From the NCBI GenBank assembly GCA_023260395.1, contig JALQVI010000005.1:1-46372 (forward strand): a DNA stretch of 46,372 bases, given 5' to 3'. Positions 1-46,372 of this stretch are shown here, piece after piece. This DNA is from Candidatus Nanopelagicales bacterium (GTDB lineage: Bacteria; Actinomycetota; Actinomycetes; S36-B12; UBA5976). Position numbers and translations under genes: made by a program. Within the stretch, counting starts at the first letter, position 1. Each line of letters begins with the position of its first letter. Below the pieces are notes generated by a model that did no database searches, was not told the origin of the DNA, and was given only the letters and a program-made list of their open reading frames with translations.

Positions 1-137
1 ACCTGCTCGGAAATTTCCTTGTTCGTTACAACGCGATCACCGACATGTGCAGCAACACCTACGTGTGAGGGAGAACTTCCGCACGCGGTCAACACAAGCG
101 CAACGGATGCGAAACCAACTACAGCACGAAACTTCAC
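1..137 (-). CDS. SurA-like lipoprotein, N-terminal fragment (gene runs off the left edge)
   Basis: Reading leftwards from a GTG at 137, the first 45 codons give a short basic start, a hydrophobic stretch and a lipobox (LTAC, followed by GSS), so the mature protein should be a lipid-anchored exported protein. After the lipobox comes AAHVGDRVVTNKEISEQ, which matches the start of SurA N-terminal (peptidyl-prolyl isomerase/foldase) domains. An SD-like GAGG lies about 8 nt upstream. A SurA-N lipoprotein just downstream of mfd is common in actinobacteria, which supports the call. Only the N-terminus is in the window, so the presence of a PPIase domain cannot be checked. Confidence 0.7.
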   Translation of the reverse strand, partial: MKFRAVVGFASVALVLTACGSSPSHVGVAAHVGDRVVTNKEISEQ

Positions 138-149
138 GTCTAAAACCTC

Positions 150-3100
150 TTAACTAGCCACCATGACGGTATTGATAAGTTCAGCGACCCAACCAATGAT
201 GTTCACTTCGGTCGATTGCTCGACTCCAAGCATCGCATTCTTTGGACGGGGCACAACAATCGTACGTGTCGCAGGCAGGATTTTGGTACCTGGGTAGACC
301 CGCGAAAGCCTTAATTGACGGGATTCTTGCAATTCAACCGGGAAGAATCGCACAGTGTTTCCAGTGGCGATGACTTCCTCGACACCAACGGCGTGCAAGA
401 TAACGCGCAGTTTTGCAATTTCGACGAGCTCCTGAACAGGAGCAGGTAGTTTGCCGTACCTATCAGTGAGTTCCGCGACCACTTCGGTGATGGCTTCGTC
501 ATTGCGTGCATCGGCCAAACGGCGGTAGGCATCCAGACGCAGTCGTTCTTCGGGAACGTACTGATGTGGGATGTGTGCGTCCACTGGCAACTCAACTTTG
601 ACGTTGAAGTCGTCTTGATGTTCTTTACCTTCGCGAACTTCTGAGATGGCTTCACCGACGAGACGAATGTATAAATCAAAGCCAACTTCGGCGATGTGTC
701 CGCTCTGTTCCCCACCGAGCAAATTTCCAGCGCCACGAATTTCAAGATCCTTCATTGCTACGGCAATGCCGGAACCTAAGTCCGTATGCGCAGCAATCGT
801 AGAAAGTCGGTCGTGTGCAGTTTCACTCAGTGGACGGTCTGGGGAATACAAGAAGTAGGCATATCCACGTTCTCGACTTCGTCCCACACGGCCTCGTAGC
901 TGATGCAACTGCGACAGGCCATAATTTTCGGCCCGATCCACAATCAACGTATTGGCATTAGGGATGTCCAAGCCACTTTCAATGATTGTTGTGGAAACCA
1001 AGACATCGAATTTCTTTTCCCAGAAATCAACAATGATTTGTTCAAGCTGATGTTCATTCATTTGGCCGTGAGCAACAGCAATGCGAGCTTCGGGTACTAG
1101 TTCATTGAGTTTGCTAGCAACTCGATTAATACTTTCGACGCGATTATGCACGAAGTACACCTGTCCATCGCGCAACAGTTCACGGTGAATAGCAGCTGTG
1201 ATGAACTTCTCGTCATATGGACCAACTGACGTCAAGACAGGGTGACGTTCTTCCGGTGGAGTTTGAATCGTCGACATTTCGCGAAGTCCGGTCACTGCCA
1301 TTTCCAACGTACGCGGAATCGGAGTTGCCGACATTGTCAACATGTCAACATTTGTGCGCAGCGCCTTGAGGTGCTCTTTGTGCTCAACGCCAAAACGTTG
1401 TTCTTCATCCACGATGACAAGGCCAAGATCTTTGAACTTCACATCAGCGTTGAACAAACGATGGGTGCCAATGACAATGTCGACAGATCCGTCGGCCATG
1501 CCTTCCATCGTTTTCTTAGTTTCTGCTGCCGTTTGAAAACGAGACAGTGCAGCCAAATTGATTGGGAACTGTGCGTAACGCCGAGTAAAAGTTTGCATGT
1601 GCTGTTGAACGAGCAAGGTTGTGGGAACAAGCACGACTACTTGCTTTCCGTCTTGCACTGCTTTAAAGGCTGCACGAACGGCGATCTCAGTTTTGCCGTA
1701 ACCCACGTCGCCACAAATAAGGCGATCCATTGGAATGCTGCGTTCCATATCAGCCTTGACGTCATTGATCGTGGCGAGTTGATCCGGAGTTTCGATGTGT
1801 TCGAAAGCATCTTCGAGCTCACGTTGCCATGGTGTGTCTGGACCGAATGCGTGACCCTTGCTCGCCTGGCGGGCGGCATACAGTCGGATGAGTTCGCCGG
1901 CAATCTGGCGGACTGCCTTACGTGCCTTTGACTTAGTTTGTGCCCAATCACTGCCACCAAGACGGTTCAGGCTCGGTGCCTCGCCACCGACATAGCGCGT
2001 GACGTGATCGAGCTGATCAGTAGGGACATAGAGCCGATCGCCTCGCTGACCACGCTTGCTTGGTGCGTATTCCACAACAAGATATTCACGAGTTGCGCCT
2101 TGCACATTTCGCTGAGCCATTTCAATGTATCGGCCCACACCATGTTGATCATGAACGATGTAATCGCCAGATTTCAAAGTCAACGGATCGATTGTTGATT
2201 TTCGACGGCTCGGCATTGAACGCGGTTCGCGTGCTGCATCACGCGCGGCGAATAAATCAACCTCAGTCAATAATGCGAACTGACCTGCGTCACACACAAT
2301 GCCGCGCTCTTGGTGCGCTACGACGACTTCCACAACACGGTCCGCGCCAGTGACATGATCAACTAGTCGGGCAGCAACATCGTGTTCAGAGAGCGTTTGC
2401 ACTACGCGTTGTGCCGAACCATGACCAGCCATTGCGATTGCGACGTTAAAGCCACTAGCCCACCAGGCACGGATGTCAGAAACTGCTGCTTCGAAATCAG
2501 ATCGGTACTCAGTTGTGGGGTGGACATCAGGCATCACATCATCTGGACCAATGAGTGTCGAGATTTCACACCATGCCATGGACGCGTACTCGTCCTTGGT
2601 TTCTGCGTAATCGCGGTAGCCAGACTTACCTAGGTCAATTGGAGTTGAGTTGTTGCCGGCGGTGACATTGCTCCACGATGCTTCAAGAAATTCGGCACTC
2701 GTCGTGACAAGTTCTGCCGCTCGCGCAGAAATGCGCTCTGGATCAACTTCAATGACGAGCCACTGTTCGCCCAGGACATCAAGCAACAGTTCCATGTCAT
2801 CGACCAACACTGGCAAGAGACTTTCCATGCCTTCGACGGAAATGCCTTCACTCACCGGACCAAGAATGTCGATGAGTTCGGGATGTTTATCCAGTAAGTG
2901 TGATGCTTTAGCGCGTACATCGTCGTCAATGAGCAACTCGCGGCTAGCAGTTGCCAACAGATTCGTTGTAGGCAAACCAAGCGATCGCTGATCAGCTACT
3001 GAGAACGCACGAATGTCTTCGACAACATCGCCCCAAAATTCAACACGCACCGGATGCTCGAGTGCGCTTGGAAAGACATCAACAATGCCGCCGCGAACTG

Positions 3101-3629
3101 CGAACTGGCCGCGGCGGTCAACGAGTTCAACTCGCTCGAAACCGAGTTCAACAAGGCGGCGCGCAAGGTCGTCAAGAGACACTTCGTCGCCGACCGCTAA
3201 CGTCAATGGCACGATTTCACCGAGCGCTTTGACTAGCGGCTGAATAACCGCTCGGATTGGACTCACCAAGCATTTAATTGGCGTTGACTCTTCGGGATGA
3301 GCCAATCGGCGAAGCACGGCCATTCGCGCGCCTACAGTGTCGCCCGAAGGGCTCAGCCGTTCATGTGGCAATGTTTCCCAGGCTGGAAAGACTGCAATGG
3401 ATTGTGGGTCCATGAAATCGCTCAGTGCTTTTGCATATTCATCGGCTGCACGGTCACTTGGCGTGATGACGAGAACCGGTCGGTCAATTGTCGCTAAAGC
3501 CGCGATGACATAAGGGATGTTGCTTGGCGCTGTACCAATACGGGCTTGAACACCAGCAGCGAGGTCATGGTGGACGCTCTGAATATTGCTATCTCGTGCA
3601 ACCGCGGTTACGACATGTTGCAGGGACAT
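150..3629 (-). CDS. mfd: Transcription-repair coupling factor Mfd
   Basis: An SF2 translocase that removes RNA polymerase stalled at DNA lesions and recruits UvrA. The 1159 residues match the usual full length. The UvrB-like module occupies about residues 1–350. The RNA-polymerase-interacting (CarD-like) domain spans about 484–548 ([15 protein letters not shown]). Walker A is GDVGYGKT near 640, the DEEQ box near 741, SATPIPRT near 767, and motif VI (QLRGRVGR) near 910. The C-terminal UvrA-binding-like domain is present. The ATG lies 4 nt past the CysQ-like gene's stop. The only SD-like bases (AGGA) sit 2 nt from the ATG, too close for a normal site, while TAGCGT lies exactly 6 nt upstream, so a leaderless promoter inside the end of the upstream gene is possible alongside operon read-through. 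Confidence 0.98.
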
Positions 3630-3633
3630 GTTC

Positions 3634-4395
3634 CTACGCTAAGGAGTGAATGAGGGTTGGAACAAATTCCGGCCTGGTGATGACGGCATTGGCAATCATC
3701 GTGTCCGGACGATTGAAGTCCAAATGGTTGCCTTCGCGATCACATACGGCAAGTCCATAGTGGTGCGCAACACCAAGTGGAGCAGCAATATCCCATTCAT
3801 GGAAGCCGCCAGTATTGATGTACATGTCAGCAAAGCCAGCCACGATATGTGCGACCTTCGCGCCTACGGAACCCATTGGCGAAACGGCAACGTCACGCCC
3901 AGTAGCAGCGTGAAGTTCGGCTGCAATGCGGTCAATTTCCCGGGGTGGGCGTGTGCGCGAAACCAAAATACGGATTTCTTCGGCACGAGCAATGGATGGA
4001 ATAACCTCATCATCCATCGACAGCATCACACCTGTTGCCGGAACGTAAACGCTGGCAGCAACGATGCCCGATAGTTGCGATGCTTCGCGCTCCCACAAAG
4101 CAATGTGTACGGCGTAGTCGTCGCCGCGACTTGAGTAATGCGAAGTACCGTCGAGTGGATCAATGATCCATAACCGATCATGCTGCAATCGCTCAGAGTC
4201 GATAATCCCCTCTTCACTCAACACAACATCGCCCGGTCGAAACTCTCGGAATAACTCCATACACAGTTCATGCGCGGCCCGATCACCGAGTGCGCCGAGT
4301 TCACGTGATGGCAGACCAGGTGAATCGATTCGAATCGCAGCCAGTAAATCACCAGCTCGACGAGCAATGTGTCGCGCTACTTCATGATCATTCAT
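3634..4395 (-). CDS. cysQ: Inositol-monophosphatase-family phosphatase, CysQ-like (3'(2'),5'-bisphosphate nucleotidase)
   Basis: A 253-residue member of the Mg2+-dependent, Li+-sensitive phosphatase superfamily. Metal-binding motifs are LSEE, WIIDPLDGT and EWDIAAP. The SEE and DPLDGTxxY/F pattern with DDYAVHIALW fits actinobacterial CysQ proteins, which hydrolyse PAP from sulfate assimilation and can also act on inositol or fructose phosphates. The exact substrate cannot be read from sequence. Its ATG overlaps the pth stop by 4 nt (ATGA), so it is probably translated from the pth transcript, and mfd follows 4 nt after its stop. This makes pth–cysQ–mfd one likely transcription unit. Confidence 0.85.
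   Translation of the reverse strand: MNDHEVARHIARRAGDLLAAIRIDSPGLPSRELGALGDRAAHELCMELFREFRPGDVVLSEEGIIDSERLQHDRLWIIDPLDGTSHYSSRGDDYAVHIALWEREASQLSGIVAASVYVPATGVMLSMDDEVIPSIARAEEIRILVSRTRPPREIDRIAAELHAATGRDVAVSPMGSVGAKVAHIVAGFADMYINTGGFHEWDIAAPLGVAHHYGLAVCDREGNHLDFNRPDTMIANAVITRPEFVPTLIHSLA
3636..3641 (-). promoter_or_regulatory. Candidate leaderless -10 box for mfd
   Basis: TAGCGT, a 6-nt spacer (AGGAAC), then the ATG. It lies inside the last codons of the upstream phosphatase gene. The same hexamer and spacing precede pmt. Confidence 0.45.
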
Positions 4396-4964
4396 GAGTT
4401 AAAAGTGTTCTGCGTTTGCACTAAGCCATGGTTAACCAACGACTCAACCGCATCGGCGCCATTGGTGATTAAGAATTCAACATCTGTTGCTTGCGCACTT
4501 GAAAAAGCTTTGAGTACAAAGTCTGCGGGATCTTGACGACCTTCGGGGCGACCAATTCCAAGACGGACGCGAAACCAATCCCCTGTACCAAAAGCACTGC
4601 GAATTGATTTGAGGCCATTGTGACCATTGTCGCCGCCGCCCAGTTTCACGCGGATTGTCGAGAGTGGGATATCCAATTCATCATGCAGCACGATGATGTT
4701 CTCTGGAGAGATTTTGTAAAACGAGGCCAGCGCCTTGGTCGGTCCGCCGCTTTCGTTCATGTACGACATTGGCTTAACAAGAACTAATTTGTTTTCGCCC
4801 ATGCGCACTTCGGCGACGTCAGCGAGCGCACGTTTGTGGCGACTGAGTTTTGAATTGTTTCGAGCCGCGAGCTCGTCAATCACACGGGCACCAATGTTGT
4901 GTCGGGTGAAAGCATAAGTGGGACCCGGATTACCGAGTCCCACTACGAGCCATTGATTAGCCAC
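4392..4964 (-). CDS. pth: Peptidyl-tRNA hydrolase
   Basis: Cleaves the ester bond of peptidyl-tRNA released by ribosome drop-off, recycling tRNA in the cytoplasm. The 190 residues match the bacterial Pth family. The signature GLGNPGPTYAFTRHNIG carries the catalytic His and substrate-contact Asn. MSYMNESG, LHDELDIP (catalytic-dyad Asp) and GGGDNGHNGLKSI are all present. It lies 5 nt downstream of rplY, an order (rplY–pth) conserved in actinobacteria. Its stop overlaps the following CysQ-like gene by 4 nt. Confidence 0.97.
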   Translation of the reverse strand: MANQWLVVGLGNPGPTYAFTRHNIGARVIDELAARNNSKLSRHKRALADVAEVRMGENKLVLVKPMSYMNESGGPTKALASFYKISPENIIVLHDELDIPLSTIRVKLGGGDNGHNGLKSIRSAFGTGDWFRVRLGIGRPEGRQDPADFVLKAFSSAQATDVEFLITNGADAVESLVNHGLVQTQNTFNS

Positions 4965-4969
4965 GCTAA

Positions 4970-5449
4970 TTACTCTGCGCTGTCCTCAGCTGGTGCTTCT
5001 TCGGCAGCAGCTTCATCAGCGGCTGGAGCTGCTGGAGCGTTAGCTTCAGCCTGACGTGCGGTACGTGCAGCAGCCTTGTTGGCAGCAGCTTCGGCAGCAG
5101 CGTTAACTGCAGCATCTGCAGCGGCTGCGCTTGATGCAGCTTCACGTGCGATTGATGCAGCTTCGTCAGCGGTAACGATGACTAGGTCAACGTGTTCCAC
5201 GAAACGACGTACAGGTTCGATCTGGATGTCGCGTGGGGTGACGATGTGGGTCTTGCCTTCGATTGTGATTTCTAGTGAAGAAACCTTCTTGCGAAGGATC
5301 TTGAGCAAGTCGCGGGAATCAACAGCAACGTGAACTGGTGCGGTGCCGTGTCCGTAAACAACTGCTGGGGTCTTGCCGTCGCGACGTAGGCTGCGGGCTG
5401 CACCCTTGCCGAATTCGCTACGGATTTCTGCGGTCAAAGTCTCTGACAT
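4970..5449 (-). CDS. rplY: Ribosomal protein bL25 (Ctc family) with alanine-rich tail instead of the TL5 domain
   Basis: Binds 5S rRNA in the large ribosomal subunit. Residues 1–92 are a clear bL25 N-terminal domain (TAEIRSEFGKGAARSLRRDG, PAVVYGHG, FVEHVDLVIV). In usual actinobacterial Ctc-type bL25 (about 200 residues) this is followed by a beta-rich CTC/TL5 domain. Here the remaining ~67 residues are about half alanine with scattered Glu, Arg and Asp, ending in an acidic tail (EEAPAEDSAE). The protein totals 159 residues. A strong SD (GGAG) precedes the ATG, and the gene has its own promoter-like sequence and a leader of about 87 nt. The tail keeps reading frame and codon style, so it looks genuine rather than frameshifted. 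Confidence 0.92.
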   Translation of the reverse strand: MSETLTAEIRSEFGKGAARSLRRDGKTPAVVYGHGTAPVHVAVDSRDLLKILRKKVSSLEITIEGKTHIVTPRDIQIEPVRRFVEHVDLVIVTADEAASIAREAASSAAAADAAVNAAAEAAANKAAARTARQAEANAPAAPAADEAAAEEAPAEDSAE

Positions 5450-5542
5450 ATTTACTCCTCGTGGGTCTATTGCACGCTCCGCGTGAGACCTTCGTCGATA
5501 ACGGCTTTCGCATAAGCGACGCCCTCGCCGAGGAGCATTCTT

Positions 5543-5572
5543 AGGGTAACCAGCCCGCTAGAGCATGGTCAA
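5543..5572 (-). promoter_or_regulatory. Candidate promoter of rplY–pth unit
   Basis: On the minus strand TTGACC (5572–5567), 18 nt, then TACCCT (5548–5543). The predicted start near 5536 gives a leader of about 87 nt before the rplY ATG. The leader holds short inverted repeats (CACGC-TCC-GCGTG and CCTCG-G-CGAGG). The 147-bp prs–rplY gap has no other feature. Confidence 0.5.
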
Positions 5573-5596
5573 ATCCGCCTTGAAATCAGCAGAAAA

Positions 5597-6577
5597 TTAC
5601 ACGCCTACGTGGTCGAACAGGCTTGTGACCGAGCCTTCGTCAAACACTTCACGAATCGCGCGGGCAATCAGTGGAGCAATCGGCAGCACAGTCAATCCTG
5701 GGAAACGATTTTCAGGTGCAATTGGGAGGGTGTCAGTGACGACAACTTCCTTGATGCGTGAATCCTGAAGACGCTGTGCAGCTGGAGCCGAGAGCACACC
5801 GTGCGTGGCAGTCACAACAACATCTTCGGCGCCATTTTCGAATAGTGCTTCGGAGGCCTTCACGATTGTGCCGCCGGTATCAATCATGTCGTCAACAACA
5901 ACACAGATGCGGCCCTTGACGTCGCCCACAACTTCGAGAACCTTGGCTTCGTTTGGCACGTCTGGATCGCGACGTTTGTGGATGATGGCGAGTGGTGCAC
6001 CGAGGATGTCAGTCCAACGCTCAGCAACACGCACGCGGCCAGCATCTGGAGAAACGACAGTGATCTTTGAACGATCAAGTGTGCGACCTACGTGTGCCGC
6101 CAAAATCGGTAGTGCAAACAAGTGATCAACTGGACCGTTGAAGAAACCTTGGATTTGAGCAGTGTGCAAGTCAACGCTCATGATGCGGTCAGCGCCAGCA
6201 GCGTGGAACAAGTCAGCCATCAAACGAGCCGAAATCGGTTCGCGACCTGCGTGCTTTTTGTCCTGACGGGCATAGCCATAAAACGGAGCAACAACAGTGA
6301 TGCGCTTTGCAGATGCGCGCTTGAGTGCGTCAACCATCAACAGCTGTTCCATGATCCAGTCGTTCACAGGAGCAGAGTGAGTCTGAAGCACGAAGGCATC
6401 GCAGCCACGAACTGATTCTTCGAAACGTACGAAGGTTTCGCCATTGGCAAAGTTGTAAGCACGAGTAGGTACGAGCTCGACACCAAGGTTTTCGGCAACG
6501 GCCTCAGCTAACTCTGGATGGGATCGACCCGCCAACAAAACCAATCGCTTTGCATTGCTCTGTGTGATCCCGGTCAT
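5597..6577 (-). CDS. prs: Ribose-phosphate pyrophosphokinase (PRPP synthetase)
   Basis: Makes PRPP from ribose 5-phosphate and ATP for nucleotide, His and Trp synthesis. The 326-residue product shows SHPELAEAVA, the metal/ATP motif VDLHTAQIQGFF, and the PRPP-binding loop VVVDDMIDTGGTI. The frame is open to 6670, but the extra residues lie inside glmU and do not resemble Prs. The ATG at 6577 (MTGITQSNAKRLVLL) begins 2 nt after the glmU stop and has an SD (AAGGGG) at a good distance, so this start was chosen. glmU–prs–rplY–pth is a conserved actinobacterial order linking sugar-nucleotide and PRPP supply with translation genes. Confidence 0.97.
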   Translation of the reverse strand: MTGITQSNAKRLVLLAGRSHPELAEAVAENLGVELVPTRAYNFANGETFVRFEESVRGCDAFVLQTHSAPVNDWIMEQLLMVDALKRASAKRITVVAPFYGYARQDKKHAGREPISARLMADLFHAAGADRIMSVDLHTAQIQGFFNGPVDHLFALPILAAHVGRTLDRSKITVVSPDAGRVRVAERWTDILGAPLAIIHKRRDPDVPNEAKVLEVVGDVKGRICVVVDDMIDTGGTIVKASEALFENGAEDVVVTATHGVLSAPAAQRLQDSRIKEVVVTDTLPIAPENRFPGLTVLPIAPLIARAIREVFDEGSVTSLFDHVGV

Positions 6578-6579
6578 CG

Positions 6580-8034
6580 TTAAGCCCCTTCGCCCGATCC
6601 GTTGGTATGAGTAGAGTCTGCCACTGCCGCCTGCGCGGACTTCGAGCCGGGTCGGCGACGAACGACCCAATCCAAAATATTGCGCTGGCGAGCACGGGCA
6701 ACTGCCATTGCTCCAGCTGGTACGTCGTCGGTAATTACTGAGCCTGCAGCGGTGTACGCGCCGTCACCGATTGTGATCGGAGCTACCAACATCGAGTCGC
6801 TGCCGACTCGGACATGACTGCCGATAGTGGTGTGATGCTTGGCGACGCCGTCGTAATTAACGAACACAGTTGCCGCGCCAATATTGGTACCTTCGCCGAT
6901 TGTGGCATCGCCAACGTAGGACAAATGCGGAACTTTCGCGCCTTCGCCTAAGTGAGCGTTTTTCATTTCGACAAAGCCGCCGGCCTTTGCGCCGGTCTCG
7001 AGCACAGTGCCTGGACGCAAGTAGGTGTACGGACCAACTGTTGCCTTGGCGCCGATCACCGCATCTGTTGCAGTGGTGCGAACGACCGATGCATCGGGTC
7101 CAACCGCGGTGTTATTCAAACTTGAGTCTGGGCCGATGTGCGCACCAGCTGCAATCGTTGTGGAGCCCGTCAAAAGCACGTTAGGCAAAATCACGGCATC
7201 AGGCTCAACAGTCACCGTGCTATCAATCCATACTGAGGTTGGATCAACCATCGTGACACCGGCAAGCATCCATGAGTCATTAATGCGCTCGCGTAAAACA
7301 GCGCCAGCCGTAGCAAGTTGTCGTCGATCATTAACACCCAAAATGTGAGCCTCGGCGGTTTCAACGGCGCGCACTACATGGCCGGCATCGCGAAGCACAC
7401 CAATCACGTCCGTGAGGTACTGCTCCCCTTGCGAGTTACTGGTCCCAATTTTGGTTAAAGCATCACGAAGTAGTTCGAGATCAAAAACATAAACACCCGA
7501 ATTGACTTCATCAATAGCGCGCTGTTCATCCGTAGCATCGCGTTCTTCGACGATTGCGCTGACGGTTGCATCCGTGTCGCGAACAATTCGTCCGTATCCA
7601 AATGGATTGGCAAGACGCGCTGTCAAGATCGTTGCGCCAGCACCAGCATGCACGGCAATGAGGTTCTGTAAATCTTGTGATGTCAGCAGTGGTGTGTCAC
7701 CTGCAAGAACAAGCACAGAGCCGCCGGTAACAGTTGGTGCTGATTCCAAGGCAACTGCAACAGCGTGCCCTGTTCCGTTTTGTTCGGTTTGTACTGCTGT
7801 GGTTGCAGTTGGCGCAATTGCTGAAAGTTCTTCGGCAACAAGTTCGCGGCCATGGCCAACGACAACAATCGTGTTGGCGGCATTGAGCGGTTCAGCAGAG
7901 CTGAGAACGTGACCTAAAAGTGAGCGACCTGCGACTCGATGGAGAACCTTGGGAAGAGTCGACTTCATTCGTGTGCCCTGACCAGCGGCCAACACAACTA
8001 CGGCGGTTGGCGGGGTTACATCGAACTGGGACAC
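6580..8034 (-). CDS. glmU: Bifunctional GlmU (N-acetylglucosamine-1-phosphate uridyltransferase / glucosamine-1-phosphate acetyltransferase)
   Basis: Catalyses the last two steps to UDP-GlcNAc, the precursor of peptidoglycan. The N-terminal pyrophosphorylase half has LAAGQGTRMKSTLPKVLH, NGTGHAVAVAL and LAGDTPLL. The C-terminal half is a left-handed beta-helix (hexapeptide repeats from about residue 255) with YLRPG, GGFVEMKNA and HLSYVGDATIGEGTNIGA, the acetyl-CoA site. It is 484 residues with a short Ser/Ala-rich tail. The start is GTG at 8034. There is no SD, but TAGGCT lies exactly 6 nt upstream, suggesting a leaderless message. tRNA-Gln lies 55 bp upstream on the same strand. Confidence 0.97.
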   Translation of the reverse strand: MSQFDVTPPTAVVVLAAGQGTRMKSTLPKVLHRVAGRSLLGHVLSSAEPLNAANTIVVVGHGRELVAEELSAIAPTATTAVQTEQNGTGHAVAVALESAPTVTGGSVLVLAGDTPLLTSQDLQNLIAVHAGAGATILTARLANPFGYGRIVRDTDATVSAIVEERDATDEQRAIDEVNSGVYVFDLELLRDALTKIGTSNSQGEQYLTDVIGVLRDAGHVVRAVETAEAHILGVNDRRQLATAGAVLRERINDSWMLAGVTMVDPTSVWIDSTVTVEPDAVILPNVLLTGSTTIAAGAHIGPDSSLNNTAVGPDASVVRTTATDAVIGAKATVGPYTYLRPGTVLETGAKAGGFVEMKNAHLGEGAKVPHLSYVGDATIGEGTNIGAATVFVNYDGVAKHHTTIGSHVRVGSDSMLVAPITIGDGAYTAAGSVITDDVPAGAMAVARARQRNILDWVVRRRPGSKSAQAAVADSTHTNGSGEGA

Positions 8035-8040
8035 ATCCCT

Positions 8041-8046
8041 AGCCTA
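8041..8046 (-). promoter_or_regulatory. Candidate leaderless -10 box for glmU
   Basis: TAGGCT, a 6-nt spacer (AGGGAT), then the GTG start. No SD is visible. Confidence 0.5.
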
Positions 8047-8089
8047 CTTAAGGCATTGCAGCGCACATGTGCACTACGAAACAAACTTG

Positions 8090-8160
8090 CTCCCGGACGT
8101 GGATTCGAACCACGATAGGCACCTCCAAAGGGTGCTGTCCTGCCTTTAGACGATCCGGGA
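8090..8160 (-). tRNA. tRNA-Gln (anticodon UUG)
   Basis: Read on the minus strand. The 7-bp acceptor stem is TCCCGGA paired with TCCGGGA, discriminator G. The anticodon stem is GCACC/GGTGC around the loop CTTTGGA, giving anticodon TTG. The T arm is CGTGG-TTCGAAT-CCACG. The CCA end is not encoded. A tRNA-Gln next to glmU is usual in actinobacteria. Confidence 0.96.
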
Positions 8161-8171
8161 AAGACGTGAAA

Positions 8172-8202
8172 ATCTTAGGCTCTCGCAGACACTTTCCCCA
8201 AA
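8172..8202 (-). promoter_or_regulatory. Candidate promoter of tRNA-Gln
   Basis: TAAGAT (8177–8172) lies about 12 nt before the tRNA 5' end on the minus strand. A weak -35 (TTGGGG, 8202–8197) sits 19 nt further upstream. Confidence 0.35.
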
Positions 8203-8309
8203 ACGAAGTCCGAAAGTGGACAAAATCAAGGGTGCGGCAGTGCGCTAACCTTGAAACACACTATCGGGTGCAAGCGGATGCTGGTACTCGACGACCTAAG
8301 GAATGTCCC

Positions 8310-8972
8310 TTGGCTATCGCACACGATGCACACGACGAGACCGAATCGACGGTGTCGTCCAACGATCGCGTGCGAATGACCGGCCATGCCCGACGTGCAC
8401 AGTTGATTGAAGTTGGCCGTGCGCTGTTTGCCGAAAAAGGTTTTGAGTCCGTCACCGTCGAAGAAATTGCGCAGACCGCCAAAGTGTCAAAGCCAGTTGT
8501 GTACGAACACTTCGGTTCCAAGGATGGCCTGTACGCCGTGGTTGTTGACCGCGAGATGAACTACTTGCTCAACTCAATCACTCAAACTTTGACCGCGGCA
8601 CATCCGCGTGTTTTGTTGGAACAAGCAGCGTTCGCGCTTTTCGACTACATCGAAACGCACAATGATGGTTTCCGCATCTTGCTTCGCGACTCCCCTGTGT
8701 CAGCAGCATCAGGCAACTTCGCAAGTTTGTTGTCCGACGTAGCAAGTCAGGTAGAGGCACGTTTGGCAACCGAGTTTTCTTCGCGTGGCTTCCCTAAGAA
8801 GATGGCACCGATGTACGCACACATGTTCGTAGGAATGGTTGCTTTGACTGGCCAATGGTGGCTGGATGTCAGCGGCGCAAAGAAAGACGAAGTTATCGCG
8901 CACTTGGTGAACTTAGTGTGGAATGGCGCGGTTGGACTTGAGCGCGACCCAAAGCTCGTTACTCGTCGCTAG
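8310..8972 (+). CDS. TetR-family transcriptional regulator
   Basis: About 220 residues. The N-terminal TetR helix-turn-helix is textbook: LIEVGRALFAEKGFESVTVE, EEIAQTAKVSKPVVYEHFGSK and GLYAVVVDREM. The ligand-binding C-terminal half is all-helical and gives no effector clue. The frame is open back to 8067, but that part overlaps tRNA-Gln. A TTG at 8310 has AAGGA about 8 nt upstream and gives the ~28-residue lead-in seen in related actinobacterial proteins; an ATG at 8379 is the alternative. A TetR gene beside glmU is conserved in actinobacteria. It converges on the MarR gene with a 14-nt overlap. Confidence 0.85.
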   Translation: MAIAHDAHDETESTVSSNDRVRMTGHARRAQLIEVGRALFAEKGFESVTVEEIAQTAKVSKPVVYEHFGSKDGLYAVVVDREMNYLLNSITQTLTAAHPRVLLEQAAFALFDYIETHNDGFRILLRDSPVSAASGNFASLLSDVASQVEARLATEFSSRGFPKKMAPMYAHMFVGMVALTGQWWLDVSGAKKDEVIAHLVNLVWNGAVGLERDPKLVTRR

Positions 8973-9474
8973 GCATATTTGCGTCATCAAGCGGCAACAC
9001 AATTTGTCGCAGTAAATCAGCAATAACTTTTTGGTTTTCAGCACTAACTGAATCCAACAACACGCGCTCGCGATCGAGCAGATCAGTGACGGCTTGATCG
9101 ACAGCAACTTTGCCAGCGTTCGTTAATCGCACAATCACCCCACGACCATCGTTTGGGTCGGGCAATCGTTCAACCATGCCCTTTGCCTCAAGACGGTCAA
9201 TTCGGTTGGTCATCGTTCCACTGGTGACGAGTAACAGATTGACCAGTTGCGATGGCGACAAGTTGTACGGAGTGCCCGAACGGCGTAGCGATGCCAGCAC
9301 ATCAAATTCGCCAGTTTCTAGATCATGAGCAGCAAATGCCTCACGTCGAGCAATGTCGAGATGTCGAGCTAATCGAGTGACGCGACTCAAAATGTGAAAC
9401 GGCTCAACGTTGAGTTCAGGTCGCTCAAATTGCCAGGCAGCAATCAAGCGATCTACGTCGTCGTGGGAGGCCAT
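8959..9474 (-). CDS. MarR-family transcriptional regulator
   Basis: A 171-residue protein with the MarR winged helix: FDVLASLRRSG, LSPSQLVNLLLVTSGTMTNR (recognition helix), IDRLEAKGMVERLPDPNDGR (wing with the DxR signature) and VRLTNAG. MarR proteins are dimeric repressors answering to phenolic or oxidative ligands; the target here is unknown. The 3' end overlaps the convergent TetR gene. The ATG has no SD but TAAACT lies 7 nt upstream. A MarR-type palindrome occurs in the yceI promoter near 33.58 kb, though no link can be shown from sequence. Confidence 0.92.
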   Translation of the reverse strand: MASHDDVDRLIAAWQFERPELNVEPFHILSRVTRLARHLDIARREAFAAHDLETGEFDVLASLRRSGTPYNLSPSQLVNLLLVTSGTMTNRIDRLEAKGMVERLPDPNDGRGVIVRLTNAGKVAVDQAVTDLLDRERVLLDSVSAENQKVIADLLRQIVLPLDDANMPSDE

Positions 9475-9481
9475 GAGTGCC

Positions 9482-9487
9482 AGTTTA
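9482..9487 (-). promoter_or_regulatory. Candidate leaderless -10 box for the MarR gene
   Basis: TAAACT, a 7-nt spacer, then ATG at 9474. Confidence 0.4.
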
Positions 9488-9512
9488 GGCGGTTATCTCG
9501 ACGTCAAGATAG

Positions 9513-10424
9513 TTATGCAGGGACAACTCGAGCGCCGTGCACGGGACCATGCGCATGTAGCGCGCCGTCGACTAGACCTGATCCCATCAATCCAATGACT
9601 AAGTCAATTGCTGCAGATTCTGACTCAGCAAGAAACGCCACCGTTGGTCCACTGCCGGACACAAGCCCACCGAGCGCACCTTGCTCTAACCCAAATTCCA
9701 GGACCTGACCAAGAACTGGCCGAGCCGCAATAGCAGGAGCTTGCAGGTCATTGAACACTGTCGCGCCCAAAGCCTCGGCGTTGCCTTGTGCAAGCGCAGC
9801 TAAAAGCTCGGTTGGTACCTGGGGCGCCTGGTCGAATTCAGCATCGCGCATTTCATCTAGGCGGCCGTAAATTTCTGGAGTGCCCAGACCTTCATTGAAG
9901 GTAGCAAGCACCCAGTGAAAAATTCCACGTGTCATAACTGGAGAAAGCACATCGCCACGATTGACCCCGAGCGCGCATCCACCGTGCAACATAAACGGAA
10001 CATCCGAGCCAAGTTCAGCTGCAATGACTTCGAGCTCATCGTGTGAGAGTTTTCCACCCCAGAATGCGTTGCAAGCAACAAGCGTGGCCGCCCCATCCGC
10101 ACTACCGCCGGCTAGGCCAGCTGCGACCGGAATGCTTTTGTTGATAGTGATGCGCACATCTGGATCAATGCCGTAAGCCTGTGCAACTTTTCTTGCCGCT
10201 TTCCACGCAAGGTTGGTCGAATTCGTTGGGATGTAACTGGCCCATTTGCCAACGCCTGCAATCGAAAGTGTTCGTGCAGCTTCGACAGTTACTTCGTCAT
10301 ACACGCTGAGTGATTGAAATACCGTCGCAAGGCCGTGATAGCCAGACTCCTCGCGAGGTCCAACACCGAGATAAACGTTGACCTTGGCCGGCACGCGAAC
10401 TGTAACTGCTTCGGACACAATCAT
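9513..10424 (-). CDS. ispE: 4-diphosphocytidyl-2-C-methyl-D-erythritol kinase
   Basis: GHMP kinase of the MEP isoprenoid pathway; it phosphorylates CDP-ME. Motifs are VPAKVNVYLGVG (substrate-side Lys), PVAAGLAGGSADGAATL (the glycine-rich ATP loop) and LVSGSGPTVAFL (motif 3). About 303 residues, normal for the family. The stop of rsmA and the ATG at 10424 form TGATG (1-nt overlap); a GTG one codon upstream is an alternative start. Translational coupling to rsmA is likely, as in other actinobacteria with the rsmA–ispE order. Confidence 0.96.
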   Translation of the reverse strand: MIVSEAVTVRVPAKVNVYLGVGPREESGYHGLATVFQSLSVYDEVTVEAARTLSIAGVGKWASYIPTNSTNLAWKAARKVAQAYGIDPDVRITINKSIPVAAGLAGGSADGAATLVACNAFWGGKLSHDELEVIAAELGSDVPFMLHGGCALGVNRGDVLSPVMTRGIFHWVLATFNEGLGTPEIYGRLDEMRDAEFDQAPQVPTELLAALAQGNAEALGATVFNDLQAPAIAARPVLGQVLEFGLEQGALGGLVSGSGPTVAFLAESESAAIDLVIGLMGSGLVDGALHAHGPVHGARVVPA

Positions 10425-11278
10425 CACTGTACTTCTTTTGCAGCCTTTGCAATGGCGACAAAGTCGTCAAGGTTGATTTGCTCGCCTCGCAATGACGAAT
10501 CGATTCCCGCGATAGCCAAAATCTCATCGACGCGAGCCGGTGCTCCTAACGCAGCGCCTAAGGCAGTTCGCAGTGTCTTACGTCGTTGACCGAAAGCAGA
10601 GTCGACAATTGCGAAGACATCCTTGCGCAGCGATTCATCGCCAGGGGTATCTCGACGAACTATGCGAACGAGGCCTGAATCAACATTTGGTGCTGGCCAA
10701 AAGACATTGCGGCCAACATTGCCCGCCTTGCTGACATCGCCATACCAACTGGCTTTCACACTGGGCACGCCATAAATCTTGCTACCTGGCTTTGCTGCCA
10801 ATCGATCGGCAACTTCAAGTTGAACCATCACTAGCACTTCGTTAATCGAGTTAAACATTTCAAGCATGTGCAACACGACTGGAACTGAAATGTTGTACGG
10901 CAGGTTTGCGACAAGTTTGGTCGGAGCAAGTCCGAGGCTATCGACGGTCAAGGCATCCTGATTGACGATCGTCAGGTTTGCAGAACGTGATGGAGCAAAC
11001 TCGCCAACAGTTAACGGCAACTGTTGGGCTAGTCGTGGATCAATCTCAATGGCGACAACATGGGCCGCACGTTCAAGCAATGGCAGCGTTAGTGAACCTA
11101 AACCTGGACCAATCTCGACCACGACATCGTCGCTTTCGACATGAGCCTGCTCCACAATACGGCGAACCGTGTTGGGATCGATGACGAAGTTTTGTCCCCA
11201 TTTTTTCGTTGGCGAAACATCAAGAGCTGTTGCAAGTCGACGAATGTCTTGCGCGCCTAAAAGTTGAACTTCAGTCAT
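10424..11278 (-). CDS. rsmA: 16S rRNA dimethyladenosine transferase RsmA/KsgA
   Basis: Dimethylates the two adjacent adenines in helix 45 of 16S rRNA using SAM. The order of motifs is family-typical: KKWGQNFVIDPNTVRRIV, the SAM loop VVEIGPGLGSLTLPLLE, and catalytic NLPYNISVPVVL. The frame is open to 11401, but that extension lies in the upstream gene and is unrelated. The ATG at 11278 (MTEVQLLGAQDIRRL) gives a normal 284-residue protein. It starts 11 nt after the upstream stop without a clear SD, so it probably depends on read-through translation. Confidence 0.96.
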   Translation of the reverse strand: MTEVQLLGAQDIRRLATALDVSPTKKWGQNFVIDPNTVRRIVEQAHVESDDVVVEIGPGLGSLTLPLLERAAHVVAIEIDPRLAQQLPLTVGEFAPSRSANLTIVNQDALTVDSLGLAPTKLVANLPYNISVPVVLHMLEMFNSINEVLVMVQLEVADRLAAKPGSKIYGVPSVKASWYGDVSKAGNVGRNVFWPAPNVDSGLVRIVRRDTPGDESLRKDVFAIVDSAFGQRRKTLRTALGAALGAPARVDEILAIAGIDSSLRGEQINLDDFVAIAKAAKEVQ

Positions 11279-11289
11279 TAGTCGGTGGC

Positions 11290-12099
11290 TTAATACCAGC
11301 CACGTGAATATGAATGATTCAAGGCGTTGCATGGTGTGCCATAACGGCCTGCGATATAGGACGCGCCCCACTTGATTTGAGTGACTGGATTTGTTCGCCA
11401 ATCCGAAGCAACCTTTGACATCTTGCGGCCTGGCAATGCTTGGGCAATCCCATAAGCACCTGACGAACGGTTGCGGGCTTGATGACGCCAGTGGCTTTCA
11501 CGAGTCCAGAGAGTCGACAGGCAGCTAAATTGCTTATCGCCCCAGCCGTAGGTGTTTTGAATGTAGAGTGCCGCGAAGTTCTTGTTGCCTTGAGGATCGC
11601 CAACACCGTGGGCTGCGCTCGCCAGCGCAACCTTCAAATTCTGGGGGTCACCTGTGCCTTGAATGACGACAGCATTGGTTGCACTTTTCACAACGACGCG
11701 AGTGAGCACCTTACGAGCGACTTGCTTGCCATTGATGAAAACGAGTTGGTAGGTCACGCGCTGCTTGCCTGGCACGCCAGGACGCATCACAAATTCTGTG
11801 CCACGTGCAATGTCAGCATCCAACGTGGCTTTCTTGGTTGGCGCCAGAACTTTTGTTGCGGTAACCGTGGTTGTCGACAAACCAGTTGGTGAAGTTTTGG
11901 CATCAGCGACTTGCGAAGTGGTCAACGCCTTAGCGTCAATGAACGAAGCGAGTTCGTTGGCCGAGGCTGAATGCGGGCGCACAACAAAGCCAGCGATCGC
12001 CAAAACAGCGACCACCGCGTAGGTCAAAATGGCATGCGACTCGAGCGCCTTAGGGCGTACGTGTCGCCCGGGCGCGCGATGGCGTCCGTAACGGGCCAT
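11290..12099 (-). CDS. Secreted G5-domain / lytic-transglycosylase-like cell-wall protein (rpfB-locus homologue)
   Basis: 269 residues. A basic N-terminus is followed by a membrane or signal segment (about 25–42), a short linker, a G5 domain (about 90–150, GTEFVMRPGVPGKQRVTYQ) and a C-terminal SLT-like domain. The C-terminal domain carries WTRESHWRHQARNRSSGAYG, ALPGRKM, DWRTNPVTQIKWG and YGTPCNA, ending SRGWY. This is the transglycosylase-like domain common in actinobacteria, with Glu of RESHW as the probable catalytic residue. The position (tatD–this–rsmA–ispE) is that of rpfB, but the catalytic end is not a classic Rpf domain. A good SD (GGGGAGG) precedes the ATG. It probably remodels peptidoglycan outside the membrane. 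Confidence 0.88.
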   Translation of the reverse strand: MARYGRHRAPGRHVRPKALESHAILTYAVVAVLAIAGFVVRPHSASANELASFIDAKALTTSQVADAKTSPTGLSTTTVTATKVLAPTKKATLDADIARGTEFVMRPGVPGKQRVTYQLVFINGKQVARKVLTRVVVKSATNAVVIQGTGDPQNLKVALASAAHGVGDPQGNKNFAALYIQNTYGWGDKQFSCLSTLWTRESHWRHQARNRSSGAYGIAQALPGRKMSKVASDWRTNPVTQIKWGASYIAGRYGTPCNALNHSYSRGWY

Positions 12100-12176
12100 A
12101 AATCCTCCCCGAAAATACGGTTCGTTGTGACTCCAAAATACCCGCGATATCTAGGTGGCAGGCAAATCCAGATATG

Positions 12177-12998
12177 TCAAAAAGGGCCAAAAACCCTTGC
12201 AGCATTTGAAAAAAGTAGTTCACAAATTTTTTCTTCAGATTGGCCTCGAGTGGCCGAAATCTGCCTAACCGTCAGCGGCATGAGGTTTGAGGCATTTGGT
12301 CGGCCGCGGAAAGGGGCCGGGGTCAAGAACGGTGAATCGGTTTCCACCAAGATCAATTCATCGGGTGCAACCACGAGTGCATCACGCAAATCTTGGGCGT
12401 TCTTAAAGGTCACTACCCCACTGAATGACATGTACCAGCCGGAGTCGGCACAGATCTTTGCCATCGCAGCATCGCCCGAAAAGCAGTGAAAGACCACGAC
12501 ATCTGGTGCGCCGTAAGTTTTGAGCGTGTTGATCACATCGTCGTGAGCGTCACGATCGTGAATGATGAGCGGCTTTCCAAGTTCCTTACACATGTCGATG
12601 TGTGCACGAAATGACACGTGCTGTTTTTCAGCCTGATCTTTTTCGGTACGAAAGTAATCAAGGCCAGTTTCACCGAGACCACGAACTACAGGGTTGGCGG
12701 CCAGCTCGCGAATAGCGGCAAGTGACTTGTCCAAGTTGGGATCGTGGGCCGCAGCATTTGGGTGCAACGCAACGGTTGCCCACACGTTGGGTTGTTCGCT
12801 TGCGATACGAACTGCGTTGCGTGAACTTTCTACATCACAGCCAACTTGGATCACATGCGAGACGCCAACGCTCGCTGCATTGTGGAGCGCAACGTCAACA
12901 GTTGCTAATTCGTGATCGTCATCGAATTGGATGTCCATATGGCAATGCGTATCGACTACATTGCCCGCGAGCCGAGGAACTGTTTCAGTAGGTGCCAC
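12177..12998 (-). CDS. tatD: TatD-family metal-dependent DNase
   Basis: A 273-residue TIM-barrel hydrolase. Metal ligands are visible in VDTHCHMDIQF (HxH), GLGETGLDYFR (Glu), IIHDRDAHDD, FHCFSGD, and VETDSPFLTPAPFRGRPNAS. TatD proteins are 3'-5' nucleases linked to DNA repair or turnover. The start is a GTG at 12998 with TACCGT exactly 6 nt upstream and no properly spaced SD, so a leaderless message is predicted. metG, its usual neighbour, is separated here by the acyltransferase gene. Confidence 0.95.
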   Translation of the reverse strand: MAPTETVPRLAGNVVDTHCHMDIQFDDDHELATVDVALHNAASVGVSHVIQVGCDVESSRNAVRIASEQPNVWATVALHPNAAAHDPNLDKSLAAIRELAANPVVRGLGETGLDYFRTEKDQAEKQHVSFRAHIDMCKELGKPLIIHDRDAHDDVINTLKTYGAPDVVVFHCFSGDAAMAKICADSGWYMSFSGVVTFKNAQDLRDALVVAPDELILVETDSPFLTPAPFRGRPNASNLMPLTVRQISATRGQSEEKICELLFSNAARVFGPF

Positions 12999-13004
12999 CC
13001 CTCT

Positions 13005-13010
13005 ACGGTA
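13005..13010 (-). promoter_or_regulatory. Candidate leaderless -10 box for tatD
   Basis: TACCGT, a 6-nt spacer (AGAGGG), then GTG at 12998. Confidence 0.5.
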
Positions 13011-13082
13011 GTGCGCTTACGTTAGCCTTGACGAAAATGAGCGAGTCCACAAGTGGCTGGCACAAAAATCAACGGTGGCAAG

Positions 13083-14930
13083 ATGAAACGACTCACTGGG
13101 CTGGATGGCCTACGTGGTATCGCCGTTATTGCCGTTGTCCTTTACCACGCGGACTTGGGCATAGTTTCCGGCGGTTTCTTGGGCGTTGACGTTTTCTTTG
13201 TCTTGTCTGGTTACCTCATCACCACGATTTTGCTCGACGAAATTACCAGCCACAACACTATTGACCGCGCCGCTTTTTACATCCGTCGAATCAGACGGTT
13301 GTTCCCAGCACTGATTGTTGTGCTGCTCACCGCAATCATTTCGGCGGGATTTTGGGCGCATGACGCTGCCTACGCGGTTCGTCGCGATTTGCCGTGGGCG
13401 TTGTCTTTTGTTTTGAACTGGTCATACCTATTTTTCAATCAGTCATATTTCGTGAACTTGTCACGTCCACCACTTCTCCAACACTTGTGGTCACTATCGA
13501 TTGAAGAACAGTTCTATGTGTTGTGGCCACTTGTGCTGATTGCACTGTCTCGCATAAAAGCCATCAGTTTAAGGAAACTCGTTTTTGCTACTGCTGCGCT
13601 TGGCGCGATTGCATCAACGTTGTGGATGCGACACCTAGCCATCGTCGATGGTTTTCCCATCCCGAATGATCCAAGTCGCTTGTACTTTGGAACTGACACG
13701 CACTCGATGGGGTTGCTCGTTGGATGTGCCTTGGCAGCCGCCTGGGATGGCAAAAAGCTACAGAACTATCTCACCCCTGATCGGCGCACGATACTCAATT
13801 CGCTTGGCGTACTGGCGATTGCTGGATTGGGCTACTACTTGTTTCGGGTTGCTCAATTTGATGAGTCGCTCTACCGCGGTGGCTTTTTAATTATCAGCGT
13901 CATTGTGGCGGCCTTAATCATCGTCACTTCACATCCAGCGCTGAAATTCCAATACATTTTTGGAAATCCGATTTTGCGTTGGTTTGGCGACCGCTCGTAC
14001 GGAATCTACCTATGGCACTGGATTGTGTTCATGTTGTTGCGCCCATCAGTGGACGTGCAGTGGCCAGATGCCGTGACGCATGCAGTTAGGTTCGCGCTCA
14101 TTGTCGTCATTGCCGAGTTGTCCTACCGACTTCTGGAAATGCCGATTCGTAATGGCGTACTTCATCGCACATTCGCCGAATGGAAAGAAACAGGAATTCC
14201 AACACCAACTTTCTTCATGGCTTTTGTTGCAGCCATACTTGCTGTTTCATTTGTCACGGCATCCGCTCGCGTCCTTGCAGCTCCCATGCCAACTGCAGCC
14301 AATACTGCGGCCTTCGGAGGTCTCACGGCAATTGATGAGGATCCCACACCAGAACCGACCCCGCTCGAATCCGTTACGTCGACTCCCCTGCCTAGTGGTT
14401 CCGGCGCACCCGCGCCTGGCAGCTCCGAACTTCCCGTTCCAAAACCAACTGTTAGCCCAAAACCAAAACCACTCGTGGTCTTTGGCGATTCAGTCATGCT
14501 CGGTAGTCGGATCCAGTTACGTGAAACCTTAGGCAAAATTTCTATTGATGCAGCCGTCGGTCGCCAACCATCCGAAATTGCCAAACGCATCACTATCCGC
14601 CGAAATGAAAATCGACTTGGACAAGATGTCGTCATTCATATGGGCACCAACGGCATTGTTACGCAACAAGATCTCAAACCAATTTTGGATTCGCTCAAAG
14701 ACCGACGTCGCGTCATTGTGGTCAATGTTCAAGTGCCACGCGTGTGGATGAAACCATCAAACAAAGTTATTAACTCACTTGTAACGCAGTACCCAAACGT
14801 TCGCCTTGTCGATTGGTACCACGCATCAAAAGGTCACCGAGGTTACTTTGTTGCTGATGGCGTGCATCTAACTTTTAAAGGCGCGCACATCATGGCTGAG
14901 CTGATCAAATCAGCACTCGCCGCACCCTAA
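13083..14930 (+). CDS. OafA/YrhL-type membrane acyltransferase with C-terminal SGNH domain
   Basis: About 615 residues. The N-terminal acyltransferase-3 domain (about ten membrane segments, residues 1–370) begins with RLTGLDGLRGIAVIAVVLYH and contains SIEEQFYVLWPL and RWFGDRSYGIYLWHW. A membrane segment near 380–400 is followed by a Pro/Ser/Thr linker (about 420–462) and an extracytoplasmic SGNH hydrolase fold: VFGDSVMLGS (block I), HMGTNG (block III) and DGVHLTFKGAH (block V, Asp/His). Such proteins O-acetylate surface polysaccharide or peptidoglycan, with SGNH taking acyl groups outside. The substrate is not readable. A GTG at 13053 is an alternative start. It sits inside a normally unbroken metG–tatD neighbourhood and shares its stop bases with metG. 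Confidence 0.93.
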   Translation: MKRLTGLDGLRGIAVIAVVLYHADLGIVSGGFLGVDVFFVLSGYLITTILLDEITSHNTIDRAAFYIRRIRRLFPALIVVLLTAIISAGFWAHDAAYAVRRDLPWALSFVLNWSYLFFNQSYFVNLSRPPLLQHLWSLSIEEQFYVLWPLVLIALSRIKAISLRKLVFATAALGAIASTLWMRHLAIVDGFPIPNDPSRLYFGTDTHSMGLLVGCALAAAWDGKKLQNYLTPDRRTILNSLGVLAIAGLGYYLFRVAQFDESLYRGGFLIISVIVAALIIVTSHPALKFQYIFGNPILRWFGDRSYGIYLWHWIVFMLLRPSVDVQWPDAVTHAVRFALIVVIAELSYRLLEMPIRNGVLHRTFAEWKETGIPTPTFFMAFVAAILAVSFVTASARVLAAPMPTAANTAAFGGLTAIDEDPTPEPTPLESVTSTPLPSGSGAPAPGSSELPVPKPTVSPKPKPLVVFGDSVMLGSRIQLRETLGKISIDAAVGRQPSEIAKRITIRRNENRLGQDVVIHMGTNGIVTQQDLKPILDSLKDRRRVIVVNVQVPRVWMKPSNKVINSLVTQYPNVRLVDWYHASKGHRGYFVADGVHLTFKGAHIMAELIKSALAAP

Positions 14931-16513
14931 ATTGATTCTGGCTCTTCAATGCGCGGGAACATGGACTCGCCCTTTGTGATTGCAACTCCAGGATTGAGTT
15001 GACCCCAACGAGCTACATCGTTCAACGTGAATTCGATACCTGATTCACCAGCACCAATGTCAGACCAGAGCTGTGCCATGGACTTGGGCATAATCGGTGC
15101 GTACAACTGTGCGATGGCACGAAGTGACTCACAAATTGTGTAAAGAATTGTGGCAAGGCGCTTGTTATTCGCCTCGTCCTTTGCAACAACCCAAGGCTCT
15201 TGCTCAGTCACGTAAAGATTCACTGCATCGATGAATTCCTTAACGGCAACAATTCCGCCCTGGAAATCAAAGTCACGCACTTTGGTGTCAGCAGCCGCCG
15301 CGGTTTTCGCGAGTAGCTCTTGGATTGCAACATCAGCCGCAGTGTATTCACCTGGAGTTGGGAGCGTTCCCGCAAAGTACTTGCCGACCATTGCCTCAAC
15401 GCGGCTGGCGAGGTTACCTAAACCGTTTGCCAATTCCGAGGTGTAACGAGCCACGAGGTCTTCCCATGAGAACGAGCCATCTTGACCAAAGATGATTGCG
15501 CGCATGAAGTAATAACGGAATGCATCCGATCCAACAAGGTTCACGATGCTGTCCGCTGAGATGCCAGTGAGCTTGCTCTTGCTCATTTTTTCGCCACCGA
15601 CAAGCAACCAGCCATGTGCAAATACGCACTTCGGTAATGGCAGATCTGCAGCCATCAGCATTGCTGGCCAAATCACTGCGTGAAAGCGCAGGATGTCTTT
15701 ACCGACAACGTGAACATCGGCTGGCCACGTGCTTGCGAACTTCTTTCCACCTTCTGATGCCGGATCATCGCCAAGACCAACCGCAGTTGCATAGTTGAGC
15801 AGCGCATCGAACCATACATAAACAACTTGCGAATCATCCCAAGGAACATCGATTCCCCAGTCGAAAGTCGAACGTGAAATCGAGAGGTCTTGCAAACCTG
15901 AACGAAGGAAGGACATCACTTCGTTGTATGCCGACTCTGGACGAATAGCTTGTGGATTGGCTTCGTAGTGTGCGATTAGCTTGTCAGCAAATTTCGACAA
16001 CTGGAAGAACCAGTTGGTTTCGCTGATAGTTTCCACTGACTTGGAGTGAATTGGGCAGCAATCTTCGCCGGCATCATTTTTGATTAAGTCGCCAGCGAGT
16101 TTAAACTCTTCACAACCAACGCAATACGGACCTTCGTAGGAACCTTCGACAATGAAGCCAGTGTCTTTAAGCTGCGTTAGGAATCGCTGCACCCGTTCCA
16201 TGTGACGAGGCTGAGTCGTACGAATGAAGTCATCATTGGCAGCATCGATAGTTTTAAGAACTGGAATCCAGGCATCCGCAACGAGCTTGTCAGCCCACTC
16301 TTGAGGAGCAACGCCATGAGCTTCGGCGGTACGAAGAACCTTTTGGCCATGTTCGTCAGTTCCTGTAAGGAACCATACGTTTTCCCCGGCCATACGGTGC
16401 CAACGAGTCATGACATCGCCAGCAACTGTCGTGTAAGCGTGCCCAATGTGCGGCGCGTCATTGACGTAGTAAATCGGCGTCGTTAAATAGAACGCCTTCG
16501 CTGAATCAGTCAT
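14927..16513 (-). CDS. metG: Methionyl-tRNA synthetase
   Basis: Charges tRNA-Met. A class I synthetase of 528 residues. The HIGH motif is in YYVNDAPHIGHAYTTVAGD, the zinc-knuckle region includes YCVGCEEF and CCPIHSK, and KMSKS is in EKMSKSKLTG. The C-terminal anticodon-binding helical domain is present; the tRNA-binding appendix of longer MetG proteins is absent, giving the short form usual in actinobacteria. The ATG at 16513 lacks an SD and has TAGAAT exactly 6 nt upstream. The 3' end overlaps the convergent acyltransferase by 4 nt (CTAA shared by both stops). Confidence 0.98.
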   Translation of the reverse strand: MTDSAKAFYLTTPIYYVNDAPHIGHAYTTVAGDVMTRWHRMAGENVWFLTGTDEHGQKVLRTAEAHGVAPQEWADKLVADAWIPVLKTIDAANDDFIRTTQPRHMERVQRFLTQLKDTGFIVEGSYEGPYCVGCEEFKLAGDLIKNDAGEDCCPIHSKSVETISETNWFFQLSKFADKLIAHYEANPQAIRPESAYNEVMSFLRSGLQDLSISRSTFDWGIDVPWDDSQVVYVWFDALLNYATAVGLGDDPASEGGKKFASTWPADVHVVGKDILRFHAVIWPAMLMAADLPLPKCVFAHGWLLVGGEKMSKSKLTGISADSIVNLVGSDAFRYYFMRAIIFGQDGSFSWEDLVARYTSELANGLGNLASRVEAMVGKYFAGTLPTPGEYTAADVAIQELLAKTAAAADTKVRDFDFQGGIVAVKEFIDAVNLYVTEQEPWVVAKDEANNKRLATILYTICESLRAIAQLYAPIMPKSMAQLWSDIGAGESGIEFTLNDVARWGQLNPGVAITKGESMFPRIEEPESI

Positions 16514-16519
16514 GGCTTA

Positions 16520-16525
16520 ATTCTA
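16520..16525 (-). promoter_or_regulatory. Candidate leaderless -10 box for metG
   Basis: TAGAAT, a 6-nt spacer (TAAGCC), then ATG at 16513. It lies in the 33-bp gap after rsmI. Confidence 0.55.
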
Positions 16526-16546
16526 GAGACTTGAGACGCGGGGAAT

Positions 16547-17401
16547 TTACTTCGATTGATTTCGGTGCGCGATAACCGCGTCATACACCTCGCGCTTGGG
16601 TACGTGAAGTTCGTGCGCCACATCCGCAATGGCATCGCGCTGGGAGATCCCAAGGGCCACTCGTTCTGCCACGAGGGCAATCCAGTCCGCTTCGGACGTT
16701 GCGTTAGTTTCATCCGCGCCATTGAGGACGATGGTTATTTCACCTAAAATCTCACGATTGGACCATTCCACGAGTTCCCCGAGTGAGCCTCGAACAACTT
16801 CCTCGTAGGTCTTGGTCAGTTCGCGACACACAACTACTTGGCGATTTTGGCCCAACACTTCATGCATGTCGGCCAAGGTTTCAGCAAGGCGATGTGGCGC
16901 TTCAAAAAACACCATTGTCCGTGGCTCGAGCGCGATGGATGACAACTGTGCCTTGCGTTCACCGGACTTTCGAGGCAAAAAGCCTTCGAAGGTGAATCGA
17001 TCAACCGGCAATCCACTCACGGCAAGTGCTGCCAATACCGCAGATGGGCCTGGGATCACTGAAACTCGAACGTCATGTGCAATTGCTTCACGAACAATTC
17101 GATAACCAGGATCTGAAACAGAGGGCATGCCTGCGTCAGTAATGACGACAATTGTTGCACCTTCGGCTGCCCGCTGAACTAACTCAGCACTCTTGCTCGC
17201 TTCGACCGCATCGTAAAACGAAATCAAACTTCCTTCGGCACGAATGCCCAGCTCGCGAAAGAGACGTACAGCGCGACGAGAATCCTCGGCGGCAACTACA
17301 TCAGCATTTTGCAGGACTTCTATCAGCCGTGGCGAAGCATCAGCAATATTCCCAATCGGGGTTGCTGCTAAATAAATTACGCCACTCACAGAGACCATCA
17401 T
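16547..17401 (-). CDS. rsmI: 16S rRNA (cytidine-2'-O)-methyltransferase RsmI
   Basis: Methylates the ribose of C1402 in 16S rRNA. SAM-MT/tetrapyrrole-methylase fold, 284 residues. Motifs are IYLAATPIGNIADASPR, AAEDSRR, VITDAGMPSVSDPGYRIV and VSVIPGPSAVLAALAVSGLP, plus FEGFLPRK and FFEAPHRL. Two adjacent ATG codons (17401 and 17398) are possible starts. It is divergent from pmt with only 28 bp between start codons, a conserved actinobacterial pair. There is no SD, so both genes probably have very short or no 5' leaders. Confidence 0.97.
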   Translation of the reverse strand: MMVSVSGVIYLAATPIGNIADASPRLIEVLQNADVVAAEDSRRAVRLFRELGIRAEGSLISFYDAVEASKSAELVQRAAEGATIVVITDAGMPSVSDPGYRIVREAIAHDVRVSVIPGPSAVLAALAVSGLPVDRFTFEGFLPRKSGERKAQLSSIALEPRTMVFFEAPHRLAETLADMHEVLGQNRQVVVCRELTKTYEEVVRGSLGELVEWSNREILGEITIVLNGADETNATSEADWIALVAERVALGISQRDAIADVAHELHVPKREVYDAVIAHRNQSK

Positions 17402-17417
17402 TCCCTATGACTCGTTG

Positions 17418-17423
17418 TAGCGT
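17418..17423 (+). promoter_or_regulatory. Candidate leaderless -10 box for pmt
   Basis: TAGCGT, a 6-nt spacer (TAACGT), then GTG at 17430. It lies in the 28-bp rsmI/pmt gap. Confidence 0.5.
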
Positions 17424-17429
17424 TAACGT

Positions 17430-18938
17430 GTGACGCTCTCAGATAATTCAGAAGTCCAACCCGAGCCAACTGATCTCGACATTACTCAGAATGTTCAGCC
17501 AATTCGGGATGACTTGATGATTGCTGATGTGCCTCGTGGTGGTTGGGCCGGTTGGGCTGGCCCGCTTTTCGCAACTTTCATCGGCACATTGTTACGACTG
17601 CCTAATCTTGGTAAACCACACGCATTGATTTTTGATGAAACGTATTACGTCAAGGATGGCTTATCGCTCATCAAATTTGGCTATGAACGCAAAGCAGTCG
17701 ACGGTGCAGACGAGAAACTTCTCTCAGGAAGCACTGACATTTTTCAAGGCGGCGCGTCGTACGTCGTTCATCCACCGCTAGGTAAATGGATTATCGGTTT
17801 TGGTGAGCACATGTTTGGTGCAACACCATTTGGGTGGCGCATCATGATGGCGGTTCTCGGTATTGCCAGCATCCTGATCACAGCGCGCGTGGCACGCCGT
17901 CTCACACATTCAAACGTCATTGGTACGACTGCAGGATTGCTTTTGGCATTCGATGGCTTGCACATCACCATGAGTCGAACAGCACTACTCGACACACCGC
18001 TTAGCTTCTTCATCATTTGTGCGTTTGCATGTCTCATTCTTGACCGCGATCACAATCGGATGCGTACTGAGTTCGCGCGCGGAGTTCGTCAGCCACGAGT
18101 TTGGATGACGTTTTTCTTGGGCTGCGCAGTTTCCACAAAATGGAGTGGCATATATTTTGCTTTGGTATTCGGACTATTGATGCTGTTCTGGGATTGGCAG
18201 GCGCGCCAGGAACGAATTGAAATCACCGCTACGAAAAATTGGGTAATCCGAGATTTCTTGCCCGCGTTACTCATGCCCCTAGCTATCGTCGCCATGTACA
18301 TTGCGTCATGGGTTGGTTGGTTTAGAACAAAGGGTGGCTGGAATCGTGACTGGTCGGGTGACTCACCTTTACCGCAGCCACTTGCAGCGCTTTTGCATTA
18401 TCACCAAGACATGTACAACTTTCATACTCACTTAACGAGTGCCCATAGCTATAAAGCCAATCCCCTAACGTGGCCATTCATGATCCGTCCAACTAGTTTC
18501 TTTTACGAAACAGCGTCAACATGTGGATCAGATAGCTGCTCACAAGAAGTTATTCCTTTAGGCAATCCTTTGATTTGGTGGGGTGGCGTGGTTGCGTTGG
18601 GCGTCATGGCCTGGCTCATTGCCCGACGTCGTCATCCAGCAGCGCTCCCGATTCTTGCCGGCTTCCTTGCAGGCTGGGCACCTTGGTTGATTTACATACA
18701 GCGAACAACATTCACGTTTTACAGTGTCGTCTTCATTCCATTTACCGCGATGGCTTGCGCGCTGGCTCTGCATTTAGTGACGCATCGCAAAAAGAACGAC
18801 GACACATGGAATTGGCCAATGGTTGCAACTATTGGCGCCGTTGCATTACTCACTGCGTTCTTTTATCCAATTCTCGTCGGCCAATCATTGACATACGACA
18901 TGTGGCAGCTGCGCATGTGGCTACCAAGTTGGATCTAA
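17430..18938 (+). CDS. pmt: Protein O-mannosyltransferase (dolichyl/polyprenyl-phosphate-mannose–protein mannosyltransferase)
   Basis: A 502-residue GT-C fold membrane enzyme that moves mannose from polyprenyl-phosphate-mannose to Ser/Thr of exported proteins. After an acidic cytoplasmic lead (about 1–40), the first loop carries the catalytic acidic pair in IFDETYYVKDG. Other family features are VVHPPLGKWIIGFGE, MSRTALLDTPLSFF, GCAVSTKWSGIYF and about ten membrane segments. PMT_2-type C-terminal loops (SCSQEVIPLGNPLIWWGGV) are present. Start GTG at 17430. In mycobacteria the orthologue sits beside rsmI as here. It shares the 4-base CTAA stop overlap with the convergent copper ATPase. Confidence 0.95.
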   Translation: MTLSDNSEVQPEPTDLDITQNVQPIRDDLMIADVPRGGWAGWAGPLFATFIGTLLRLPNLGKPHALIFDETYYVKDGLSLIKFGYERKAVDGADEKLLSGSTDIFQGGASYVVHPPLGKWIIGFGEHMFGATPFGWRIMMAVLGIASILITARVARRLTHSNVIGTTAGLLLAFDGLHITMSRTALLDTPLSFFIICAFACLILDRDHNRMRTEFARGVRQPRVWMTFFLGCAVSTKWSGIYFALVFGLLMLFWDWQARQERIEITATKNWVIRDFLPALLMPLAIVAMYIASWVGWFRTKGGWNRDWSGDSPLPQPLAALLHYHQDMYNFHTHLTSAHSYKANPLTWPFMIRPTSFFYETASTCGSDSCSQEVIPLGNPLIWWGGVVALGVMAWLIARRRHPAALPILAGFLAGWAPWLIYIQRTTFTFYSVVFIPFTAMACALALHLVTHRKKNDDTWNWPMVATIGAVALLTAFFYPILVGQSLTYDMWQLRMWLPSWI

Positions 18939-21124
18939 AGTTCGATCGACTTGAAATTGCGCAAGCGCAAACTGTTCGTCACAACAAAGACGCTCGAGAA
19001 CGCCATCGCTGCAGAGGCAACGATTGGACCAAGTCGACCCGACATCGCAAGCGGAATAGCCGCAATGTTGTAGGCGAACGCCCAGAATAAATTGAGCCTG
19101 ATTGTTTTCATAGTGGCTCGCGCCAATGACAGTGCATCCACGGCAGCAGCCATGGTCGATCGCAATAAAACGATATCGGCTGCGCTTGCTGCAACATCTG
19201 TGCCAGTGCCCATCGCCAAGCTCAAGTGAGCCTTTGCTAAAGCGGCAGCATCATTGACACCGTCACCAACCATCGCAACGACATGGTTGTTAAGTTGCGC
19301 GTCGGCAATGCGCTCGAGTTTGTCCTGAGGTGAACACGATGCATGAAATTCAGTAACGCCTAGTTGTTGACTAACATGCGCAACCGCAGCTTCGTGATCG
19401 CCCGACAGGACGACTGGATTGATTCCCATTGCCCGAAAATGTGCGATGGCATCCTTGCTAGTTTCGCCAATGGCATCGGCCACTGCAACGACTGCGACTG
19501 CATAGGCATCGCGATAAACAACTACAAGACTGTCGCCGAGTTGTGCCCACCGATCCGCGGCAACTTTAAGGTTTCCTTCGGGTAATCCAAGCCAGGCGAT
19601 GGAACCAATTGCACAAGGATGACCTTCCACTCGACCTTGTACGCCAGAGCCAGCAACGGTGATGATGTGCGAGGCATCCGCAGCGTGGAACCCTAGGGTT
19701 TCGGCGTGCGAAATCAGCGAGGTCGCAATTGGATGAGCAACACTTGATTCCAAGGCACATATGATTGGCCATAACTCGTTGTCGGGAATCGAGGATTCGA
19801 CATGTGTCACACTCATGGCACCGAGTGTGAGCGTGCCAGTTTTATCCAACATGATGGTGTCGATTGCGCTACTTGCCTCTAGCGCAACCGCGCCGCGAAT
19901 CACAATGCCAAGTTGTGCGCCTCGTCCGGTGCCCACCAAAATCGCGGTAGGTGTGGCAAGTCCCAGAGCACATGGGCAGGCAATCACGAGGACAGCGATC
20001 CCAATCGTCATTGCCAAAGCTGCATCATGAGTATGCACGAACCAAGCGGCTGCCGTTCCCACGGCCAGCACAAGTACCAATGGAACGAATATCGCAGAAA
20101 CCTGATCAACAAGTTTCGTCACTTGGGCCTTGCTGCCTTGCGCTTGATGCACCAGCCGAGACATTCCCGATAAAACACTGTCGCGCTCGATAGCGCTAGC
20201 TTCGATGGTGACGACACCGTCAATCAAAACAGTTGCGCCAATTACCGTGCTTCCCTCGTGAATTTCTTGTGGTGCCGACTCGCCTGTGATGAGGGATTTA
20301 TCGACATGACCTGCGCCGTTAAGTACTTTGCCATCAACAGGAATTTGGGCGCCTGCAATGACTCGCACGATGTCACCGACCTTGACGTGCTCAATTGGCG
20401 TATCAACTTCTTTGCCGTCTACGAGCACAAGAGCATGTTTTGGATTCAAACTTGCTAAGCGTTCGAGGGCCTCCAGTGACTGTTCACGGGCTCGTGATTC
20501 TAGATACTTTCCCAACAAAACTAGAGAAGTGACGGATGCTGCAACTTCAAAATAAAGATCGGGCATCGCAATGGACGTGTGTGGCAGCCACTGCATCGGC
20601 ATCGTCATTCCTGACTTGCCGCTTGCTGTGAAAAGCAATGCCCACATTGACCACACATACGAAACAGCCACACCGATACTGACCAACGTATCCATCGTGA
20701 CTTGTCGATGCCTGGCGTTAATGACGGCTGCTCGATGAAAAGGCCACGCCCCCCACACCGCAACAGGCGTGGCTAACACGGCTGCGACTTTTTGCCAGCC
20801 AGCAAACTGCAGACTGACTGACATCGACATTGCCATCACAGGAACTGTAAGTAGTGCAGATACAACAAGTCGGCGACGCAAAGTGGAGTGCGTTTCGAAC
20901 TTTTCACCTTGCACTCGCGGTGCGGCGGTGTAACCCGTTTTTTCTACCGCACGAATGAGATCCGCATCCGTGGCTGCAGATGAAACCTGAACATTTGCCA
21001 AGCCGGTCGCGTAATTGACCGCCGCTTCAACACCTTCGATTTTGGTTAGCGCTCGTTCAACACGCCGTGAACACGAAGCGCAGGTCATTCCTCCGACGCT
21101 GAGTTCAACTTCGCGAATTGCCAT
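18935..21124 (-). CDS. copA: Copper-translocating P1B-type ATPase
   Basis: Exports Cu+ from the cytoplasm. 729 residues with one N-terminal heavy-metal-associated domain (GGMTCASC, Cys15/Cys18), eight predicted membrane segments, actuator TGES (about 280), the ion-binding CPC (IACPCALGLATP, about 383–385), the phosphorylation site DKTGT (about 427–431) and the hinge VGDGVNDAAALA (about 620). The C-terminal membrane helices have the Asn/Tyr and Met/Ser pattern of Cu+ pumps (NLFWAFAYN). The chaperone gene lies 2 nt upstream, making an operon. No copper-sensor repressor gene is adjacent. Confidence 0.96.
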   Translation of the reverse strand: MAIREVELSVGGMTCASCSRRVERALTKIEGVEAAVNYATGLANVQVSSAATDADLIRAVEKTGYTAAPRVQGEKFETHSTLRRRLVVSALLTVPVMAMSMSVSLQFAGWQKVAAVLATPVAVWGAWPFHRAAVINARHRQVTMDTLVSIGVAVSYVWSMWALLFTASGKSGMTMPMQWLPHTSIAMPDLYFEVAASVTSLVLLGKYLESRAREQSLEALERLASLNPKHALVLVDGKEVDTPIEHVKVGDIVRVIAGAQIPVDGKVLNGAGHVDKSLITGESAPQEIHEGSTVIGATVLIDGVVTIEASAIERDSVLSGMSRLVHQAQGSKAQVTKLVDQVSAIFVPLVLVLAVGTAAAWFVHTHDAALAMTIGIAVLVIACPCALGLATPTAILVGTGRGAQLGIVIRGAVALEASSAIDTIMLDKTGTLTLGAMSVTHVESSIPDNELWPIICALESSVAHPIATSLISHAETLGFHAADASHIITVAGSGVQGRVEGHPCAIGSIAWLGLPEGNLKVAADRWAQLGDSLVVVYRDAYAVAVVAVADAIGETSKDAIAHFRAMGINPVVLSGDHEAAVAHVSQQLGVTEFHASCSPQDKLERIADAQLNNHVVAMVGDGVNDAAALAKAHLSLAMGTGTDVAASAADIVLLRSTMAAAVDALSLARATMKTIRLNLFWAFAYNIAAIPLAMSGRLGPIVASAAMAFSSVFVVTNSLRLRNFKSIEL

Positions 21125-21126
21125 TG

Positions 21127-21342
21127 CTATTCGGCTAACTCATATCCAGCTTCGTCAATTGCTGAATTCACAGTCTCACGATTGATGTCGCGAGTAGCGG
21201 TGACGACCACATCGCCGGTCTCAAGGTTGACATCAACATTCGAAACGCCAGGAACTGCCATTAACTCGCTTGTGACAGCAGCAACACAGTGACTACACGT
21301 CATCCCCAAGACTTTGTAGGTGGCAATCACGGCGAGGTTCAC
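21127..21342 (-). CDS. copZ: Copper chaperone (heavy-metal-associated domain)
   Basis: A 71-residue single HMA domain with metal-binding GMTCSHC near residues 13–19 and the usual beta-alpha-beta pattern (VPGVSNVDVNLETGDVVV). It would hand Cu+ to the pump encoded 2 nt downstream. The start GTG is at 21342; AAAGGA lies almost against it, so a GTG four codons in (at 21330) is an alternative. The gap 21343–21435 to the next gene holds no other recognisable element. Confidence 0.93.
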   Translation of the reverse strand: MNLAVIATYKVLGMTCSHCVAAVTSELMAVPGVSNVDVNLETGDVVVTATRDINRETVNSAIDEAGYELAE

Positions 21343-21435
21343 ATCCTTTGAAACGCATCCGCTTTACAGACTATTCCCTAGCGTTGCCTGATGAAAATGA
21401 CGCCAGGTAGATAAAGAACGAAAATGCTTAAGTGG

Positions 21436-22179
21436 CTATTCGCCGACGGCACGCTTGTCACGCGAGATGTCGGAAACTTGATTAGCGGCTAATGCTGCGC
21501 GACGCGCCTTTTCCATTGCCATCGCACGCGCTTCTTCGAGTCGCTGTTGTGCTTGGCGGATTCGTTCGGCACGTTCTTCGCGCAATACTGCTGCCTGTTC
21601 CAACATCTCTTGTGCCGTCCATGGCTTGTCAGCTTCGATACCACGGGTAAATGCGCTGGCACGATCGGCAGTTACATACGAAGGAAGAGGCGACTCAACT
21701 GGCTTCCACGTACGCGGCTTGGCTGCGTCTGCTTGGGTTTCTGGTCTACGTTGCGCCACTGGAGTGGCCACAGTCGGTGTAAATGGCGCCGCTACTGGGG
21801 TTGCCACCGCAGCTTGAGGAGCAAGCGGACGTGCTATCGGTTGCTTCTTGGCGGCAGCAGCTGCAAGACCTACAAAACTCAAATTCAGCGCAACCGGAAT
21901 AACGACCCACACCAAAGAAATGTGGCCGGTCAGTCCAGCAACAGTTGTTGCAATCAACATGGTCAACAAACCCATGAACACTCGACGACGTCGAATGAAC
22001 GCACGTTGGCGAGGAGTCGGAGCTTCGCGTCGTGCCCAACGCCACTTGGGCTGTTGGACTGAACCTTCATCAGCGATTAATTCGCTTTCAAGTTGTTCCC
22101 GATCGTGATTTTTCAAATAAATCGGAACGAAAACCAGACCCCACATACCCACCACAATGAGATAGAGAAGACCGGTCAT
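21436..22179 (-). CDS. glpR: GlpR/SepX-like membrane protein (gephyrin-like protein receptor)
   Basis: 247 residues. A first membrane segment (about 3–22) is followed by a charged cytoplasmic part (23–65) with an RRRR patch, two more membrane segments (about 66–83 and 88–108), an Ala/Pro-rich linker (108–160) and a predicted coiled coil (about 190–232, rich in Arg, Ala and Glu). This plan matches the actinobacterial protein known as SepX in Streptomyces and GlpR in Corynebacterium, a septum protein that binds the MoeA-like Glp. The neighbourhood galU–glp–rimJ–glpR is the same as Rv0993–Rv0996 in M. tuberculosis, which strengthens the call. Function in this organism is inferred. Confidence 0.8.
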   Translation of the reverse strand: MTGLLYLIVVGMWGLVFVPIYLKNHDREQLESELIADEGSVQQPKWRWARREAPTPRQRAFIRRRRVFMGLLTMLIATTVAGLTGHISLVWVVIPVALNLSFVGLAAAAAKKQPIARPLAPQAAVATPVAAPFTPTVATPVAQRRPETQADAAKPRTWKPVESPLPSYVTADRASAFTRGIEADKPWTAQEMLEQAAVLREERAERIRQAQQRLEEARAMAMEKARRAALAANQVSDISRDKRAVGE

Positions 22180-22248
22180 GTCTCATTACGGTACGGGCAT
22201 ATATGGCAAAAACCTCGTATCCACACCGTTATACCCGAACGTGTCGCA

Positions 22249-22848
22249 CTACTTTAAGTAGGTCGGAAGCTTCGCAGTCAGTGGTCCATTCATCTGCTCT
22301 TGGAACATCGAATAAATGTTGTGATCGCGCCATGCGTGATTAATGTGCAAGAACTTAGGACGAATTCCTTCGAAATTAAATCCCAAACGCTGAATCAAAC
22401 GATTACTCGGGACGTTCTCTGGACGAACTGCAATTTCAACGCGATGCAAGTTCATCGTAAGCAAGAGATAGTCAGTCACCAGCGCAGCAGCTGTCGTCAT
22501 GATGCCTTTGTCAGATGCTTTCTCATCAATCCAATAGCCAAAGCTTGCCTCGCGTAATGCGCCATACACAATGTTGTTGACATTGAGTTGGCCAACAAAA
22601 TTGCCTTTGTACTCGACGACAAATGGCATGCATTGGCCACGACGCGCTTCCTTGCGCATATTTCGAGCAACTTGTCGAAAAGTAGGTGCCTGCTCAATCG
22701 CTGGGAGAGGCGATGTGGCCTCCCACTCAACGAGCCACGATTCGTTTTCAAGTCGCAGTTCTTGCCACCGACGAGCGTCACGCGCACGCAACGGTCGAAG
22801 TCTCACATCACCATGTGTGAGAGTGACTGGCCAATGCGGTTGACTCAT
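22249..22848 (-). CDS. rimJ: GNAT acetyltransferase, RimJ/RimL family
   Basis: A 199-residue N-acetyltransferase. DVRLRPLRARDARRWQELR is the typical family opening. GYWIDEKASDKGIMTTA is the acetyl-CoA loop region, and RVEIAVRPENVPSNRLIQRLGF (given here only as its landmark AVRPENVPSNR) is the conserved acceptor-side motif. RimJ acetylates the N-terminus of a small-subunit ribosomal protein, but paralogues act on other proteins. Its ATG overlaps the glp stop by 4 nt (ATGA), so it is in the galU operon. The 69-bp gap to glpR may hold the glpR promoter (TACCGT 8 nt before its ATG). Confidence 0.9.
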   Translation of the reverse strand: MSQPHWPVTLTHGDVRLRPLRARDARRWQELRLENESWLVEWEATSPLPAIEQAPTFRQVARNMRKEARRGQCMPFVVEYKGNFVGQLNVNNIVYGALREASFGYWIDEKASDKGIMTTAAALVTDYLLLTMNLHRVEIAVRPENVPSNRLIQRLGFNFEGIRPKFLHINHAWRDHNIYSMFQEQMNGPLTAKLPTYLK

Positions 22849-23765
22849 TCGTCAGTGTCGTCCAAACACATGACGGTGACGGTCTTGCCTTGCGAGATTT
22901 TTTCAGTGCCAGGCGGGATAACAATTAACGCATTTGCAATGCCAAGACCAGACAAGGGGTGAGCTTCACTGCCTTCGAGTGACTTCACAGAGAAGATGCC
23001 ACCTTTCGAAGACAACTGCCCACGAACGTAACGAGTCTCTGCCTTGTTTGACGTTACATCTGATTCCAAAGTTGCCTCAAGCATTTTGTGATTCAGTGTG
23101 GTGTGGCCCATTAAACGACGAATCAGCGGTCGAACAAAGACATCAAATGACAACAATGCCCCGACCGGGCTTCCAGGCAATACAAAGATAGGCGTCGAAT
23201 CTGGTCCGATTACGCCATAGCCTTGAGCACCACCTGGCTGCATTGCGACGTGAGTGAATTCGACTTTGCCAAGTTCTCGCAATACCGAGGTCAGCAAGTC
23301 ATAGTCACCCGCAGACATTCCGCACGCAGCCACGATGATGTCGGCACGAACCAACTGATCTTCGATTGAGGCGCGAACTTTGTCCGAGTCACTCGCAAGC
23401 GGGCCAACGCGAAACGTCATAGCCCCAGCCGCAGTTGCAGCGGCCGTGAGTGCTATTCCATTGATGTCTGGGTGTGCATCTTCGTGCGAGCCTGGATCAA
23501 CAAGCTCTGAACCAACAGTCAGTACAACCACACGTGGCTTGGGGTGAACCATGACACGTCCCAAGTTGGCAGCTGCAATCAATGCAATATGTCGCGCTGC
23601 AATTGTTGTGCCGCGAGCCAGCAACGTATGAGTGCCATTGTCATCTTCGATAGTCACATCTTCGGCAAGCACGCATCCAACGGCGCCGAGTAGTCCAACT
23701 TCGAGTGGCTCACTTGCCGCTGCGTTTGCTAAAACAATCTCAAGATGTTCTGAGGCTGACCGCAT
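22845..23765 (-). CDS. glp: Gephyrin/MoeA-like protein Glp lacking MoeA domain II
   Basis: 306 residues from the ATG at 23765, which overlaps the galU stop by 1 nt (TAATG). MoeA proteins are usually about 400. The start (LEVGLLGAVGCVLAEDV) matches domain I. It then runs directly into LLARGTTIAARHIALIAAAN, which in MoeA follows domain II, so about 80 residues with the PPFDNSAMDGY motif are gone. Domain III (VVVLTVGSEL, CGMSAGDYD, LPGSPVGALLSF) and domain IV (about 225–306) remain, with TGGVSxG changed to ACGMSAG. Lying with glpR in galU–glp–rimJ–glpR, it fits Glp, which binds FtsZ and GlpR at the septum in corynebacteria. Molybdenum insertion is unlikely for this protein. Confidence 0.85.
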   Translation of the reverse strand: MRSASEHLEIVLANAAASEPLEVGLLGAVGCVLAEDVTIEDDNGTHTLLARGTTIAARHIALIAAANLGRVMVHPKPRVVVLTVGSELVDPGSHEDAHPDINGIALTAAATAAGAMTFRVGPLASDSDKVRASIEDQLVRADIIVAACGMSAGDYDLLTSVLRELGKVEFTHVAMQPGGAQGYGVIGPDSTPIFVLPGSPVGALLSFDVFVRPLIRRLMGHTTLNHKMLEATLESDVTSNKAETRYVRGQLSSKGGIFSVKSLEGSEAHPLSGLGIANALIVIPPGTEKISQGKTVTVMCLDDTDE

Positions 23766-24664
23766 TAGACATTGCCTGCTAGGTACGAAGTAATCCAAGC
23801 GCGTAAATCGGGTCCAACATCTTCGCGATCTAATGCAACTTGGAAAACACTCTTGAGATACGAAAGTTTGTCACCGGTGTCATAGCGACGTCCGCGGAAA
23901 ATGACAGCATGAACTCCGCCTGCAAGTTCTGGTGCTTCGGCCAATTTCGCCAATGCGTCCGTTAGTTGGATTTCGCCGCCGCGGCCTGGCTCTTGCTCGG
24001 CAAGCACGTCAAAAATCTCTGGCTGCAATAGGTAGCGGCCGATAACAGCTAGGTTGCTTGGCGCTTCGCTGATGTGCGGCTTTTCGATGAGTCCGGTAAC
24101 TCGAACAACATCAGGATTATCTGTTGGCTCTACAGCAGCACAGCCATACAAATGAATTTCAGATTCCGGAACTTCCATGAGCGCCAAGATCGAGCCGCCG
24201 TGCTTTTCATACGCCTCGATCATCGCTGGCAAGATCGGAGTTCGGGAATCAATCAAGTCATCGCCAAGCATCACAACGAATGGCGAATCACCAACGTGAG
24301 ACTTTGCCATGCTGACCGCATGTCCCAGTCCAAGTGGGTTGCCTTGACGAACGTAATGAATGTGAGCGAGTTCGGCGATTCGCATGAGCTCGTCATGAAG
24401 AGCAGTTGCTCCCTTATCGAGCAAAGCATGTTCAAGGTTTGGCGCGCGATCGAAGTGATTTTCTAATGCATCTTTATTACGACCGGTAACAAAAAGTAGA
24501 TCAATGATTCCTGCGGCTTGAGCTTCTTCGACAACATATTGAATCGCGGGCTTGTCAACGACAGGCAACATTTCCTTGGGAGTGGCCTTCGTCGCTGGCA
24601 AGAATCGAGTGCCCAGCCCAGCAACTGGAACCACGGCCTTGACGATTGGTCGCTGTGATGTCAT
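23765..24664 (-). CDS. galU: UTP–glucose-1-phosphate uridylyltransferase
   Basis: Makes UDP-glucose for glycans and glycolipids. A 299-residue nucleotidyltransferase with AGLGTRFLPATKATPKEMLP (the nucleotide loop with catalytic Arg/Lys), DKPAIQYVVEEA, VMLGDDLI, LIEKP and RYDTGDKLSYLKS. First gene of galU–glp–rimJ. ATG at 24664 has no SD; TAAAGT is exactly 6 nt upstream in the 70-bp gap shared with the divergent folate gene. Confidence 0.97.
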   Translation of the reverse strand: MTSQRPIVKAVVPVAGLGTRFLPATKATPKEMLPVVDKPAIQYVVEEAQAAGIIDLLFVTGRNKDALENHFDRAPNLEHALLDKGATALHDELMRIAELAHIHYVRQGNPLGLGHAVSMAKSHVGDSPFVVMLGDDLIDSRTPILPAMIEAYEKHGGSILALMEVPESEIHLYGCAAVEPTDNPDVVRVTGLIEKPHISEAPSNLAVIGRYLLQPEIFDVLAEQEPGRGGEIQLTDALAKLAEAPELAGGVHAVIFRGRRYDTGDKLSYLKSVFQVALDREDVGPDLRAWITSYLAGNV

Positions 24665-24670
24665 ACAACG

Positions 24671-24676
24671 ACTTTA
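24671..24676 (-). promoter_or_regulatory. Candidate leaderless -10 box for galU
   Basis: TAAAGT, a 6-nt spacer (CGTTGT), then ATG at 24664. Confidence 0.5.
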
Positions 24677-24721
24677 GAGCAAGACGCAGGAACTCTTTGG
24701 AATCCAATGCTCAAACCTGCT

Positions 24722-24727
24722 TAGAGT
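24722..24727 (+). promoter_or_regulatory. Candidate leaderless -10 box for the cyclo-ligase gene
   Basis: TAGAGT, a 7-nt spacer, then ATG at 24735. A TTGGAA at 24697–24702 could be a -35, with a long 19-nt spacer. Confidence 0.45.
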
Positions 24728-24734
24728 TGTACAT

Positions 24735-25319
24735 ATGACCTTTGATACGAAACTGGATGCGCGAAATGCCTCCGTTGCATCACGTAATGCACGGACTGCG
24801 ATCGAACGCGAAGTGGCCGAGGCCGGATTGGCGTCACACGACTGGGCATCCATCACGCGCAAGGGAAATGTGACGTGTTACGTATCAATGGATAATGAGC
24901 CGCCAACGGATGCATTGCGCGCAGAGTTGAAGAAGATTGATCGAGTCCCCTATTTGCCGATCATGCTTCCAGCGCGCCAATTGGCGTGGGGTCAAGATGG
25001 CAACGACCTAGCGAAGAACAACTATGGCGTGCTCGAACCAGAGGAAGACTCACACTTTGCACTCAGCAGTGCAACAGCATTGATCATTCCAGCATTACGT
25101 GCCGGACTGGACGGTAGCCGACTTGGTCGGGGTGCCGGGTACTACGACCGAGCACTTGCGACGATTCCACCGCATTCCGTTGGTGGGCCGCTACGCATCG
25201 TGATTGTTTTTGATGACGAAGTCGATGACACCGTGCCACACGACGAACTTGATCAATACGTGGACGTCATCGTGACGCCGTCACGCGTCATACGTTTGTC
25301 AGAAAACGTGCGAGCTTAA
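24735..25319 (+). CDS. 5-formyltetrahydrofolate cyclo-ligase
   Basis: Converts 5-formyl-THF to 5,10-methenyl-THF with ATP, returning a storage or inhibitory folate to the active pool. 194 residues. The family signature LGRGAGYYDRALA is clear, with IIPALRAGLDGSRLGRG before it, and VDVIVTPSRVI near the end matches the usual VDxIVTP. The N-terminal substrate/ATP part is less typical (no strong basic RK motif), which is common in actinobacterial members. It is divergent from galU, as in M. tuberculosis. The last 21 nt overlap the convergent fluoride-channel gene. Confidence 0.92.
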   Translation: MTFDTKLDARNASVASRNARTAIEREVAEAGLASHDWASITRKGNVTCYVSMDNEPPTDALRAELKKIDRVPYLPIMLPARQLAWGQDGNDLAKNNYGVLEPEEDSHFALSSATALIIPALRAGLDGSRLGRGAGYYDRALATIPPHSVGGPLRIVIVFDDEVDDTVPHDELDQYVDVIVTPSRVIRLSENVRA

Positions 25320-25652
25320 ATCAATTCCAATCATGGCTGCGAGGAGTCCCGCAGTGAGCATGACTACTACGTAGAACGCGGCAGAACTCCAGGCTCCGGC
25401 TTTCAGGCGGCGATGGATCTGCAGACTCACGCCACTAAATGTTGTTAGCGCCCCACATAGCCCTACTCCGAACATCACTCGAATATCGCTCGGTGCATGC
25501 ACGAGTAAACCGAGTATGAACGAACCAATGACATTGACTGAAAGGGTTGCCCGTGGAAATGCGCTGGATCCAATGGGAGGCCAGCGGTACTCAATGAAAA
25601 ATCGCAAAACTCCGCCGATTGCAGCAGCAAAAATTAAGTCTGCGATGCTCAT
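25299..25652 (-). CDS. crcB: Fluoride channel subunit Fluc/CrcB (second of pair)
   Basis: A 117-residue, four-helix fluoride exporter subunit. Family marks are GGVLRFFIE, the conserved Asn in TLSVNVIGSFILG, and the TTFS loop that places the Na+ site (CGALTTFSGVSLQ). Fluc channels are antiparallel dimers; two adjacent unequal genes predict a heterodimer. In this subunit the second Phe of the TTFSxF box is replaced by Val, unlike its partner. It overlaps the upstream crcB by 4 nt (ATGA) and the convergent cyclo-ligase gene by 21 nt. Confidence 0.92.
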   Translation of the reverse strand: MSIADLIFAAAIGGVLRFFIEYRWPPIGSSAFPRATLSVNVIGSFILGLLVHAPSDIRVMFGVGLCGALTTFSGVSLQIHRRLKAGAWSSAAFYVVVMLTAGLLAAMIGIDLSSHVF

Positions 25653-26005
25653 GACTTAACGACCTTGCTACCTAAATGCGTTGCACATACTCCAACAAAA
25701 AAAGTTGCAGCGACATAGGCGAAAGCCAACGCACCTTGTAACTGAATTGTTTCGACGGCGAACGCAGAAAAAGTAGTAAATCCACCGAGCATTCCCGTAA
25801 TAACAAAATGTCGACGTTGCTCGTTATTCATCACGGACGGAACATTTGCAATCGCGCCAATAATGAAAGCTCCAACTACATTGACTATGAATGTGGACCA
25901 TGGCCACGCAAGGACATCACTATGAGGCACAACTAAACCGACGCAGTAACGCAAAAGTGAGCCGATGATTGCTCCTACTGCAGCAACGAGCGCCAGTCGT
26001 TTCAT
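25649..26005 (-). CDS. crcB: Fluoride channel subunit Fluc/CrcB (first of pair)
   Basis: A 118-residue partner of the other Fluc subunit. GSLLRYCVG, the Asn in TFIVNVVGAFIIGA and the complete TTFSAF box (GGFTTFSAFAVE) are present, so this subunit keeps both polar-track phenylalanines. Four predicted membrane helices. Its ATG overlaps the fmdB stop by 1 nt (TAATG), so fmdB–crcB–crcB form one unit. No fluoride riboswitch core was seen in the fmdB leader or between the genes. Confidence 0.93.
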   Translation of the reverse strand: MKRLALVAAVGAIIGSLLRYCVGLVVPHSDVLAWPWSTFIVNVVGAFIIGAIANVPSVMNNEQRRHFVITGMLGGFTTFSAFAVETIQLQGALAFAYVAATFFVGVCATHLGSKVVKS

Positions 26006-26295
26006 TAACTCGATGGAGTCGGCGTTGACGTTGGTGCAGGCGTTGTCGCAGGAGCCGCTGACTTTGCAGCGGAATCACTTGTTGTCGTCGACGGTGTCGA
26101 AACCGAAGACGATGCTCCGCGCGAATCGTTGCGGTAAAAGCCAGAGCCCTTGAATACCACGCCGACAGAACCATAAACCTTGCGCAATGAAGACTCGTTG
26201 CAGTTTGGGCACACCGTCAACGCATCGTCTGAAAATGACTGGACTACTTCAAACGGCTCGTTACATGAGTCGCATACGTATTGATAGGTAGGCAT
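26005..26295 (-). CDS. FmdB-family zinc-ribbon protein
   Basis: 96 residues. The first ~65 are the FmdB regulatory zinc ribbon: MPTYQYVCDSCNEPFEVVQS, then VCPNCN (two CxxC pairs binding Zn2+), and VYGSVGVVFKGSGFYRND, which is diagnostic of the family. The remaining tail is low-complexity Ser/Thr/Ala/Pro. The role is poorly understood; a regulatory or scaffolding function is often assumed. The SD AAAGGA is well placed before the ATG at 26295. It heads the fmdB–crcB–crcB unit. A comparable fmdB-like gene lies beside the folate gene in mycobacteria (Rv0991c). Confidence 0.93.
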   Translation of the reverse strand: MPTYQYVCDSCNEPFEVVQSFSDDALTVCPNCNESSLRKVYGSVGVVFKGSGFYRNDSRGASSSVSTPSTTTSDSAAKSAAPATTPAPTSTPTPSS

Positions 26296-26392
26296 GTCAT
26301 CCTTTCGTCGTCACGGGTTAGCACTAGTCGATATCGTACCTGTGGACAACCGATGGCGGTATTCCGAGCGTTCTGCCTACGCTCTAGACACC

Positions 26393-26983
26393 ATGAAACT
26401 CAAGGCGCTCACATTCATCATCCAGTTTCGTCGCGAACTTGCTGCCACTTTTGCCGCACTTGCAGTGTTGAGTGCAGTGAACGTTGTGAAACCAACATCA
26501 CCTGCAACGATTCTTGCGGCTGCTTCCAATCTGCCCGCTGGCCATGTCCTGACCCAGAATGATGTGAAACCGATTCCTGTCTCTTCGCGTTGGCCCAGTG
26601 CCATCAGCGAAAGTGAGCAAGTAACTGGTCAAGCTCTTTCACATTCTTTGGAAGCCGGCACACCAATTAATCGTTCGGACCTTTTAACAAACGCCCTATC
26701 AGCAACATTTGATGCCCAACACAAAGCCGTCTCTATCGACATCTCGCAAACGGATTCGACAATTGCAACTATTGGCTCACATGTCGATGTGTTTAGTGCA
26801 AGCGGTGAACAAATTAGCGCGCACTCACTTGTGCTCGCTACCAGCCAGGCTTCACACAGCGCACTTTCGTTAGGGAGTTCGCAGACAGTTGCAGTTGTTC
26901 TCAGTATGACTTTTCCAGAAATCAGCCAATTGGCTCGAGCTAAATCAAACGGCGCACTGACAGTTGCAGCAACGGCAAACTAG
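26393..26983 (+). CDS. SAF-domain protein, CpaB/RcpC-like, membrane anchored
   Basis: 196 residues from ATG 26393. A basic start and one hydrophobic segment (about 15–35) lead into a SAF domain (about 40–110: ILAAASNLPAGHVLTQNDVK, then TGQALSHSLEAGTPINRSDL). The rest resembles the outer part of CpaB/RcpC Flp-pilus assembly proteins, but no pilus genes are near. SAF proteins at this site, next to fmdB, are common in actinobacteria and have no firm function. Open frame extends to 26294, but that part is inside fmdB's promoter region and unlike the family. TACGCT lies 9 nt upstream of the ATG. Its stop overlaps that of the next gene (CTAG). Confidence 0.82.
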   Translation: MKLKALTFIIQFRRELAATFAALAVLSAVNVVKPTSPATILAAASNLPAGHVLTQNDVKPIPVSSRWPSAISESEQVTGQALSHSLEAGTPINRSDLLTNALSATFDAQHKAVSIDISQTDSTIATIGSHVDVFSASGEQISAHSLVLATSQASHSALSLGSSQTVAVVLSMTFPEISQLARAKSNGALTVAATAN

Positions 26984-27147
26984 CCGTGATGTGGAGGAAC
27001 GTTGTCCCACAGTTCTTGATCGCGAGGCGAACTCGGCGCGATGTCATCGCGAGTTTGGTCAGGAGCTAATTCCAATTTGGCCAGTTGCTCACGCAATGCG
27101 CCTTTAGACTTCTCGTCCTTCGACTCTGGTTTCGGGGCTTCACTCAC
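26980..27147 (-). CDS. Small acidic/charged actinobacterial protein (55 residues)
   Basis: Reading leftwards from GTG 27147 gives 55 residues: a Lys/Glu/Pro-rich start (SEAPKPESKDEKSKGALREQ), a helical middle, RDDIAPSSPRDQELWDN, and the end VPPHHG*. The RDD…W…PPHH/W pattern at the C-terminus recurs in small proteins coded at this site in other actinobacteria (from memory of the family), so this is probably a real gene. The stop shares CTAG with the convergent SAF gene. The start has only a loose SD (AGG six bases upstream). Function unknown; no membrane segment. Confidence 0.65.
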   Translation of the reverse strand: MSEAPKPESKDEKSKGALREQLAKLELAPDQTRDDIAPSSPRDQELWDNVPPHHG

Positions 27148-27202
27148 CTACCTATCGTTACTCGCAATGACCTCACACACCAAATCCCACTTGCCGCACA
27201 CC

Positions 27203-27208
27203 TAGGAT
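27203..27208 (+). promoter_or_regulatory. Candidate leaderless -10 box for the following gene
   Basis: TAGGAT, a 6-nt spacer (TTAGGC), then ATG at 27215. Confidence 0.5.
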
Positions 27209-27214
27209 TTAGGC

Positions 27215-28084
27215 ATGGAACTGCTCGCCGCTGCCGAATGGCATGACCTTGCGAGCGCGCACTATTTAGCCGTAGACCCGTGGATACAGCCGCGTCTTTC
27301 CAGACGAGCCCAACAAGAAAAACATCCAGTTGATGATTTTCTATTCGAGTATTACCCCATCAGTCCTGCAAAGTTACGTACATGGCATCCAGGTTTTGGT
27401 TTTGAACTACAAGCAACGGAAGAAGATTACGAACTTTTTAATCATCGTCACTATTCATTCGCTGAAGGCCGCGTAACTCTTCGCGGCGAGTGGCTCGATG
27501 AGTCGCATGAAAAATTTCTCAACATTAGAAATTTTCTTGCAGCCACTGCTGCACGTCCCGCACGAACAGGATGCTTTGGCTTACACGAATGGGCCATGGT
27601 GCTGGGACAGAACAATGTGCGACACGATGCCTGGCCACTCCGGTTGAACCAGGACGACATTCGTCGAACGATTGACGAACAGGGACTGCGCTGCACCCAC
27701 TTTGATGCCTTCAGATTCTTTACTGATGAAGCACGACCACTCAATCCAATTCAACTAACTCGTGATGATCAGTTTGGAATTGAGCAGCCAGGTTGCCTGC
27801 ATGCAAACATGGATTTGTATAAACACGCGTTCACTTTGGCGCCAGTAATTGGCAGTAATCTGGTTCGCGATGCGTTTGCGTTGGCCAAAGACATTCGTGA
27901 AGTGGACATGCAAGTCGCCCCGTACGATCTATCTCCTCTGGGCGTTACACCTATTGCGGTGGAAACTGAAGCTGGCCGGGCGGAATTTGCGCACAAGCAA
28001 AATGAATTCTCAGTGCGGGCTACAGCCATCCGCGAGGCCCTTATTTCGCGCATAGATTCAACAATCGGCGTTTCGTTAGACTAA
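27215..28084 (+). CDS. Conserved actinobacterial protein, often labelled '3-methyladenine DNA glycosylase'
   Basis: 289 residues. Conserved blocks are HPVDDFLFEYYPISPAKLRTWHPG, of which HPVDDFLFEYY is the core, then GCFGLHEWAMVLG, RCTHFDAFRFFTDEARPLNP, QPGCLHANMDLYKHA and EVDMQVAPYDL. These match a soluble actinobacterial family (~290 residues) that databases commonly name 3-methyladenine DNA glycosylase. No helix-hairpin-helix or AAG-type catalytic motif is visible, so I regard the name as unsupported. The many conserved His, Asp and Cys residues suggest an enzyme. Leaderless ATG start; the cation antiporter gene follows 5 nt after its stop and has its own TANNNT box in the overlap. Confidence 0.75.
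   Translation: MELLAAAEWHDLASAHYLAVDPWIQPRLSRRAQQEKHPVDDFLFEYYPISPAKLRTWHPGFGFELQATEEDYELFNHRHYSFAEGRVTLRGEWLDESHEKFLNIRNFLAATAARPARTGCFGLHEWAMVLGQNNVRHDAWPLRLNQDDIRRTIDEQGLRCTHFDAFRFFTDEARPLNPIQLTRDDQFGIEQPGCLHANMDLYKHAFTLAPVIGSNLVRDAFALAKDIREVDMQVAPYDLSPLGVTPIAVETEAGRAEFAHKQNEFSVRATAIREALISRIDSTIGVSLD
28077..28082 (+). promoter_or_regulatory. Candidate leaderless -10 box for the cation antiporter gene
   Basis: TAGACT, a 7-nt spacer (AAACACC), then ATG at 28090. It overlaps the end of the upstream gene. No SD. Confidence 0.4.
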
Positions 28085-28089
28085 ACACC

Positions 28090-29292
28090 ATGTCACGTCG
28101 CCTCATTGATCCGACGCCAGCCGAAAATTCCGATCGTAAAACTGATCGCAAGAAATCCGGTGGCGCTCGACGAGCCGCCCCAAAAGTCGCGCAGGCGCCA
28201 CACACCTCAGGTTCGTTTTCGAGTAGCGATCGCAAACTCATCGCGATTGGCGTAGCAGCCACCATTGCTGCTGGCGTTTTTCACAATTCGAATGGGCCGA
28301 TTGTGGCATTCCTTGCCGCTGGCGTTGCACTCGCAGCACTCGCGAGCTTGGTCGGTCGATGCGTTGAAGCTATCGGCGACAAGCTTGGTCCTGGTGCGAC
28401 CGGAGTTTTGCAATCATTCCTGGCAAATCTGCCAGAAATTTTCGTCATCATGTTTGCACTCAAAGCGGGTCTGTATGACGTTGTCAAAGCAACGATTGTC
28501 GGCTCGGTGCTTGCCAATGTTTTGTTAGTCGCTGGCTTGGCGTATCTCGTCGGCGGACTCAAGCACGGTCCACAACGATTCAATCAATCTGCAAGCCGTC
28601 AGCTTGGTTTGATGTTGATGCTCAGCGTGGCAATCCTGTCCATTCCAACTTTGACAAGTACCTTGCATACGCCAGCCGAAGGCCACGAACGAACAATCAC
28701 GATTGTGATTTCTTTGTTGCTCATTACTTTGTTTGTGGCTTCGCTGCCAGATATTTTGAAGACTGGAAAAGGCCCAACTACTCCTTCGATCGAGGCAATA
28801 GCTGCCCGTAGTGAAACCGAACATCATGGTAATTGGTCGTTAGCCCTAGGCCTGTCACTGCTCGCAGGCACAGCAATCGCATCGGCGTTTGTCTCTGAAT
28901 GGTTCGTCGCTGCATTGTCGCCGGCGATGGATTCACTCAACATCAATGCAACATTCGCAGGTCTCATCATTGTGGCTATCGCAGGTAATGCTGTTGAAAA
29001 TGTCGTTGGCATTCAACTGTGTGCTCGCAATCAGCCAGAGTTCGCACTTCAAGTAATTTTGCAGTCGCCGGTTCAAGTGGCGATGATCGTGGCTCCACTT
29101 ATTGCACTAGCAGCGCCGCTTGTAGGCGCCGCAACATTCACGTTGGTTCTTGCGCCAATGTTGCTTGCTGCGCTCGTCCTTGCGACATTAATTACGGTCA
29201 TCGTGGTCGAAGATGGCGAATCAACCTGGTTTGAAGGCGCTGCCTTACTCGCTCTCTATGTGGCAATTGCGTGCGCATTCTGGTGGGGGTAA
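28090..29292 (+). CDS. CAX-type Ca2+(cation)/H+ antiporter
   Basis: 400 residues, about ten membrane segments, in two inverted halves typical of the Ca2+/cation antiporter superfamily. Alpha-1 repeat: FLANLPEIFVIMFALKAGLY followed by GSVLANVLLVAGLAYL. Alpha-2 repeat: GNAVENVVGIQLCARNQPEF followed by LQSPVQVAMIVAPLIAL. The GNAxE and xxSPxQ elements are those of CAX/ChaA proteins. An unusual soluble N-terminus of about 45 residues is Lys/Arg/Ser-rich. It likely exports Ca2+ or another cation in exchange for protons; the ion cannot be read. TsaC/Sua5 follows 3 nt after its stop, so both share a transcript. Confidence 0.87.
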   Translation: MSRRLIDPTPAENSDRKTDRKKSGGARRAAPKVAQAPHTSGSFSSSDRKLIAIGVAATIAAGVFHNSNGPIVAFLAAGVALAALASLVGRCVEAIGDKLGPGATGVLQSFLANLPEIFVIMFALKAGLYDVVKATIVGSVLANVLLVAGLAYLVGGLKHGPQRFNQSASRQLGLMLMLSVAILSIPTLTSTLHTPAEGHERTITIVISLLLITLFVASLPDILKTGKGPTTPSIEAIAARSETEHHGNWSLALGLSLLAGTAIASAFVSEWFVAALSPAMDSLNINATFAGLIIVAIAGNAVENVVGIQLCARNQPEFALQVILQSPVQVAMIVAPLIALAAPLVGAATFTLVLAPMLLAALVLATLITVIVVEDGESTWFEGAALLALYVAIACAFWWG

Positions 29293-29295
29293 CTC

Positions 29296-30246
29296 GTGAT
29301 TGTCACTGATCCCTTAGTGGCAACTGCTGCTCTTGCAGATGGGCACTTGTGCGCAATTCCAACGGAAACTGTTTACGGCCTTGGAGCAAACGCGAGCAAT
29401 GCATCGGCTGTTGCGCAAGTATTCGAGGCTAAAGGACGGCCCACTGACCATCCGTTGATTGTGCATGTGGCATCACTCGAACAAGCTCGACAATGGATCA
29501 CTGAGCTGCCAACCTGGGCCAACGAACTGGCCAAGCAATGTTGGCCCGGACCTTTAACACTCGTTGGTCCCCGCACGGCCTTGGCTACAGACGACATCAC
29601 GGGCGGCCAAGACACCGTTGCTGTTCGAGTGCCGAACCATCCACTCACATTGACCGTCCTCGAACAACTCGCAGCTCAAGGTGTGCACGGTGTTGTTGCA
29701 CCAAGTGCAAACAAATTCGGTCACGTCTCGCCGACAACGGCACAACATGTCGACAATGATCTGGGTGCATACCTTGATTCTCATCAAGGAGTCATCTTGG
29801 ACGGCGGCCCATCTGGAGTTGGCGTTGAATCCACCATCGTCCTTGCAACTGGCCAGGCACCTGTTGTACTTCGGCCTGGTGGCATTACTCGAAAAATGAT
29901 TACTGAAATTACTGGGCTCGAAGTAAAAGAATCAATCGCTGATGCGCCTCGCGTTTCAGGTGCCTTGTCGTCGCACTATTCGCCATCAGCCACAGTGCAT
30001 CTCGTTGACCAATCAGCGCTAACCGCGGTCCCTAGTGGCGGCCTCATTGCCTTTAAAGAAGTTGCTACTCCTGCCGGTCTCACGCGACTCAGTGAACCGC
30101 TCACCATCGATGACTTTGCAGCGACTTTGTACGCCTCGTTACGAAAAGCCGACGAACTTGGCCTCGCCGATATTTATGTCGTGGAACCAACCGACGAAGG
30201 GTTAGCTGAAGCAATTCGCGACCGTCTCAGTCGCGCTGCGTTTTAG
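29296..30246 (+). CDS. tsaC: L-threonylcarbamoyladenylate synthase (TsaC/Sua5)
   Basis: Makes threonylcarbamoyl-AMP for the universal t6A37 tRNA modification. 316 residues, the longer Sua5-type. The YrdC domain (about 1–200) shows IPTETVYGLGANA, EAKGRPTDHPLIVHVA (KxR/SxN-type substrate loop), AVRVPNHP and SANKFGHVSPT. The linker and small C-terminal Sua5 domain begin at APRVSGALSSHYSPSA. The start is GTG 29296 with GGTGGGGG upstream. The stop shares TTAG with the convergent DUF445 gene. Confidence 0.94.
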   Translation: MIVTDPLVATAALADGHLCAIPTETVYGLGANASNASAVAQVFEAKGRPTDHPLIVHVASLEQARQWITELPTWANELAKQCWPGPLTLVGPRTALATDDITGGQDTVAVRVPNHPLTLTVLEQLAAQGVHGVVAPSANKFGHVSPTTAQHVDNDLGAYLDSHQGVILDGGPSGVGVESTIVLATGQAPVVLRPGGITRKMITEITGLEVKESIADAPRVSGALSSHYSPSATVHLVDQSALTAVPSGGLIAFKEVATPAGLTRLSEPLTIDDFAATLYASLRKADELGLADIYVVEPTDEGLAEAIRDRLSRAAF

Positions 30247-31514
30247 CGAGCGATGAGTTGACCAATTGAATAAATCACGAGTCCGGCGAGCGCGCCAACA
30301 ACTGTGCCGTTGATTCGAATGAATTGCAGATCGCGACCGACATGTAATTCGATTTTGCGCGACGTATCGTATGCATCCCAACGCGCAATCGTGTCGGTGA
30401 TGATGCCGGCAATTTCATCGCAATAATTATCAACTACATGTCCAGCAACGTTTTCAATTGCTAAATCAATCGTCGCCCGCAGCGTTGCATCATTGGTAAG
30501 TCGCGCACCAAATCCCACAAGCAACTCGGTAGCCTTCACACGCATCGGGCTTTCGGGATTTTGGGCATCCTCATTCAACGTATTCTTCGCTGAAATCCAC
30601 AAGTCGGAAACGGTTTGGCGAATCTCACCGCGCACCACAAGTTGCATCTTGATTTCGTTAACACGTGCGTTGAGCGCCGGGTCATTTCGCAAGTTTTGAG
30701 CGAGTTCAACAAGGCCTCGTTCAACCCACTTACGAATTGGATGGGTGGAATCTTCGCGAACCGAAACGGTCCAATCAATGAGGTGGCCATAAACCCACTC
30801 GCCCACGCGTTCCTTGCCAAATCCCGGCAGCCAGCGAGGCAACTGTTCGTCGAACCAAGCCTGAGCTCGTTGCGGATCACTTACTAAACGGTGCTCCAGA
30901 GTTTCTGCGAGCAAGTCAACAACTGGACTGTATGCCTCGTTTGCAATGATGCGATCGACGAGTGCTGCCAGCGGAGTTGCAACATCAAAATTATCGGCGA
31001 TACGCAAGAACTGCTCTTCGATGACTGCAGCAATCTGGTCATCGTCTCCGAGCTCAGTCAGCCAAGCCACACCGGTAGAAAGATCACGAGTTAGTGCTTG
31101 CGCATTCGCGGGCTGACTCAACCATTCGCCTACACGTAGCGAGATGCGAGCGCTCGTCAACTTGTCGCGAACTGCATCTTCGCTCAGGAAGTTAGCACTG
31201 ACAAATTCGCTCAAACCCTCGGCGATTGCATCTTTGCGCTTGGGAATGATTGCGGTGTGTGGAATAGGAATACCCAGTGGGTGACGAAAAAGGGCCGTTA
31301 CTGCAAACCAATCTGCGATGCCGCCAACCATGCCTGCTTCGGCAGCGGCTCGCACGTAGCCACTCCATGATGGGCCACCATTATTTTCTGCCCGCAACGC
31401 CACGACAAAGACAATTGCTGAAACCAAAAAGAAACTAGACGCAACCATCTTCATTTTGCGCAGCTCGCGTTGCTTTTTACGCTCAGCTGTTCGCGTCACT
31501 AATCCCAAACTCAC
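30243..31514 (-). CDS. DUF445-family membrane-associated protein
   Basis: 423 residues. A basic N-terminus leads to one membrane segment (about 24–42). The hallmark DUF445 stretch then follows (AAEAGMVGGIADWFAVTALF, HPLGIPIPHTAIIPKRKDAI). A long predominantly helical body follows, and the C-terminus ends in a second hydrophobic segment (NGTVVGALAGLVIYSIGQLI). The family is widespread and of unknown function; the helical body flanked by membrane anchors suggests a scaffold or tether. The start is GTG 31514, without an SD. Convergent overlap of 4 nt with tsaC. Confidence 0.9.
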   Translation of the reverse strand: MSLGLVTRTAERKKQRELRKMKMVASSFFLVSAIVFVVALRAENNGGPSWSGYVRAAAEAGMVGGIADWFAVTALFRHPLGIPIPHTAIIPKRKDAIAEGLSEFVSANFLSEDAVRDKLTSARISLRVGEWLSQPANAQALTRDLSTGVAWLTELGDDDQIAAVIEEQFLRIADNFDVATPLAALVDRIIANEAYSPVVDLLAETLEHRLVSDPQRAQAWFDEQLPRWLPGFGKERVGEWVYGHLIDWTVSVREDSTHPIRKWVERGLVELAQNLRNDPALNARVNEIKMQLVVRGEIRQTVSDLWISAKNTLNEDAQNPESPMRVKATELLVGFGARLTNDATLRATIDLAIENVAGHVVDNYCDEIAGIITDTIARWDAYDTSRKIELHVGRDLQFIRINGTVVGALAGLVIYSIGQLIAR

Positions 31515-31564
31515 ATGCCTAATCTGTCACATGGAGTGAGTTGGTGGCGCCGAAGCATCCGAAT

Positions 31565-32056
31565 CTAAGCAGATGGTGAGTGGTCTACGCCAGCAATTTG
31601 GTCATGTACGTGCGCAGCTAATCGCTCAATAATGACAAGTCCATCGCGCACGCCGCCAGGAGAACCAGGCAAGTTGATGATCAGTGATGAGCCGGTCACG
31701 CCAGCTACGCCACGGGTTAAGTCAGCCGTTGGGACTTTGTCGCGTGAATATGCACGCAATGCTTCAGGGATCCCTGGTAGCAATCGCTCTATGAGCGGAG
31801 TTGTCGCTTCGGGCGTGACATCGTGTTGCGAAATTCCAGTGCCGCCGGTTGTGACAATCAAGTCGATGTTGTCAGCGAGTGATTTTTTAATGGCGGCTCG
31901 AATCTGTTCGATGTCGTCCGGAATTACTGTGGTTGGAGCAACGTCATATCCAAGCTCGAGTAAACCAGCGCGCAAGATTTCACCACTGGTGTCTTCGTAC
32001 ACGCCAAGGCTTGCACGATTACTCGCCGTGATGACTGCTGCGGTTCGCGTTGTCAT
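31565..32056 (-). CDS. mog: Molybdopterin adenylyltransferase, MogA/MoaB family
   Basis: Adenylates molybdopterin before molybdate insertion. 163 residues. VTTGGTGISQHDVTPEAT is the MPT-binding signature, with GVTGSSLIINLPGSPGGVRD following (GSS…NLPG is conserved). Begins 3 nt after moaC's stop, so the two form a short Moco operon. moaA, moaD, moaE and a complete moeA are not in the window. This matters because the only MoeA-like gene here (22.8–23.8 kb) lacks domain II. Confidence 0.94.
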   Translation of the reverse strand: MTTRTAAVITASNRASLGVYEDTSGEILRAGLLELGYDVAPTTVIPDDIEQIRAAIKKSLADNIDLIVTTGGTGISQHDVTPEATTPLIERLLPGIPEALRAYSRDKVPTADLTRGVAGVTGSSLIINLPGSPGGVRDGLVIIERLAAHVHDQIAGVDHSPSA

Positions 32057-32059
32057 GAG

Positions 32060-32539
32060 TTAGCGCGTCCACAATCCGTTGCGACCGCCATCTTTTTCAG
32101 TCACACCAACATCTGTGATTTGAGCACCTGGGTCAATTGCCTTGACCATGTCGATGACAGTGAGCGCCGCAACAGAAACCGCAGTGAGTGCCTCCATCTC
32201 AACACCTGTGCGATCAGCCGTTTTTACGGTCACTTCGATGTGAACACCAAAGTCATGGGTAGCCAACTCAACGTTCACCCCATGAACAGCAATGGGATGA
32301 CACAACGGGATGAGATCAGGAGTGCGCTTGGTGCCCATGATTCCCGCAATACGCGCCGTTGAAAGTACGTCGCCTTTGGGCACTGTGTTGTCTCGCAACA
32401 TGGCAACGACGGTTGGGCTCAACAGAACACGACCCGACGCACTGGCCGTTCGTACCGTAACTTCGCGGTCAGCCACATCAACCATGTGGGCATTGCCATC
32501 GGCGTCAATATGTGTGAGGTGCTCTTGAGACTGCGTCAT
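32060..32539 (-). CDS. moaC: Cyclic pyranopterin monophosphate synthase MoaC
   Basis: Second step of molybdenum-cofactor synthesis; it turns the MoaA product into cyclic pyranopterin monophosphate. 159 residues with KGDVLSTARIAGIMGTKRTP, LIPLCHPI, VKTADRTGVEMEALTAVSVA and the C-terminal KDGGR. A TTG at 32548 is an earlier possible start, but ATG 32539 fits the family N-terminus better. TAGCAT lies 8 nt upstream; no good SD. Confidence 0.95.
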   Translation of the reverse strand: MTQSQEHLTHIDADGNAHMVDVADREVTVRTASASGRVLLSPTVVAMLRDNTVPKGDVLSTARIAGIMGTKRTPDLIPLCHPIAVHGVNVELATHDFGVHIEVTVKTADRTGVEMEALTAVSVAALTVIDMVKAIDPGAQITDVGVTEKDGGRNGLWTR

Positions 32540-32596
32540 GTTCAGCAATGCTACTCGCGTCTCGGCAAGTCAGTTCAGGTCGCGCTGTGGGCAGGC

Positions 32597-32666
32597 TCAC
32601 AGCCTTGTTCGTTCACAGCATACCTTTTGGTAACGTTTTGGTAACTTTCCTGTGTCACAATAAAAG
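32597..32666 (+). promoter_or_regulatory. Repeat-rich promoter of the 72-residue protein gene
   Basis: Two exact TCACAGC heptamers lie at 32597–32603 and 32613–32619. Two exact TTTTGGTAAC decamers follow at 32625–32634 and 32636–32645, 11 nt apart (about one helical turn). TTGGTA (32638–32643), 17 nt and TAAAAG (32661–32666) form a fair -35/-10. Predicted start near 32673, leaving a leader of about 24 nt that holds the GGAGG SD. Confidence 0.5.
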
Positions 32667-32696
32667 TACGCAAAACCCGCGTATTTGGAGGAAAAA

Positions 32697-32915
32697 ATGA
32701 GTCTCGCTCACAAAGCGGATGACAAGAAAATGGTCAAAGAACTAAGCCAGGATGATCTTCAGGTTAGTTACGCGATCTACATCAACAATGCAATCGCCGA
32801 AGACCGTACCGGTCAGATTCCATCAATCGTGCGATCATTCAAGGCAGAGAAGTTCGGCAACGACGTCTCTCGCCGTTCCGTCATGGACCGCTTCCGTGAC
32901 GCACTAGCTGGCTAA
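32697..32915 (+). CDS. Unknown 72-residue soluble protein
   Basis: I do not recognise this protein. From ATG 32697 (SD GGAGG 5 nt upstream, the strongest in the window) it gives a Lys/Asp-rich, helical, soluble sequence: HKADDKKMVKELSQDDLQVS, a middle with YAIYINNAIAEDRTGQIPS, and a basic end (VSRRSVMDRFRDALAG). No Cys, no membrane segment. It has its own promoter-like region and its own terminator, so it is a monocistronic, probably highly and conditionally expressed gene. A small DNA- or protein-binding role is possible but unsupported. Confidence 0.75.
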   Translation: MSLAHKADDKKMVKELSQDDLQVSYAIYINNAIAEDRTGQIPSIVRSFKAEKFGNDVSRRSVMDRFRDALAG

Positions 32916-32931
32916 TCACCAGTACACACCA

Positions 32932-32976
32932 AAGGCCGACCTCCACGATTGTGGAAGCCGGCCTTCGCTGTTTTAA
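32932..32976 (+). terminator. Intrinsic-terminator-like hairpin after the 72-residue protein gene
   Basis: Arms 32932–32946 and 32951–32965 (15 bp with two mismatches, AAGGCCG core) around a GATT loop, followed by CGCTGTTTT. It could also serve the convergent yceI gene. Confidence 0.7.
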
Positions 32977-32998
32977 GAGTTAAAACTCGCCAGCAAAC

Positions 32999-33541
32999 TT
33001 ATGCCTGCTTGATAGCCGAGATGTCGAGCTGCAACTTGATCTTTTCGCTTACCAAAAGGCCGCCAGCTTCGAGAGCTACGTTCCAGGTAAGACCGAAGTC
33101 CTTGCGGTTGATTTCAGCTGAGCCTTCGAAACCTGCGCGCACGTTGCCGAATGGATCGGTTGCGGTGCCGGTTGCTTCTACCTTGAGTTCAACGCTCTTG
33201 GTGACGTCCTTGATGGTGAGGTCGCCAGTAACGATGAAGTCATCGCCATCAGCCTTGATGTCGGTTGACTTGAATGAAAGTACGTTGGTGTTTTCAACAT
33301 CGAAGAAGTCAGCGCTCTTGAGGTGACCGTCGCGGTCTGCTGAACCGGTGTCGATTGAGTCAAGCTTTGCATCTACAACAACGCTTGATGATGCGAGATC
33401 GGCGCCAACAACAACGGTGCCGGTGAAGTCTGCGAAGTGACCGCGGACCTTTGTGATGACTGCGTGACGTGCTTCGAAGCCAAGACGTGAGTGCGATGGA
33501 TCAATTGCCCATGTACCGGCAATTGCGGCTAGATCTGCCAT
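32999..33541 (-). CDS. YceI-family protein (lipocalin-like, polyisoprenoid-binding fold)
   Basis: 180 residues, with no signal peptide, so probably cytoplasmic as in other actinobacterial members. Family marks: GTWAIDPSHSRLGFEARHAV, KVRGHFADFTG, SADRDGHLKSADFFDVEN (the RDxHLxSxDFFD core) and FEGSAEINRKDFGLTWN. YceI domains bind long isoprenoid chains; physiological roles include stress responses. The SD is AGGAG. Its promoter (TTGACA/TAAACT) carries a MarR-type palindrome, described separately. Confidence 0.94.
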   Translation of the reverse strand: MADLAAIAGTWAIDPSHSRLGFEARHAVITKVRGHFADFTGTVVVGADLASSSVVVDAKLDSIDTGSADRDGHLKSADFFDVENTNVLSFKSTDIKADGDDFIVTGDLTIKDVTKSVELKVEATGTATDPFGNVRAGFEGSAEINRKDFGLTWNVALEAGGLLVSEKIKLQLDISAIKQA

Positions 33542-33573
33542 TAGTTCTCCTAGAAAGTTGAAGGTTCAATTAC

Positions 33574-33604
33574 TTTAGTTTAACTTTCAACTAAATAATG
33601 TCAA
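33574..33604 (-). promoter_or_regulatory. yceI promoter with overlapping MarR-type palindromic operator
   Basis: Perfect -35 TTGACA (33604–33599), a 16-nt spacer and -10 TAAACT (33582–33577). A 22-nt palindrome (33574–33595, 18 of 22 positions symmetric; arms TTTAGTTGAA and TTAAACTAAA) covers the spacer and -10, so a bound dimer would block RNA polymerase. A second, smaller TTGAA-GG-TTCAA inverted repeat lies at 33558–33569 in the leader. Confidence 0.65.
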
Positions 33605-33674
33605 GTCGGATTCCCCCATTAACCACGGGCTTTTTGCCGACACACTTAGTGGCTAAGCGTCCGAGAGAACCACA

Positions 33675-33707
33675 AATGCCCCGTAGCGACACCGGCTACA
33701 GGGCATT
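33675..33707 (-). terminator. Hairpin downstream of the DapA-family gene
   Basis: Arms 33675–33687 and 33695–33707 (13 bp, one mismatch, AATGCCC…GTAGC) around a 7-nt loop. Only a weak T-run follows on the minus strand, so it may be a terminator or mRNA 3' stabiliser. It lies in the 196-bp gap between yceI's promoter and the dapA-like gene. Confidence 0.55.
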
Positions 33708-33737
33708 CGGGAAAGCGCGCGGTTAGAGCGCTAAGAG

Positions 33738-34610
33738 TTAGACAAGCGATGGAGCCCATTCGCCGGCTGCTGCAACGAGCGCGCGAAGTTCATCGAGGGC
33801 ACTTTCTTCGATTGGCTTCAACGGGCCGCGAGCATTGTTGCTCGGCACGCCAAGAACAGTCATCAGCGCCTTGGTGCGTGCGATGTAACGACCTGATTCA
33901 ACGAACTCAAGAATTGGCTTCACAGCTGCGTATGCCTCTTCACGAGTTTCTGGATTCAAGATGCCAAGGTGAGCCTTTGGCAACGCGTTGCCTGCGCCAG
34001 CAATCCAGCTCGTGCTGCCAGCAGCAAAGAATGACACTGAATCAACGTCAGCGCCACACACGATATCGATTTTGCCGTCGTACTTCTTGAGCATATCGAT
34101 GCGCGAGAGATCGCCAGATGCTTCCTTGATGCCAACGATGAGTGGATGCTCGGCAAGCACGTCCATGGCTTCGGCTTCAATTGATACGCCGATGCGACCT
34201 GGGTAATCATAAAGAACAGCCGGGATTCCAGCAGCGTCAACGACTTCTTGCATGTGAGTTGCGATTTCATCCTGAGTTGGAACGGAGTAAGCAGGAGAAG
34301 CAATCATGAGGCCATCGCAACCAGCGTTTTTGCCGATGAGTGCGTGAGCGATACCTTCACGAGTCGACATGCCGCCAACGCCGGCAAGAACTGGAACGCG
34401 ACCAGCAACCTGCTTAACGATTGCGTTAGCAACAGTTGCGCGCTCGTCGAGATTGAGTGCATAAGCTTCGCCGGTTGTTCCAACGGCAACAATGCCATCG
34501 ACACCGTGCGACAAAAGTAGTTCTGTCCATTCCTGAACAAGTCCAAGTTCAACTTCGCCAGCAGCATCAAATTGCGTGATGACTGGTACGTATAGACCGG
34601 TGAGTTTCAT
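33738..34610 (-). CDS. DapA/N-acetylneuraminate-lyase-family aldolase (class I, Schiff base)
   Basis: 290 residues, TIM-barrel. GTTGE (44–48), Tyr108 (SPAYSVP), YDYPGRIG (Tyr134, Arg139) and the Schiff-base lysine GIKEASGD (Lys162) are present. These are also the residues of true dihydrodipicolinate synthase, so lysine biosynthesis is possible. However, the setting beside an amine-oxidase-like flavoenzyme and a GntR regulator suggests a catabolic pyruvate- or keto-acid lyase. YDYP in place of the commoner YNVP also suggests a paralogue. It follows the flavoenzyme gene by 26 bp with a weak SD (GGAAA). Confidence 0.88.
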   Translation of the reverse strand: MKLTGLYVPVITQFDAAGEVELGLVQEWTELLLSHGVDGIVAVGTTGEAYALNLDERATVANAIVKQVAGRVPVLAGVGGMSTREGIAHALIGKNAGCDGLMIASPAYSVPTQDEIATHMQEVVDAAGIPAVLYDYPGRIGVSIEAEAMDVLAEHPLIVGIKEASGDLSRIDMLKKYDGKIDIVCGADVDSVSFFAAGSTSWIAGAGNALPKAHLGILNPETREEAYAAVKPILEFVESGRYIARTKALMTVLGVPSNNARGPLKPIEESALDELRALVAAAGEWAPSLV

Positions 34611-34636
34611 CAGTTTTCCATTCTTGTTATTGGTGA

Positions 34637-35983
34637 TTACGAATTATCTGTTGCTAGTTTTGCTTTTACTTGCGTTCCCGCAAGAGTTCCTGTGGTGATT
34701 GCTGTCTCGGTGTACATCGTTCCCAAGAAGTCGCCAGCCAAATGCACCCGACCGTTATCCCGCGTGAAAATTGGTTGGAGCTTTGCTCGACCTGGGAAAT
34801 TAAAAGTCTGACCTTGGTGCCACTTCATAATTTGATGTTCGACAACCGTGTCCGAGAAGCCAGGGAAAATCTCATTGAGATCTTTGTAGTACGTCTGGAG
34901 AATCGTTTCTTCGTCAGCATCGAGTAGTTTGTAAGCCCAATCGGTTGCTGTGAAAACGAAAATTGAACTGCCCTTTGCGCGCTGCTTTTCGGCGCTACGC
35001 ACAACGCTGGTTTGGTTCGTGAAAATCGTGAACGAACGCTTTGGCGAAGCGATGCCGTAGCTGTTGTCCCACACTGCCTTGTCTTCGTTGGTCAGGAATG
35101 CGCCAGCGATGTATGGGCCGTATTTAATTTGACCAAGTGCGTCCATCAGGTCTAGTTGCGCATTTTTAAGCAACTGGTGAGTGACCGAAGCGATGGTCGC
35201 CATGACAACGTGGCGGGCTTGAACAGTGTGCTCACCCGTTGCATCCGTGTACGTCACTTCTACGTGGTCATCGTGAATAACTACTTGCTTGACAGGTGAA
35301 TTCAACTTTGCGCGGTCCCCCAGAAGTGAACCGATAGTTTCTGGCAAAACCGAGGCGCCACCCCAGATGCTGTTACCCAAACTTGGGCTGCGATCCCACA
35401 CAATTTTGAAGTAGCCAATACCGGTGCCTGCAGCAACTTCGTTAACACGACCAGCTGAGCGAGTAACAGTGGCGCCGAACATAGCCATTGCATCGCCGGA
35501 AGTCTTGCCAACGAAATCTTCGAAGGTCTGATCGTTCTTGTAGTTGTAAATGCGGTTTTGCAAATCCCAATACGATTCACCTGCGCGACGCTTCGAAAGT
35601 CGCGAGTAGTACAAAACTGCAGCGCGTACTTTGATGCCGGACTTAAAAAGTTGGAAGCGATCTTTGAATGACATCGGAATACGGAATGGGTACAGCTCGA
35701 CAGCACCACTTGTTAACAGGGCGCCATTCATCGCAAGTCCCGCGAGGTGACCATCGATGGCACGAATTTCAACACCGACTTCATCAGCGATACGAGCAGT
35801 TTCGGAACCAGGACCGCTAAACACGTGGCCACCAACATTGAGCCAGTAGTCGCCACGCTTTTCAGACTTGATACGTCCACCAAATCGATCGCCGGCTTCG
35901 AGGAGCAAAAAGTCTTTGTCGCGACATTCCCACGCAGCACTTAGGCCGGCCAGGCCGCCGCCAACAACAATCACGTCATGCAT
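34637..35983 (-). CDS. FAD-dependent amine oxidase / protoporphyrinogen-oxidase-like flavoprotein
   Basis: 448 residues. The N-terminal FAD dinucleotide-binding motif is VIVVGGGLAGLSAAWE, then LLEAGDRFGGRIKSEK (GxxGGR) as in monoamine oxidases. The C-terminal FAD motif is GRVHLAGDFLGTMYTETAIT, where canonical amine oxidases have AGE(H/D), and it lacks the covalent-FAD cysteine. The middle substrate domain (about 100–330) is rich in aromatic residues and gives no clear substrate. Likely reaction: oxidation of an amine (or C–C bond) with O2 or another acceptor. It starts at ATG 35983 (SD AGGA) and is the first gene of a two-gene unit with the DapA-family lyase, divergent from the GntR regulator. 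Confidence 0.87.
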   Translation of the reverse strand: MHDVIVVGGGLAGLSAAWECRDKDFLLLEAGDRFGGRIKSEKRGDYWLNVGGHVFSGPGSETARIADEVGVEIRAIDGHLAGLAMNGALLTSGAVELYPFRIPMSFKDRFQLFKSGIKVRAAVLYYSRLSKRRAGESYWDLQNRIYNYKNDQTFEDFVGKTSGDAMAMFGATVTRSAGRVNEVAAGTGIGYFKIVWDRSPSLGNSIWGGASVLPETIGSLLGDRAKLNSPVKQVVIHDDHVEVTYTDATGEHTVQARHVVMATIASVTHQLLKNAQLDLMDALGQIKYGPYIAGAFLTNEDKAVWDNSYGIASPKRSFTIFTNQTSVVRSAEKQRAKGSSIFVFTATDWAYKLLDADEETILQTYYKDLNEIFPGFSDTVVEHQIMKWHQGQTFNFPGRAKLQPIFTRDNGRVHLAGDFLGTMYTETAITTGTLAGTQVKAKLATDNS

Positions 35984-36110
35984 CTAGTTCCTACCTTTTT
36001 CTCAGAGGTTCTAGGGCAACGATAGGTAGGCGCTGGCTGGAACAAAAGGCGTACGAGAGTTTTTAGACACTTTCTAAGTCATCAAGTCAATTAGGCGATA
36101 ATCTGTTGCT
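35984..36110. promoter_or_regulatory. Divergent promoter region between the flavoenzyme and GntR genes
   Basis: 127 bp. For the regulator, TAATCT (36099–36104) lies exactly 6 nt before its GTG. An inverted repeat TTAGA-CACTT-TCTAA lies about 45 nt upstream, and AAGTCA is directly repeated just after it. CCTACCT (35990–35996) and AGGTAGG (36024–36030) form a 7-bp inverted repeat on the flavoenzyme side, the first arm being its SD. No -35/-10 for the flavoenzyme is convincing. Confidence 0.4.
36099..36104 (+). promoter_or_regulatory. Candidate leaderless -10 box for the GntR gene
   Basis: TAATCT, a 6-nt spacer (GTTGCT), then GTG at 36111. No SD. Confidence 0.5.
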
Positions 36111-37439
36111 GTGACTGAGCCAAGAGCAACTATGGATGTATCTGAAAAGGCTGTTTTGGCGGCGCCCTTGCGACTTTCTGGCCCGCGCTGGACTTCGGTA
36201 GATCTCGCTGAACTCGTCGGCACCAGCCAATCATTTGTTGCTCGTACCTGGCGAAAATACTTCACTGCCGGGACTAACATCGCGCTGCCGAGTGACATGG
36301 AATTGCTTGCCGTGAATTATTCGCACGGGCACGGGCTCTTACTCGCGCGCGCATCGAGTAAAGCAACTACTCAAGTCGCTGGCTTGCTCGATCACGGGCG
36401 AGCAATGCGTTCACCTCGACGCATTGCGTTACAAACCATGCTTGCTGGTTTACTCGTTCAAGATTCCAGTGACGAATCAACCATGTCGTTGTCGGAACAT
36501 TTCGTTACGCAGGCGCCGTTTGGCATGAGTAACTTTGCCATTGGTACAAGTCAGCGGCCGAGTGCGCTACCGGTTCACATCACATACGTGCAGGTTCCTG
36601 CCAATCATTGGCAATCATTGCTCATACCTCTGATTCATAATGCACATTTAACGTCAGCGGGAAATTTACAGCGACTGCATCAGGACTTAATTGTTTGGGT
36701 AAAGAAATCATCACAAGACTTTTTGTGGATTGCTCAACAATCAGTAACAGCGAACACTCAACGATCGAAGTCACGAATTACTAGCCTGCGTTCATCTCAA
36801 CAAATAGTTGCCGATCAAGTCTTCGAAAAAATTGTTGACTTGGTATGGGACGGAAAACTTGCGGCAGGCGATCGCATTACCGAATCGTCACTTGCCGCGG
36901 CATTGCACACCACTCGCAATCAAACTCGCGATGCATTGCGGGCTCTTGCTTCATCAGGTCTGGTAGACCATCACCCGGTTCGCGGCGTACTCGTCCCTAC
37001 TCCGAAACGAAGTGACATCGCAGATATTTACGCAGCTCGACGTGCGCTTGGCACCGAGATTTTGCGCCGTGCGATTGAAAACTCTGCTTTTGATTTCCAG
37101 GCTGTCAACAATGCGCTCCAGCATGTCATCGCAACAGGAAAGACCGGAAACTCTTACGAAACAGGAAATGCTGATTTACATTTCCAAGATGTCATCGCGC
37201 AAGCATCCGGCATGCGCAACATTCCACAGATGTTCAACATCTTGGCAAAGCAATTACGTATCTACATTGCCGTAATGGGTTTCTCGTATTTTTATTCCAT
37301 TGATGACATGGTTGCCGATGATTCAGAAATCTATCGCCAGCTCCAAGCTCGTAATTTCGAGGCAGCTCGAGTTGCTTGGAATAAGAAGATCAATGACTCA
37401 CTCACATTCATGACGACACATTTAAGTAAGTCACGATAA
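36111..37439 (+). CDS. GntR/FCD transcriptional regulator with an extra N-terminal HTH-containing half
   Basis: 442 residues, twice the usual FadR-subfamily length. The C-terminal half (about 225–442) is a normal GntR winged helix (QIVADQVFEKIVDLVWDG, LAAALHTTRNQTRDALRALA, HHPVRGVLV) and an FCD-like ligand domain (RRALGTEILRRAIENS, NADLHFQDVI). One metal-ligand His of typical FCD domains (EHxxI) reads DSEI here. Residues 1–220 are extra: LSGPRWTSVDLAELVGTSQS with FVARTWRKY looks like a second helix-turn-helix, followed by ~170 residues I do not recognise. It is divergent from the flavoenzyme/lyase pair and probably controls it. Continuous frame, no internal stop. Confidence 0.83.
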   Translation: MTEPRATMDVSEKAVLAAPLRLSGPRWTSVDLAELVGTSQSFVARTWRKYFTAGTNIALPSDMELLAVNYSHGHGLLLARASSKATTQVAGLLDHGRAMRSPRRIALQTMLAGLLVQDSSDESTMSLSEHFVTQAPFGMSNFAIGTSQRPSALPVHITYVQVPANHWQSLLIPLIHNAHLTSAGNLQRLHQDLIVWVKKSSQDFLWIAQQSVTANTQRSKSRITSLRSSQQIVADQVFEKIVDLVWDGKLAAGDRITESSLAAALHTTRNQTRDALRALASSGLVDHHPVRGVLVPTPKRSDIADIYAARRALGTEILRRAIENSAFDFQAVNNALQHVIATGKTGNSYETGNADLHFQDVIAQASGMRNIPQMFNILAKQLRIYIAVMGFSYFYSIDDMVADDSEIYRQLQARNFEAARVAWNKKINDSLTFMTTHLSKSR

Positions 37440-37464
37440 GTCTTTAGGAAACTGCCTGGCTAAC

Positions 37465-37505
37465 AAGTAAGGGCCCTGACGCCGTTGACGTCAGGGCCCT
37501 TACTT
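37465..37505. terminator. Bidirectional terminator-like hairpin between GntR and malic enzyme genes
   Basis: A perfect 17-bp stem (arm AAGTAAGGGCCCTGACG, 37465–37481, with its complement 37489–37505) and a 7-nt loop. It lies between two convergent genes and is G+C-rich. There is no long T-run on either side. Confidence 0.8.
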
Positions 37506-37513
37506 ACAGGATG

Positions 37514-38902
37514 TTATTTGCCAGTTTCGGCCACTCGCTGCACAGCGGCTGCGACCTTCTTGGAAACATTTGGATCGAAAACGCTAGGAACGATAAAGCT
37601 TGGGTTGAGCTGTTCTGGCTTCACACAACTAGCAATGGCCTGAGCCGCAGCAATCAAGGTCGCTGTCGTGATCTTGTATGCGCCAGCATCAAGCAAGCCG
37701 CGGAAGATTCCAGGGAATGCCAACACGTTATTGATCTGGTTTGGATAGTCGCTTCGGCCAGTTGCAACAATCGCAGCGTGCTTTGCAGCGAGCACTGGAT
37801 CAATTTCTGGGTCTGGGTTAGCCATCGCAAACACGATTGCCTTGTCTGCCATAGTTGCAACTTCGGCTTCGGTGATGATGTTCGGAGCGCTCACGCCAAT
37901 GAATACGTCAGCACCTGCAAGTGATTCACCTAGTGTGCCGGTGAAGATTTCTTTGTTGGTGTTTTCCAACATCCACGTGCTAGTGCTGTTGCCGCCTGGA
38001 CGTTCAGGGTACACCGCACCCTTTGAGTCGAAAGCGATGATGGTCTTGACACCAGTTTCCATAAGTAACTGAGCAATAGCAGTTCCTGCGGCGCCAGCAC
38101 CCGACAAAATGATGCGCAAATCTTCGGGTTGCTTGTTCACAATTTTGAGTGCGTTCTGCAATGCAGCAAGCACAACAATTGCGGTGCCATGCTGATCATC
38201 GTGGAAGACCGGAATATCGAGAAGTTCGCGCAAACGTGCTTCAACTTCAAAACAACGTGGTGCTGAAATATCTTCGAGGTTGATTCCACCGTATTGCGGA
38301 GCCAAAATCTGAACCGTACGCACGATTTCATCAACGTCTTGAGTATCAAGACAAACTGGCCATGCATCAACATCTGCAAACTGCTTGAACAACGCGGCCT
38401 TGCCTTCCATCACTGGAAGCGCGGCAGCCGGACCAATGTTGCCAAGACCAAGAACCGCAGAACCGTCAGTAACAACCGCAACTGTGTTGCGCTTGATGGT
38501 CAGGTGACGTGCGTCATTTGGATCTTCGGCGATCGCCATACATACGCGAGCTACACCTGGGGTGTAAGCACGGGAAAGGTCATCGCGGGTACGAAGTGGC
38601 ACCTTTGGGCGAACTTCGATTTTTCCGCCGAGGTGGAGCAAAAAGGTGCGGTCACTGACGTTGCGAACGGTCGCGCCAGGAATCGCGGCGATGGCCTCGG
38701 CAACGCGATCAGCGTGATCAACATCAGAGGTGTCGCACGTGACGTCCACGACCATGCGCTCGTAGCTCGACTCGACGACATCGAGTGCAGTTAGTCCTGC
38801 GCCACAGTCGCTGACTGCTTGAGCAAGACCTGCAGTTGATGCGGACTCTGGGGTGAGTTCAACACGCAGTGTGATGGCATAACCGGGGCTATTAGCTGAC
38901 AT
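37514..38902 (-). CDS. NAD(P)-dependent malic enzyme with N-terminal ACT domain
   Basis: Oxidatively decarboxylates malate to pyruvate. 462 residues from ATG 38902 (SD AAGGAG); open frame to 38995 is upstream leader. An ACT-type domain (about 1–90, [20 protein letters not shown]) precedes the catalytic part and probably binds an amino acid or similar effector. Catalytic marks are [12 protein letters not shown] (Tyr), [20 protein letters not shown] with [16 protein letters not shown] (Lys), [25 protein letters not shown] and [15 protein letters not shown] (dinucleotide loop). NAD versus NADP use is not decidable by eye. Monocistronic, convergent with GntR. Confidence 0.95.
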
Positions 38903-39055
38903 ACCTACTCCTTGGAGACGTATCCCCAATCTTGCCAGTGATTTTGGGGCAAAACGGCCAGAAACGTGTGACTTAGCACGCGATAAGTGCCACATTTACG
39001 GGCTTTTTCGAGAATACTTAGTCCCATCAGCCTCACCAACGTTCAAGGACATCAC

Positions 39056-39838
39056 ATGGCATTTCGGCTCGATGGCGCAACAGCTCTCATTACAGGTGCG
39101 GGGTCGGCAACTGGCATTGGCATGGCGTCGGCGCGACTGTTGGCCCAAATGGGTGCCTCGGTCTATCTCACGGGCGCAAGTAATCGCGTTTTGGATCGGG
39201 TTGCTGAACTTCGAACCGAGGGCGTCAAGGCATTTGGCAGTTCCGCAGATCTAACGGATCCACAACAGGCCAGCGGTATGGTCACCGATGCTGTGAGCAA
39301 ACTTGGAGGCTTGGACATCTTGGTTAACAACGCAGGCATGACGAGTGTCGCCGCCCCACAGCACGAATCCGGCGAAGCCGAAGCTGCAGCTGACATGACT
39401 GTTGCAGGATGGCGTGGCTCGTTGTCACGCAATCTAGATTCTGCGTTCTATGTCACGCATGCTGCATTGCCTACTTTGCGAATGTCGCAGCACGGTCGCG
39501 TCATCATGATGTCGAGCGTGACAGGTCCGGTCATGGCGATTAAAAACGATGTCGCTTACGCAACGTCAAAGGCAGGCATGGTTGGATTTACCAAAGCACT
39601 TGCCGTCGACGAAGCAGTACGCGGCATCACTGTTAATGCTGTAGCTCCCGGATGGATACAAACGGGCTCGCAACTTGAAAGCGAAGCCGGTCATGGAACA
39701 AAGACTCCAATCGGACGTTCGGCCACCCCCGAAGAGGTGGCCGCCGCCGTTGCTTGGTTTGCCTCGCATGAAGCTTCTTATGTCACCGGCCAAGTGTTAG
39801 TTGTTGACGGTGGAAACTCCATCCAAGAAGAGCGCTAA
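39056..39838 (+). CDS. Short-chain dehydrogenase/reductase (classical SDR)
   Basis: 260 residues from ATG 39056 (SD AAGGA; the open frame reaching 38987 is leader). Rossmann loop ITGAGSATGIGMASARLLA has an unusual SATGIG spacing. NNAG is present, catalytic Ser is in MMSSVTG, and YATSK holds catalytic Tyr and Lys. The C-terminal WIQTGSQLESEAG and VTGQVLVVDGGNSIQEER are typical of 3-oxoacyl-ACP-reductase-like SDRs. An insertion after NNAG (HESGEAEAAADMTV) is longer than in FabG. Substrate unknown. The 7-bp gap to the convergent membrane-protein gene has no terminator. Confidence 0.92.
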   Translation: MAFRLDGATALITGAGSATGIGMASARLLAQMGASVYLTGASNRVLDRVAELRTEGVKAFGSSADLTDPQQASGMVTDAVSKLGGLDILVNNAGMTSVAAPQHESGEAEAAADMTVAGWRGSLSRNLDSAFYVTHAALPTLRMSQHGRVIMMSSVTGPVMAIKNDVAYATSKAGMVGFTKALAVDEAVRGITVNAVAPGWIQTGSQLESEAGHGTKTPIGRSATPEEVAAAVAWFASHEASYVTGQVLVVDGGNSIQEER

Positions 39839-39845
39839 ATAGTTT

Positions 39846-40667
39846 CTACTCAGTTGCATCCGCAAATTTCTCAGGTGTGATTTGGTCAACCTTGGAAACC
39901 TGTAGGTATCCAACGAGCACGACGATGATAATCGCGAACACTGCGTTCACTGCAAAGGTTGAGTAGCCAAGGCCAGGGAACGCACCGTCTTCTTCTGGCA
40001 CGACTGGCTGCGTCAGCAAGTCACCAAGTGAAGCACCGAGCGGACGCGTCAAGACGTAGCAAGCCCAAAAGGACAAAACCGCGTTGAGGCCGAACCTGTA
40101 AGCAATCGCAAATGCTGCAATAAGCGAACCAAAGAGGAGAAGTCCCTTGGTATAACCAATAGCGAAGCTTTCGTTAACGAGGTCGCCAGCTGCAGTGCCG
40201 AGTGCAAAAGTGAAAAGAATTGTTAGCCAATAGAACGCTTCTCGACGCTTGGTGCGAACACTGTGAATCGACAATGTGCCTTCGACTCGATGCCAAACCA
40301 AGAACGTGATAGCTAGACAAATCGAGAAAATAATCGTTGTGGTCTTCAGAGCCACACCAAGGTTGTCCGTCAAATTATCTGTAATCAATGTTCCGGCGAC
40401 ACTAATCAAAATCACGACGAGCCAGTACACAACTGGGATGTAACGCTGAGCGCGGAACTGGAACGCCAACGCAACAATAAGCATCACTGTGATGATGAGC
40501 GACGTCTTTGTCAGACCCATATTGAGGTTCGTATTGAGGAAGTCAGCAAATGTTTCACCGACTGTCGTCGCAAGGACTTTAATAATCCAAAAGAAGGCTG
40601 TGACGGCTGGGACTTTGATATGCAGATCGCTTAGCAAGTTGCCGCGAGATGAAGTGTGATTAGACAT
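39846..40667 (-). CDS. COG4705-type membrane protein with four internal repeats
   Basis: 273 residues, about eight membrane segments. Four related units are visible: FWIIKVLATTVGETFADFL, YWLVVILISVAGTLITDNL, YWLTILFTFALGTAAGDLV and FWACYVLTRPLGASLGDLL. Each starts with aromatic-Trp and ends in a Gly…(T/G)xxD-type acidic motif within a membrane segment. This is the predicted-membrane-protein family COG4705, of unknown function. The buried acidic residues suggest cation handling, but that is inference. The ATG at 40667 has TAGATT 7 nt upstream and an 18-nt palindrome across it. Confidence 0.82.
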   Translation of the reverse strand: MSNHTSSRGNLLSDLHIKVPAVTAFFWIIKVLATTVGETFADFLNTNLNMGLTKTSLIITVMLIVALAFQFRAQRYIPVVYWLVVILISVAGTLITDNLTDNLGVALKTTTIIFSICLAITFLVWHRVEGTLSIHSVRTKRREAFYWLTILFTFALGTAAGDLVNESFAIGYTKGLLLFGSLIAAFAIAYRFGLNAVLSFWACYVLTRPLGASLGDLLTQPVVPEEDGAFPGLGYSTFAVNAVFAIIIVVLVGYLQVSKVDQITPEKFADATE

Positions 40668-40682
40668 AGTTTCGAATCTATG
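40665..40682. promoter_or_regulatory. Palindrome over the start codon and -10 of the COG4705 gene
   Basis: CATAGTTTCGAATCTATG, symmetric at 16 of 18 positions. It contains the ATG (40667–40665) and the TAGATT hexamer (40680–40675), so it could be an operator for autoregulation or another repressor. Confidence 0.4.
40675..40680 (-). promoter_or_regulatory. Candidate leaderless -10 box for the COG4705 gene
   Basis: TAGATT, a 7-nt spacer, then ATG at 40667. It lies within the palindrome described above. Confidence 0.4.
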
Positions 40683-40830
40683 TCGGATATTGACTTAGTT
40701 ACTTTCTAGAAGCGCTTTTCTCAGCAGTGCTTACACGATGCTTACATTTAGTTTGCACACTCGCGCATTACTCGTCAGTATTCCAAATTCGTAGATTCCT
40801 CGTACGATTAAAGAAACAAGGAGCAACCAC

Positions 40831-41874
40831 ATGACGATTACTCGCGGTTACGCAGCATTGACCCCCGGCGGCAAAATCGAGCCTTACGAATTTGAACGCC
40901 GTGAAGTTGGGCCACTCGATGTTGCCATTGATATCGAATACGCAGGAATCTGCCATTCTGACATTCATCAGGCTCGCGAGGAATGGGGCAAAGCGATTTT
41001 CCCGATGGTTCCTGGCCACGAAATCGTGGGTCGCATTTCAGCTGTTGGCTCCGACGTAACTGAATTCAACGTGGGCGATCTCGCAGGCATCGGTTGCTTT
41101 GTTGATTCGTGTGGCGAGTGCAAGAACTGTCAGCTCGGCAAGAACAACTATTGCCTCACTCATACGACATGGACATACAACGCAACCGAAGCTGACGGCG
41201 TGACGCCAACATACGGCGGCTACTCACAGAGCATTGTTGCCAAGGCTGACCACGTATTGCATGTGTCGGACACATTAGATCGTGCAGGCGTAGCACCGTT
41301 GTTGTGCGCCGGCATCACCGTTTACTCACCTCTACGCCATTGGAACGCAGGACCGGGCAAGAATGTTGCCGTCATGGGCCTCGGTGGACTTGGCCACATG
41401 GGCGTCAAGATTGCTGCTGCAATGGGCGCACACGTGACCGTTCTAAGTCACAGTGAAAGCAAGCGCGCGGATGCATTAGCCATGGGTGCTCACGAATTCA
41501 TTTGCACAGCTGATACTGAGGCGCTTGCAGCTGCCGCGAACACATTCGACATCATCATCAACACTGTGTCCGCTGACATTGACCTACATCCCTACATTCG
41601 CACACTCGGAATGTGGGGCACTTTGGTGTGCGTTGGTGCCCCAGGAAAGCCCTATTCCATCAACGGCGGCGAACTTATGACACAGCAACGCAGCCTCGCC
41701 GGTTCAGGTATCGGCGGCATTCAAGAAACTCAAGAAATGCTTGATTTCTGTGCCGAAAACGGCATCGTGAGCGAAGTCGAAGTTATCGATGCAAACTACA
41801 TCAACGAGGCGTATGACCGAGTCGTGGCCAGCGATGTCCGTTTCCGCTTCGTCATCGACACCGCAACGATTTAA
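40831..41874 (+). CDS. Zinc-dependent alcohol dehydrogenase, YahK/cinnamyl-alcohol-dehydrogenase type
   Basis: 347 residues, medium-chain dehydrogenase family. Catalytic zinc ligands: Cys41 (AGICHSDIHQAREEWG) and His63/Glu64 (VPGHEIVG). Structural zinc: CGECKNCQLGKNNYC (Cys94, 97, 100, 108). Cofactor loop: GLGGLGHMGVKIAAAMGA. SHSESK after beta-2 suggests NADP(H) preference. Such enzymes reduce aldehydes broadly. The SD AAGGAG precedes ATG 40831. The 163-bp upstream gap has TACGAT about 20 nt before the start and a repeated TGCTTACA (about 40731 and 40740) of unknown meaning. Confidence 0.95.
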   Translation: MTITRGYAALTPGGKIEPYEFERREVGPLDVAIDIEYAGICHSDIHQAREEWGKAIFPMVPGHEIVGRISAVGSDVTEFNVGDLAGIGCFVDSCGECKNCQLGKNNYCLTHTTWTYNATEADGVTPTYGGYSQSIVAKADHVLHVSDTLDRAGVAPLLCAGITVYSPLRHWNAGPGKNVAVMGLGGLGHMGVKIAAAMGAHVTVLSHSESKRADALAMGAHEFICTADTEALAAAANTFDIIINTVSADIDLHPYIRTLGMWGTLVCVGAPGKPYSINGGELMTQQRSLAGSGIGGIQETQEMLDFCAENGIVSEVEVIDANYINEAYDRVVASDVRFRFVIDTATI

Positions 41875-41944
41875 CATTGTTTAACGGCGCCTAATACGGG
41901 CACCATCAAAGTACGCGCGGAAGCGTGCTTGAAAGGAAACACAC

Positions 41945-42703
41945 ATGAGTTCACGTAATCCAGTTTTTTCAAAGATTGATGCGCCAGTCGTATCAGCCGA
42001 AGAAATTGCACAGATTGTCAACGGACCAAAAGTCGATGGCCGTCTGACGATCACTGACGTCATCATGAAAACTGCTGCCGTTTTCGGTCTCGTAGTTGTT
42101 GGTGCCTACTTCGGCTGGATTAGTGCACCGAATAACTCTGGCTTGTTCATGGTCGCTTGGATTGGCGCATTGGTACTGGGGTTGGTCAACGCATTCAAAA
42201 AAGAAGTTTCTCCCGCGCTCGTACTTGCTTACGGTGCAGTCGAAGGTCTATTCCTTGGCACGTTGAGTTTCTGGATCAATGAGTCATACGGCCAAAATAT
42301 TGCCCAGCAAGCCGTCATCGGAACACTCGTTGCATTCGGCGTCATGCTCGCGATGTACAAGTCGCAGGTCATCAAGGTCAACGGCCGATTCATGAAGGTC
42401 TTCTCCATTGCAATGGTGTCTTACCTCGTGATTGCACTGATGTCTTTTGTGAGCTCATTCTTCGGCGTCGGCAACGGCTGGGGCTTTTATGGCGTTGGCC
42501 AACTAGGCATGTTGCTCTGTGTCGCTGGCGTTGGCCTCGCAACGTTCTCGCTCGTCATGGATTTTGAAATGATCACACGCGCTGTAGCCGCCGGAATGCC
42601 AGAACGCGAATCATGGCGCATGGCATTTGGTCTAACCGTCACACTCGTGTGGCTTTACACCGAGCTGCTTCGCTTGCTCGCAATCATCAACGGTCGCGAC
42701 TAG
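41945..42703 (+). CDS. Bax inhibitor-1/YccA-family membrane protein
   Basis: 252 residues, seven predicted membrane segments after a soluble N-terminus of about 45 residues (SSRNPVFSKIDAPVVSAEEI). TSxFVSSFF, GLATFSLVMDFEMITRAVAAG (DFxxI) and PERESWRMAFGLTVTLVWLY place it in the BI-1/YccA/TMBIM family; the two aspartates of the BI-1 pore are represented. Bacterial members are Ca2+-leak or protease-modulating membrane proteins. SD AAAGGA. Followed by a 40-nt perfect palindrome acting as terminator. Confidence 0.94.
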   Translation: MSSRNPVFSKIDAPVVSAEEIAQIVNGPKVDGRLTITDVIMKTAAVFGLVVVGAYFGWISAPNNSGLFMVAWIGALVLGLVNAFKKEVSPALVLAYGAVEGLFLGTLSFWINESYGQNIAQQAVIGTLVAFGVMLAMYKSQVIKVNGRFMKVFSIAMVSYLVIALMSFVSSFFGVGNGWGFYGVGQLGMLLCVAGVGLATFSLVMDFEMITRAVAAGMPERESWRMAFGLTVTLVWLYTELLRLLAIINGRD

Positions 42704-42713
42704 AGATTGCTTA

Positions 42714-42753
42714 AATAACAATGGGCACTGATTAATCAGTGCCCATTGTTATT
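42714..42753. terminator. 40-nt perfect palindrome shared by two convergent genes
   Basis: Arm AATAACAATGGGCACTGATT followed directly by its exact reverse complement, with no mismatch (folds with a small loop at the centre). It follows the BI-1 stop by 10 nt, and on the other strand it encodes the last residues (TMGTD and stop) of the ABC permease. Flanking T-runs are short. Confidence 0.85.
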
Positions 42754-43622
42754 CCTCGAGCGATTACACGCTGGAATAACAAGAAGAAAAGAATCGTCGG
42801 TGCAGCGCTAATCAATGCACCAGCGGCTCCCCAGCCAATGTCCGGGACGACGTTGAATCCAGGTTGCGAATAAGTGCTCGCTAACGCAATCGGCACAGTC
42901 TGAGTTGCGTTATCTGGAAGCAGAATGAGCGGCATCATGTACTCATTCCAATTCCAAATAAACACCATGACTGCCAAGGTTTGAATCGTTGGTTTCAACA
43001 GTGGATAAATGACGTGCCGCAACATCTCGCGGATTCGAACGCCGTCTACAAAAGCGGCATCAATCAGTTCTCGTGGAAATGATTTCATGACTTCGCCTAA
43101 TAGAAATGTTCCGAACGCGCTGTAAAGAATGCCCAAAACAAAAATCACTGCGATGGGATTGCCGTAGATATGAAGAATCTTAGAAACCTTGTACGTCGGG
43201 TACACCACAGCTTCTTGCGGAATGGCGAAAGCAATTAAGCAGACAGTTAGCACCAATCGGCTGCGCTTGATTCGGCCTACGCCAATTGCCACTGCATTCA
43301 AGAAACTAAATACGACCGTAATCAAACAGGCTAATCCGCTAATCAAAATTGAATTGAAAAGCTTGCGAGGGAAATCTGATTCGCTCCAAAACCGAGTGAA
43401 GTTACCCCAATACAAAGAGTGTGGCAAGGATGTGGCACTGGAACTTGCTAATTCAACTGGGTCTTTTAGCGCCGTTGTCACACTCATCCAAAATGGGAAT
43501 AGCCAGCTAATCAACGTCAACAGCGTAAAGAACAAAATCAGCCAGGACCAGATAGTCCTTCGCTTAGCGCCTCTTCGATCAGTTTGCGCGGCCTTTTGCA
43601 ACGGCATCCACGACATGCTCAT
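42732..43622 (-). CDS. Carbohydrate ABC transporter permease (MalG/UgpE type)
   Basis: 296 residues, six membrane segments. The EAA-type cytoplasmic loop reads FPRELIDAAFVDGVRIREML, ending RHVIYPLLKP, as in CUT1 sugar transporters. Partner permease overlaps by 4 nt upstream (ATGA). The gene's final codons form one arm of the terminator palindrome. The substrate is probably an oligosaccharide handled by the GH42 enzyme in the same unit. Confidence 0.94.
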   Translation of the reverse strand: MSMSWMPLQKAAQTDRRGAKRRTIWSWLILFFTLLTLISWLFPFWMSVTTALKDPVELASSSATSLPHSLYWGNFTRFWSESDFPRKLFNSILISGLACLITVVFSFLNAVAIGVGRIKRSRLVLTVCLIAFAIPQEAVVYPTYKVSKILHIYGNPIAVIFVLGILYSAFGTFLLGEVMKSFPRELIDAAFVDGVRIREMLRHVIYPLLKPTIQTLAVMVFIWNWNEYMMPLILLPDNATQTVPIALASTYSQPGFNVVPDIGWGAAGALISAAPTILFFLLFQRVIARGITMGTD

Positions 43623-44542
43623 GCTTCATCGCCGCCAAAGTATTTGTGCTGAAGTTGCACGACCAAGAACGCCAATGTGCCCACGATTACGGCGAACACC
43701 GTCGAGACAGTTGCCCCAAATGGAACTTGGTCACCACCATAAAACGCGTTAAAGGCGTACAGCGAAGGAACATTTGTTGCCCCGAATGGTCCGCCGCTGG
43801 TAATCCAATAAATCGGAGCAAAAATTTTGAGCGCACCAATTGATGTAATCAGCAATACGACGAACATTTCTGGCCGAAGTTGCGGCATTGTAATTGCGCG
43901 AAATTGTTGGAGCCACGACGCACCATCTAGCTGGGCAGCTTCGTACAGGCGCGTATCTATACGGGCCATACCCGCAACAAAAACCATCGTGGTGTAACCC
44001 AATTGCAACCAGATCAAAATTACAGCCATCCACAATTGCGCACTACGTCCGTTATCGAGCCATTCATACGCCAGTGATCCATGACCACTGGACCGCAATG
44101 CCATATTCAAAATGCCGTCGTTACCTAAAATCGCCAGCCATAGAAGGCCGGAAATTGCGATAGGAACGACTTGCGGCAAGTAAAACGAAACTCGAAAAAA
44201 TGAAGCAATTCGTTCGCCGAAACGTGGCGAAATGTATTCAAAAATAATGGCCGCTAACAGTGCACCCAGCACAGTTGGAATTATCGCGAACGGGATGATG
44301 AAGAACAGCGCATGTAACACTGCGCTACGGAACTCTTCGTTGTGCGCAAGATATCGATAGTTACGAAACCCAACCCAAATCGGGTTTTCATAACCTGCCC
44401 AGCGATTAAGACTGATGTTTGCGTTCCAGAAAAGTGCACCACCAAGTGTGAGAACTAAGGTTCCAAATCCTGGCAATAGCAACAGACCATAGTTATTCCA
44501 ATGCTTTGACCTTGTCGTAACTGGTCTCTTTTGTTTAAGCAT
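43619..44542 (-). CDS. Carbohydrate ABC transporter permease (MalF/UgpA type)
   Basis: 307 residues, six membrane segments. EAA loop: YEAAQLDGASWLQQFRAITM followed by PQLRPE. FRNYRYLAHNEEF and LWLAILGNDGILN are usual in MalF/UgpA proteins. ATG 44542 chosen over a TTG one codon earlier. No substrate-binding protein or ATPase gene is seen nearby; either they lie upstream of the window, or a shared (MsmK/MsmX-like) ATPase is used. The stop overlaps the next permease start. Confidence 0.94.
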   Translation of the reverse strand: MLKQKRPVTTRSKHWNNYGLLLLPGFGTLVLTLGGALFWNANISLNRWAGYENPIWVGFRNYRYLAHNEEFRSAVLHALFFIIPFAIIPTVLGALLAAIIFEYISPRFGERIASFFRVSFYLPQVVPIAISGLLWLAILGNDGILNMALRSSGHGSLAYEWLDNGRSAQLWMAVILIWLQLGYTTMVFVAGMARIDTRLYEAAQLDGASWLQQFRAITMPQLRPEMFVVLLITSIGALKIFAPIYWITSGGPFGATNVPSLYAFNAFYGGDQVPFGATVSTVFAVIVGTLAFLVVQLQHKYFGGDEA

Positions 44543-44572
44543 CAATGTGGAAAATCGATTGAATAAATACGG

Positions 44573-45124
44573 TTAGCTAAATACTTCGACGGTGCTTGCA
44601 ATGTCGCACTTTCGACCCGGTAATCCCAAATGGCGACAGTTGGCATTTTGCTCATCAATCATTTGTTGGGCCGAAATTACTCCGTGGTCCCACTGAAAAT
44701 CAGAGGTTGTATGAGCGTCTTCTACTAATGTCACGTCATAGCCGCGATCAAGGGCGCCATGAATTGTGTGTCGAACGCAATTGTTTGTCTGGGAGCCACA
44801 GATAACGAGTTCGCCAACATGAAGTTTCGAAAGCACTTCTTCAAGATTCGTTGCTTCGAATGAATTTCGATACAGCTTTCCAACAAGTGGTTCGCCTTCG
44901 GTTGGCACGAGTTCTGGAACTAGCTTCCAGTAATCGCTACCAATCGGCATTTCCTCGTCTGAATGTTGCACCCACACGACAGGAACATTTTGCTCACGTG
45001 CGTTGCTGACAACTTGTGCAATGTTTCCAACAATGCGATCGCGATCAAAGGCATCCCAGACAACTCCGTTTTGCACATCAATGACGAGCAGTGCTTTATT
45101 CGGGCGATTTTGCAGAGTTGTCAT
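44573..45124 (-). CDS. Isochorismatase-like cysteine hydrolase
   Basis: 183 residues. The catalytic triad is visible: Asp16 (ALLVIDVQNG), Lys83 (LVGKLYRNSFEAT) and Cys116 (CGSQTNNCVRHT), with the cis-peptide region GSQTNNC typical of nicotinamidase/isochorismatase-type amidohydrolases. Substrate unknown. It sits between the GH42 gene (17 nt upstream) and the MalF-type permease (30 nt downstream) on the same strand, so it appears to be part of the sugar operon, which is an odd partner. Confidence 0.93.
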   Translation of the reverse strand: MTTLQNRPNKALLVIDVQNGVVWDAFDRDRIVGNIAQVVSNAREQNVPVVWVQHSDEEMPIGSDYWKLVPELVPTEGEPLVGKLYRNSFEATNLEEVLSKLHVGELVICGSQTNNCVRHTIHGALDRGYDVTLVEDAHTTSDFQWDHGVISAQQMIDEQNANCRHLGLPGRKCDIASTVEVFS

Positions 45125-45141
45125 ACGCCAAGATTAGTTGA

Positions 45142-46372
45142 CTACCAGCGGTGGGGATTATCTAATTTGATAATTACTGCATCATTTGCCAGTACTTCAC
45201 TTGAATTTGTGAATTGTTTTTGACCACATAAGTCAAAACCAATTAAGTCCGCATCGAGCCTGAAACTTTCATCGCTGAAGTTAATTACTGACAAAAATTG
45301 TTGTTCCCCGTCTATCCGAATAGTCACGTCAACGCCGTGATTTATTTTCGGAGCAATCAGATTTACATTTGCAGTGTTAACCGCATATCTAAGAATGGCG
45401 TCTAGCCCATCGATGTTGAGATCTGCACTTATATAAACTGCTTTACCTTGACCAAAATTGTTTAGCGTAATCGCCGGTCGCGTTTTCAGATGGCCAGTGG
45501 CATATTCACCAAGAATTGAAGCCGTCGTGCATTCGAGCCATTCGCTCCAATTTGTTATCTCGAATTCGTTGCCAAACATCGCAATCTTCTCAACAGCCCC
45601 CTCAATCATTGGCCACCATTCATCAACGCTCACACCAAGTACATTTCCAAGCGGCCCAGGAGCGCCACCCAAATGAACGTGGTCATTATCGTTTACGACA
45701 CCTGAGAATGGCCCAACCACTAACGTTCCACCCTGAGATACGTAATTTTCAATGTTGCTCGCGCTTTTCTCAGAAATTAAGTAAGCATTTGGAACAAGCA
45801 GCACTTTGAATTTCGATAGGTCAGATTCATAGTGAACAATATCGACTTGTAAACCTTGGCGTGCCAAAGCCCGATTCCACGATTTCGCATGTTCAATCCA
45901 GTTGAAATTCACAGCAGGCATGGCTTCAGGCGATTCCAAAGCCCACCGTGAATTCCAATCGGCCAACATCGCAATCGGAGTATCAACTCTGGTGCCCACT
46001 ATTTCACTGAGGTTCTTTAATTCATTACCTAAAGCGCTGCATTCATTCCACGTTCTAGATTTGATTCCCCTGTGGCCAAGGATTGCACTATGAAATTTGT
46101 CGGTACCGAATCGTCCAGCGCGCCATTGAAAATACATAACTCCATCAGCGCCATGGGCAACAGCCTGCAACCTGAACAGCCGCATCTGCCCGGGTGCTTT
46201 TGGCACATTTACTTCTCTCCAGCTCACTGCGCTCGGAGCTTGCTCGAGAAGGATCCAGGGCTTTCGCTTTAACGACCGCATCAGTCCGTAATTGAGAGCT
46301 GCATCTTTGTACGCATCGGGATCGCTTGGATCTGGATACGCATCATCAGATACAACGTCTTCCAACTCGGCA
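45142..46372 (-). CDS. GH42 beta-galactosidase, C-terminal part (gene begins beyond the right edge)
   Basis: About 410 residues of an open frame that continues past 46372. The GH42 catalytic barrel end has WILLEQAPSAVSWREVN, where Glu of LLEQ is the probable nucleophile (family motif E(Q/T)xPSxxNW). MRLFRLQAVAHGADGVMYFQ and FHSAILGHRG follow. The trimerisation domain (ALESPEAMP…, LLVPNAYLISEK, GGTLVVGPFSGVVND) and a C-terminal beta domain are present. GH42 enzymes cut beta-galactosides such as galacto-oligosaccharides. Followed by the hydrolase and permeases of the same operon. The N-terminal acid/base Glu lies outside the window. Confidence 0.92.
   Translation of the reverse strand, partial: AELEDVVSDDAYPDPSDPDAYKDAALNYGLMRSLKRKPWILLEQAPSAVSWREVNVPKAPGQMRLFRLQAVAHGADGVMYFQWRAGRFGTDKFHSAILGHRGIKSRTWNECSALGNELKNLSEIVGTRVDTPIAMLADWNSRWALESPEAMPAVNFNWIEHAKSWNRALARQGLQVDIVHYESDLSKFKVLLVPNAYLISEKSASNIENYVSQGGTLVVGPFSGVVNDNDHVHLGGAPGPLGNVLGVSVDEWWPMIEGAVEKIAMFGNEFEITNWSEWLECTTASILGEYATGHLKTRPAITLNNFGQGKAVYISADLNIDGLDAILRYAVNTANVNLIAPKINHGVDVTIRIDGEQQFLSVINFSDESFRLDADLIGFDLCGQKQFTNSSEVLANDAVIIKLDNPHRW

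Follow-up and report, generated by a model that had tools for sequence, protein, structure and literature searches.

The window, that is the whole stretch of 46,372 nucleotides that was analysed (contig JALQVI010000005.1 of a Candidatus Nanopelagicales bacterium), contains a regulator gene that diverges from a flavoenzyme gene, which is followed by a gene for a DHDPS/NAL-family lyase (table 1). The open reading frame of the regulator is real and is best read as one translated protein. By using a codon-usage score derived from 24 further genes of the window, the N-terminal half of the protein (residues 1-228) was found to score +0.10 bits/codon in the annotated frame, with the other five frames at −0.24 to −0.57 bits/codon and interrupted by 9-17 stops; the C-terminal half scored +0.30 bits/codon (24 reference genes, 0.09-0.49). 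In the sliding coding track the best frame is unchanged across the junction of the two halves, and all 442 codons are free of stops and frameshifts. Because the N-terminal half is coding in the regulator's own frame, nothing points to a frameshift artefact where the two halves join, and its origin as a frameshifted or out-of-frame product was ruled out by these frame statistics. The composition of the N-terminal half is outlying, with 19.7% Ser plus Thr (maximum in the 24 reference genes, 16.6%) and 13.2% Gln plus Asn plus His (maximum, 12.3%), the latter being likewise high in the C-terminal half (13.6%).

Table 1. Features of the regulator gene and its neighbourhood (positions in the window).
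Feature	Position	Strand	Basis
DHDPS/NAL-family lyase, downstream of the flavoenzyme	33738..34610	-	PF00701, E 2.1e-53
FAD amine-oxidase-type flavoenzyme, divergent neighbour	34637..35983	-	PF01593, E 4.3e-35; proteins 47-49% identical in Rhodococcus (pNit), Pseudonocardia (plasmids) and genome G166
Divergent intergenic region, 127 bp, expected operator site	35984..36110	.	Position between divergent genes
Whole regulator gene	36111..37439	+	442 codons, GTG start, alternative ATG 36132; ORF list, translation, one-frame coding signal, start scan
HTH-like segment, residues 26-50, RWTSVDLAELVGTSQSFVARTWRKY	36186..36260	+	HTH_AsnC-type, E 0.028-0.051, below cut-off; IS630 HTH profile, above 5000/5000 shuffles; hhalign, residues 26-50
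Orphan segment, residues ~59-221	36285..36773	+	Family databases and PDB sequences, chance-level matches at most; genome, plasmid, phage and viral-contig searches, no credible relative; profile tests at chance
GntR winged-HTH DNA-binding domain, residues 234-295	36810..36995	+	PF00392, E 1.4e-11, 44.3 bits (cut-off 27)
FCD effector domain, residues 305-424	37023..37382	+	PF07729, E 7.4e-10, 39.7 bits (cut-off 24.3); metal-site His replaced (Q359, D404/S405, K426)

Residues 229-442 correspond to a divergent GntR-FCD regulator, both domains of which exceed the curated Pfam cut-offs; the order of a GntR HTH followed by a C-terminal FCD domain places the protein in the FadR subfamily of the GntR superfamily. 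The earlier note on this DNA had described a 442-residue protein with these two domains in its C-terminal half, and the list of open reading frames, the translation and Pfam all agree with it. The best match among sequences of solved structures, 2hs5, aligns to residues 241-421 only. Searches with the C-terminal half returned many GntR-FCD proteins of normal length, and in the tree it joins a clade of congeneric regulators on a long branch (support 91/88), a placement for which long-branch attraction is a possible cause. In the two loci read, the tree-nearest congeneric proteins are of normal size (243-271 residues) and belong to a different operon, of the SDR/flavin-monooxygenase type. All other FCD frames listed for the family of the window have at most 314 codons, which marks the extra half as unusual.

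The metal-ligand columns of the FCD domain were read after alignment to 26 further GntR-FCD proteins. The first His column is occupied by Q359 (His in 16 of the 26), the second by D404, or by S405 if the alignment shifts by one (His in 25 of 26), and the third by K426 (again His in 25 of 26), leaving D355 as the only metal ligand still present. The three His residues conserved in metal-binding FCD regulators are absent, and the loss of a ligand noticed earlier as a single change of EH to DS stands, with its extent corrected from one His to all three. Gln at the first His position is common to the congeneric GntR-FCD clade (L006-L013, L002), in which the other two His residues are kept.

Comparison of residues 1-228 with Pfam, NCBIfam, PHROGs and the sequences of PDB entries gave nothing above chance level and no known ligand-binding fold, the finding set beforehand as one that would speak against a second HTH. 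The sole Pfam match of this half, below threshold, is HTH_AsnC, to which the fragment around the predicted HTH scored 13.8-14.7 bits (cut-off, 27). Against an IS630 transposase profile built in this analysis, the HTH of which falls on residues 17-50, the N-terminal half outscored all 5000 shuffles in HMMER, yet stayed below accepted cut-offs. Single-sequence AlphaFold2 runs gave a mean pLDDT of 35-37, too low to decide anything, and a low-confidence model has helices at residues 32-37 and 42-50. The segment TSVDLAELVGTSQSFVARTW singled out in the earlier note is indeed present, whereas its reading as a helix-turn-helix is suggestive only, no profile passing its cut-off: judging from sequence resemblance, residues 26-50 are HTH-like and the N-terminal half may hold a second HTH.

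The remainder of this half was tested for three identities, all of which failed, so that the earlier statement that some 170 residues could not be placed still holds. An Lrp/AsnC protein with HTH and RAM domains was rejected, since only the HTH resemblance was found and no AsnC effector match: the Lrp profile was equalled or exceeded by 45 of 5000 shuffles of the whole half and by 4070 of 5000 shuffles of the tail (HMMER). An origin from an IS630 transposase, spotted by eye, was supported for the HTH part, with the rest scoring no better than shuffles (with the HTH removed, 632 of 5000 as high in HMMER; for the tail in hhalign, 39-50 of 400 as good, i.e. ~10%) and no DDE family match in Pfam scans. 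Finally, a duplicated GntR-FCD protein was rejected: against the GntR-FCD profile the N-terminal half ranked at about line 217 of a table with 2000 shuffles, 570 of 5000 shuffles scored as high, and over the tail this profile stayed at chance level.

Searches of the tblastn type with the N-terminal half covered overlapping samples, namely 43 genomes from its family (those of the genus among them), 166 from its order, 394 from its class and 396 from its phylum. They returned the protein itself and weak matches (E 4e-4 to 0.1 per genome) judged to be due to chance, with no credible relative. The weak matches were rejected as they cover differing stretches of the query, hit unrelated proteins or dubious open frames and have no architecture in common. 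Two chance-level pieces (E 0.6) were found among plasmids and no match among phages and viral contigs. The search for the same architecture in other genomes, proposed in the earlier note, thus yielded no second copy and no homologue of the N-terminal half; homologues split into two genes, as a fusion error would predict, were not found in the searched genomes because no homologues of this half were found at all.

With respect to the neighbourhood, close homologues of the flavoenzyme are missing from the genus, where the best matches span its FAD-binding N-terminus only, and it looks accessory by this comparison. In the loci read, each of its relatives in Rhodococcus, Pseudonocardia and G166 adjoins a DHDPS-family gene, with an aldehyde dehydrogenase also present in Rhodococcus and G166, which suggests an amino-acid or amine catabolic module, as judged from sequence; the DHDPS of the window is only ~28% identical to the DHDPS proteins of these loci and is therefore not clearly the same lyase. 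A related flavoenzyme on a Staphylococcus equorum plasmid (L079 1914-3303) has its annotation split into three CDS pieces and, hence, looks broken. The regulators near the relatives in Rhodococcus and Pseudonocardia are of the plain GntR-FCD or the PucR type, the PucR-type regulator beside the Pseudonocardia pair being unrelated, and the open frames of G166 include none that could be recognised as a regulator. The extended architecture, therefore, does not travel with the flavoenzyme-lyase pair, the point that the earlier note had proposed to check. The 127-bp intergenic region contains no strong inverted repeat and no clear operator pair; a small inverted repeat, TTAGA-CACTT-TCTAA (36063-36077), was seen by eye upstream of the regulator and may be due to chance.

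These data are best explained, with somewhat better than even confidence, by a FadR-type regulator that is specific to its lineage, evolves fast, controls the divergent flavoenzyme operon and carries an orphan N-terminal extension. Placement divergent from a catabolic operon is common for FadR-type regulators, and from this position and the family the target would be the flavoenzyme-DHDPS operon. The C-terminal GntR-FCD half would most likely bind the divergent intergenic region and repress the operon, or co-regulate it with the regulator's own gene. The N-terminal half would be a lineage-specific extension of unplaced ancestry, probably gained by fusion, which may open with a short helix-turn-helix followed by ~170 residues without relatives. 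With the three-His site gone, effector sensing may be metal-free, may have moved to the extension or may have been lost. Against this explanation count the N-terminal half's lack of a homologue by which conservation could be judged, its weaker coding signal, its outlying composition and its sub-threshold HTH match, and the long branch of the FCD half is as compatible with relaxed constraint as with new function.

A functioning second DNA-binding head is a possible, minority reading of the sequence comparisons. It would make the protein a two-headed regulator, in which the N-terminal HTH binds DNA alone, the orphan residues make up another domain, for effector binding or dimerisation, and the protein bridges two operators or signals. 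The HTH-like segment, which beats every shuffle against an HTH-bearing profile and gives the only Pfam match of this half, and the two helices that persist even in the low-confidence model are consistent with this proposal. However, by taking into account the sub-threshold scores, the tail without a recognisable fold, the single copy of the architecture in the genomes searched and the intergenic region lacking a clear operator pair, it is considered rather unlikely. Its fuller form, in which the second HTH head is genuine and sensing would have shifted from an FCD domain devoid of its usual metal ligands to a new kind of effector or dimerisation domain, is judged improbable.

A serious rival of the fast-evolving FadR-type regulator, although in itself unlikely, is that the extension is decaying or poorly folded, namely what is left of some unrelated gene after degeneration (the best lead being an IS630-type transposase) or new in-frame sequence with no folded function, in a regulator that is drifting as a whole. 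The weak codon bias and outlying composition of the N-terminal half, the loss of the metal-site His residues, the long branch and the colinearity of the HTH and C-terminal segments of this half on the IS630 profile would fit such decay, but the intact reading frame, the normal coding signal of the C-terminal half and the chance-level likeness of the tail to IS630 argue against it. The position of the start was also considered. In the start-site scan GTG 36111 has no Shine-Dalgarno-like sequence and ATG 36132 (residue 8), with AAG at 7 nt as its sole Shine-Dalgarno-like sequence, may be the true start. A start farther inside, leaving the upstream open frame out of the protein, would agree with the former observation and with the congeneric GntR-FCD proteins, which begin at most about 50 residues before the GntR domain. 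Such a start is very unlikely, however, as neither ATG nor GTG occurs from residue 161 to the GntR domain, the nearest ATG, GTG or TTG being TTG at residue 205 (AAG as its only Shine-Dalgarno-like sequence), and the upstream frame carries a coding signal in phase with the regulator.

A GntR-FCD protein normally couples a single DNA-binding domain to a single sensing domain. Should the extension fold and bind DNA, a two-headed architecture would be added to a very large family, along with an example of how sensing can be rewired once the FCD metal site is lost; otherwise, the protein would exemplify how a rapidly evolving regulator of a small genome can carry an orphan extension. The protein is mildly curious and falls short of a discovery, being of ordinary GntR-FCD type with an extra front half and a second HTH that is not proven.

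Among known systems, the N-terminal HTH of IS630 transposases and that of Lrp/AsnC proteins locally resemble residues 26-50, whereas the remainder of either family is undetectable in residues 59-228. Escherichia coli NanR is a GntR-FCD protein that likewise has sequence before its GntR domain, a short extension of about 30 residues as opposed to ~220 residues with no detectable relatives here. The NanR extension is among the topics of a published study (PMC8012715). The FadR-subfamily regulators TM0439, Streptomyces coelicolor HypR, CitO and DgoR have the same GntR winged HTH followed by FCD and lie beside a catabolic operon, HypR among genes under its own control (PMC6608401); they differ from the present protein, in which ~220 extra residues precede the GntR domain. 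The FCD metal site of TM0439 and HypR consists of three His residues, with metal bound in the former and predicted in the latter, and H134, H174 and H196 of TM0439 are matched here by Gln, Asp (or Ser) and Lys (PMC6608401, PMC7674646).
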